Source of the DNA: Flavobacteriales bacterium
GTDB lineage: Bacteria > Bacteroidota > Bacteroidia > JACJYZ01
Direction of reading: 5' to 3'
DNA: 42,833 bases
NCBI GenBank assembly: GCA_020435415.1
Contig: JAGQZQ010000017.1
Location: 1 to 42,833, forward strand
Of this stretch, positions 1 to 42,833 are shown in pieces. Made by a program: the position numbers and the translations under genes. The stretch's first letter is position 1. Each line of letters begins with the position of its first letter. The notes below the pieces were generated by a model. The model was not told the origin of the DNA. It saw only the letters and a program-made list of their open reading frames with translations, and searched no databases.

Positions 1-1
1 C

Positions 2-760
2 GTGCACGTGGCAATCACGGGTAAGGTCTTCGAAGTAGAAGACAGCAGCAAGGTGGGATCAATGGAAGAAATGATCGACTTCCACTCGAAAAGCCAGGAG
101 GACGACATGAAATACAAACCGCTGGCCAGCGCAACGGTCTCCCTCTACCTTATAGACAAGGACAACCCGGAAGAACCTCTTCTTATAAAAACTGATACCA
201 CGGGAGATGCCGGAGAATACTTCCTGATGATGGAACGTGGAAATAACTACCAGGTCGTTATCAACAAAGAAGGTTACTTTAACCGGAGTTTTGACCTATC
301 CACACATAATATAAACCGATCGGACACCATACAACGTAATGCCGGGGTCGCACCCATCCCACCCGAGCCGATCATCATTAAAAATATTTATTATCCCTTC
401 GATAAATACTACCTCACCGACTCTGCAAAGACCACCATCGATACCACGATCTATGTGATCATGAAAGAAAACCCCAACATCATTGCAGAGATCAGTTCGC
501 ATACGGACAGTCACGGAACCGATAAATACAACGAACGCTTGTCTCAGAAAAGAGCCGAAAGCGTAGTGAAATATCTTATTGAAAAAGGGATTAAGGAAAG
601 CCGCCTGGTGGCCAAAGGATACGGCGAATCCAAGCCCATTGCCCCTAACGAAAAGGAAGATGGCAGTGATGATCCGGAGGGAAGGGCAAAAAACCGAAGG
701 ACCGAATTCAAGGTCATCGGTCGCATCGACAACATTTCCGGTATCATCTACGAAGATTAG
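2..760 (+). CDS. OmpA family protein, C-terminal part (5' end outside window)
   Basis: The reading frame is open from the first bases, so the gene most likely starts upstream and only its last ~250 residues are here. The first ~115 residues resemble a carboxypeptidase-regulatory-like beta-sandwich (ITGKVFE, then a TDTTGDAGEYFL segment). Residues ~125-245 form an OmpA-like peptidoglycan-binding domain: YYPFDK strand, HTDSHGTDKYN with the Asp that contacts diaminopimelate, SQKRAESV with the matching Arg, and KGYGESKPI. In Bacteroidota such proteins often also carry PD40/TPR repeats upstream, which cannot be checked here. Likely role: linking the outer membrane to the wall. The GTG at position 2 is probably only an internal valine. 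Confidence 0.88.
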   Translation: MHVAITGKVFEVEDSSKVGSMEEMIDFHSKSQEDDMKYKPLASATVSLYLIDKDNPEEPLLIKTDTTGDAGEYFLMMERGNNYQVVINKEGYFNRSFDLSTHNINRSDTIQRNAGVAPIPPEPIIIKNIYYPFDKYYLTDSAKTTIDTTIYVIMKENPNIIAEISSHTDSHGTDKYNERLSQKRAESVVKYLIEKGIKESRLVAKGYGESKPIAPNEKEDGSDDPEGRAKNRRTEFKVIGRIDNISGIIYED

Positions 761-769
761 TTTTAACAC

Positions 770-819
770 TTTGACCACTTAAATGGTCACTTAGTATAAG
801 ACGTGAATTTATACTTGAG
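770..819. repeat. Two short hairpins after the OmpA gene
   Basis: TTGACCACTTAAATGGTCA (about 771-789) is a near-palindrome made of the same TTGACCACTT word that ends the 397-bp elements elsewhere in the window. It is followed by AGTATAA and TTATACT arms (about 793-816) separated by 9 nt. The first hairpin lies just after the OmpA stop codon and might help end transcription, but there is no T-run. Confidence 0.4.
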
Positions 820-820
820 A

Positions 821-981
821 GATTCCTCGCTGCGCTTCGGGATGACAGTATTCATAGGGCTAACGGAAAGGCAAAAGTGCGCGGCTTACATTTTTATATT
901 TCGACGATTCGGTTGCGCACTTTCGCCTTTCTTACCATTTAGATAAAACGGTTTTGTCATCCCGAAGCGCAGCGAGGGATC
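821..981. repeat. 161-bp compound palindrome (REP/MITE-like)
   Basis: Outer arms at 821-846 and 956-981 are inverted 26-mers with one mismatch, sharing the core TCGCTGCGCTTCGGGATGAC. Inner arms at 866-882 and 915-931 are inverted 17-mers with one mismatch, sharing AAAGTGCGC. The two arm pairs nest around a ~32-bp AT-rich centre. No ORF fits. From memory, similar 'CGCTGCGCTTCGGGATGAC' words recur between genes in many Bacteroidota genomes. This fills most of the 761-1110 gap; the rest (982-1091) shows nothing beyond the promoter before murF-alr. Confidence 0.75.
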
Positions 982-1091
982 TATAAAAAAGCAAATAAGC
1001 CATTGACACAAATGAGTCCTTTGAATATTAAAGTTAGTGCGGAAGTGCCAATGTATCCTGCTATGGTTACAAATGCATAACCGCATTCTTT

Positions 1092-1099
1092 TATCTTTG
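1092..1099 (+). promoter_or_regulatory. Bacteroidota -7 box before murF-alr
   Basis: TATCTTTG matches the Bacteroidota sigma-A -7 consensus TAnnTTTG and lies 11 nt before the ATG at 1111, implying a very short 5' leader. No clear -33 TTTG was found at the usual spacing. Confidence 0.5.
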
Positions 1100-1110
1100 A
1101 TCAACACCCC

Positions 1111-3594
1111 ATGAGTATTGAGGATGGATATGAAATGACGCAGATTGCGGACTGGCTTCAGGGGGAAGCATCACTTAAAATCCCCGGCCGGATCCGATAC
1201 CTGATGACGGACAGCCGGAAAGGGGCTGACCTGTCTCACTCGCTTTTTTTTGCACTGAAGGGCAGCGCACATGACGGACACGGATTTATCCCTGAGCTGT
1301 TTGGAAAAGGGTACCGTCATTTTGTGGTGGAACATATGCCGGACGATCAACGTCTGCTTGATCAGGCGAACTTTATTCGGGTTCCGGATACCATGGCAGC
1401 CCTTCAGAAGCTGGCCAAACGTCACCGCGACCAATTTTCCTGTCCCGTTATCGGAATCACCGGCAGCAATGGAAAAACGATTGTGAAAGAATGGCTTTAT
1501 CAATTGATGCAGGAAGACAAGGCCATTGTGCGAAGTCCACGAAGCTATAATTCACAACTTGGCGTTGCCCTATCGGTATGGATGATGGCGCCCCAGGATG
1601 AGCTGGCGATCTTTGAAGCAGGCATCTCACAACCAGGTGAGATGCAGGCCCTGTCCCGTATGATCGCGCCAACCATCGGACTGATCACCAACATCGGACA
1701 CGCGCACGACGAGCATTTCAAGGACCATATCCAGAAAACCACCGAAAAGCTTAAACTCTTTCATGGATGTAAATCCCTCATCTATTGCAGGGATCATTCC
1801 CTGATTCATGAACAGGTGATGGCGGACCCGGCATTGAAAGAGGTCATATTGCTGACCTGGTCGCGTGTCACCAAAGCCGATCTGATCATCGGAAAAACAA
1901 AACAGGACGGGCCGTCAACATCTATCCAGGCAACCTACCACAATAAATTCATCAATATCACCATACCTTTTACCGACGAGGCATCCGTTGAGAATGCCAT
2001 TCACTGTTGGCTGGTGATGCTGCATCTGGGATATGATCCCGAAACCATTAACAACCGGATGCGGTTTTTGAATGCGGTAGCCATGCGGCTGGAGTTAAAA
2101 GAAGGAATTCACCAATGTTCGGTGATCAACGACTTCTACAATTCCGATCTGGAATCCCTGACCATTGCCCTGGATTTCCTGAACCAGCAGCAACAACATG
2201 CCAAACGCACGGTTATCCTTTCAGACCTGCTGCAGAGTGGTTTGGGAAAAGAGCAGTTGTATAGGGAAATCGCACAACGCCTGGAAAGAAGGCAGGTTGA
2301 TCGCCTGATCGGAGTCGGGCCGGATATTTCCAGCCAGTCCGGACTGTTCAAAGGAGAAAAACAATTTTATCCGGATACGGATGCTTTCCTCGCCGCATTA
2401 CCTGGTCTGCCATTCCATGAAGAAACCATCCTGTTGAAGGGAGCGAGAAGCTTCGGCTTTGAACGGATCAGCCGCCTGTTGCAGCAAAAAGCCCATGATA
2501 CTGTGCTGGAGGTGAACCTGGGGGCTTTGATACGCAATCTGAATATTTTCCGCAGCAAGCTGGAACCGGGTACCCGGATCATGGCCATGGTGAAAGCTTT
2601 CTCATACGGCAGTGGCACTTACGAAGTAGCCAACGCCTTGCAATTCCACCGGGTGGATTACCTGGCAGTGGCATACGCTGACGAAGGCATGGCCCTGCGC
2701 AAGGCCGGGATCACTTTACCTATCATGGTCATGAGTCCGCAACCGGCCTCGTTCGATACCATGTTCATGCATACGCTGGAAGCGGAGATCTACAGTTTAT
2801 CAATGCTCGATACTTTTATCGAAGCGGCACAAAGACGACATCCCGATCTGACCACCAGAGTACCCATCCACATCAAGATAGACACGGGCATGCACCGTCT
2901 GGGTTTTCTCGAGGAAGAGCTGAACCAGATGATTGTGAAGATCAGAAACAGCCGCATCCTTCAGATCAAATCCATCTTCACCCACCTGGCAGCCAGTGAC
3001 GAACCGGTTCACGACGATTTTTCGCACGAGCAGATACAGCGCTTCAAACGTTGCGCCGATGCCGTGCAGCCTCATTTCGCCTATCCTATCATGCGGCACG
3101 TCCTGAACACTTCCGGCATTCAACGCTTTCCGGAAGCACAATTTGACATGGTACGGTTGGGGATCGGTTTATACGGACTGACCCCTGTGGGCGGCCTTGA
3201 CCTTCATCCGGCGGGAACATTAAAAACCACGATAACACAGATCAAGAAGGTTCAACCGGGAGATAGCATCGGTTACGGACGAACGGACAGGGCAGAAAAA
3301 CCAATGGACATCGCCACCGTTCCAATAGGATATGCAGACGGCTACAACCGGCGTTTGGGAAACGGCCGCTGCCATATGCTGGTGAACGGAAAGCCTGCAC
3401 CCACCATCGGAAACATTTGCATGGACATGTGTATGCTTGACGTTACCGGGATGATTGCGCGTGAAGGCGATGAGGTTATTGCATTCGGCGATGGCTTGCC
3501 CATCAGCATACTCGCACAAGCCGCAGAAACAATCCCGTATGAAATCCTTGCAGCGATCTCCCAACGGGTGAAACGCGTTTACTATCAGGAATAA
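1111..3594 (+). CDS. murF-alr: Bifunctional MurF / alanine racemase fusion
   Basis: This 827-aa protein fuses two peptidoglycan precursor enzymes. The N-terminal MurF half (about residues 1-455) adds D-Ala-D-Ala to the UDP-MurNAc-tripeptide. It has the ATP loop GSNGKT (118-123) and later Mur-ligase landmarks such as ITNIGHAHDEHF and NDFYNSD. The C-terminal half is a PLP alanine racemase, which makes the D-Ala: VLEVNLGAL, the PLP lysine in MVKAFSYGSG (Lys495), HIKIDTGMHRLGF, SIGYGRT with the likely catalytic Tyr722, VPIGYADGYNRR and NICMDMC. This fusion is common in Bacteroidota, so both halves are probably active. The ATG at 1111 fits the promoter; Met9 (1135) is the alternative. It is monocistronic, facing meaB. 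Confidence 0.96.
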   Translation: MSIEDGYEMTQIADWLQGEASLKIPGRIRYLMTDSRKGADLSHSLFFALKGSAHDGHGFIPELFGKGYRHFVVEHMPDDQRLLDQANFIRVPDTMAALQKLAKRHRDQFSCPVIGITGSNGKTIVKEWLYQLMQEDKAIVRSPRSYNSQLGVALSVWMMAPQDELAIFEAGISQPGEMQALSRMIAPTIGLITNIGHAHDEHFKDHIQKTTEKLKLFHGCKSLIYCRDHSLIHEQVMADPALKEVILLTWSRVTKADLIIGKTKQDGPSTSIQATYHNKFINITIPFTDEASVENAIHCWLVMLHLGYDPETINNRMRFLNAVAMRLELKEGIHQCSVINDFYNSDLESLTIALDFLNQQQQHAKRTVILSDLLQSGLGKEQLYREIAQRLERRQVDRLIGVGPDISSQSGLFKGEKQFYPDTDAFLAALPGLPFHEETILLKGARSFGFERISRLLQQKAHDTVLEVNLGALIRNLNIFRSKLEPGTRIMAMVKAFSYGSGTYEVANALQFHRVDYLAVAYADEGMALRKAGITLPIMVMSPQPASFDTMFMHTLEAEIYSLSMLDTFIEAAQRRHPDLTTRVPIHIKIDTGMHRLGFLEEELNQMIVKIRNSRILQIKSIFTHLAASDEPVHDDFSHEQIQRFKRCADAVQPHFAYPIMRHVLNTSGIQRFPEAQFDMVRLGIGLYGLTPVGGLDLHPAGTLKTTITQIKKVQPGDSIGYGRTDRAEKPMDIATVPIGYADGYNRRLGNGRCHMLVNGKPAPTIGNICMDMCMLDVTGMIAREGDEVIAFGDGLPISILAQAAETIPYEILAAISQRVKRVYYQE

Positions 3595-3600
3595 TTAAAA

Positions 3601-3618
3601 CTGATCCGGCCGGATCAG
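3601..3618. terminator. Perfect 18-bp palindrome between converging genes
   Basis: CTGATCCGGCCGGATCAG is a perfect palindrome 6 nt after the murF-alr stop, and it contains the TGA stop of meaB (3615-3617, minus strand). Lying between two convergent genes, it could act as a short two-way terminator. It has almost no loop and no T-run, so this is a weak call; a protein-binding site is possible. Confidence 0.35.
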
Positions 3619-4538
3619 TGCGTATCGTTAATATACCCCCACTTGCGCAGTTCCGCGTAAAGGTTGACGGGACCTTTCTGAAGCCCTTCCAGAATACGTT
3701 GTTCAAGTTGGGCTTTGTCTACATCGTTCATCCTGGATACCTGAATCAGATTCCAGGCTTTCTCGGTATACAAGGCCGCTTTACGGACATCATGCGAGGA
3801 GAGGTGGGCATGATGATCATTTATTGCACCCACCAGATCCTCCACACCATCTCCTTTCATGGCGACCGTTTTGACAACAGGTGGTTGCCACGCATCATGA
3901 TAACGTTCGCCGGTCATGGTCACCAGGTTCTTGACCCATTCCTCGGCGCCGGGACGATCCGCCTTATTCACTACAAAAATATCCGCGATCTCCATCACAC
4001 CCGATTTAAGCGTTTGTATCTCATCGCCCGCTTCAGGCACAAGTACAAGTACGGTGGTATCCGCCAAACCAGCGATCTCTACTTCAGACTGACCCACACC
4101 AACCGTTTCTATAAGGATATAATCAAACGGGTATCCACGCATTACATCCACCACTTCCATCGTCTTTGCAGATAACCCTCCCAGCGAACGGCGGCTGGCA
4201 AGTGAACGGATAAAGACCAGGTCATTCTCAAAATGCTCGGACATACGTATCCTATCGCCGAGTAGTGCTCCCATATTAAAGGGTGACGACGGATCAATGG
4301 CTACAACCCCTATCCTCTTTCCGGCACCGGTAAGCTGCTTCACCACCTCATTAATAAGGGTGCTCTTCCCAGCTCCCGGAGGACCGGTGAAACCAACCAC
4401 CGGTACATTCCGGTCCAGTGAAAGAGAACGAAGGATCATATCAGCCGCGTCCCCGTCATTCTCAACAACGGAAATCGCCCTGGCCAGTGCTTTGGGTTCT
4501 CCCCCGGAAATTCCCTTTAATAATTGTACAGCATCCAT
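3615..4538 (-). CDS. meaB: Methylmalonyl-CoA mutase-associated GTPase MeaB
   Basis: This 307-aa G3E-type P-loop GTPase belongs to the MeaB/ArgK family, which guards cobalamin loading and protects methylmalonyl-CoA mutase. Visible motifs are the Walker A GPPGAGKST (residues 53-61), DPSSPF, the switch-region Glu in ETVGVGQSEVE, and the guanine-specificity motif NKAD. The open frame extends upstream to 4658, but the extra 40 residues lie in the intergenic repeat and look random. The ATG at 4538 (MDAVQLLKGISGG) is the family-like start. No mutase gene is in the window, so the partner must be elsewhere. A near-consensus TTACTTTG lies just upstream on the minus strand (about 4544-4551). Confidence 0.94.
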   Translation of the reverse strand: MDAVQLLKGISGGEPKALARAISVVENDGDAADMILRSLSLDRNVPVVGFTGPPGAGKSTLINEVVKQLTGAGKRIGVVAIDPSSPFNMGALLGDRIRMSEHFENDLVFIRSLASRRSLGGLSAKTMEVVDVMRGYPFDYILIETVGVGQSEVEIAGLADTTVLVLVPEAGDEIQTLKSGVMEIADIFVVNKADRPGAEEWVKNLVTMTGERYHDAWQPPVVKTVAMKGDGVEDLVGAINDHHAHLSSHDVRKAALYTEKAWNLIQVSRMNDVDKAQLEQRILEGLQKGPVNLYAELRKWGYINDTH

Positions 4539-4590
4539 GTAGTACAAAGTAAGTATAAAAGTAGATAGTAGGTAGTCCTTAGTAGTTAAC

Positions 4591-4987
4591 GCGTTGACCA
4601 CTTTCCAAGATATACTGATTTGTCTTATTTTCAGATTTGGATATCCCTTGTTGTACATCGGGATGACAAGGTTACCATGCGTAATGGTTAGAATGATAAG
4701 AGTGCTTGAATGCCGTCATTCCTAAGTAAGGTGAATTTCGGTGGTTAGGCGAAGGTTGCACCTTCGTCTGTCTATCCCGTAGCTTTAAGCTACTTGCTTC
4801 ATCTTACCTTACAGTGCTGGTAGCTAAGGACGAATTCTCAGTAGAAAATACCAAAGCGGAACGCTTTGAAGATAATAGGACGAAGGTGCACCTGTCCCGG
4901 TATCGCAATGATCCGGGAACCTTCGCCCAACGCCTCGGTATTACGTTTACAGACTCAATATAATTTCCCATGCAAAGTGGTCAACGC
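4591..4987 (+). repeat. 397-bp hairpin-rich intergenic element, copy A
   Basis: It starts with GCGTTGACCACTTT and ends with AAAGTGGTCAACGC, so it has ~13-bp terminal inverted repeats. Internal hairpins are: a short arm GGCGAAGGTTGCACCTTCG (4748-4768), GTAGCTTTAAGCTAC, CAAAGCGGAACGCTTTG, and an extended arm (4879-4927) with a CCCGG...CCGGG insert. Copy C (41309-41705) is the same length and, reverse-complemented, differs at roughly twenty positions by eye plus the position of the insert. It has no ORF of note. It sits between the divergent meaB and glycosyltransferase genes and fills nearly all of the 4539-5026 gap. CCTTAGTAGTTA occurs on both flanks (4577-4588 and 4987-4998). Confidence 0.85.
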
Positions 4988-5011
4988 CTTAGTAGTTAGA
5001 CACGGGATTCC

Positions 5012-5019
5012 TACCTTTG
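5012..5019 (+). promoter_or_regulatory. -7 box before the GT2 gene
   Basis: TACCTTTG matches TAnnTTTG exactly and ends 7 nt before the ATG at 5027, so the transcript would be nearly leaderless. It lies just outside the right end of repeat copy A. Confidence 0.55.
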
Positions 5020-5026
5020 CGCCACT

Positions 5027-5782
5027 ATGGCCATGATATCGGCTGCTATCATCACATTTAACGAAGAGCGCAACATAGGTCGCTGCATCGATTCCCTGCA
5101 GGGAGTGGCTGATGAGATCATTGTGGTGGATTCATATTCCACAGATGATACGGAAGCCATATGCAAAGAGCGTGGTGTGACATTTGTACAACATAAATTC
5201 GAAGGCCATATCGAGCAGAAAAACTATGCGGTAACCCAAACGAATTACGAATATATTCTTTCGCTGGATGCTGATGAGGCGCTCTCCGATACCCTGAAAG
5301 CATCCATTCTACACGAGAAAAATACCATGCAACAGGATGTGTATGCCATGAACCGTCTGACCAATTATTGCGGACAATGGATTAAACATGGCGGATGGTA
5401 CCCCGACACAAAGATCCGGTTATTCAAAAAAGGTTCCGGAACATGGGGCGGTGTGAACCCCCACGATAAAATTCTGGTGCAACCCGGATCACATATGGGA
5501 AAATTAAAAGGAGACCTGCTTCACTTTTCCTTTTATACCGTAGCACAACACAAGGAACAGGCAAGGAAGTTCGCTTCCATTGCCGCACATGCCATGCACA
5601 AGCAAGGAAGAAAGGCTGGCTGGTGGTCCATATTCATTCACCCTCCCGCTAAATTTATCCGAAATTATTTTTTGAAAGCCGGTTTTCTCGATGGGTACAA
5701 CGGTCTGCGGATATGCCTGATATCTTCTCTCACCACCTACCGTAAATACAAAATGCTCTATGCGCTCAGCAAGGAAGCCTGA
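5027..5782 (+). CDS. Glycosyltransferase family 2 (WaaE/KdtX-like)
   Basis: A 251-aa cytoplasmic GT-A fold enzyme predicted to add a sugar to the LPS core or a similar glycan. The nucleotide-sugar binding start is ISAAIITFNEERNIGRCIDSL, followed by DEIIVVDSYSTDDT and the metal-binding DAD motif in LSLDADEAL (about residues 83-91). A C-terminal tail with aromatic and basic residues (FLDGYNGLRI...YRKYKMLYAL) resembles the WaaE/KdtX group, often called LPS core beta-1,4-glucosyltransferase; donor and acceptor cannot be read from sequence. The ATG at 5027 fits the -7 box; Met3 is the alternative. It overlaps the next glycosyltransferase by 23 nt, which suggests coupled translation. Confidence 0.9.
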   Translation: MAMISAAIITFNEERNIGRCIDSLQGVADEIIVVDSYSTDDTEAICKERGVTFVQHKFEGHIEQKNYAVTQTNYEYILSLDADEALSDTLKASILHEKNTMQQDVYAMNRLTNYCGQWIKHGGWYPDTKIRLFKKGSGTWGGVNPHDKILVQPGSHMGKLKGDLLHFSFYTVAQHKEQARKFASIAAHAMHKQGRKAGWWSIFIHPPAKFIRNYFLKAGFLDGYNGLRICLISSLTTYRKYKMLYALSKEA

Positions 5783-6935
5783 TATCCGGAGTGGTACACG
5801 CACACTCAACATTCTGCATGTTTCCACGGCTTCATCATGGAGAGGCGGAGAGCAGCAACTGGCATATCTCGTAGGTGAACTGGAACAACAAGAGTACATC
5901 ACACAAACGGTGGTATGTGCCAAAGGCTCTGCGCTCGAGCAACACTGCAACCGTATGTCCATCCCGCATGTTGCATTAAAAAAGAGAAGCTCGGTGGATT
6001 GGGGTTTTGCATTCCAGCTGAGTCGTCTCTGCAGATCGTTGAACATATCCATCATGCATTGTCATGATGCCCATGCGCACAGCTTTGCTGTCTGGTCTGC
6101 CACCCTTTTCCGAAACCCCGTACCCATTGTGATCAGCCGGAGGGTAGATTTCAGGATCCGCAGAGGCTTCTTCTCCTCCTTCAAGTACAACCACAAATCC
6201 ATATGTGGTATCCTGTGTGTATCTGAAAAGATCCGAAGCATCATCTCACCGAGAATCAAAGACAAAACCAAACTGTTCACCGTTTATTCGGGCATTGATC
6301 TGACCAGATTTGATACAAAGCCTGTACAGAACAAGCTCCGGCAACAGTTCAACATTCCGGATGATGAGTTCATGATCGCCAACGTGGCAGCCCTGGCTCC
6401 GCACAAGGACTATTTTACATTCATTGACACCGTGGAAGTGCTTCAATCCAGAGACATCAAAGCGCATTACTTCATCATCGGAGAGGGAAAATTAAGGGAG
6501 AACATCCAGGAGTATATTGAGCACAAGGCATTGGAACATGTGATTACCCTGACAGGTTTCCGGGAAGACATACCGCTTATCCTACCGGGCATAGATGTAT
6601 TTCTCATAACCTCTTCGACCGAGGGCCTGGGCACTTCAATTCTGGATGCTTTCGCCTGTGACGTTCCTGTTGTGGCCACCCGCGCCGGTGGTATTCCGGA
6701 GATTGTTATCGATAATCAAACCGGGTTGTCCGCACCGGTAGGAGATGCGGAAGCATTGGCAGAACAGGTGATCCGTATGCTGCAAGAGCCCGGGCTGCGG
6801 CAAAGCATGGTGGGTGCAGCCCGAAAACACCTTCAGAACTTCAGCCGTGAAGCAACTGCTAAACGGACGCTGGAAGTGTACCGGAAGATTTGCTGGCCCG
6901 ACGGTCTCCACGACCAAACAACAGAAGCGAATTAA
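5760..6935 (+). CDS. Glycosyltransferase family 4 (GT-B fold)
   Basis: This 391-aa enzyme has the two Rossmann halves of GT4 transferases. The N-terminal acceptor domain opens with LNILHVSTASSWRGGEQQ. The C-terminal donor domain has FIIGEGKLRENIQ, the SSTEGLGTSILDAFA segment with the E-x7-E type phosphate-contact region, and PVVATRAGGIPEIV. It probably transfers a sugar from a nucleotide donor in LPS or O-antigen assembly together with the GT2 gene it overlaps; the specific sugar is unknown. The start at 5760 lies inside the upstream gene, and later in-frame starts would remove the first beta strand. Its last 77 nt overlap the 3' end of waaL on the other strand. Confidence 0.9.
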   Translation: MRSARKPDIRSGTRTLNILHVSTASSWRGGEQQLAYLVGELEQQEYITQTVVCAKGSALEQHCNRMSIPHVALKKRSSVDWGFAFQLSRLCRSLNISIMHCHDAHAHSFAVWSATLFRNPVPIVISRRVDFRIRRGFFSSFKYNHKSICGILCVSEKIRSIISPRIKDKTKLFTVYSGIDLTRFDTKPVQNKLRQQFNIPDDEFMIANVAALAPHKDYFTFIDTVEVLQSRDIKAHYFIIGEGKLRENIQEYIEHKALEHVITLTGFREDIPLILPGIDVFLITSSTEGLGTSILDAFACDVPVVATRAGGIPEIVIDNQTGLSAPVGDAEALAEQVIRMLQEPGLRQSMVGAARKHLQNFSREATAKRTLEVYRKICWPDGLHDQTTEAN

Positions 6936-8469
6936 AAAAAGCGAAGAATGTCAACCCCACCTGATTTTCCAGGGTGTCCTCGTTGATCATGGAAATCAGG
7001 ACAATCGTAAAGAAAGACAGATAAAGGGCGGGGTGCGGAATGCGGCCGGATATCCACGGATAGCAGAGGGAGAAGACAAAAACAAGCAGACCAAAGACAC
7101 AAATGCTCACGGCCACCGAAATAAACTGATTGTGGGATCTTGACAATCTCCATTGCGGGGAAAGCGGGGAATCCATGAGGTCATATGCCTCTTTGAATGC
7201 CACATCCACATCACCGGTACCCACACCAAACCAGGGATGACCAGCTATGATATAACCAGCTGTTCTCCATATCTCCAACCTTAACGAAACCGAATGCCCT
7301 CCCGGGTTACCGGTACTGCGGTAGCGATCCAGTTCCCAACATATTTGTTCAACACGCGCCGTGATCATATCCGCCTCCATGTATCGGGCATTGGCTATCC
7401 CATTCTCAATGGCCCTGATCTCATCATCGGAAAGGGCCATAAGTCCATCCCTGTCTTTTTTCAATCCCTTTGAGGTTAAGAATCGGATAAGGGTGTTAGA
7501 CAACCGGTTGCCTTTCTTGTCACTACCGTCTATCCCAATGCCCGATCTTTCTTCCCATGCTTCCTTGAGTTCTTCCCATGCCACGTGGCGATATACAAGG
7601 TAGCCGGACTCGGTTGTCGGATCATGCGGCTGATGAACATATCGGTTTCCGTAAGGGGTGAGGACCTCCATCTTAAGGGGAATGCGGCTCTTGATGCGCA
7701 GATTGTAATTACGAACAATATTGGCAATCAGAAGTGCAGGTATAACCGGGAGCAAATAAAGCAGAAAAAGGTATATCCGACGCCCAGCCAGTGTGCGGTT
7801 ATTCTGAACATGCAACAAAAGCATCAACCAACCCACCACACCGGCGATCACAATACCTGTCATGGCTTTCAATAAAAAGAGGAACCATAAGAAATATGCC
7901 ATCAGTATCATGTACACCCAACGCCTGGAAGCGCGATCCCTGATGTGCATCCAGGCCAGAAAGAACACAGCAAGACACACCATCAGACTGAACCGGATAT
8001 GAGAAATGAATATGGAAATGTCTCTGTTATCCACCACGGAGATCGGGGTGAGGTTCGCTTTTACCACAACACTTACCAGTGTGGCTGTAAAGACGGCAGC
8101 CACAAACATGCGGAGTATTCGAATGAATTCCGTTTCGGTTAAAGGATCGGTGGTAGCGATGATAAGGGGCAGGATCAGCAACGGAAGTTTGATACGGAGA
8201 TCTTCCCAGGCATAAGGGAAATCCTGCGTATGAATCAATCCGATAACATAAGCGACATACACGGAAACCATGATCAGCGCCAGCGGATCACCGAAGAAGC
8301 GACCCTTGATGTGACGCCAGTTCCCAGCCACCATCCAGTTGGCCAGAAGAATAATTTGTGACAGACTAATCAGGAAAAGGGAAAACGGCAGTCCGACCGC
8401 AAGCAAGACCAAACCAAAGAAATGAACGTTCCGGTGAGAAAGATACCCGCTCGGGGATTTTTCATTCAT
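6859..8469 (-). CDS. O-antigen ligase family membrane protein (WaaL/Wzy-like)
   Basis: A 536-aa polytopic inner-membrane protein with about ten to twelve hydrophobic segments. A large periplasmic loop (roughly residues 245-400) precedes a Wzy_C-type region: IIAGHPWFGVGTGDV, then SRSHNQFISVAVSICVFGLLVF, where the His-Asn-Gln is typical of O-antigen ligases. It would either join O-antigen to lipid A core or polymerise a surface glycan; these cannot be told apart here. It is the last gene of a long minus-strand series, starting 33 nt after the ctpA-like gene, and it converges with the two glycosyltransferases, which supports a role in surface glycans. It is slightly longer than typical WaaL. Confidence 0.85.
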   Translation of the reverse strand: MNEKSPSGYLSHRNVHFFGLVLLAVGLPFSLFLISLSQIILLANWMVAGNWRHIKGRFFGDPLALIMVSVYVAYVIGLIHTQDFPYAWEDLRIKLPLLILPLIIATTDPLTETEFIRILRMFVAAVFTATLVSVVVKANLTPISVVDNRDISIFISHIRFSLMVCLAVFFLAWMHIRDRASRRWVYMILMAYFLWFLFLLKAMTGIVIAGVVGWLMLLLHVQNNRTLAGRRIYLFLLYLLPVIPALLIANIVRNYNLRIKSRIPLKMEVLTPYGNRYVHQPHDPTTESGYLVYRHVAWEELKEAWEERSGIGIDGSDKKGNRLSNTLIRFLTSKGLKKDRDGLMALSDDEIRAIENGIANARYMEADMITARVEQICWELDRYRSTGNPGGHSVSLRLEIWRTAGYIIAGHPWFGVGTGDVDVAFKEAYDLMDSPLSPQWRLSRSHNQFISVAVSICVFGLLVFVFSLCYPWISGRIPHPALYLSFFTIVLISMINEDTLENQVGLTFFAFFNSLLLFGRGDRRASKSSGTLPASV

Positions 8470-8502
8470 GCGGCTGAGGTGCTGAAGTATTGACCGGAAC
8501 GG

Positions 8503-10191
8503 CTAGTTTTTCGGTTCAACGGTATTCTCGGCGGAAGCTACGGTAAGCAACGCTTTGTATTGCACCTGATCTTTCAATACTTCCTGGGCTTTCAATACCT
8601 CTTTATCCATGGTCAGACTTTTCTTGATCTTGCCCTTCTGATACCCGAAACGGTTTGACAGTTCCAATTCCAGAAGTTCTACGATCTGTTCCTTGTATGT
8701 TTTGAGGTCGGTGGTCTTGTCGTGCATCATCTTTTCCTTGAGCGCGAGATACTCACTCTCGAAGGAATCAAAGTACTTTTCCTGCTCAGCTGCCTCTTTC
8801 AGGTCATCAAGAAGACTTTCACTTTGGGTGGTATAATCATAATCCTTACCCTTCAGATAAGCAATGAACTCTTCATACGCCGCATCATCAATATCGTAGT
8901 TTGTATTATTTGCGACTTCAGGATGTTCGATGATGTAATCCGTGATAAAGTTAAAGATGTGCAGCTTCCCGTAGAGGCTTGCCGCGATCTTGCTAATCGG
9001 TTCTGGCGTCATCTGGATATCAGGGAGCACGCCACCTCCGTCTTTCACGGTTCTTCCATTGGCAGTCATAAAATCGGTCATCAGGGAATCCGGAACCTTG
9101 CCCACACTTCCATCTTCATTTCTGTTGGAGTAATCCAGTGCCTGGATGCATCTGCCACTGGGGATATAATATTTGGCGGTGGTTACTTTCAACTGGGTAT
9201 TGTAGGTAAGCGGGCGGGTTGTTTGTACCAGTCCTTTTCCAAAAGTGCGTTGACCGATGACCACCCCACGATCCAGGTCCTGCAAGGTACCGCTGACAAT
9301 CTCTGATGCGGATGCGGAGCCTCTGCTCACCAGAACTGCAACCGGTATTTCAGTATCTACCGGAAGATTCAGGGCACGGTATTCCTTTTCCCATTCTTTC
9401 ACCTTGCCTTTTGTACTGACCACAAGCTGGCCTTTATCCACAAAAATGTTTACGATGTCTATGGCCTCATTCAGAAGACCACCCGGGTTTCCTCGAAGAT
9501 CAAATACGATGGAAGTAGCGTTCTGATCCTTCAGTGCCAGCAGTGCATCTTTCACTTCACCAGCAGCATTTCTGGTAAAGCCGTTGAGTTTGATGTATCC
9601 GACTTCGTTATCCAGCATTCCGTAGTATGGAACACTGTTAATCTTGATCTCTTCACGCACCAGTTGAATGTCCAGAAGCTTCTTTTCTCCCGGGCGTTCG
9701 ATGCGAATGTTCACCGTGGTACCGGGTTCACCTTTTAGCACTTTACTTACGTCCTGCGTATCCTTTCCTTTGGCAGGTTTGCCATCGATATCCACAATTT
9801 TATCACCTGCCTTCAGGCCCGCTTTGTGTGCGGGAAATGTTTCATAAGGTTCTGCAATGACGACATAATCGCCGTCTTTTCGTATCACTGCCCCGATACC
9901 CCCGTACTGTCCGGTCGTCATAAAACGATAATCCTCCATTTCGGACTCAGGAATAAAATTCGTGTACGGATCGAGGGATTCCAGCATTGAGTCGATGGCC
10001 TTCTTAATCAGATCACCCGGATTGGCTTCATCGACGTAATAGATATTCAGTTCTTTGAAAAGCGTTACGAAGATTTCAAGGTTCTTGGAAACCTCGAAAT
10101 AGTTTTCTGAAAAGCCGAGGGACAGGAATGAGGCACTTCCTATACCCAGGACGGCAACCAGAACGATCAGTTTTCTTTTTATGTTTTTCAT
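8503..10191 (-). CDS. S41 family C-terminal processing peptidase
   Basis: This 562-aa protease has an N-terminal signal or anchor (residues 7-27), a helical region with the SLDPYTNFI motif (72-80), a PDZ domain (about 95-180) and the S41 catalytic core. The core shows FDLRGNPGGLL (230-240), the nucleophile Ser in RGSASASEI (290-298) and the general-base Lys in TFGKGLVQT (Lys319). A C-terminal helical extension of ~150 residues follows. CtpA/Prc-type enzymes trim or degrade periplasmic proteins from the C-terminus. It lies 18 nt after rnpA and 33 nt before waaL, so it is probably co-transcribed with both; the rnpA-S41 pairing is familiar in Flavobacteriia. Confidence 0.93.
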   Translation of the reverse strand: MKNIKRKLIVLVAVLGIGSASFLSLGFSENYFEVSKNLEIFVTLFKELNIYYVDEANPGDLIKKAIDSMLESLDPYTNFIPESEMEDYRFMTTGQYGGIGAVIRKDGDYVVIAEPYETFPAHKAGLKAGDKIVDIDGKPAKGKDTQDVSKVLKGEPGTTVNIRIERPGEKKLLDIQLVREEIKINSVPYYGMLDNEVGYIKLNGFTRNAAGEVKDALLALKDQNATSIVFDLRGNPGGLLNEAIDIVNIFVDKGQLVVSTKGKVKEWEKEYRALNLPVDTEIPVAVLVSRGSASASEIVSGTLQDLDRGVVIGQRTFGKGLVQTTRPLTYNTQLKVTTAKYYIPSGRCIQALDYSNRNEDGSVGKVPDSLMTDFMTANGRTVKDGGGVLPDIQMTPEPISKIAASLYGKLHIFNFITDYIIEHPEVANNTNYDIDDAAYEEFIAYLKGKDYDYTTQSESLLDDLKEAAEQEKYFDSFESEYLALKEKMMHDKTTDLKTYKEQIVELLELELSNRFGYQKGKIKKSLTMDKEVLKAQEVLKDQVQYKALLTVASAENTVEPKN

Positions 10192-10209
10192 GCCTTTGCG
10201 CTATGTCTT

Positions 10210-10596
10210 CTATGGAGATATCTCTTTATTCAAACGAAGCAATAATTCCTTTAGTTTGTCTTCGATAACCTGATATGATACGATCTGCGTATCTGTAAAG
10301 ATAATCATCAGGTTTACGCTTTGTCCAGTCTCTGAAGCGGAAAGTTTCAACAGTCCTTTGTTTCTTCTGAAGGCTTCCCGGATACGTCGCTTGAGAACAT
10401 TGCGATCCACGGCTCTCTTAAAGTGACGTTTCGGAACAGACACCGCCATTTGTACGAAGGCCAATTGCTTTTGTTCCAATGGCTTCCATAAGATTCTCAA
10501 TGGTTTGCCATGGATGGTCCTGCCGGAATCGAAAAGTTCGGCAATGCTTTTTCTGCTTTTAAGCCTTTGCTTCTTATTTAATGACGCCGTTTTCAA
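10210..10596 (-). CDS. rnpA: Ribonuclease P protein component
   Basis: A basic 128-aa protein that binds the RNase P RNA and helps mature tRNA 5' ends. The family signature appears as FKRAVDRNVLKRRIREAFR (about residues 59-77), preceded by VSVPKRHFKRA. Length is normal. The start chosen is TTG at 10596 because no ATG or GTG occurs in frame between it and upstream sequence unlike the family, and the next ATG would remove the core. It lies 78 nt after hemD. Unlike many bacteria, no rpmH gene precedes it here. Confidence 0.94.
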   Translation of the reverse strand: MKTASLNKKQRLKSRKSIAELFDSGRTIHGKPLRILWKPLEQKQLAFVQMAVSVPKRHFKRAVDRNVLKRRIREAFRRNKGLLKLSASETGQSVNLMIIFTDTQIVSYQVIEDKLKELLLRLNKEISP

Positions 10597-10674
10597 TGAC
10601 CTGTTGCATCCCGGTTTCTGTAATGAAACGGAAATGTACCACAGAACGACTGAATGCCCAAGTAATCCTATGGA

Positions 10675-11418
10675 TTATTTGCGGCTCTTCTTAAGAAACT
10701 GTTCAATGGCCATGGACATGGAAGGAGCCTGTGGGGAAGGGGCTTCCACATCCAGTCTTAGTTTGGCTTCACGAACCGCCTTGGCAGTAGTGGGACCAAA
10801 GGCAGCGATCTTGGTTGTGTTTTGTTTGAACTTCGGAAAGTTCTGCAGAAGGGATTTCAAACCTGACGGACTGAAGAACACAAGCATATCATAGTTCAGC
10901 GAGGACAGGTCAGAAAGATCACTGCATACGGTTCTGTAAATGATCGCCTTGCTGTATTTGATCCCTGCCTCATCCAGCATCTCCGGAATTTCTTGCTTAT
11001 GGATATCGGAGCATGGAAGAAGGAACTTCTCATCCTTATGCTTTTTGATGATCTCCATCAAATCTTTGAACGTCTGACTTCCATAGAATATCTTACGTTT
11101 TCTATATACCACATACTTCTGCAGATAAAAAGCCGTGGATTCGGATATGCAAAAATACTTCATGGTATCCGGGATCGGTGTCCTCAGATCCTTGGCGATG
11201 CGAAAGAAATGATCGACCGCATTACGGCTGGTGAAGATGACCGCCGTATGGTCAAGCATATTGATTCTTTCTTTCCGGAATTCTTTGGCATCGACTGCTT
11301 CGACGTGAATGAAGGGTCGGAAATCCACTTCAACTTTACAACGTTTGGCCAGTTCATGGTAAGGAGACTTATCCCCTTCCGGTTTCGGCTGTGAAATCAA
11401 AATTCTGTTGACACTCAT
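10675..11418 (-). CDS. hemD: Uroporphyrinogen-III synthase
   Basis: This 247-aa cytosolic enzyme closes and isomerises hydroxymethylbilane to uroporphyrinogen III for haem and related tetrapyrroles. The family has low sequence conservation. The two-lobe pattern is visible: RILISQPKPEGDKSPYHELA at the start, AVIFTSRNAVDHFF (about residues 59-72), LLPCSDIHKQEI, a VFFSPSGLKSLLQNF segment and AAFGPTTAKAVREA (about 205-218). In Bacteroidota hemD is commonly followed or preceded by DUF4271, as here, with 44 nt between them. The start is the ATG at 11418. Other haem genes are not in this window. Confidence 0.88.
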   Translation of the reverse strand: MSVNRILISQPKPEGDKSPYHELAKRCKVEVDFRPFIHVEAVDAKEFRKERINMLDHTAVIFTSRNAVDHFFRIAKDLRTPIPDTMKYFCISESTAFYLQKYVVYRKRKIFYGSQTFKDLMEIIKKHKDEKFLLPCSDIHKQEIPEMLDEAGIKYSKAIIYRTVCSDLSDLSSLNYDMLVFFSPSGLKSLLQNFPKFKQNTTKIAAFGPTTAKAVREAKLRLDVEAPSPQAPSMSMAIEQFLKKSRK

Positions 11419-11462
11419 ACCTTATCTTTGATGGACGCGAATTCAGCCCGGGGCGTCATTTA

Positions 11463-12287
11463 TCAATTAGAACTGACGAACAGTTTTAATATAACGACCA
11501 AAGGCAAAATTTCAAGCGTGCAAAGATAAAGAATCATATGCAATCTGGAAAATCCTGCTGCCGTACCCACCACTTGATAACCCCTGATCAAGCGAAAAGC
11601 AAATAGCAGTGTGGCGACCAACAATCCTATGTATATCAGCAATTTGTCTATCCCTGCCGGCATATACACCAGCAATACCAACAGAGGTAATAAAAAAATG
11701 CCTAACCACTTAAGCCAGAGGAACGAATTAAACAGGTAATCAGAGGCCACCTTATTCAATTCAAAAACAAATCCGCTGGCCTTGACCACAGCTGCTTTGA
11801 CCAGGTACAATGCGGATATGATAAGAAGCAGTTCACCGAAGCCCATCAATCCGGTGCTTCTTCCGGGATATCCGGCGTGAACCACATTCATAGCGCGATC
11901 AATAAACAAGGTCAGGCTAAGTATGAAAAGGACATTTAAGAAAACCGCGGCCCTTTTCATCAACAGGTTCTCATCCAGCATGGTCTGGTTAGACGGTTTA
12001 TTGGCGATAAACGACTTAACCAGAAACTGAATGCCTCTGAAATGAAAAATACGTATCCATGCCACGATGGTGAACATGATCAGAAGTAACGGAAATATCC
12101 AGTCTTCCCGGTTATGGAGAATCGGCTGGGGCTCCCTATTGTCTGCAGGCAACAAATGACTCCCATAAGCCTTGCGCATCTCAGGAGACAAAACATGGTT
12201 ACTTTCCGGTTGGTTTTCGGCTTGCATACCCAGAAATGCCGCACCACCGAACCATTCATAAATAACCGAATCTTTGGTATCCTGCAC
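11463..12287 (-). CDS. DUF4271 domain membrane protein
   Basis: A 274-aa inner-membrane protein of unknown function, recognised as DUF4271 from its hydrophobic layout and its place beside hemD, a pairing seen across Bacteroidota. After a ~70-residue polar N-terminus come about seven hydrophobic segments, among them WIFPLLLIMFTIVAWIRIF, FLNVLFILSLTLFI and the C-terminal ILPLVVILKLFVS. The start used is GTG at 12287, 10 nt after the stop of the DUF5777 gene, with an AGGAAAA stretch just upstream that could pair with the ribosome. Met21 (12227) is an alternative. Function cannot be assigned; the context suggests only co-transcription with hemD. Confidence 0.8.
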   Translation of the reverse strand: MQDTKDSVIYEWFGGAAFLGMQAENQPESNHVLSPEMRKAYGSHLLPADNREPQPILHNREDWIFPLLLIMFTIVAWIRIFHFRGIQFLVKSFIANKPSNQTMLDENLLMKRAAVFLNVLFILSLTLFIDRAMNVVHAGYPGRSTGLMGFGELLLIISALYLVKAAVVKASGFVFELNKVASDYLFNSFLWLKWLGIFLLPLLVLLVYMPAGIDKLLIYIGLLVATLLFAFRLIRGYQVVGTAAGFSRLHMILYLCTLEILPLVVILKLFVSSN

Positions 12288-12299
12288 TTTTCCTGTAAA

Positions 12300-13232
12300 T
12301 CAATATACCTGGAATACCCGGGAAATCGTGAAGCCGAGTTTTATGCCTCCCTTTGCCCAGCTATCCGGCGAACTTACCAAAAAATCATTCTCAATGATAC
12401 CTCCGGTATTGGAAAAATTCACGTGAAACACATGGCCTCCGGTTTCAATCTCATAGCCTATCGCCAGGGGTTGATAAAAAGGATATACACTATTGCCTTG
12501 TCTGAATTGCGAAAACACCTGATGGTATTCGGCAACCACGGCGGATCGCTTGGATATTTTTAACCGGAACGCGGCACCAAGCGACCACATGTCATTTTCA
12601 TCCTGACCGCCATTATCAGGATGATCCCAGGCACGAACAAAGTTCCTGTGTATAAATGAAGGGAGTACTTCAGCGGAAAATGACGGGTTAAACTTTCTGG
12701 CGATGATCAACTGATGTACATAAGACAAGCGATGTGCAAAAACCTTCCAGATGGCCTGGGGATCAGCGGATGGGTTCAATGCAGCAGTAGACAACAGCAC
12801 AACGCTTACCGGCATACCCTTCCCTTCCATCTGTTGCAGCCAACTCCACTTTAGAAAACCATCGATGTGTTCATTCATCTTGCTTCGCCCAACCCCCACC
12901 ATCAACCGGTCATTGATGCCCAACTCAAGTGCCAGGCGAATATTGCTTGCATTGTCCAGACCGTACAACGTGTGAATACCACCTCCGCTGGCACCACCTA
13001 TATTGCCAAAACGGTGGGTAATGCGAAAATCCAGTACGCCTTTGTCAAGGCATTCCACCGAATGCGCACTGATGACCCTGGTGGTTTTAAAGGTAGCGGT
13101 AACCGGCGTCTTTAGATCTCCATCCTCCTCATCCATCATGTTTAACAGGTCATCCTGTGCATAGGTATCCATACCGAACATGCACAGCAAGGCACCTGCC
13201 AGCAGCAAGGCCCTCCTATTATTTTTTCTCAT
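12300..13232 (-). CDS. DUF5777 family beta-barrel protein
   Basis: A 310-aa predicted outer-membrane beta-barrel. It has a Sec signal peptide ending near TYAQ (residues ~1-25), a short acidic linker, then alternating amphipathic strands such as LDFRITHRFGNIGG, RLALELGINDRLMVGVGRS and MWSLGAAFRLKISKRSAVVAEYHQVF, and a terminal strand ending in Tyr. DUF5777 barrels in Bacteroidota tend to sit with YceI and haem-motif proteins, exactly as here. Its ATG overlaps the end of yceI by 14 nt, so translation is probably coupled. The substrate or partner is unknown; a link to an exported redox or lipid-carrier system is inference from the neighbours. Confidence 0.83.
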   Translation of the reverse strand: MRKNNRRALLLAGALLCMFGMDTYAQDDLLNMMDEEDGDLKTPVTATFKTTRVISAHSVECLDKGVLDFRITHRFGNIGGASGGGIHTLYGLDNASNIRLALELGINDRLMVGVGRSKMNEHIDGFLKWSWLQQMEGKGMPVSVVLLSTAALNPSADPQAIWKVFAHRLSYVHQLIIARKFNPSFSAEVLPSFIHRNFVRAWDHPDNGGQDENDMWSLGAAFRLKISKRSAVVAEYHQVFSQFRQGNSVYPFYQPLAIGYEIETGGHVFHVNFSNTGGIIENDFLVSSPDSWAKGGIKLGFTISRVFQVY

Positions 13233-13770
13233 AAGGAATATAATCTATGTCCACTTTCACCAGAACCTCTTCTGCGATATTCTGTACCACAAGGTTGGGG
13301 ATCTTGATATTATAATCTTCCAAACGAACAGTAAATTCAGCATGAAGCACCAGATTTTTTCCCTTGACAGTGAGCGTTCCCTTCAATGTCACCTCCTTTT
13401 CCACACCATGGATCTTCATAGTGCCGATAGCCGATACCTGGGAAGTTCCATCTTTTGAATAATCGATCTGTTCCTGGATCTTTCCGGCAAATGTTGCATA
13501 GGGAAACTTCTCACTCTCCATGTAATTTTCGTTGAAGTGTTCCTGCATCAGTTTCTTTTCAAATGTAAATCCCTTGACAGGAACCTTTACGGCTATATCA
13601 TTGTTTACACTGTTGATGCGACTACTTGCCGTTTTATTTTCCGCCTCTATATTCTCAAGAGGAGCCTCTGAAAAGAATGTGATTTTACTTTCCCTGAAAA
13701 TATAAAGTTGAGCCATGGTCGTCTGAAAGACAAGCAGAAGGGCTACCGCTATTAAAAGTTTTTGTTTCAT
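13219..13770 (-). CDS. YceI family periplasmic protein
   Basis: A 183-aa exported lipocalin-like protein. The signal peptide is MKQKLLIAVALLLVFQTTMAQ. The mature part begins YIFRESKITFFSEAPLENIEA and contains the YceI features PVKGFTFEKKLMQEHFNENYMES, KFPYATFAG and the GTMKIHGVEKEVTLKGTL strand. YceI proteins bind long polyisoprenoids or amphiphiles in the periplasm. The frame is open up to 13815, but the 15 extra residues precede a clear signal peptide, so the ATG at 13770 is preferred. The gene sits between a haem-motif lipoprotein and a DUF5777 barrel in a tight series. Confidence 0.9.
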   Translation of the reverse strand: MKQKLLIAVALLLVFQTTMAQLYIFRESKITFFSEAPLENIEAENKTASSRINSVNNDIAVKVPVKGFTFEKKLMQEHFNENYMESEKFPYATFAGKIQEQIDYSKDGTSQVSAIGTMKIHGVEKEVTLKGTLTVKGKNLVLHAEFTVRLEDYNIKIPNLVVQNIAEEVLVKVDIDYIPYEKK

Positions 13771-13811
13771 TACCTGAGGATTGATATTTGAAATTGGGAG
13801 GCCGGAATTGT

Positions 13812-14159
13812 TCAATTATTTGGTGCGCCTTTATTTACCCAGCAGGTCAATATCTGAAGATCAATATCATTAAGTGTTCCTGAAGGTGGCATTTCCTTTG
13901 TTATAAGAACCTTTTGCCTGAAGGTTCCCTGATCCACTTTGGATTTCACTACACTGTATTTGGTGAAATCACCATATTGGAAACTTCCCTGATGGCATCC
14001 GGAGACCGCGCAATTAGATTGAATAATCGGTTTGACATTTGCGTTATACCCGCTACTCAGGGTATCACACACTTCAATCTGCGGCACCTCTTCCCTGTCA
14101 CTGGTACAGGACACAAATAAACCGGCAAACAGGAAAATGAACAGTGTACTTCGCATCAT
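13812..14159 (-). CDS. Small lipoprotein with a CX4CH haem-like motif
   Basis: A ~115-aa lipoprotein: MMRSTLFIFLFAGLFVSC ends in a lipobox-like Cys, followed by a polar spacer. The mature part has VKPIIQSNCAVSGCH, a CX4CH motif that could bind covalent haem in an unusual spacing, then MPPSGTLNDIDLQILTCWVNKGAPNN, which is the way class I cytochrome-like domains in Bacteroidota end, with a Met-Pro-Pro near the sixth haem ligand. The frame is open from 14174 (MTNLQ); the start at 14159 gives the cleaner signal. It probably works with the adjacent YceI and DUF5777 proteins. Haem binding is inferred, not shown. Confidence 0.7.
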   Translation of the reverse strand: MMRSTLFIFLFAGLFVSCTSDREEVPQIEVCDTLSSGYNANVKPIIQSNCAVSGCHQGSFQYGDFTKYSVVKSKVDQGTFRQKVLITKEMPPSGTLNDIDLQILTCWVNKGAPNN

Positions 14160-14200
14160 CTGGAGATTGGTCATTTGATCTACACAAAAATCCGACCAAA

Positions 14201-15061
14201 TTACAGGAACATCAGTTTCTGCACATAATGCTTATCTCCCATCATAACATGGATGAAGTATAGTCCGTCGCCGATCAGTAGCTCACTCCTGTTGAAAGTT
14301 CTTGAGAAAGCCCCTGCCGGAAGGGTCTCGTTGAGCAGGCTGCTTACCTTTTTACCGGTCATGTCATAAATAAGAATCTGCACATTATCACCGGAAAGAA
14401 CATCGAAGGACACATTCATCAATTCCGTGACCGGTTGCGGATGCAATGCAAGGTTTACCTCTTTCCCTGATAAAGGATTCTCCACTCCGGTTGTGCTTTC
14501 CTGCAACACAAGTACAGAATTATAGATATGATCACCGGAGGATGTATTACTGGAATTTGTACAGTTAAATGCGGCGTAAATACTTACGATGCCCGCTCCG
14601 TTTGAAGGTGCGGTCCAATCAAAGGTCCATGTTCTGGAACCCGACCCGGCCGTTCCCGCACTTTTGTGAGTGATATAGCTTTTTGAGTTGAATGTTACAA
14701 TTTGAGTTTCCGAGGTATTTGTAGGCACCAGGGTCCCAACCATATCACCATTGAGATCGAAGGATGAAGCCTGGAAACCATACTTTGTAAGCCCGGCCTC
14801 GGTTGCCGTGCAGGTAATGGTATAAGTGGCTCCGGGCACGTATTTATTATCCGACGGGCCATCCTATGTTATCCAGCCGGTGACCGGGGTAGCACTGCTT
14901 CCGGTGTGGCATTCGGTGCAGGTATTGCCACCATTATCAGAAGGATTACCCGTATGACCGCCTGGTGCGCCGGTTGAACGTGTCCAGGCAGGATTCAGTA
15001 ATGCGTCAAAAACGATTAATGTACACATCAGGGAGATGCTTAACAAAGCAAACTTTTTCAT
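14201..15061 (-). pseudogene. Anchor-V domain T9SS-secreted protein interrupted by an in-frame TAG
   Basis: Two open pieces, 14867-15061 and 14201-14863, lie in the same frame and are separated only by one amber codon at 14864-14866. The first has a signal peptide (MKKFALLSISLMCTLIVFDALL) and the choice-of-anchor-V start APGGHTGNPSDNGGNTCTECH with a CXXCH motif. The second continues DGPSDNKYVPGATYTITCTAT, the expected next part of that domain, and ends in a type A T9SS sorting domain (LALHPQPVTELMNVSF ... GLYFIHVMMGDKHYVQKLMFL). So an intact ancestor of ~286 aa is cut after residue 65. This may be a nonsense mutation, a sequencing error, or readthrough. It heads the minus-strand series. Confidence 0.8.
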
Positions 15062-15195
15062 AGTGTTGGTTTTTTGTTGCTTAACATACGATGCAGAAAG
15101 GATTTGGAGGGAAAGTCAAACTTAATAGGGACAAATTACAAATTCTTCTAATTTTGTCCTATTCTCATCCCTTCAAATTTAACAGAGACCACATG

Positions 15196-15203
15196 TACAT
15201 TTG
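15196..15203 (+). promoter_or_regulatory. -7 box before the acyl-CoA dehydrogenase
   Basis: TACATTTG matches TAnnTTTG and lies 29 nt before the ATG at 15233, in the 171-bp gap between divergent genes. A TTTG at about 15153 is too far to serve as its -33 element. Confidence 0.45.
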
Positions 15204-15232
15204 CATGTCGTAAATTAAATTATTCGCTGACC

Positions 15233-16414
15233 ATGGCTGACGATAGATACCAACCACACGACTATTACCTTGCTGACGAACTGCTCACCGAGGAACATCG
15301 GCTGATCCGTGAATCTGCCAGGGCATGGGTAAAAAAAGAAGTGACACCAATTATTGAAGATGCGGCACAAACCTGCACCTTTCCCATGCACCTGCTAAAA
15401 GGATTGGGAGAAATCGGCGCTTTCGGGTCTTATATCCCGCAGGAATACGGTGGCCATGGCCTGGACCAGATTGCCTACGGTCTCATCATGCAGGAACTTG
15501 AAAGAGGTGATTCCGGTATCCGGTCCACTGCATCCGTTCAAACCTCACTGGTGATGTATCCCATTTGGAAATATGCCACGGAAGATTTGAAAAAGGCATT
15601 ACTCCCGAAACTTGCCACCGGAGAAATGATGGGTTGTTTCGGACTCACCGAACCCGACCATGGTTCAAATCCGGGAGGGATGATTACCCGCATCGAAGAC
15701 AAAGGAAATCATTATATCCTCAATGGCGCCAAGATGTGGATATCCAATGCTCCCTTTGCGGATATCGCCGTGGTCTGGGCGAAAGACGACCAGGATGAGA
15801 TTCGCGGACTGGTTGTTGAGCGTGGCATGGACGGCTTCACCACACCGGAAACCCATGGCAAATGGTCGCTCCGTGCTTCGGCCACCGGAGAGTTGGTGTT
15901 CGACAATGTGAAGGTACCGAAGGAGAATATTTTTCCTGACATCAAAGGTTTGAAAGGCCCGCTCAGCTGTCTGAATTCCGCACGCTATGGTATTGCCTGG
16001 GGCGCCATTGGTGCGGCATTGGATTGTTATGATTCGGCATTGCGTTATTCGAAAGAAAGGATCCAGTTCGGCAGGCCCATCGGAGGATTTCAGTTGCAGC
16101 AAAAGAAACTGGCGGAAATGATCACCGAGATTACCAAGGCCCAACTGCTGGTATGGCGACTCGGTCAGTTGCGCAACGAAGATCGCGCCACCCCTGCCCA
16201 GATATCCATGGCCAAACGCAACAATGTAAATATGGCACTCCAGATCGCCAGGGAAGCACGACAGATTCATGGTGGAATGGGTATCACCGGTGAATACCCG
16301 ATCATGAGGCATATGATGAATCTTGAATCGGTCATCACCTATGAAGGTACCCATGACATTCACCTCCTGATCACTGGAATGGATGTCACCGGTGAAAATG
16401 CTTTTGGCGGATAA
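15233..16414 (+). CDS. Acyl-CoA dehydrogenase, glutaryl-CoA dehydrogenase type
   Basis: A 393-aa FAD enzyme of the acyl-CoA dehydrogenase superfamily. It has the N-terminal helical domain, the flavin strand motif GCFGLTEPDHGSNPGG, WISNAPFADIAVVWA, the SLRASATGELVF segment, and the catalytic glutamate in YEGTHDIH (Glu371). The arginine in GDSGIRSTASVQTSLVM corresponds to the carboxylate-binding Arg of glutaryl-CoA dehydrogenases, so oxidation and decarboxylation of glutaryl-CoA to crotonyl-CoA in lysine or tryptophan breakdown is the best guess. Related short-chain dehydrogenases cannot be excluded. It starts at ATG 15233; ispG follows 71 nt later with its own promoter-like box. Confidence 0.88.
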   Translation: MADDRYQPHDYYLADELLTEEHRLIRESARAWVKKEVTPIIEDAAQTCTFPMHLLKGLGEIGAFGSYIPQEYGGHGLDQIAYGLIMQELERGDSGIRSTASVQTSLVMYPIWKYATEDLKKALLPKLATGEMMGCFGLTEPDHGSNPGGMITRIEDKGNHYILNGAKMWISNAPFADIAVVWAKDDQDEIRGLVVERGMDGFTTPETHGKWSLRASATGELVFDNVKVPKENIFPDIKGLKGPLSCLNSARYGIAWGAIGAALDCYDSALRYSKERIQFGRPIGGFQLQQKKLAEMITEITKAQLLVWRLGQLRNEDRATPAQISMAKRNNVNMALQIAREARQIHGGMGITGEYPIMRHMMNLESVITYEGTHDIHLLITGMDVTGENAFGG

Positions 16415-16471
16415 AAAATTACCTTCTTTAAAAAGCCTGTATACACTACATCGCATAACCTGCAATTGTTT

Positions 16472-16479
16472 GTAACTTT
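16472..16479 (+). promoter_or_regulatory. -7 box before ispG
   Basis: TAACTTTG matches TAnnTTTG and ends 6 nt before the GTG at 16486, supporting that start and a near-leaderless transcript. Confidence 0.5.
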
Positions 16480-16485
16480 GCGGCT

Positions 16486-18423
16486 GTGGAACAAGTGCAT
16501 GTTCATAAAGACAATCCCTATTGCGTAAGCCTTACACGCTATGAGCGCTGGCGCACCCGGGAAGTCATGGTAGGGTCCGTGGGCATCGGCGGGGATCACC
16601 CCATTCGTGTACAATCCATGACCACCACGGATACCATGGACACCGCTGCTACGGTTGCGCAAAGCATCCGGATGATAGAAGCAGGCTGCGAACTGGTGAG
16701 GGTCACCGCACCCAGTCTGAAAGAAGCGGAGAACCTCAAAGATATCAGACGACAGCTCCACGCCGCAGGATTTGACACTCCCCTTGTTGCCGACATCCAC
16801 TTCACTCCCAACGCAGCAGAACTGGCCGCACGGATTGTAGAAAAGGTCAGGGTCAACCCGGGCAACTATGCCGATAAAAAGAAATTTGCCAACATTGAAT
16901 ACACCCACGAGGAGTATGCGGCGGAACTGGAACGCATCCGGAAACGTTTCGCTCCCCTGGTATCCATCTGCAAGGAATACGGCACAGCCATGCGTATCGG
17001 CACCAATCACGGATCACTCTCTGATCGCATCCTAAGTCGTTACGGTGACACCCCTCAAGGAATGGTGGAATCAGCCATGGAATTCGTAAATATTTGCGAG
17101 GACATGGGATACCACAACATCGTGCTTTCCATGAAGGCCAGCAATACCCAGGTGATGGTACAGGCATACCGGTTATTGGTATCTCACATGAGGGTAACAG
17201 GAAGAAATTACCCCCTGCATCTGGGTGTGACCGAGGCGGGAGACGGTGAAGATGGCCGGATCAAGTCAGCTGTAGGCATCGGAACATTGCTTGAAGATGG
17301 ACTGGGAGATACCATCCGGGTTTCCCTGACGGAAGAACCCGAGGCTGAGATTCCTGTCGCACAGGCATTGGCAGACAGGTACGCATTAAGATCCAGTCAG
17401 CCCCCTTTGCCCGAGCGCAGGGACCTGCCATACAATCCATACGAGCACAGCAAAAAAACAAGCCATGCTATCGGCTTTACAGGTGGTGAACAGGTACCGA
17501 GGATCATTATGGATTTGAGTGCCGGCAAAGACCTGCAGCCTGCCGATCTGACCCCACTGGGCTACAGGTATTCCGAGAAACTGGACAAGTGGCGGATTGA
17601 TGATCAGGCCTGTGATTTCCTATACGTAGGTGATCATCCACCCTCTTTCGAACTTCCCGGAACATTGCATCTTCTGGAGAACGCAGACACCACCGGCAGT
17701 CATAACATGAAGGTTATGGATGCTACGGAAACTTCATGGCCTGCGGAACAACCATTCATGGTAAGGGTACTCACGCAGGATGTGAATGATGACTTCATTG
17801 AAAAGTTGAAAGCCCACCCAAAAGCATCGATCATCCTGAGAAGTACTCATTCCCTCATCATGGCCGACCTGAGGAATACAGTCATCGAATTCATCCGGCA
17901 GGAAGTGACAAACCCCGTGTTTGCTGAGGTCTATTACACCGAAGACGACCAGACATGGCCGTTATATGCTGCAACGGATCTGGGAGCACTTTTACTCGAC
18001 GGTCTTATTGAAGGCATCTGGATACGACACCCGGAATGTTCATCTTCCCTGCTGAACCGGACCTCCTTTGGTATTCTTCAATCAACACGGACTCGCATCT
18101 CAAAAACCGAGTACATCTCGTGTCCTTCGTGCGGACGCACGCTGTTCGACCTGCAGGAAACCACAGCCCGGATCAGAGAACGTACCAGTCATCTCAAAGG
18201 TGTGAAGATCGGCATCATGGGATGTATCGTGAACGGGCCTGGAGAAATGGCTGATGCCGACTACGGATATGTAGGAACGGGTCCCGGTGTCATTACCCTA
18301 TACAAAGGACAACAGGTGGTAAAACGCAACATTCCTTCAGAAGAAGCAGTGGATGCGCTCATCAATCTCATCAAAGAGCACGGCGACTGGATCGAAGCCG
18401 AGAGCCTCGCCCTGAATGCATAA
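16486..18423 (+). CDS. ispG: 4-hydroxy-3-methylbut-2-enyl diphosphate synthase, long form
   Basis: IspG (GcpE) reduces MEcPP to HMBPP in the MEP isoprenoid pathway using a [4Fe-4S] cluster. This 645-aa form carries the extra central domain found in Bacteroidota and plants; short forms are ~370 aa. The TIM-barrel part contains VGIGGDHPIRVQSMTTTDTMD, VADIHFTP and RVNPGNY; the cluster ligands are in CPSCGRT (Cys546, Cys549) and MGCIVNGPGEMADADYGYVG (Cys580). GTG at 16486 is chosen because the -7 box is just upstream and the next ATG would cut into the barrel; GTG 16495 is possible. A strong terminator follows at 18466. Confidence 0.95.
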   Translation: MEQVHVHKDNPYCVSLTRYERWRTREVMVGSVGIGGDHPIRVQSMTTTDTMDTAATVAQSIRMIEAGCELVRVTAPSLKEAENLKDIRRQLHAAGFDTPLVADIHFTPNAAELAARIVEKVRVNPGNYADKKKFANIEYTHEEYAAELERIRKRFAPLVSICKEYGTAMRIGTNHGSLSDRILSRYGDTPQGMVESAMEFVNICEDMGYHNIVLSMKASNTQVMVQAYRLLVSHMRVTGRNYPLHLGVTEAGDGEDGRIKSAVGIGTLLEDGLGDTIRVSLTEEPEAEIPVAQALADRYALRSSQPPLPERRDLPYNPYEHSKKTSHAIGFTGGEQVPRIIMDLSAGKDLQPADLTPLGYRYSEKLDKWRIDDQACDFLYVGDHPPSFELPGTLHLLENADTTGSHNMKVMDATETSWPAEQPFMVRVLTQDVNDDFIEKLKAHPKASIILRSTHSLIMADLRNTVIEFIRQEVTNPVFAEVYYTEDDQTWPLYAATDLGALLLDGLIEGIWIRHPECSSSLLNRTSFGILQSTRTRISKTEYISCPSCGRTLFDLQETTARIRERTSHLKGVKIGIMGCIVNGPGEMADADYGYVGTGPGVITLYKGQQVVKRNIPSEEAVDALINLIKEHGDWIEAESLALNA

Positions 18424-18464
18424 CGTTCCTCTTAATTCTTAACTCTGCATTCTTAAATCTTAAT

Positions 18465-18497
18465 TAAAAAAGCCCCCCGTTTCCGGGAGGCTTTTTC
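18465..18497. terminator. Bidirectional rho-independent terminator
   Basis: AAAAAAGCCCCCCG, a short TTTC loop, then CGGGAGGCTTTTT: a GC-rich stem with A-run and T-run on the two sides, so it can stop transcripts from both directions. It lies between the converging ispG and giant SprB-repeat genes. Just before it (18430-18463) are TTAATTCTTAA-type AT-rich words also seen near 25750-25790. Confidence 0.9.
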
Positions 18498-18519
18498 TTA
18501 GGCTCACAGCGTTTACTTC

Positions 18520-21500
18520 CTATTCCATCAACACGAGCCGGATCGTTGATACATTTCCATTGACTGTCAGTCTGGCGAGATACACCCCTGGTATCAGTCC
18601 ATGTTCATCCGGAGTGATCACCTGACGATGTTCACCTTTCTTCCGGAATCCATCTTCTACCACGGAGACGGTCTTACCAACCAGATCTACCAGTTCCAGT
18701 CTTACCCGGGCATCTTCCTTCAGGCCGTAGATCAACATGGCATTTGATCTGAACGGGTTCGGCCACGCTTTCAGGTCGGTGACCACGTTAGGAATTGTCG
18801 GACGCCCTGTGGTAATATCATCCGGAATATAGATGCTGTTGGAATCCACCATGAAGTCAAGCTCTGTGAAATCGCTGTCGTTTGCACTTACATTCACTTC
18901 ATAGGTACTATCCATTGGCAGACCGGGAATATCAACCCACAGATCATAATCACCGGGTTCGATGTTAAAGAACTCGTAGCGACCTGAACCATCGGTCTTG
19001 GTGTTTCCTTTCACCATACCGGCAGGTTTGGATCTCAGGGTGATGTCCACATCCGGGATCGGATCGCCGGTGATCACATCAAAGACACCCGCTTTATTGG
19101 TACCACCTTTGACAATGGTTCCCGCCAATCTACCCTGACCATTCTGGAGAGGCACTTCCACCAGGGTAATATCCTTGGAGGTACTGTCATCGCAAGACAG
19201 TGTGAATTGCGTGGCCGTATTCCACTGGAAGGTAGAATCGTGGAACGTATTCATGGTGCGCGGATACAGAATGGTATCGGTGCGTGCATGCAGAATGTAC
19301 GTTCCGGCAGGCAGGTTCGGGAAGCTATAGTTTCCTGAACCATCCGTATAGGTGGAGTCAACCGCCGGCATCACACCACCCGACATGTACTTCAGCACCT
19401 TCACCTTCAGTCCGGAAGCACCACCACCTGAATACTTCACTTGTCCGGTTAAGATCGGATCAGATCCGGTGAATGATACGGCCTGACCCATGGTAGCCGA
19501 ACAACCGTTCGCATCGGTAACTGTCACATTATGGGCTCCGGGGCAAAGGTTAATAGCAGTCTGCGTTGTTTGTGCAGACGGATCATCCCACAAGAAACCG
19601 TAAGGCGTGGCGCCACCTACCGGAGTTACCATAAGGGTACCATCACAGTAGCTTTGGCAAGACGCTGGTGTCTCACTGAAGGTCATGGTGATCTCTCCTG
19701 GTTCCATAATGGACACTGTATCCACCGAACTACAACCTGAACCGTCCGTTACCGTCACGTAGTACAAACCTTTGCACAGGTTCGTAGCTGTTTGTGTCGT
19801 TTGATTACCGGTCAACGGACCCCATTGATAAGCATACGGAGTAGTTCCACCCGACGGGTTTGCGGTAGCTGTTCCGTCGCAGGCACCAAAACAAGATGCA
19901 TCTGTTTTGCCAACTGTCAGTGACGGACCACCGGTTTCATTGATGATCACCACTACGCTATCCATGCAGCCATTGGCATCACTAACCATCACCAGGTAAT
20001 TACCACTGGTCAGATTATTAGCTGTGGCTGTGGTTTGGGAAGCAGCATTAGCCGGCCATTGGAAGGTGTATGGAGATACGCCACCGGTGACAGATATCGT
20101 ACCTGATCCGTTCGCACCACCACAAGTTGCGTTGCTGGTGGACGGGGTAAGGACGATATCCGAAGGCTCGGTGATCTCAACAGAGTCTGTTATGAAACAT
20201 CCGTTGTTATCAGTTACCGTGACGTGGTACCAGCCAGCGCAAAGGGCGTTGACACTTGCAGATGTGCTGTTGCTCAGATCATCCCACAGAATCGTGTGAG
20301 GTGCGGTACCACCGGAGAAGTTAACCGTGGCTGTACCGTTGCATGATGCATGACAAAGCACATCTGTTTTGTTAATGGACGTGATCACCATTCCCGGAGG
20401 ATCATTCAGGGTAATCGAATCCACCACACTACAACCGTTACTGCCGGTGACCGTCACATAGTACATGCCAGCACACAAACCGGTTGCCAGTTGAGTGTTC
20501 TGATTACCTGCATTGGCATCCCATTGGAAGGTATATGGCGGCACACCACCAGTGGCATTTACATTCGCATCACCATCACAAGCACCGGAACAATTCGGGT
20601 CATTGCCATTGACAGTGGTGATGATCGAGGTTGCCCCGCTGATCAGAACACTGTCTATAGCCATACAACCATTGTTGTCGGTGACAGTGACATGATAATT
20701 ACCAGGGCACAGTCCAAATGCTGAATCTGTGGTTTGCCCCTGCGGATCATCCCAGCTGTACAGATATGGAGCAGCGCCACCGGAAACCATTGCCCTGGCA
20801 AAGCCATTGCAGGCGCCGGCACACAGTTCATCTCCTTTATTGGTATTAATAACAATCGGGTTTGGTTGCATGATCTGCACTGAGTCTTCGGTAAAGCAAC
20901 CGTTGTTATCCGTTACTGTTACATGATACCATCCCATGCAAAGACCACCTACGGAATCAACCGTCGCAGAGCCGGCAGCGGCATCCCATTGGTAGCTGAA
21001 TGGCGGCACACCACCGGTCGGGTTCACTTTTGCAAAACCGTTACAGGTGCCGTTGCAGAGCAGATCACCTTTGTTAAATGCTGTGGTGAGCAATCCTGGT
21101 TCGGCAATGCTGATCGAGTCAACCGCCATGCAACCGTTATTGTCGGTCACCGTGACATAGTACATGCCTGTGCAAAGACCGAAGGCACTATCCACTGTTT
21201 GGTTACCGGCATTGGCATCCCATTGGAAAGAGTATGGGGCTACACCGCCGGTAGGAAGCACCTTGGCATAGCCATCGCATCCACCATTACATTGAGGTCC
21301 CATCACAGCACCAAAGCTGGTGATGACCGCAGATGGCTCCATGATCTCCACGGAGTCTGCCATGTAGCAACCGTTGTTATCGGTGACGGTCACATGGTAC
21401 CAACCGATGCAAAGGCCACCTACGGAATCAACCGTGGCTGAACCGGCATTGGAGTCCCACAAGAAGCTGTATGGTGGGGTACCACCGGTTGGGTTCACTT

Positions 21501-24500
21501 TTGCAAAACCATTGCATGAACCGGCACACAACACATCACCTTTGTTAAAGGTTGTCATGACGGCTGCAGGTTCTCCGATGAATACGCTATCTACATAAGT
21601 ACAGCCATTGTTATCGGAGATAGTCACAAGATAATTTCCTGTGCACAGATTGGTTGCCGTTTGGGTGGTTTGATAACCTGCGTTGATATCCCATTGGAAA
21701 GAATAGGGAGCAACGCCGCCTGAAGGATTCGCCATCGCACTTCCATCACAGCTTCCGGCACAAGCAGCCGCGTTAACCGGAGTAAATGCATTGGTGATTA
21801 CCGGTGGTTCCATGATCTCAACGGAGTCTGCCATGAAGCAACCATTGTTGTCGGTGATGGTCACATGGTACCAGCCGATGCAAAGACCACCTACGGAGTC
21901 AACAGTGGCTGATCCTGCATTGGAGTCCCATTGGAAAGTGTATGGTGCTACACCACCTGCCGGGTTCACTCTTGCAAAACCGTCACATGCTCCGGCACAC
22001 AGCACATCTCCTTTGTTGAAAGATGCATTAAGCAATCCGGGCTCATTGATGCTGATTGAGTCAACCGCAGTACAACCGTTGTTATCGGTTACGGTGACAT
22101 AGTACATGCCTGCGCAAAGGCCAGATGCACTATCTACTGTTTGGTAACCTGCGTTGATATCCCATTGGAAAGAGTATGGGGCTACACCGCCGGTAGGAAG
22201 CACCTTGGCATAGCCATCGCATCCACCATTACACTGAGGGCCCATTACCGCGCCGAAGCTGGTGATGACCGCAGATGGTTCCATGATCTCCACGGAGTCC
22301 GCCATGAAGCAGCCGTTGTTATCAGTCACGGTCACATGGTACCAGCCGATGCAAAGGCCACCTACGGAATCAACCGTGGCTGATCCTGCATTTGAGTCCC
22401 ATTGGAAAGTGTATGGTGCTACACCACCTGCAGGATTTACTTTTGCAAAACCGTTACAAGCGCCGGCGCACAACACATCTCCTTTGTTGAAGGATGCATT
22501 GAGCAATCCGGGTTCATTGATCGTGATTGAGTCAACCGCCGTACAACCGTTGTTATCGGTGACGGTGACGTAATACATGCCTGCACAAAGACCGGATGCA
22601 CTGTCAACAGTTTGATAACCTGCGTTGATATCCCATTGGAAAGAGTACGGAGCAACACCGCCGGTTGGAAGCACTTTGGCATAGCCATCACATCCACCGT
22701 TACATTGAGGGCCCATCACCGCACCGAAGCTGGTCATCACTGCAGATGGTTCCATGATCTCTACGGAATCAACTACAAAACATCCATTGTTATCAGTCAC
22801 CGAAATAAAATACCATCCTGCGCAAAGACCGAAGACAGAATCCACGGTTTGGTTCCCTGCATTGGCATCCCATTGGAAGGAATACGGAGGCACTCCTCCT
22901 GTGGGATTTACCTTTGCAAAACCATCGCATGCACCGGCGCACAATGCATCACCCTTATTAAAGATCGGATACATCGGCGTGGGTTCATTGATCATTGCAG
23001 AATCAACGATCATACAACCGTTGTTGTCAGTGATAGTCAATAGATACGTTCCTGCACAAAGTCCGCCCACCGAGTCTACGGTTTGACTGCCTGCATTGGA
23101 ATCCCACTGGAAGGTATAGGGTGCAACACCACCGGTAGGATTTGCCTTTGCACTGCCATCGCAGGATCCGGGACACATGGCACCATTGACAGGCGTCATG
23201 GCGTTCGTCAGAACGGAAGGTTCGGTGATGATAATACTGTTTGAAGACTGGCAACCATTGTTGTCGGTTACCGTGACAAAATAAGTTCCGGAACAAAGGC
23301 TGCCCACGGAGTCTACTGTCTGGCTTCCTGCGTTGGAATCCCATTGGAAGGAATACGGAGGCACTCCTCCACTTGGGTTTGCTTTTGCAAAACCATCACA
23401 AGCTCCGGAACACAGTGCATCACCGGAGTTAAATCCAATGGATAGTGCTGACGGTTCACCAACATCAACAGAATCAACTGCAATACAGCCGTTGTTGTCG
23501 GTTACGGTCACCAGGTAATGTCCGGCACAAAGACCGGTAGCTGTGTCGTTGGTTTGGTAACCGGCATTGATATCCCATTGAAAGCTGTAAGGTGGTGTTC
23601 CGGCGGTTGGCTGGGCCACACCGAATCCGTCGCAGGATCCGTTGCAAAGCACGTCGCCTTTGTCCATTCCCAAAGCAAGCGGACTGGGAGGATCATTGAT
23701 AAAGACCGTATCGCTGAAAGAACAACCGTTGTTATCGGTAACTGTATAAAGATAGAAACCAAGGCAAAGACTATTGACAGATACCGTGGTTGCATTACCG
23801 GCATTGGCATCCCAGAGATAACTATAAGGAGGTACGCCACCGGTTGGATTGATATTCGCATCGCCATCGCATGACCCAACACAAGTGAGATTATTTACGA
23901 TTGGACCTGCATTCAACAAACCAGGTTCATTGATATTTACAGAAGCCCAGGCAGAATCATTGTCGGCATCAGTTACCAGTACGTTGAAAAACCCACCAGC
24001 TAGTCCGACGGCCGTATCTGTGGTTTGGATGGAAGGGTCATCCCAATGATAACTATATGGTGGTGTTCCACCACTCGGGTACACTACAGCCCATCCATCG
24101 GAAGCGCCGTTACAAGTTACATGAACCGTATCGGTGATAGTCGCGGACAATGCCGGAGGACATGATGCAAACGTAATGCCTGCATTATTACCTCCATCCG
24201 TACTGGCGGAAGAATAACATGAAGCGCCGGAAAAGGCAATATCGCTCAGGTACATGTTATCCATGCACACTCTCTTTCCGGACAATGAGGTCAGGTTTGT
24301 TTGAGTGCCGGGGCTATCTGAATTGATCGTCACCTGAAATCCGACGTTATTTGTAGCGAAATCATTAAATGATTGTGTAGCACCGGCAGGGAAAGTGATA
24401 TATCCAGAATCTATTTCAAGTTTATTAAACTGATTGTCTCCGGTTGCCACAACCTGTCCTGAATAGAATGTGACTTCATTATAGGTGAGGTCTCCACCGA

Positions 24501-25230
24501 AGAAGTTCCCCTGTCCGGGTATCTTGTTGATCTCAATAACGGATTGTTCTGCATCAAAGGTCAGGCCTGTGGTGGATGACATATCCCAGGTATCATTGAT
24601 GCGCACATACGACGAATCCAGGGTCAGACTACGCGTAAGAGATTGAGACGCATGTCCGTCAAAAACAAAACACCGCAGGTAATATCCTTTGGTGTTGAAG
24701 TTTCCTTGATTAAGGATGATGTTCTTCAGTGTCTCCAGGTCACTTGCCAGCTCCCATTGCGCCGTACCGTTGAACCGGATATCGGCATCAAGGAGTTTGC
24801 TGTGTGTATCGATGATGTGATTTCCCGATGACCCGTTGAACTTTATCGTGCCATGCAGGTCGAGGGCCATGTTCGGATCAATGATCAGGGAACCTCCTAA
24901 TAAAAGGGTATCGCCATAGGCCTGACTGAATGTCGGAAAGTTAGCTACACCATTCCACTCCACCTTAGCGGCAAAGACATTGCCTGAAAGGTATACGGTA
25001 TCACCAGCCTGTGTAAACGAGTTCACATCGAATATCGCAGTATCACCCGCAGTGGGTGGTCCTGCGCCTGGTGCACCGCCTGAGGCGTTGGACCAGAAAG
25101 TTGGGGATACGCCATCCCATGTACCATTACCACCAACCCAATAATAGGTAGCGGCCGAGGCGATCATGGAAGAGAACAGGAGAAAAAAGAGGACAAGGGG
25201 GAGCTTAAATGCGGGTACACTCTGTTTCAT
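18520..25230 (-). CDS. Giant SprB-repeat, T9SS-secreted surface protein
   Basis: A 2236-aa predicted cell-surface protein. Order: signal peptide (to about residue 27), an N-terminal domain starting TYYWVGGNGTWDG and rich in beta strands (to ~355), about twenty SprB-type repeats of ~78 residues (consensus C-x-G-x-CDG-x-A ... PTGG-x-PPYSFQWD ... GLCAG-x-Y-VTVTDNNGC ... EP), two carboxypeptidase-regulatory-like beta-sandwiches (GSGNYSFPNLPAGTY and GSGRYEFFNIEPGDY), and a type A T9SS sorting domain (LKAWPNPFRSNAMLIYGL ... GVYLARLTVNGNVS). SprB itself is a gliding adhesin; adhesion is the likely role but gliding is not shown. ATG 25230 is chosen over the GTG at 25239 because the paralogue also starts MKQ. 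Confidence 0.9.
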   Translation of the reverse strand: MKQSVPAFKLPLVLFFLLFSSMIASAATYYWVGGNGTWDGVSPTFWSNASGGAPGAGPPTAGDTAIFDVNSFTQAGDTVYLSGNVFAAKVEWNGVANFPTFSQAYGDTLLLGGSLIIDPNMALDLHGTIKFNGSSGNHIIDTHSKLLDADIRFNGTAQWELASDLETLKNIILNQGNFNTKGYYLRCFVFDGHASQSLTRSLTLDSSYVRINDTWDMSSTTGLTFDAEQSVIEINKIPGQGNFFGGDLTYNEVTFYSGQVVATGDNQFNKLEIDSGYITFPAGATQSFNDFATNNVGFQVTINSDSPGTQTNLTSLSGKRVCMDNMYLSDIAFSGASCYSSASTDGGNNAGITFASCPPALSATITDTVHVTCNGASDGWAVVYPSGGTPPYSYHWDDPSIQTTDTAVGLAGGFFNVLVTDADNDSAWASVNINEPGLLNAGPIVNNLTCVGSCDGDANINPTGGVPPYSYLWDANAGNATTVSVNSLCLGFYLYTVTDNNGCSFSDTVFINDPPSPLALGMDKGDVLCNGSCDGFGVAQPTAGTPPYSFQWDINAGYQTNDTATGLCAGHYLVTVTDNNGCIAVDSVDVGEPSALSIGFNSGDALCSGACDGFAKANPSGGVPPYSFQWDSNAGSQTVDSVGSLCSGTYFVTVTDNNGCQSSNSIIITEPSVLTNAMTPVNGAMCPGSCDGSAKANPTGGVAPYTFQWDSNAGSQTVDSVGGLCAGTYLLTITDNNGCMIVDSAMINEPTPMYPIFNKGDALCAGACDGFAKVNPTGGVPPYSFQWDANAGNQTVDSVFGLCAGWYFISVTDNNGCFVVDSVEIMEPSAVMTSFGAVMGPQCNGGCDGYAKVLPTGGVAPYSFQWDINAGYQTVDSASGLCAGMYYVTVTDNNGCTAVDSITINEPGLLNASFNKGDVLCAGACNGFAKVNPAGGVAPYTFQWDSNAGSATVDSVGGLCIGWYHVTVTDNNGCFMADSVEIMEPSAVITSFGAVMGPQCNGGCDGYAKVLPTGGVAPYSFQWDINAGYQTVDSASGLCAGMYYVTVTDNNGCTAVDSISINEPGLLNASFNKGDVLCAGACDGFARVNPAGGVAPYTFQWDSNAGSATVDSVGGLCIGWYHVTITDNNGCFMADSVEIMEPPVITNAFTPVNAAACAGSCDGSAMANPSGGVAPYSFQWDINAGYQTTQTATNLCTGNYLVTISDNNGCTYVDSVFIGEPAAVMTTFNKGDVLCAGSCNGFAKVNPTGGTPPYSFLWDSNAGSATVDSVGGLCIGWYHVTVTDNNGCYMADSVEIMEPSAVITSFGAVMGPQCNGGCDGYAKVLPTGGVAPYSFQWDANAGNQTVDSAFGLCTGMYYVTVTDNNGCMAVDSISIAEPGLLTTAFNKGDLLCNGTCNGFAKVNPTGGVPPFSYQWDAAAGSATVDSVGGLCMGWYHVTVTDNNGCFTEDSVQIMQPNPIVINTNKGDELCAGACNGFARAMVSGGAAPYLYSWDDPQGQTTDSAFGLCPGNYHVTVTDNNGCMAIDSVLISGATSIITTVNGNDPNCSGACDGDANVNATGGVPPYTFQWDANAGNQNTQLATGLCAGMYYVTVTGSNGCSVVDSITLNDPPGMVITSINKTDVLCHASCNGTATVNFSGGTAPHTILWDDLSNSTSASVNALCAGWYHVTVTDNNGCFITDSVEITEPSDIVLTPSTSNATCGGANGSGTISVTGGVSPYTFQWPANAASQTTATANNLTSGNYLVMVSDANGCMDSVVVIINETGGPSLTVGKTDASCFGACDGTATANPSGGTTPYAYQWGPLTGNQTTQTATNLCKGLYYVTVTDGSGCSSVDTVSIMEPGEITMTFSETPASCQSYCDGTLMVTPVGGATPYGFLWDDPSAQTTQTAINLCPGAHNVTVTDANGCSATMGQAVSFTGSDPILTGQVKYSGGGASGLKVKVLKYMSGGVMPAVDSTYTDGSGNYSFPNLPAGTYILHARTDTILYPRTMNTFHDSTFQWNTATQFTLSCDDSTSKDITLVEVPLQNGQGRLAGTIVKGGTNKAGVFDVITGDPIPDVDITLRSKPAGMVKGNTKTDGSGRYEFFNIEPGDYDLWVDIPGLPMDSTYEVNVSANDSDFTELDFMVDSNSIYIPDDITTGRPTIPNVVTDLKAWPNPFRSNAMLIYGLKEDARVRLELVDLVGKTVSVVEDGFRKKGEHRQVITPDEHGLIPGVYLARLTVNGNVSTIRLVLME
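19465..24160 (-). repeat. Tandem SprB coding repeats, about 20 x 235 bp
   Basis: The middle of the giant gene is made of about twenty head-to-tail units of ~235 bp. Between roughly 20865 and 22745 the units alternate between two kinds (one with MGPQCNGGCDGYAKVLPTGG, the other with FNKGDVLCAGAC), giving a higher-order period of ~470 bp. The CTTGGCATAGCC word recurs near 21262, 22204 and 22674. Units in this block are nearly identical, which points to recent duplication or homogenisation. It is also a place where short-read assembly could collapse copies. Confidence 0.88.
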
Positions 25231-25306
25231 ATGCTGCACGTTGGTTACGGAGACCCTTATGTACGTCGCATCAATGAAAAGGTTTACGTATTAATGCATA
25301 TATAAC

Positions 25307-25748
25307 GCCAATGACCACATATTCCGGAGCGACGAAGTGAAAAAAAGTGAGGATGAAAGCATTTCGCTTCCATGTGATTCAGGACTTAATGGGAAGGCAG
25401 AAGGTGAGAGGGCAGAAGGCAGATGACCATATTAATCTGTACCGGGCCTGATGTTGGGTGAAGGTTCCCGGATAGCTCTACTCCCGGGACAGGTGTACCT
25501 TTGTCTTGTTATCTTCAAAGCGTTCCACTTTGGTATTTTCTACTGAGAACTCTTCTTCAGCTACCAGCACTGAAAGCTAAGATAAAGGAAGTAGCTTAAA
25601 GCTACAGGATAGACAGACGAAGGTGCAACCTTCGCCTAACATCAGATTACAGATCCCCTGCCTGTCCGGCGAGGCAGGGAATTTGTCTAAAACATACTCG
25701 TTTCTCAAACGAAGCCAATATGATTCGGCGACCTATATAGTCAACGTC
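25307..25748. repeat. Degenerate copy D of the hairpin-rich element
   Basis: The core 25452-25642 matches the centre of the 397-bp elements: GGTGAAGGTTCCCGG arm, AAAGCGTTCCACTTTGG hairpin, GTAGCTTAAAGCTAC and a short GACGAAGGTGCAACCTTCGCC arm. The outer parts differ. GCCAATGACCAC (25307-25318) and AGTCAACGTC (25739-25748) may be worn ends, which is inference. It lies between the two SprB-type genes and accounts for most of the 25231-25790 gap, together with a CCCTGCCT/AGGCAGGG hairpin (25656-25679) and TTAATTCTTAATTC words at 25749-25785. Confidence 0.65.
25656..25679. repeat. CCCTGCCT hairpin
   Basis: CCCTGCCT and AGGCAGGG are perfect 8-bp arms around GTCCGGCG. It lies ~110 nt beyond the stop of the 826-aa SprB gene. 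There is no T-run on the minus side, so it is not a convincing terminator. Confidence 0.5.
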
Positions 25749-25790
25749 TTAATTCTTAATTCTTCATTCTTAACTCTTCATTCATCTTTT

Positions 25791-28271
25791 CTATTCTATC
25801 AAAAGAAGCCTGGTGACCGAAACATTTCCGTCAACCGTGATCCTGGCGAAATACACACCGGGGATCATACCTGCTTGTCCGGAGTTGATGGTTTGCTTAT
25901 GGTCTCCTTTTTGCCTGAATCCTTCATCAACCAGAGATACCGTTCTTCCGACCATGTCCACGATCTCCAGCCTGACCTGTGCACTTTCCGGCAGTCTGTA
26001 TATGAGTGTGGTGTTCGAACTGAACGGGTTGGGGAATGCCTGAAGTACCACACCGGATGAAGGCATTGGAGGCAGACTGGTGGTGATATCATCCGGGATA
26101 TCGATGGCATTGGAATCCACCACGAAATCCATCTGCGTAAAAATGGTATCACTGGCCGTTACGGATACCTCCCAGGTACTGTCCATCGGCAGACCGGGAA
26201 TATCCACCCATAGGTCGTAGTCACCCGGTTCGATGTTGGAGAATTCATAATATCCTGATCCATTCGTTTTGGTTTCTCCTTTCATCATTCCGGCCGGCTT
26301 GGAGCGGATGACGATGTCCACATCGGGAATGGGGTCACCGAAGATCACATTGGTTTCACCCTTCTTGTTGGGGCCACGTCTGACAACTGTTCCGGACAAC
26401 TTTCCATCGCCGTTCTGCGGCGGAAACTCCACCAGGGTGATGTCTTTAGAGGTACTGTCATCACAATCTACGGTAAACTGTATGGCGTCGCTCCATCTGA
26501 ATACCGTGTCATGGAAAGTACTTACCGTTTGCGGGTATAGGGTTGTATCGGTACGAACATGAAGGATATAGTTACCGGAGGGCACAGCGGGGAAACTGTA
26601 ATTTCCCGAGCCGTCCGTGTAAACAGAATCCACGGCAGGCATGACGCCACCAGTCTTGAATTTCAACAGTCTTACTTTCAATCCGGAGGCCCCGCCACCG
26701 GAATAGTTCACCTGGCCTGATAACTTCGGATCTGCACCCGTACTGGTGAGGCCATAATTAAAGCTCACCATACATCCGATGGCGTCAGTTACAGAAACCG
26801 TATAATCGCCAGCACAAAGATTGGAAGCGGTTTGGGTGGTTTGTCCGTCAGGGTCACTCCACATATAAGTATAGGGAACCGAACCGCCGGTAACGTTCAC
26901 CATCAAAGAACCGTTGCAACTGCTCTGACAACTGGCCTGTGTTTCAGCGAAAATGTGAGCTATCGCCGTGGGCTCATTTAATGTTGCGGTGGCCCAGACC
27001 GTATCTTTATCGACATCGATCACGCGCACGGTGTAAGTGCCTGCAGTTAATCCTGTGGCCTTATTGGTCGTCTGTTGCTGGGCATCATCCCACAGATAGG
27101 AATAGGGCATTGTGCCACCACTGGCACTCACCGTTACAGAACCGTTATTGCCTCCGTTGCATGTTACATTCACCTTATTGGAAATGGTAGCACTAAGCGG
27201 AGCCGGGCATGGTGCGATCGTTACTCCGGTACAATTCGACTGCCCTGAATTCTTGGCATAACATGATCCACCGGAAAAAGCAATGTTGCTGAAGTTCATT
27301 CCCAATAGACATGTGCGTTTTCCTGACAAAGAGACTAACTGTGCCTTTGTACTCGAGCTTGATTGTATGGTTGTTTTTACACCGGGATTCTGTGATTCAA
27401 GTGTGCTGAAGCTTTGTGCCGCGGATGCCGGGATGGTGACCGTACCTGTATCTAGCTTAAGGAAATGGTATTGGTTACTTCCGGTTACGGTAAGCTGTGT
27501 GGCGTAAAAGGTCACATCGTGGTAAGCCAATCCGCCCCCGCGGAAATTCCCTTGGCCGGGAATCCTGACCACCTCGATAAGGGATGTACCCGGATCGAAA
27601 GTCAATCCGGCTGTTTGCGTCATATCCCAGGTTTCCGTAATGCGCACCAGAGATGTGTCGAGGGTAAGGGTTCGGATCAAACTTTGTAAACCGTGGCCAT
27701 CAAAAACATTACATCGCAGATAATACCCTTTGGTATGAAAACCTCCCTGCCTCAGGATGATGGTTTTCTGGGATTCCAGATCGCTCGAGAGATGCCATTG
27801 TGCATCACCGGCAAAGAGGATATCCGCATCCAGCAACTTCCCGTTGGTATGTATGAAATTGGTTCCGGAGAGGCCGTTGAACACGATGGTCCCGTGCATA
27901 TCCAGTGCCATGTTGGGGTCGATAAAAAAGCTTCCTCCAATAAAAAGGGTATCCGTCACCGCCTGACTGAATACAGGAAAATTGGAAACACCGCTCCATA
28001 TGACTTTGGCGGCATGCACGTTTCCACTGATAAATATGGTATCACCGGCCTGGGCAAAGGAGCCCGCATCAAACACAACCGTATCAGCCGCGGTGGGGGG
28101 ACCTGCACCCGGTGCGCCACCGGAAGCATTGGACCAGAACGTAGCCGAGCCGGCCATCCATTGGCCTTTGCCCCCTACCCAATAATAGGTATTGGCCGTA
28201 GCGACAAGGGAAGAAATGAGCAGAAAAAATAAAAGAAAAGAAAATCCGGAGGTGGGTAAATTCTGTTTCAT
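25791..28271 (-). CDS. SprB-repeat T9SS-secreted surface protein (short paralogue)
   Basis: An 826-aa paralogue of the giant protein at 18520-25230. It has the same plan: signal peptide, TYYWVGGKGQWMAG N-terminal domain, two SprB repeats (about residues 353-510), two regulatory-like beta-sandwiches (GSGNYSFPAVPSGNY and GSGYYEFSNIEPGDY) and a T9SS type A sorting domain (LQAFPNPFSSNTTLIYRL ... GVYFARITVDGNVSV). Its two repeats look like the first and last repeats of the giant protein. The start MKQNLPTSGF at 28271 matches its paralogue. It is likely exported by T9SS and anchored at the surface; the ligand is unknown. Confidence 0.9.
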   Translation of the reverse strand: MKQNLPTSGFSFLLFFLLISSLVATANTYYWVGGKGQWMAGSATFWSNASGGAPGAGPPTAADTVVFDAGSFAQAGDTIFISGNVHAAKVIWSGVSNFPVFSQAVTDTLFIGGSFFIDPNMALDMHGTIVFNGLSGTNFIHTNGKLLDADILFAGDAQWHLSSDLESQKTIILRQGGFHTKGYYLRCNVFDGHGLQSLIRTLTLDTSLVRITETWDMTQTAGLTFDPGTSLIEVVRIPGQGNFRGGGLAYHDVTFYATQLTVTGSNQYHFLKLDTGTVTIPASAAQSFSTLESQNPGVKTTIQSSSSTKAQLVSLSGKRTCLLGMNFSNIAFSGGSCYAKNSGQSNCTGVTIAPCPAPLSATISNKVNVTCNGGNNGSVTVSASGGTMPYSYLWDDAQQQTTNKATGLTAGTYTVRVIDVDKDTVWATATLNEPTAIAHIFAETQASCQSSCNGSLMVNVTGGSVPYTYMWSDPDGQTTQTASNLCAGDYTVSVTDAIGCMVSFNYGLTSTGADPKLSGQVNYSGGGASGLKVRLLKFKTGGVMPAVDSVYTDGSGNYSFPAVPSGNYILHVRTDTTLYPQTVSTFHDTVFRWSDAIQFTVDCDDSTSKDITLVEFPPQNGDGKLSGTVVRRGPNKKGETNVIFGDPIPDVDIVIRSKPAGMMKGETKTNGSGYYEFSNIEPGDYDLWVDIPGLPMDSTWEVSVTASDTIFTQMDFVVDSNAIDIPDDITTSLPPMPSSGVVLQAFPNPFSSNTTLIYRLPESAQVRLEIVDMVGRTVSLVDEGFRQKGDHKQTINSGQAGMIPGVYFARITVDGNVSVTRLLLIE

Positions 28272-28417
28272 AAGAATGCACGATCATGGTTACGGAGAAC
28301 TATTCTACGTGGCAATCCTCAAAAAGTTCTTCTCTTCATTAAGAACCATTCAAATGCCTGACATTCCTTATGAAAGAAACGAAGATAAAATCGGCCCGGA
28401 AGGCCTTTGAATCACAT

Positions 28418-29170
28418 TCAGGATTCTGAGGTAATGGCTGCGCTAAGGTATTCCCTGTTCATACGTGCAATGTTTTCCAAGGAGATCTCCTTGGGGCATT
28501 CCACTTCACAGGCACCGGTATTGGTGCAGTTTCCAAAGCCTTCTTCATCCATCTGTTTCACCATGTTCAATACCCTCTGGCGGGCTTCGGCTTTACCCTG
28601 AGGCAACAAGGCCAATTGGCTCACCTTGGCTGAAACAAACAACATGGCAGACGCATTTTTACATGTAGCCACACACGCACCACAACCGATACAGGTAGCG
28701 GCATCAAATGCTTTATCCGCATTCTCCTTTGGGACAGGAATGGCATTCGCATCGATGGTGTTACCGGATGTATTGACGGATACAAAGCCACCCACCGACA
28801 TGATGCGATCGAAGGCCGAGCGGTCAACCACCAAGTCTTTGACCACCGGAAATGCTTGTGCCCTCCAGGGTTCAATGGTGATGGTGTCACCATCTTTGAA
28901 GGAGCGCATATGCAGTTGGCAAGTCGTGATTCCGCGACCCGGGCCGTGCGCTTCACCGTTGATGAACATGCTGCACATCCCGCAGATACCTTCCCTGCAA
29001 TCATGGTCGAAGGCTACCGGATCCTGACCGCTTTCGATCAATTTATTATTCAGCACGTCGATCATTTCGAGGAAAGACTGGTCAGGTGAAATATCGGTGA
29101 CCTTGTATTCTTCGATCCTGCCTTTGTCGTTGGGGCCGTTCTGGCGCCAGATCCTGAGGTTAAGGTTCAT
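28418..29170 (-). CDS. sdhB: Succinate dehydrogenase / fumarate reductase iron-sulfur subunit
   Basis: This 250-aa subunit carries electrons from the flavin to the membrane quinone site in complex II. All three cluster motifs are present: the [2Fe-2S] ligands in CREGICGMC (Cys58, Cys63, Cys66) with a further Cys in ITTCQLHM, and the ferredoxin-like [11 protein letters not shown] and [12 protein letters not shown]. It is the last gene of a sdhC-sdhA-sdhB series, 19 nt after sdhA. Length is normal. A small GGCC stem followed by TTTT on the minus strand (about 28388-28408) could weakly terminate the operon. Confidence 0.96.
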
Positions 29171-29189
29171 CTTGTCTCTGTGCTTTAGG

Positions 29190-31190
29190 TTATTTATAGG
29201 AGCGTTGTTTCAGCTCAATGTTTTCATACTTCAGTTCTTCCTTGTGAAGCACTGCATCGGCGGGTTCACCCTTGTGTTCCCAGGCGGCCACATAGGTAAA
29301 ACTGGCATCATCCCTTTTTGCTTCACCTTCTTCTGTTTGATGTTCTTCCCGGAAATGTCCTCCGCAGGATTCTTCACGTTGAAGTGCGTCCTTGCACATC
29401 AATTCACCCAGCTCCAGGAAGTCTGCCACACGTCCGGCTTTCTCCAGTTCCTGGTTGAACTCTTCTGCCTTACCGGGAACTTTCACATCCTTCCAGAACT
29501 CTTCACGGATGGCTTTGATCTCTTCCATGGCCTCTTTCAGTCCTGCGGCATTCCTTGCCATTCCGCATTTATCCCACATCACCTTTCCAAGGCGTTTGTG
29601 GAAATAGTCTACAGAATGTTTGCCATTGTTCGAAAGGAAATGGTTGATCTTTTCGCGCACCTGCTTTTCGGCTTCCACAAATTCAGGGCTATCTGTAGAG
29701 ATCGGTCCGGTACGGATATCGTTGGACAGGTATTCGCCGATGGTGTAAGGGATCACGAAATAGCCATCTGCCAGTCCCTGCATGAGCGCAGAGGCCCCCA
29801 GGCGGTTGGCGCCGTGATCGGAGAAGTTCGCTTCACCTAAGGCATAGCAACCCGGAATGGAAGTCATCAGGTTATAATCCACCCAGATTCCCCCCATCGT
29901 GTAATGCACGGCGGGATATATTTTCATCGGTGTGAAATACGGATTGTCATCCGTGATCTTTTCATACATCTGGAAAAGGTTGCCGTATTTGGTTTCCACC
30001 ACTTTACGGCCCATTTCAAGGATTTGCTCTTTCGTCGGGTTGTGGATACCGCCTGTATTGGCAGCTGTTTTTCCGTAGCGCTCAATAGCTGATGTGAAGT
30101 CAAGATAGACCGCCTCACCAGTGGCATTCACTCCGAATCCGGCATCACACCTTTCCTTGGCTGCTCTGGAAGCTACGTCCCGAGGCACGAGATTTCCGAA
30201 GGAAGGGTATCTCCGTTCCAGGTAATAGTCACGATCTTCTTCGGCGATCTCCGTAGGTTTCTTGCTGCCGGCGCGGATGGCTTCAGCATCTTCCTTTTTC
30301 TTCGGCACCCAGATTCTTCCGTCGTTCCTCAATGACTCGGACATCAGGGTCAGTTTCGATTGGTATTCACCTGAAACCGGAATACAGGTCGGATGGATCT
30401 GTGTATAGCACGGATTGGCAAAGTAGGCGCCCTTCCTATGTGCCTTCCATGCCGCGGTGCAGTTGGAACCCATGGCATTGGTAGACAAGAAGAATACATT
30501 TCCATATCCACCGCTACAGATCAGTACGGCATGTGCTGAGTGGCGCTCGATCTCGCCGGTGATCAGGTTACGTGCGATAATGCCTCGGGCCTTTCCATCA
30601 ACGATGACAAGGTCCAGCATCTCATGGCGGTTATACATCTTCACCTTTCCCTTACCTATCTGACGGCTTAATGCAGAGTACGCACCCAATAACAACTGCT
30701 GTCCGGTCTGACCTTTTGCATAAAAAGTTCTGGAAACCTGTACACCACCGAAAGAGCGGTTGTCGAGCAATCCACCGTATTCTCTTGCGAAAGGCACCCC
30801 CTGAGCCACACACTGGTCGATGATACTGGCGGACACTTCGGCCAGCCGGTACACGTTGGCTTCCCGGGAACGGTAGTCGCCCCCTTTTACCGTATCATAA
30901 AAGAGTCTGAATACGCTATCCCCATCGTTCTGGTAATTTTTTGCGGCATTGATTCCTCCCTGGGCAGCAATGGAGTGAGCACGCCTGGGGCTATCCTGAA
31001 AGCAGAAGGCTTTTACATTATAGCCCAACTCCGCCAATGAGGCGGCTGCTGAAGCACCTGCAAGGCCGGTACCCACAACGATCACATCAATGAGTCGTTT
31101 ATTGGCCGGGCTTACAAGCGGAACGTGGCTCTTGTGATCTTTCCACTTTGTTTCCAGCGGACCTTCGGGAATTCTTGAGTTCAATGCCAT
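29190..31190 (-). CDS. sdhA: Succinate dehydrogenase / fumarate reductase flavoprotein subunit
   Basis: A 666-aa flavoprotein that oxidises succinate to fumarate. The FAD-binding Rossmann motif is [16 protein letters not shown] (residues 35-50), and the histidine expected to hold FAD covalently is in [14 protein letters not shown] (His72). Later conserved blocks include [31 protein letters not shown] in shorter pieces, [22 protein letters not shown] and the capping-domain [10 protein letters not shown]. The frame is open to 31274, but those 28 residues overlap sdhC and are not family-like, so ATG 31190 is preferred. It lies 22 nt after sdhC. Confidence 0.96.
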
Positions 31191-31212
31191 GGTATATGGA
31201 ATCTTAATGAAT

Positions 31213-31989
31213 TCAGTGCATGAAAAATATATAAACCGGAATGGCTGCGAACAGCAGGGATACGATGACTGCAAACGCAGTTCCGGTTTTCTTGATCAGT
31301 GGGGTATACTTATGATGTCTGAGGCCCAGAGATTGGAAAGCACTCTGAAAACCGTGAGACAAATGAAAGGCCATCGCCAGCATACTGAAGACATAAAGGA
31401 TCACGATCCAGGGTACCTGAAAAGCCTTCATGACTTCCGTATATAAATCCTTCATCACCGGTCCGGCACTTTGGCCGTTCACCATCACTATTCCATTCAC
31501 CACCTGACCTCCGGCAACTGCCTCTCCGGACTTAAGCAGCGGCGTGGTCATGTCCTGTGCAGTCATATAAGGTAGCGCGCCGAATTTGTACTCGTACCAG
31601 AAGTCCGACATGTGCACCACAATGTAGATCAGGAGGATCAGTCCGAGCACCGCCATGTTCCTGGAAGCCCAGGCGCTGTTGGCTCCGGCGTTGTTGCTGG
31701 CATAGGCGACCGGTCTGGCTTTCTTGTTTGCAACCGTGAGCATAATGCCGTCGATCGCATGAAAAATAATACTGAGGTAGGTCAGGTAAGACAGAAGCTT
31801 TACCGCCGGATTGGTGGTCATGAAAACCGCATATTCATTGAATTGCAAACGGCCTTCATATCCTGACATAAACAATTGGAGATTACCTGCAAGGTGTCCG
31901 ATCAGGAACAAACACAAGAAGAGACCGGTAAAGGCCATCCAGTACTTTTTCGCCAGGGATGATTTCAAAATGGCAGAAGAACCGCTCAT
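31213..31989 (-). CDS. sdhC: Succinate dehydrogenase cytochrome b subunit
   Basis: A 258-aa membrane anchor of complex II of the single-subunit, Bacteroidota and epsilonproteobacterial type. Five hydrophobic helices are visible; histidines that could ligate two haems are in IGHLAGN, IFHAIDG, VVHMSDF and [15 protein letters not shown]. It passes electrons to menaquinone and anchors SdhA and SdhB. Because no separate sdhD is present, the protein probably holds the whole quinone and haem domain. It is the first gene of the operon, with a TAAATTTG box ~50 nt upstream of its ATG. Confidence 0.94.
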
Positions 31990-32040
31990 GGAGATGGGAT
32001 TTCGTGAAACGCTATGCTAAAAAAACTATATTAGCTGATG

Positions 32041-32048
32041 CAAATTTA
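32041..32048 (-). promoter_or_regulatory. -7 box before sdhCAB
   Basis: On the minus strand TAAATTTG matches TAnnTTTG, about 50 nt before the sdhC ATG at 31989 and inside the divergent gap shared with the Xaa-Pro peptidase gene. A -33 element is not clear. Confidence 0.5.
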
Positions 32049-32095
32049 ACAGACGGTTCCAATAAATAAAATCCGATTTAGACGAATATTAGTAA

Positions 32096-33385
32096 ATGAG
32101 ATACCAAGCTATCAATCAACTGTTATTCATTAAAAACAGGGAACGATTCCGCGAAAAACTAAAAAAAGGCGGAATGGCCATTTTCAATTCCAACGATGTG
32201 ATGCCCACCAATGCTGATGGCATCATGGCTTTTCGTCAAAACAATGATCTGTTCTATTTGTGCGGAATTGATCAGGAAGAAACCGTTCTTGTAATCTTTC
32301 CTGACGCCAAAAAAGAAGAACACCGCGAAATTCTTTTTGTAAAAGAAACCAGCGAGGAGATTGCGATATGGGAAGGCGAGAAATTGACCAAGGCCGCCGC
32401 TTCCAATCTTTCAGGTATCAAAACGGTATACTGGTTGTCCGAATTACAGGCGGTATTGGATACGTTGGTGGCCGAGGCTTCCTGCCTTTATCTGAACACC
32501 AACGAACACCCCAGGGCCAAGATCGAAGTAGAAACCCGCGATGCCAGGTTCATCAAATGGATGAAAACCAAATACGGCATCGAGACCTTTGAAAAGAGTG
32601 CGCCCATCATGCACGCCCTGCGCATGATCAAGAACGACACGGAGATCGCCATTATCCAGAAAGCATGCAACATCACCGAAAGCGGTTTCCGGCGGATACT
32701 CAACTTTATAAGGCCGGGGGTGATGGAATATGAGATCGAGGCGGAACTTGCTTATGAATTTATCCGTCAGGGTTCACGCGGATTCGCTTATACCCCCATC
32801 GTTGCCTCAGGTGCAAATGCGTGCGTTTTACATTATATAGAGAACCACCACGTGTGCATGGATGGAGATGTGATCCTTCTGGATGTGGCGGCGGAATATG
32901 CCAACTATGCCTCCGACCTGACACGCTCAGTTCCGGTTAATGGAAGATACACAGACAGGCAAAAGGATGTATACAACGCCGTGCTCAGGGTGATGAAGCA
33001 AGCCATCGCCATGCTGGTACCCGGAAACAATATCAAAGAGTATCACAAGGCGGTTGGCGCCCTAATGGAAGAGGAGCTGATCAAGCTGGGACTACTGGAC
33101 GCACAGGCCGTCAAAGCACAGGATCCGGAAAAACCTTTGTATAAAAAATACTTCATGCATGGCACCTCCCATCACATGGGCCTGGATGTGCATGACGTTT
33201 CTACAGCTGACGCGCCTTTCGCACCGGGCATGGTCTTCACCTGCGAACCGGGTATCTACATCCGGGAAGAGAATCTCGGCATCCGTCTTGAAAACGATCT
33301 GGTGATCACCGAAAAGGGACCGGTGGACCTCATGGCCAATATCCCCATTGAGATCGAAGAGATCGAAAATTTGATGAATCGCTAG
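32096..33385 (+). CDS. Xaa-Pro aminopeptidase, M24B family
   Basis: A 429-aa metallopeptidase predicted to remove N-terminal residues that precede proline. The N-terminal creatinase-like domain (about residues 1-175) is followed by a pita-bread catalytic domain. Metal ligands are visible in LLDVAAEYANYASDLTRSVPV (two Asp), in HGTSHHMGLDVHD (His), and in CEPGIYI and RLENDLVI (two Glu), as expected for the two-metal site. No signal peptide is present, so it is cytosolic. It starts with ATG 32096 (MRYQAINQLLFIKNRERF) and is divergent from sdhC. It could instead be called PepP; exact substrates cannot be read. Confidence 0.93.
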   Translation: MRYQAINQLLFIKNRERFREKLKKGGMAIFNSNDVMPTNADGIMAFRQNNDLFYLCGIDQEETVLVIFPDAKKEEHREILFVKETSEEIAIWEGEKLTKAAASNLSGIKTVYWLSELQAVLDTLVAEASCLYLNTNEHPRAKIEVETRDARFIKWMKTKYGIETFEKSAPIMHALRMIKNDTEIAIIQKACNITESGFRRILNFIRPGVMEYEIEAELAYEFIRQGSRGFAYTPIVASGANACVLHYIENHHVCMDGDVILLDVAAEYANYASDLTRSVPVNGRYTDRQKDVYNAVLRVMKQAIAMLVPGNNIKEYHKAVGALMEEELIKLGLLDAQAVKAQDPEKPLYKKYFMHGTSHHMGLDVHDVSTADAPFAPGMVFTCEPGIYIREENLGIRLENDLVITEKGPVDLMANIPIEIEEIENLMNR

Positions 33386-33401
33386 GTATTTCTTACCTTT
33401 C
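33370..33401 (+). promoter_or_regulatory. -33/-7 promoter before the DUF4382 gene
   Basis: TTTG at 33370-33373 and TACCTTTC at 33394-33401 are separated by 20 nt, close to the Bacteroidota pattern TTTG-N19-TAnnTTTG, with the last base off. The -33 lies within the end of the peptidase gene; the ATG is 43 nt downstream. Confidence 0.4.
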
Positions 33402-33444
33402 GTATGATCTTTGGATCACGATGTGTTTCTAAACACCCCATACT

Positions 33445-33963
33445 ATGAAGAAGATAATGTTGATTGGCCTGATGGCCGGCCTGACAGTGCTGGCAGCCTG
33501 TAAGAAAGACGAATCCTCAGGCAGACTGCAAATCCGCCTGACCGACGCACCGGTTAACTACGATGCGGTATGGGTAGAGATCGAGCGGGTGGATATCCAC
33601 CTGGTCTCCGATCAGAACGGCGGAGAATGGATTGAACTTCCGACAGAAAGCGGGAAATACGACCTGCTTGAACTTCAGAACGGCATCGATACGCCGCTGG
33701 TGGATGTGAGCAACCTGCCCGCCGGAAAGATCACCCAGCTTCGGATGATCCTGGGCAGCAATAACGAACTCGACATCAACGGCACCTTAACACCGATGAA
33801 AGTCCCCAGTGGCTCCCAGACCGGTATCAAGGTGGTTGGAAAAATGGAACTGGATCCCAATCAGACCCTGGTGGTGAGGTTGGACTTCGATGCCGGTGCT
33901 TCCGTGGTGGATCAGGGTTCGGGTGAATACCACCTCAAACCCGTCATCAAGGTTCTGGAGTAA
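33445..33963 (+). CDS. DUF4382 domain lipoprotein
   Basis: A 172-aa lipoprotein. The signal peptide MKKIMLIGLMAGLTVLAAC ends in a lipobox (LAAC, Cys19), followed by KKDESSGRLQIRLTDAPVNYDAVWVEIERVDIH in shorter recognisable pieces: RLQIRLTDAP and VWVEIERVDIH are the DUF4382 hallmarks. The rest is a predicted beta-sandwich with LPAGKITQLRMILG and a final HLKPVIKVLE strand. DUF4382 proteins are common in Bacteroidota, are probably attached to the outer or inner membrane, and have no known function. The gene ends 8 nt before the converging NUDIX gene. Confidence 0.88.
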   Translation: MKKIMLIGLMAGLTVLAACKKDESSGRLQIRLTDAPVNYDAVWVEIERVDIHLVSDQNGGEWIELPTESGKYDLLELQNGIDTPLVDVSNLPAGKITQLRMILGSNNELDINGTLTPMKVPSGSQTGIKVVGKMELDPNQTLVVRLDFDAGASVVDQGSGEYHLKPVIKVLE

Positions 33964-33971
33964 GTCAGGGA

Positions 33972-34442
33972 CTACCTGTCGAAGAAGGAGTCCTCACGTC
34001 CGAACAACATGTCCATGTTGTAAGGCACGACGAGTTCCGGTAATTCGTTTTCTCCGAAATATCCGAGGTCTTTTGTTTCAGGATCGGTGTAGGCACCGTA
34101 GGTCCCTCCTGTGACTTCACATGTAAAGAAGAGAATGGTGGGTTCACCCAGATCTCCGTTGGAATAGGTGTGGCGGTACTTTGGCCCACCTGCAACGCCC
34201 ACAAGTTTCAGGGGGCGTACTTCGAGACCGGTCTCTTCCAGCACTTCCCGGAACAGGGATTCAGCGGGCGTCTCCCCGGGTTCCATAATTCCGGACGGCA
34301 AGCTCCATCCGATGCCTTCACCCTTGTATTGCAGCAACAACTTCCCTTCTTCATTATGTATAATTCCAGCGGTAGCGACATACATCAGCAGGTCGTGCCC
34401 GATGTGTTTTCTGAGTTGAGCAATGTATGGAGGGATGGCCAT
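33972..34442 (-). CDS. NUDIX hydrolase
   Basis: A 156-aa cytosolic NUDIX enzyme. The NUDIX box GX5EX7REUXEEXGU is complete as GIMEPGETPAESLFREVLEETGL (about residues 51-73; written in pieces GIMEPGE and REVLEETGL). The N-terminal IAQLRKHIGHDLLMYVATAGII resembles ADP-ribose or nucleotide pyrophosphatases that act on varied nucleoside-diphosphate derivatives; the substrate is not predictable. It starts 9 nt after the 43-aa membrane protein and so probably belongs to the same transcript as the SpoIIE-type phosphatase. Confidence 0.92.
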   Translation of the reverse strand: MAIPPYIAQLRKHIGHDLLMYVATAGIIHNEEGKLLLQYKGEGIGWSLPSGIMEPGETPAESLFREVLEETGLEVRPLKLVGVAGGPKYRHTYSNGDLGEPTILFFTCEVTGGTYGAYTDPETKDLGYFGENELPELVVPYNMDMLFGREDSFFDR

Positions 34443-34451
34443 CAGGTCAGG

Positions 34452-34583
34452 TTAAAAGTAAAACGTCGCAAGATACAAGATGACAATGATCCAGGCGACG
34501 ATCAGCAGCACAAAAAGCACTTTATTGATCTTTACCGGATCTCCCGGCGGTTTTTCAGGCTTTCTGATCCGCATGGTATTCAT
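34452..34583 (-). CDS. 43-aa single-pass membrane protein, coupled to the phosphatase gene
   Basis: This small frame encodes MNTMRIRKPEKPPGDPVKIN followed by the hydrophobic stretch KVLFVLLIVAWIIVILYLA and ends TFYF. The ATG overlaps the TGA of the upstream 7TM-SpoIIE gene as ATGA, the usual sign of coupled translation, and the NUDIX gene starts 9 nt after its stop. A basic, proline-rich head and one transmembrane helix suggest a short inner-membrane protein, N-terminus inside. I do not recognise a family. It is real by position and hydrophobicity, not by known homology. Confidence 0.7.
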   Translation of the reverse strand: MNTMRIRKPEKPPGDPVKINKVLFVLLIVAWIIVILYLATFYF

Positions 34584-36634
34584 TCAACAAACTTCACTCC
34601 TATCCCACACACGTCATCCACCTGCTCCATGGAACCTTTCCAATTAACAAACGTTTTTTCCAGCGTTTGAAGTTGTTCATTTATCGGCAATCGACTTACT
34701 TGTATCAACAACTCTTTGAACGGTGTGTACTTGAATTTCTTCCCCTTCGGGCCACCGAACTGATCCGGAAAACCATCGGTAAAAATGTAAACATGGTCTC
34801 CTTTCTCCGGGGTGAATGAATGCGTGGTAAATGGTTTCCGGTCGGCATATTTTCCTACCGGCTGGCGATCTCCCTTGATCTCTTTAAGACCATTTTCATT
34901 CACGAGATAAAGAGGATTATTCGCTCCGGCAAAGGACAGCACGCGCTTCTTCTTATCCCAGGCACAAAGTGCGATGTCCATGCCGTCCCTCACTTCATCT
35001 TCACTGCGCGCGAAAGTGTCGATCACCAGGTCGGTGACTTTATCCAGGACCTGTCCCGGATCGGTCATCCCGAATTCACGGACCGCCCGGTTCAATGCAT
35101 TGTTGCATACCACGCTCACCATGGCTCCGGGCACCCCATGGCCCGTACAATCTGCAGCGGCAAAAAGAAGATGATCACCGGACTCCTCCACCCAATAAAA
35201 ATCCCCGGCCACGATATCTTTTGGCAGGTACATCACAAAACTTTGCGGAAGCAATGCGCGCATCTGCTTTGAAGGCGGGAGAATGGCCTGCTGGATTCTC
35301 CTGGCATAAGCAATGGAGTCAAGTATCTCCTTGTTCTTGAATTCGATCTCCGATTTCTGACTGGCGATCTCGCTGGTGCGTTCCCTTACCTGTTCTTCGA
35401 GCCGGATATTCTGCTGACTTTTCAAAGCGTTCATCTCTTCCAGACGTTGCACCGCCTCATCCTTGAACATCTTGAATTTATCCACAATGGCAAAAGACAA
35501 CAGCACGACTTCGATGGATGAACCGATCTGCAGACTGTAATCGGTGAGGAAGTGACTCGGTGCCGCCCCGAAATTCCTGAGGATAAATGCGAATACGGAA
35601 ATGATCAGCGCGATGAATGCAATCAGGAAGAACCGGGCCGCCTTGAACTTTCTTCTCACAGCCACGATGGCGGTAGGGATGATGGCAATATTGAGCAGGA
35701 AAGTGAGGATGTTGATGGCAAGGATGGATGCCTGGTATGCCGCCTGAACATTAACACAAGCCAGCAATGCATTCAGTAAAACCAGCACACCTACCCACCT
35801 GAAGAAGCGGTCCGCACCTGGCATGACCGAGGCAGTATTCAGGAACCATTGTGTAAACCGGATCAGGAAGAATACGGTCAGAGATGCCAGGAACGGCAAA
35901 GAATGATTGGCCACATAGGGATGATCGGGCCACAGGTATTGAAAACCATGACCACCCAGTCCCATTTGCAGAAAGACCAGTCCCAGCAGGTAAAGCAGAT
36001 AGTACAGATTGGCCCGCTCCCGGATGATCAGGTAGATGAACAGGTTGAGCAGAAATACAAAAAACACGATCCCATAGTAGATCCCGAAAATGTACTGTTC
36101 ATCATAATCACGTTTGGCGACTGATGTTTTGGTCCACAGTGCCATGGGCAAATAAAACTGGTCCCCGTGGTTATCGATACGCAGCAGAATATCCGTCGGA
36201 CTCCAGATGCTGAATTGATAAAAGCGGTGATCAACCGGGCGGTGACTGAAGGGGAAATAATCCCCGGTGCTTTCCATCAACACAGGCTTCCCTTTATAAA
36301 ACTCGTAGCGTTCCACCAGATCCAGGTTCGGGTTCTTTAATTCAAGGATAAGTTCACGTGGTGTCCGGGAGGTGACCCGGATGCGTATCCAAACCGCACC
36401 GTCATAAAAACCAAAATTGGGAATGGTCTTTTCATAGGGTTTGAAATCACCCCAGGGAAGACTGTCGGCGGTGAATTTCCGATCTTCATCCATCAGATAG
36501 CGGATATCCTTGCCTTCAACTGCACGGGAAGTGAACGCCCCGGAAATATTGATCCCCCAACCTGTTATAGGCAGGAGAAAGAAGAGAAGCAAAGGCCTTA
36601 TGATGGATTTGACGGACACAATGAAACAAGTCAT
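34580..36634 (-). CDS. 7TM-DISM sensor with SpoIIE (PP2C-type) phosphatase domain
   Basis: A 684-aa membrane signalling protein. A signal-like N-terminus is followed by an extracytoplasmic 7TMR-DISMED2-like beta domain (about residues 30-175, with VRIRVTSR-type strands), seven membrane helices (about 180-385), a coiled coil (about 390-430: AVQRLEEMNALKSQQNIRLEEQ), and a SpoIIE/PP2C phosphatase (about 450-684). Metal-binding features are PKDIVAGDFYWVEE, AAADCTGHGVPGAMVS and the DGFPDQFGG motif. It probably senses an outside signal and dephosphorylates a Ser/Thr-phosphorylated partner such as an anti-sigma antagonist, but no such partner is in this window. Confidence 0.93.
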   Translation of the reverse strand: MTCFIVSVKSIIRPLLLFFLLPITGWGINISGAFTSRAVEGKDIRYLMDEDRKFTADSLPWGDFKPYEKTIPNFGFYDGAVWIRIRVTSRTPRELILELKNPNLDLVERYEFYKGKPVLMESTGDYFPFSHRPVDHRFYQFSIWSPTDILLRIDNHGDQFYLPMALWTKTSVAKRDYDEQYIFGIYYGIVFFVFLLNLFIYLIIRERANLYYLLYLLGLVFLQMGLGGHGFQYLWPDHPYVANHSLPFLASLTVFFLIRFTQWFLNTASVMPGADRFFRWVGVLVLLNALLACVNVQAAYQASILAINILTFLLNIAIIPTAIVAVRRKFKAARFFLIAFIALIISVFAFILRNFGAAPSHFLTDYSLQIGSSIEVVLLSFAIVDKFKMFKDEAVQRLEEMNALKSQQNIRLEEQVRERTSEIASQKSEIEFKNKEILDSIAYARRIQQAILPPSKQMRALLPQSFVMYLPKDIVAGDFYWVEESGDHLLFAAADCTGHGVPGAMVSVVCNNALNRAVREFGMTDPGQVLDKVTDLVIDTFARSEDEVRDGMDIALCAWDKKKRVLSFAGANNPLYLVNENGLKEIKGDRQPVGKYADRKPFTTHSFTPEKGDHVYIFTDGFPDQFGGPKGKKFKYTPFKELLIQVSRLPINEQLQTLEKTFVNWKGSMEQVDDVCGIGVKFVE

Positions 36635-36748
36635 GTCTAAGATATAGACAATTGTGAAAATACAACGGTAGGAAATCCATTACCCTGCCTGGCATAAATT
36701 CGGATTCATCCCCAATCAGGCAAATGCATAATCTGGGTTCAACTTTAT

Positions 36749-36756
36749 TACCTTTG
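36749..36756 (+). promoter_or_regulatory. -7 box before the DUF2279 gene
   Basis: TACCTTTG matches TAnnTTTG exactly and ends 5 nt before the ATG at 36762. Confidence 0.5.
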
Positions 36757-36761
36757 CCCGG

Positions 36762-37658
36762 ATGAAACCGATCAGGGTCTTATTTGTGATCTGTGCATTG
36801 CTGGTGATTCAGCCCGTCTCGGCAGCCACATGGCCTTCCGATAGCATTGTTGCGCAGGATACCGTGCGTGTGAACTACATCCGGTTCGGCGGCGTGTGTG
36901 TGGCTGCAGCATCTACCCTTGGTGCATCGTATATCCATCTCCAAAACACGTGGTGGAAAGAAACGCAGCAGGGCTTCCATTTTGATACCGGAGCTGACCT
37001 GAAGTACGCGGTGAATCTGGATAAGTTCGGACACTTTTTCGGAGGTGTTATTGCTTCGGATATCTACAGTCGCTCATTGAAATGGTGTCATTTTTCCGAA
37101 CGCAAGTGTTTGTGGTACGGCGCGGGTTTCGGCGTATTTGTGCAAATGGCCATAGAAGTGAAGGATGCCTTTGCGCCTCGCTGGGGGTTCAGTTACTGGG
37201 ATGTGATCAGCGGTAGTGTGGGAAGCCTCTACCCGGTGGGACAACACTACTTTCCATTCCTGGCAGCCACACAACCGAAGTTGAGTTATTACAAACGTAC
37301 CAACCGTTACTTTGACACCGTAAATCCCCATGCACGGAAAAATGCGTGGAACGATGATTACATCAACCAGACCTATTGGTTGTCTTTCCGACTGAAGGAC
37401 TACTTCGGGGAAGACCGCATGAAGTGGTGGCCGGCGTTTCTGGGCATTGCTGCCGGCGTGGGGGTAGATGAAGAAGTGGATGGCAAGGGAGCCGGAAATA
37501 TAGAAACGTATCTGGCGCTCGACTACGACCTGCCTTCCCTGTTCCCGAAAGAACGAAAAGTATGGCGTACCATCGCGCATTTTGTAAACTATATTAAGCT
37601 ACCCGCACCAACCCTCCGTTTCACTCCGGAATTCAAAGCTTATGGTGCTTTCATGTAG
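36762..37658 (+). CDS. DUF2279 family exported protein
   Basis: A 298-aa protein with a signal peptide (MKPIRVLFVICALLVIQPVSAA) and a DUF2279-like core: LKYAVNLDKFGHFFGGVIASDIYS (short marker DKFGHFFGG), several glycine-rich amphipathic strands (WYGAGFGVFVQMAIEVKDAF, SYWDVISGSVGSL) and a C-terminal LRFTPEFKAYGAFM. The family is related to YfiM-type predicted periplasmic or outer-membrane lipoproteins of unknown function. The start is supported by the -7 box. The next gene begins 6 nt after the stop, so the two are likely one unit. Confidence 0.8.
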   Translation: MKPIRVLFVICALLVIQPVSAATWPSDSIVAQDTVRVNYIRFGGVCVAAASTLGASYIHLQNTWWKETQQGFHFDTGADLKYAVNLDKFGHFFGGVIASDIYSRSLKWCHFSERKCLWYGAGFGVFVQMAIEVKDAFAPRWGFSYWDVISGSVGSLYPVGQHYFPFLAATQPKLSYYKRTNRYFDTVNPHARKNAWNDDYINQTYWLSFRLKDYFGEDRMKWWPAFLGIAAGVGVDEEVDGKGAGNIETYLALDYDLPSLFPKERKVWRTIAHFVNYIKLPAPTLRFTPEFKAYGAFM

Positions 37659-37664
37659 TCAGGT

Positions 37665-38192
37665 ATGAGAACATTTGCTATCCATATACTGTGTTTGATG
37701 CTGCTGGTTCCTGCCATACTGAAGGCCGACGTAGGTGAAACACATGACCTGAATATTCAGAGAAAGGCCCTTATGGATAAAATAGAAAGGGTGAAGATTG
37801 GTGGATATCCGGATTCTCTTATGCTTTTGCAAGCCGAAATCATCCATATTGATGAATTGCTTCTCGCCAGCATGAACGAGACATTGGAGAGAGAGCGGGC
37901 ATTTGCTTCGAAGGACCGGAAATTATTGAAAGGACACCGCATCATGAGCGGTTTTTTCATCGGCCTCTTTCTGATCAGCCTGGCCATTCTTCTTATCACC
38001 CATAAAAGAATGCGCATGGAAGAAAAGCCGGTGAACTTTTATGGCCGCCTGCTGACGGATGCACGAAATTTCTTTTTACATCCTCTTCGCCTGACGAAGA
38101 ACGGCCGCCAGGATATGTCCGGGGTATTGGTCCTGTTCAGCTTGCTGGCCATGGTCCTTTCGCTGATACTTCAATTGCTCTGGGTGCTGTAA
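37665..38192 (+). CDS. Hypothetical membrane protein with coiled-coil region
   Basis: I do not recognise this 175-aa protein. It has a signal-like N-terminus (MRTFAIHILCLMLLVPAILKA), a charged helical stretch with coiled-coil character (about residues 30-90), a hydrophobic segment GFFIGLFLISLAILLI (about 96-111), a basic amphipathic part, and a second hydrophobic segment at the C-terminus (GVLVLFSLLAMVLSLILQLLWVL, about 152-174). It therefore probably lies in the inner membrane with a periplasmic coiled coil. It begins 6 nt after the DUF2279 gene and may act with it. Its stop codon overlaps the A-run of the terminator for the converging gene. Confidence 0.72.
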   Translation: MRTFAIHILCLMLLVPAILKADVGETHDLNIQRKALMDKIERVKIGGYPDSLMLLQAEIIHIDELLLASMNETLERERAFASKDRKLLKGHRIMSGFFIGLFLISLAILLITHKRMRMEEKPVNFYGRLLTDARNFFLHPLRLTKNGRQDMSGVLVLFSLLAMVLSLILQLLWVL

Positions 38193-38229
38193 AAAAAGAG
38201 CAATGGTAAAGGCCGTGATGCCATTGTTC
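38191..38229 (-). terminator. Rho-independent terminator of the lemA-TPM operon
   Basis: On the minus strand, GAACAATGG and CCATTGCTC form a stem (core CAATGG/CCATTG) around a 14-nt loop and are followed by seven T residues. It lies just past the stop of the TPM gene and touches the stop codon of the converging gene. Confidence 0.75.
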
Positions 38230-38235
38230 TTCAAA

Positions 38236-39030
38236 TCACCAGCTACCTCCTGCACCGCCGCCGCCGAAACCACCACCACCGAAACCGCCGAAGCCACCGC
38301 CTCCTCCGCCAAAGCCGCTTCCACCACCGAAGCCGCCACCGCTATGTCTACCCGATGAATTCAACAACCAGAAGGCCGTCCAAAAAGGGATATCATTTAT
38401 CCTTGAATAATGTCGTGCACGCCAAATACTGCCTACAGAGCTAAGCAGTATTACCATAAAAATACCCAGAAAGCCGAAGATGAGTTCACGTTTGTCCAGC
38501 CAACTTTTTTGTTTCCTGTTACCATACTGAGCTGCCGTAATCTCTCCCGCAGCCAGTTGCTTTAGCACTTCTACACCATCTACAATCCCTCCATAATAGT
38601 CTTCTGCTTTAAACTTTGGGATCATCGTTCTTTCAATGATACGCTTGCAGATGGCATCGGGAATGGCACCTTCCAGTCCATAGCCCGTAGCGATGAACAT
38701 CTTTCGTTCCCGCGGACTCACCAGCACCACAATGCCGTTGTCGAACTCCTTTTGTCCCACGCCCCACTCATGCCCCACTGCGATCGCATACTCCGAAGGA
38801 TCGTAGCCGGCGAGGTCATTCGTGATCAGCACTACGATCTGGTTGGACGTGGAATCGTCAAAAGCAACCAGGCTGTTCTCAAGTGACTGTGCCTGTGCCT
38901 GCGTTAATGTACCGGTAAAATCATTGACCAGATGTGGCGGATCAGGACGTGGCGGGATACCTTTTTTGCCACCGGCTGAAACGGAAAGAAAAAATGCAAT
39001 GAGGAGAGAAAGAAAGACGTATTTCTTCAT
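38236..39030 (-). CDS. TPM domain protein with glycine-rich tail (YgcG-like)
   Basis: A 264-aa exported membrane protein. Signal peptide to about residue 20, then a TPM domain (about 33-170): LVNDFTGTLTQAQAQSLENSL, IVVLITNDLAGYDPSEYAI, HEWGVGQKEFDNGIVVLVSPRERKMFIATGYGLEG in short recognisable blocks. One membrane helix follows (ELIFGFLGIFMVILLSSVGSI, about 188-208), and the last ~40 residues are almost all Gly, Phe and Ser (GGGFGGGSGFGGGGGG). Such tails are common in YgcG-like proteins. TPM domains are linked to membrane repair or photosystem assembly; the function here is unknown. It overlaps the upstream TPM gene by ATGA. Confidence 0.88.
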   Translation of the reverse strand: MKKYVFLSLLIAFFLSVSAGGKKGIPPRPDPPHLVNDFTGTLTQAQAQSLENSLVAFDDSTSNQIVVLITNDLAGYDPSEYAIAVGHEWGVGQKEFDNGIVVLVSPRERKMFIATGYGLEGAIPDAICKRIIERTMIPKFKAEDYYGGIVDGVEVLKQLAAGEITAAQYGNRKQKSWLDKRELIFGFLGIFMVILLSSVGSIWRARHYSRINDIPFWTAFWLLNSSGRHSGGGFGGGSGFGGGGGGFGGFGGGGFGGGGAGGSW

Positions 39031-39470
39031 GTCGTCCCTCCGTAAGATATGTCATCCGGCAGTTCATTCACATCATCTTCCTGTACCGGAAAATGTTTTC
39101 TCAACTGCTCCCCGGCCATGCCAATGCCTTCGGTGATGCCCTGCGCATAACGGTTCTCTTTGAAATGCGCCAGCATATGCTCTTTGATGTTATCCCAGAA
39201 ATCCGGCGGCACGATATCGTTGATGCCCTTGTCACCCAGGATGGCAAACTTGTGATCTTTCACGGCTACGTAAAACAGAACGCCATTCCGTAAGGCGGAC
39301 GCATCCATGTCCAGCTTGTGAAACACCACCGCCGCCCGGTTAAGCACATCTGCCTTACAATGATTCTCGAGGTGCAGACGTATTTCTCCGGACGTACGGT
39401 TTTCAGCGTCACGTATGGCTCTCAGTATGCCGTCCTTTTCCTGTTGGGTGAGAAAGTCGCGGATGTCCAT
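39027..39470 (-). CDS. TPM domain protein, soluble
   Basis: A 147-aa protein with a single TPM domain and neither a signal peptide nor a membrane helix: MDIRDFLTQQEKDGILRAI, TSGEIRLHLENHC, AVVFHKLDMDASALRNGVLFYVAVKDHKFAILGDKGI in short blocks, ending in a short acidic tail. In Bacteroidota this short TPM protein typically stands between lemA and a longer TPM protein, as here. It starts 2 nt after the lemA stop and overlaps the next gene by 4 nt. It probably works with LemA at the inner membrane; the role is unproven. Confidence 0.87.
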   Translation of the reverse strand: MDIRDFLTQQEKDGILRAIRDAENRTSGEIRLHLENHCKADVLNRAAVVFHKLDMDASALRNGVLFYVAVKDHKFAILGDKGINDIVPPDFWDNIKEHMLAHFKENRYAQGITEGIGMAGEQLRKHFPVQEDDVNELPDDISYGGTT

Positions 39471-39472
39471 AT

Positions 39473-40075
39473 TTAGAATTTCACTTCCGGCGCTTTGGCG
39501 CTGGTTGGCTCTGCTTCAAAGGGTGTCATCACTTCAAACTCACCGTCGGAGGATGCCCAGCCGATGAATATGTTGTTCGGGAATTTACGCAGATAGGTGT
39601 TGTAAACTTTTACCTCTTCGTTGAAGCGTTCACGCGCCACAGCGATCCGGTTTTCCGTTCCTTCGAGTTGAGCCTGTAATTCCAGGAAATTCTGGTTGGC
39701 CTTCAGGTCGGGATATTTCTCTACGGTCACCAATAAGCGGGACAGGGCAGAAGAAAGTCCGGCTTGTGCCTGTTGGAATTTTGCAAGGGATTCTGCATTC
39801 AAATCACCTGCCTGGATGGTGGTACTGGTGGCTTTTGCGCGTGCCTCGGTCACTGCCGTCAGCACTTGCTCTTCATGTGCCGCATATCCCTTGACCGTAC
39901 TCACCAGGTTAGGGATCAGGTCGGCACGGCGCTGGTAGGTGGCTTCAACATTTGACCATTTCGCCTTCACATTCTCTTGCAGCCCAACTGCCTTATTATA
40001 TGTACCTGGTATTTTAAACAGGAAGTAGACAACGATAATGCCAACAACTCCCAAAACAATCCAAAGTGTTCTCAT
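39473..40075 (-). CDS. lemA: LemA family protein
   Basis: A 200-aa inner-membrane-anchored protein. One N-terminal helix (LWIVLGVVGIIVVYFLF, about residues 4-20) is followed by a four-helix bundle with the LemA signature: YNKAVGLQENVKAKWSNVEATYQRRADLIPNLVSTVKGYA (marker RRADLIPNL) and TVEKYPDLKANQNFLELQAQLEGTENRIAVARERFNEEV (marker NFLELQAQLEGTENRI). A polar tail ends EVKF. LemA is of uncertain function and is associated with TPM proteins. It is the first gene of the three-gene operon; no clean -7 box was found upstream. Confidence 0.93.
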   Translation of the reverse strand: MRTLWIVLGVVGIIVVYFLFKIPGTYNKAVGLQENVKAKWSNVEATYQRRADLIPNLVSTVKGYAAHEEQVLTAVTEARAKATSTTIQAGDLNAESLAKFQQAQAGLSSALSRLLVTVEKYPDLKANQNFLELQAQLEGTENRIAVARERFNEEVKVYNTYLRKFPNNIFIGWASSDGEFEVMTPFEAEPTSAKAPEVKF

Positions 40076-40239
40076 GTATTTGTTGATAGATTAGTTCGGA
40101 CACACCTGTACAAAGGCCATTCCGAACCCCGGGAAAGCGACATAGTGTCAGGGTTTCTGTCCTGCCGGCGAGTCCGACGACTCTACTTTTGCCACAGCTG
40201 CCTGTTACCGGACGGTCTGTCATGGCATGTTAAATGGAC

Positions 40240-40569
40240 GCGTTGACCACTTACTTTCCGCATTCATGGTACGATTACCGAATTGGGAAACTGATGTGTT
40301 GGGCGAAGGTTGCACCTTCGTCCTATTATATTCAAAGCGTTCCGCTTTAGTATTTTGTACTTTGAACGATACCTGTCCTTGAGCTGAGTGCAGAAAGTAG
40401 CTTAAAGCTACAAGATAGACAGACGAAGGTGCACCTGTCCCGGTATCGCAATGATCCGGGAACCTTCGCCTAACCACCGAGTTTGCCTTACCGCCCTGAC
40501 AGGGAAGTCAAATCTACAACCAAAGCGCATCATGCATTCCACCGATTCATTTTAATAAGTGGTCAATGC
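40240..40569 (-). repeat. Hairpin-rich intergenic element, copy B (330 bp)
   Basis: It is bounded by GCGTTGACCAC (40240-40250) and GTGGTCAATGC (40559-40569). The core 40300-40480 closely matches copy C in the same orientation: short arm (40310-40322 region), AAAGCGTTCCGCTTT hairpin, GTAGCTTAAAGCTAC, then the extended arm with CCCGG...CCGGG. The outer parts, especially on the right, differ from A and C and are shorter. No ORF is supported. Together with 40076-40239, where I see nothing clear, it fills the gap between lemA and the barrel gene. Strand is set relative to copy A as plus. Confidence 0.8.
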
Positions 40570-40582
40570 ATTAATAAAATAA

Positions 40583-41221
40583 TTAAAGAAATATACCCAG
40601 CTGGATGGCCACCCTGGGTGTGACGCCGGTATAACTGAAATCCCACAGATCACCTTTACCTCTGTGTCCGTTCACATCGCTGTACTTTATTCCTCCCCCG
40701 ACGGACACATCTGAGATCACCCTTTGGGAAATGACAAATCGGGCGCCAAAGGTGATGCCGCCGTTGAATGTCTTGATCTTCTCATTTACATCATACTCGA
40801 AATAATCCACGTAGCCCAGATCGTTGGTATATGAGTAACGCGTCACGTCCCGCTGAACATAACCGGACACCAGGTAAGGCGCGAAAAATGCACCGGCCTT
40901 CTTGATCCTGCCATCTTCCATTCCGAAATACATCCTTCTTTGAAGCTCCAGGAACACACCGGTCCTGTCATTGCCATCGGCGTCGTTCAGTGTAACGCCC
41001 AGATTAGCCATCCAACTGTTCGCTCCTGAGACGTTCAGGCGTTCCGCACCCACCATGAAAGTATTCGTGGCAAAGTATAAGGGACTGTGAACAAAAGTCC
41101 ACCGGACATTATGGTCTGTTGAATCCTGAGCTTTTGAAGAAGATGCGCAAAGGCTTATGCAAGCGGTTAATCCTATCAGATATCCCTTCATGCGGGATGT
41201 TTTTCCTGGATATTGTTTCAT
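40583..41221 (-). CDS. Outer-membrane beta-barrel-like protein
   Basis: A ~212-aa exported protein that I cannot place in a named family. The signal peptide is MKGYLIGLTACISLCASSSKA, preceded by a possible ten-residue extension (MKQYPGKTSR). The mature part has repeated amphipathic strands typical of small porin-like barrels: WMANLGVTLNDADGNDRTGVFLELQRRMYFG, FFAPYLVSGYVQRD, FNGGITFGARFVISQRVISDVSVGGGIKYSD, ending in PRVAIQLGIFL with a terminal hydrophobic residue. The frame is open to 41326, but that reaches into repeat copy C. ATG 41221 or ATG 41191 is the likely start. It is bracketed by copies B and C. Confidence 0.72.
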   Translation of the reverse strand: MKQYPGKTSRMKGYLIGLTACISLCASSSKAQDSTDHNVRWTFVHSPLYFATNTFMVGAERLNVSGANSWMANLGVTLNDADGNDRTGVFLELQRRMYFGMEDGRIKKAGAFFAPYLVSGYVQRDVTRYSYTNDLGYVDYFEYDVNEKIKTFNGGITFGARFVISQRVISDVSVGGGIKYSDVNGHRGKGDLWDFSYTGVTPRVAIQLGIFL

Positions 41222-41308
41222 TTGGATTGGTTTTATTTCATAACGGTGCGGTAAACGTAAAGGTCTGCTTATTCCGAATTTCCACAAACCTTTTTTGCAT
41301 TTCATTAC

Positions 41309-41705
41309 GCATTGACCACTTTGCATGGGAAGTTATATCGAGTCTGTAAATGGCAATACCGAGGTGTTGGGCGAAGGTTGCACCTTCGTCCTGTTATCTT
41401 CAAAGCGTTCCCCATTGGTATTTTCTACTGAGAGTTCTTCCTCAGTTACCAGCACTGTAAGCTAAGATGAAGCAAGTAGCTTAAAGCTACGGGATAGACA
41501 GACGAAGGTGCACCTGTCCCGGTATCGCAATGATCCGGGAACCTTCGCCTAACCACCGAAATTCACCTTACTTAGGAATGACAGCATTCAAGCACTCTTA
41601 TCATTCTAACCATTACGCATAGTAACCTTGTCATCCCGATGTACAACAAGGATATCTAAATCTGAAAACAAGACAAATCAGTACATCTTGGAAAGTGGTC
41701 AACGC
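41309..41705 (-). repeat. 397-bp hairpin-rich intergenic element, copy C
   Basis: It is bounded by GCATTGACCACTTT and AAAGTGGTCAACGC. Reverse-complemented it matches copy A (4591-4987) over its full 397 bp with about twenty differences by eye, except that the 28-nt CCCGG...CCGGG hairpin insert lies in the opposite arm. It occupies the space between the barrel gene and the last, rightward gene. Flanks: CATTA occurs close to both ends (41303-41307 and 41704-41709 region), but a true target duplication is uncertain. Confidence 0.85.
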
Positions 41706-41828
41706 ATTATTTCCTTACCTCCACATACCCGGAAATATCGCTCACATCATATTATCCACCGTTTATCACCGGTTAACTTCCGTACTCTCATTACCGGTTG
41801 TAAGGTGCCATACGGCGACGTATCATTG

Positions 41829-41898
41829 TGTGTATCCTTTTTCATACACCTGAATTCCCCGATATAGAGCTTCCGAGTGTTCTATACCGGGGTTTTTT
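41829..41898 (+). terminator. Tandem hairpins with a T-run just before a start codon
   Basis: GTGTAT and ATACAC form a first hairpin (41829-41848). A second, larger one (about 41857-41892) pairs CCCCG-a-TATAGA with TCTATA-c-CGGGG and is followed by TTTTTT, the layout of a rho-independent terminator reading rightward. No rightward gene precedes it; the gap 41706-41914 holds nothing else recognisable. It ends about 17 nt before the next ATG, so it may be a leader attenuator or the end of a short unannotated RNA. Confidence 0.65.
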
Positions 41899-41914
41899 AT
41901 TACGAACACACCAC

Positions 41915-42833
41915 ATGATGAGAACCGACCGACTGCTGCTTGCCTTTTTCCTCCTTTCCGTCACACCTGTATTTGCCGGTAAAAGCCCGGGGCGTACCTT
42001 AGTCAACACAACCACCCAACAAAAAACATCGTCTGCCGATTGTGATCCGCCAACCGCACAGACCGACCTAGATGTAAACAATGTGCGCACCCGCTTGATG
42101 AATGGCGGCGATATGTGGTGGGATTTGAATGTGGAACGATACGAGATTCCTAAAAATTCCAATAAGCACAGCATGTTTGCAGGTTCACTATGGATCGGTG
42201 GGTTTGATTCGGGTAAACAGCTCAAGGTGGCTGCGCAGACCTACCGTCAGAATGGTACGGACTTCTGGCCCGGACCGCTATCGGCGAACGGTTCTACAGA
42301 TCAGGCGACGTGTAAAGAATGGGATACGCACTTCAAGATCAACCGGAGTGTGGTGGAGCAGTTCGTGGAGGATTACAATAACAGCCCGGGGACCTCCATT
42401 CCGGATGTGATCGCCAACTGGCCTGCCCACGGGAATACCGCCAACGGCGAGGATTACTATATGGCTCCCTTTACGGATGTGGATGGCAACGGCAGCTACG
42501 ATCCCTCCGCCGGAGATTACCCGGGCTTCGATATTGACGGAACACAGGGATGTGATGCAGGTCTTTTCGGCGACCAGGCCATCTGGTGGGTCTTCAACGA
42601 TCGGGGGAACATCCACACGGAGACCGGCGCAGAACCTATCGGACTGGAGATTCACGCGCAAGCTTTCGGTTTTGCCACCAACGATGAGATCAACAACATG
42701 ACCTTTTACCGCTATAAAATTATTAACCGTTCTTCCTTCCGGTTAGACAGCACCTACTTCGGGCAATGGGCGGACCCTGACCTGGGCAACCGCCTGGATG
42801 ACTATGTAGGGTGTGATGTGGGTCGTGGACTGG
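41915..42833 (+). CDS. Large secreted protein, N-terminal part (cut by window edge)
   Basis: The frame runs open from ATG 41915 to the window end, so only ~306 residues are seen. A signal peptide (MMRTDRLLLAFFLLSVTPVFAG) is followed by a region known from very long Bacteroidota T9SS cargo proteins: TDLDVNNVRTRLMNGGDMWWDL, FAGSLWIGGFD, LKVAAQTYRQNGTDFWPGPL, and Asp/Asn-rich loops such as DVDGNGSYDPSAGDYPG that resemble calcium-binding EF-like loops. It would be expected to end in a T9SS sorting domain outside the window; this is inference. ATG 41918 is an equal start choice. A terminator-like hairpin lies just upstream. Confidence 0.82.
   Translation, partial: MMRTDRLLLAFFLLSVTPVFAGKSPGRTLVNTTTQQKTSSADCDPPTAQTDLDVNNVRTRLMNGGDMWWDLNVERYEIPKNSNKHSMFAGSLWIGGFDSGKQLKVAAQTYRQNGTDFWPGPLSANGSTDQATCKEWDTHFKINRSVVEQFVEDYNNSPGTSIPDVIANWPAHGNTANGEDYYMAPFTDVDGNGSYDPSAGDYPGFDIDGTQGCDAGLFGDQAIWWVFNDRGNIHTETGAEPIGLEIHAQAFGFATNDEINNMTFYRYKIINRSSFRLDSTYFGQWADPDLGNRLDDYVGCDVGRGL

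Follow-up and report, generated by a model that had tools for sequence, protein, structure and literature searches.

The window, a stretch of 42,833 nt, is one contig of the 3.48-Mb, 194-contig draft genome that we surveyed as a whole, and it carries four two-armed elements: A (4748-4927, +), D (25457-25636), B (40302-40470) and C (41370-41549). One arm (T-arm) adjoins TGTCTATC...GTAGCTTTAAGCTAC and has the outward end CCTAAC; the other (K-arm) adjoins CAAAGCGTTCCGCTTTG and has the outward end CCCAAC. Arms come in a short form of 21 nt, GGCGAAGGTT|GCACCTTCGTC, and in a long form of 49 nt that adds CCCGGATCATTGCGATACCGGGACAGGT at the bar, which amounts to a clean 28-nt difference at a single position. 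A and D combine a long K-arm with a short T-arm, B and C a long T-arm with a short K-arm. A reading of the sequence without database searches (the sequence-only reading) had placed the four elements at these positions, with the insert in the CCCAAC-side arm of A and D and in the CCTAAC-side arm of B and C, and we find the same arrangement.

In A, the short T-arm (GTTAGGCGAAGGTTGCACCTTCGTC) lies at 4744-4768 (+) and the long K-arm, with a GTTG foot at its outer end, at 4879-4931 (-); the 28-nt insert of the latter (4890-4917, -) has the loop CATTGCGATA. Inserts with the same letters as that of A occupy the long T-arms of B (arm 40422-40474, -; insert 40433-40460, -) and C (arm 41501-41553, -; insert 41512-41539, -), whose short K-arms are found at 40298-40322 (+) and 41366-41390 (+), respectively. 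D, with the loop ATAGCTCTACT, has its long K-arm at 25453-25505 (+), with a mutated stem (GGTGAAGG / CTTTGTC), and its short T-arm at 25616-25640 (-). The loop of the D insert (25467-25494, +) differs from those of A, B and C, as had been noticed before (AGCTCTACT versus CATTGCGATA). A 247-amino acid open reading frame without a Pfam match (40583-41326, -) lies exactly between B and C. Elsewhere in the window, a very large SprB-repeat protein (18520-25239, -) with 18 SprB stretches, a Por secretion tail and alternating 234/237-bp repeats neighbours a smaller SprB-repeat protein (25791-28271, -); proteins of this kind are in keeping with Bacteroidota.

A, B and C are each set within a larger element that the sequence-only reading, although right on the three units themselves, had missed, together with the connection to a transposase gene described below. 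GCGTTGACCACTTT/A ends surround A, B, C and further copies and match those of an IS982-family element of this genome. The miniature inverted-repeat element (MITE) around A spans 4591-4987, with the 14-nt ends GCGTTGACCACTTT at 4591-4604 and 4974-4987; that around B spans 40240-40569 (IS982-like ends GCGTTGACCACTTA / GCATTGACCACTTA) and that around C, likewise with IS982-like ends, 41309-41705. The IS982-family element has two open-ended coding pieces, which match the IS982 transposase model in opposite parts, and the three MITEs share its terminal repeats and contain no transposase gene. An 11-nt direct repeat, CTTAGTAGTTA, is present on each side of A, and B and C have no clear duplication. 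Judged from this layout, an IS982-type MITE evidently took up the two-armed unit, which then multiplied along with it. The terminal repeat of one IS982-family element lies at an end of contigs C21, C35, C36, C55, C59, C97, C101, C130, C133 and C138, which points to several copies of this element at which the assembly is broken. Some MITEs and hairpins have TAGTAGTTAGTAGATAG-type intergenic runs next to them (4560-4590 and 4988-5000 in the window; L022 around 860-960), perhaps a preferred target or a further family of repeats.

The centres of A to D align in the forward direction only, with global alignment scores of 49.5-94, whereas the reverse complement scores 0.5-5. This rules out a simple inversion, be it of the element or of its centre, the centres being collinear in all four, as the sequence-only reading had also concluded. 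Moreover, A and C have 112 nt of outer flank in common at 98% identity (on the T-side in C), so that both edges of any exchanged piece would lie close to the arm.

The family comprises about 65 arms in the genome, 16 of which are long, and their foot reads GTTA, GTTG or GTTC. Eighteen pairs form inward-facing two-armed dimers: half of these (9 of 18) carry no insert, the other nine carry one and none carries two. If a quarter of the arms were long and arms were independent, 1.1 double-long dimers would be expected, so that the observed zero is not significant. The classes with the insert in the K-arm or in the T-arm both exist, as had been described, and the insert-free state is a third one that the earlier two-class picture lacked. 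Presence or absence of the insert varies in the same way in about ten more elements of the T/K type and in two other sub-families, and compensatory stem variants occur among the arms (GGCGTAGGCTGYGCCTACGTC at C137). The 27-mer of the insert has nine exact occurrences in the 3.48 Mb, each within an arm, as compared to zero control hits; the genome contains no copies with one to three mismatches. The nine letter-identical inserts occupy at least five host contexts, with centres that differ by up to 46% (C versus the element on C16), and the sole T-arm copies are those of B and C, at a distance of 1 kb. Further long arms carry other loops, among them AGCTCTACT, CGCTTTGCT, CGTTCTACT, TCCTGCGGT and CACAACGATA.

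The state of the insert does not follow the kinship of the elements. With the arms removed, the centres of A, C and the C24 element are 93-95% identical, and the three carry a K-insert, a T-insert and no insert, respectively. The centres of D and the C80 element are 94% identical and their insert alleles differ, and B and C share the T-insert at 77% centre identity. The four states require 7 changes on a tree built from 13 centres, compared to a mean of 6.2 after shuffling, that is, they do not cluster; the tree is unrooted and most of its branches are weak, and gain and loss are indistinguishable on it. The nine identical inserts sit in hosts whose centre identity goes down to 54-59%, and the chance of 28 identical positions under host divergence is about 1e-7. 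This identity is unlikely to be due to a constrained loop, since loop sequences vary without restriction among the other long arms. Taken together, the comparisons support an insert that moves independently of its element, in agreement with the decoupling proposed in the sequence-only reading. Because the state is unclustered on the centre tree and near-identical centres show three states, the classes are not old, fixed subfamilies, the outcome of a genome-wide survey that would have spoken against that proposal. The arm states evidently changed after or during the spread of the MITE.

Other sub-families vary in the same manner. Among three arms with a similar outer flank (TGATGTGGAGGTTC), that at C1:116885 is insert-free, that at C1:85558 has the CATTGCGATA insert and that at C63:14 a CGTTCTACT insert. 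In the C16 element, which is related to this trio, the insert lies in the opposite arm and adjoins the sub-family's own GTACC rather than the GCACC of the donor, a difference of one base only. The twins C137:2579 and C137:2742, whose centres are nearly the same, are set apart by the insert and by point changes. The loop CGCTTTGCT is restricted to C137:2419 and C137:2742, about 300 nt apart. As neighbours (B and C; C137:2419 and C137:2742) have alleles in common, the distribution suggests that nearby copies act as donors.

These data also bear on whether the 28-nt hairpin might itself be mobile, as a separate mini-hairpin strictly specific for the arm apex. Such an element would produce what is seen: nine identical copies, all at the same exact position of diverged arms, and a clean presence or absence without footprint. 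However, no copy exists outside arms in the genome, apart from one weak 1-mismatch match to a looser pattern at C67, and long alleles replace one another (C63 versus C1:85558), unlike what insertion alone would do. To our knowledge, no element of this size with such an apex-specific mechanism has been described. We therefore do not favour this option, which had been among those raised from the sequence, and regard it as very improbable, given that each of the nine identical inserts is found within an arm of the family. The least probable of the readings weighed here is that short-read assembly fused halves that belong to separate repeat copies. The assembly is a draft in which C15, C63, C99 and C148 have an end within such elements; chimeric repeat joins are improbable, though least so for copy C. 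Against this reading, one 42.8-kb contig holds A, B, C and D together; unique flank begins about 70-110 nt from the inserts of A and B, a distance that ordinary reads span; and C137 and the GTTC sub-family independently show the same pattern.

A change between the two arms of one element, by fold-back template switching or by nested inversions, would constitute a true switch. Folded as single-stranded DNA, A is 5.5 standard deviations more stable than shuffled sequences, and in the predicted fold both arms pair while the insert forms a separate bulging hairpin. Template switching between the arms of inverted repeats is a well-documented process that homogenizes arms or inverts spacers (PMC8604942). 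No spacer is inverted here, however, and none of the 18 dimers has two long arms, although the latter is not decisive with 1.1 expected by chance; in addition, the same allele in different elements would be left unexplained. We regard this route as distinctly improbable. That single loci switch state is likewise not supported: independent gains and losses in copies suffice, and a dedicated switch at single loci would not be needed.

Three genes in the genome, on C30, C55 and C140, score above the cut-off of NCBIfam NF047646 (REP-associated tyrosine transposase, RAYT). The gene on C30 (29382-29945, -) reaches 111 bits at a cut-off of 80 and encodes a protein of 188 amino acids in which NHIH and YIHNNP are present and WT stands in place of WQ. 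Compared to the characters of RAYT subclass 2.6 (NH[LIV]H, WQ, YIH[QN]NP and about 179 amino acids), this fits a RAYT of the HuH/Y1 type that would be subclass 2.6-like. An inward-facing pair of arms of the form GTTAGGCGAAGGTTGYACCTTCGTCTGNYTATCYTGTAGC...GCTAC flanks the gene on each side (at 29197 and 29317, and at 30096 and 30216), and all of these arms are short. The C55 gene has another family of inverted hairpins on each side, GCTGGCGCGGACGTCCCGTCCGGGC (L106:1190-1335 and 1991-2016), and the C140 gene has the hairpin CTAGCGCGGATTTGCAATCCG upstream, which is related to the C55 family; this fits each RAYT having its own hairpins. Subclass 2.6 is described as mostly from Bacteroidetes, flanked by 'atypical secondary structures' with copies elsewhere in the genome (PMC6006769). 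The two-armed elements are thus best read as putative REPIN-like dimers of the hairpins of the C30 RAYT, a link drawn from one locus (C30), with similar dimers in one other genome that has no detectable RAYT. The arm occurs in none of 59 other genomes of the same class that were searched, and matches were found in two other draft genomes, a Bacteroidetes metagenome-assembled genome and one labelled Helicobacteraceae. The former (JABDGY01), a draft in which no RAYT gene was detected, contains a minimal dimer, arm-GTAGCTTTAAGCTAC-arm, of about 90 nt (L132:3477-3565, L138:1496-1583).

A RAYT with matching flanking hairpins raises the question of whether the enzyme itself exchanges arms, with a HuH transposase cutting single-stranded arms and joining them to others such that whole arms are swapped as cassettes. 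E. coli TnpAREP is active on single-stranded REP in vitro, which it cleaves and recombines (PMC8266576), and in the present genome the changes stay within the 21/49-nt arm while the bases just outside (GTTA/GTTG, TG/CT) are locus-specific. On the other hand, we found no report of such activity for subclass 2.6, the arms that flank the RAYT gene are all short, and GTACC instead of the donor's GCACC at C16 hints, by its one base, that less than a whole arm moved. RAYT-catalysed exchange therefore appears rather unlikely. A more general idea, according to which RAYT-type arms are exchangeable cassettes and the RAYT or an arm-specific process moves the 28-nt nested hairpin between apices genome-wide, with alleles spreading independently of the elements, is unlikely as well, though the least so of the alternatives.

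The explanation that we favour, with a probability of about 0.6, is a short-patch, homology-driven exchange between dispersed arms of RAYT-linked, MITE-carried, REPIN-like dimers. According to this model, the hairpins belonging to the C30 RAYT would have formed dimers, many of which would then have spread further inside a MITE that an IS982-family transposase could mobilize. With nearly the same 21-nt arm in either half of the element and at some 65 places, the genome would offer a substrate for exchange. The interiors of arms would be copied by ectopic gene conversion or by template switching of a polymerase, acting on the half-arms, of about 10 nt each, that flank the insert, and in this way a recent insert allele (loop CATTGCGATA) may have been copied into at least nine arms, T or K, leaving centres and flanks untouched. 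As both halves bear the same arm sequence, the insert could land on either side. We infer conversion or template switching as the route and the RAYT as the original mobilizer. Half-arms of this length are short for RecA-type conversion, so that a replication template switch or an enzyme may be needed. Exchange between dispersed arms would account for all of the data, including the replacement of one long allele by another. Gene conversion between arms had already been put forward from the sequence and remains the best account; exchange with other genomic copies fits better than exchange within an element, because half of the elements are insert-free, none has two inserts and no spacer is inverted. 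Slippage fails to produce the short arm, since the deletion junction has a microhomology of only 1 nt; a precise slippage deletion between AGGT repeats would leave GAAGGTGCACC, which is present in no arm, and the short arms read GAAGGTTNNACC or close variants. The thought that REPs undergo conversion is not recent; whether they evolve by gene conversion is asked by the title of Higgins et al. (1988), as given in the reference list of PMC3116915.

The mechanism by which REPs disseminate is still called poorly understood (PMC8266576). The 28-nt apex allele, which near-identical copies either have or lack, is a natural marker showing that arms evolve independently of their carrier dimer, at short tracts, and it makes arm-to-arm exchange measurable by long reads. 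This bears on how REP-type hairpins disperse and stay homogeneous, and it documents a case of a RAYT-type dimer apparently captured by an IS982-type MITE.

Several other identities were rejected. Canonical GTAG REPs have a GT[AG]G foot 5' of the palindrome, and the foot here is GTTA, GTTG or GTTC. CGTC-tagged REPs are characterized by an unpaired CGTC, AT first stem pairs and a CCA-like tail; in the present arms the CGTC lies mostly in the stem, and the other characters are absent. The window has no Rfam match to a known structured RNA. The GTTRGGC/GCCYAAC boxes are suggestive of integron attC sites but point outward; in attC sites, the boxes have the reverse orientation.

Among known systems, the MITEs resemble those of the IS982 family in that their 14-nt ends are common with the genome's IS982-family element and no transposase gene lies inside; they differ in enclosing a RAYT-type dimer and in showing a putative target duplication at A only. 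TIRtron-derived TIR dimers (Di Nocera 2013, PMC3733652) similarly comprise a Y1 transposase gene between self-complementary, double-palindromic inverted repeats and a dispersed dimer family, whereas the protein described here matches the REP-associated family and the GGGGWSAS of many TIRs is absent from the arm. The hairpins of RAYT/TnpAREP subclass 2.6, as far as the consulted part of PMC6006769 describes them, are alike in gene size and motifs, in flanking hairpins without a GT[AG]G foot and in dispersed copies. They differ by WQ compared to WT here and by the location of many of our dimers inside an IS982-type MITE; nested-hairpin alleles in one arm, as seen here, were not met in that part. 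REPINs (Bertels and Rainey 2011, PMC3116915) are likewise dispersed units of two inverted hairpin arms and a spacer, with conserved ends and a less conserved spacer. Correspondingly, the 18 inward-facing dimers occur as a dispersed unit, and the outer flanks of the C137 twins are unrelated. Compared to REPINs, the present dimers have a GTTN rather than a GTAG foot, a spacer of about 60-170 nt, and short and long alleles of their arms.
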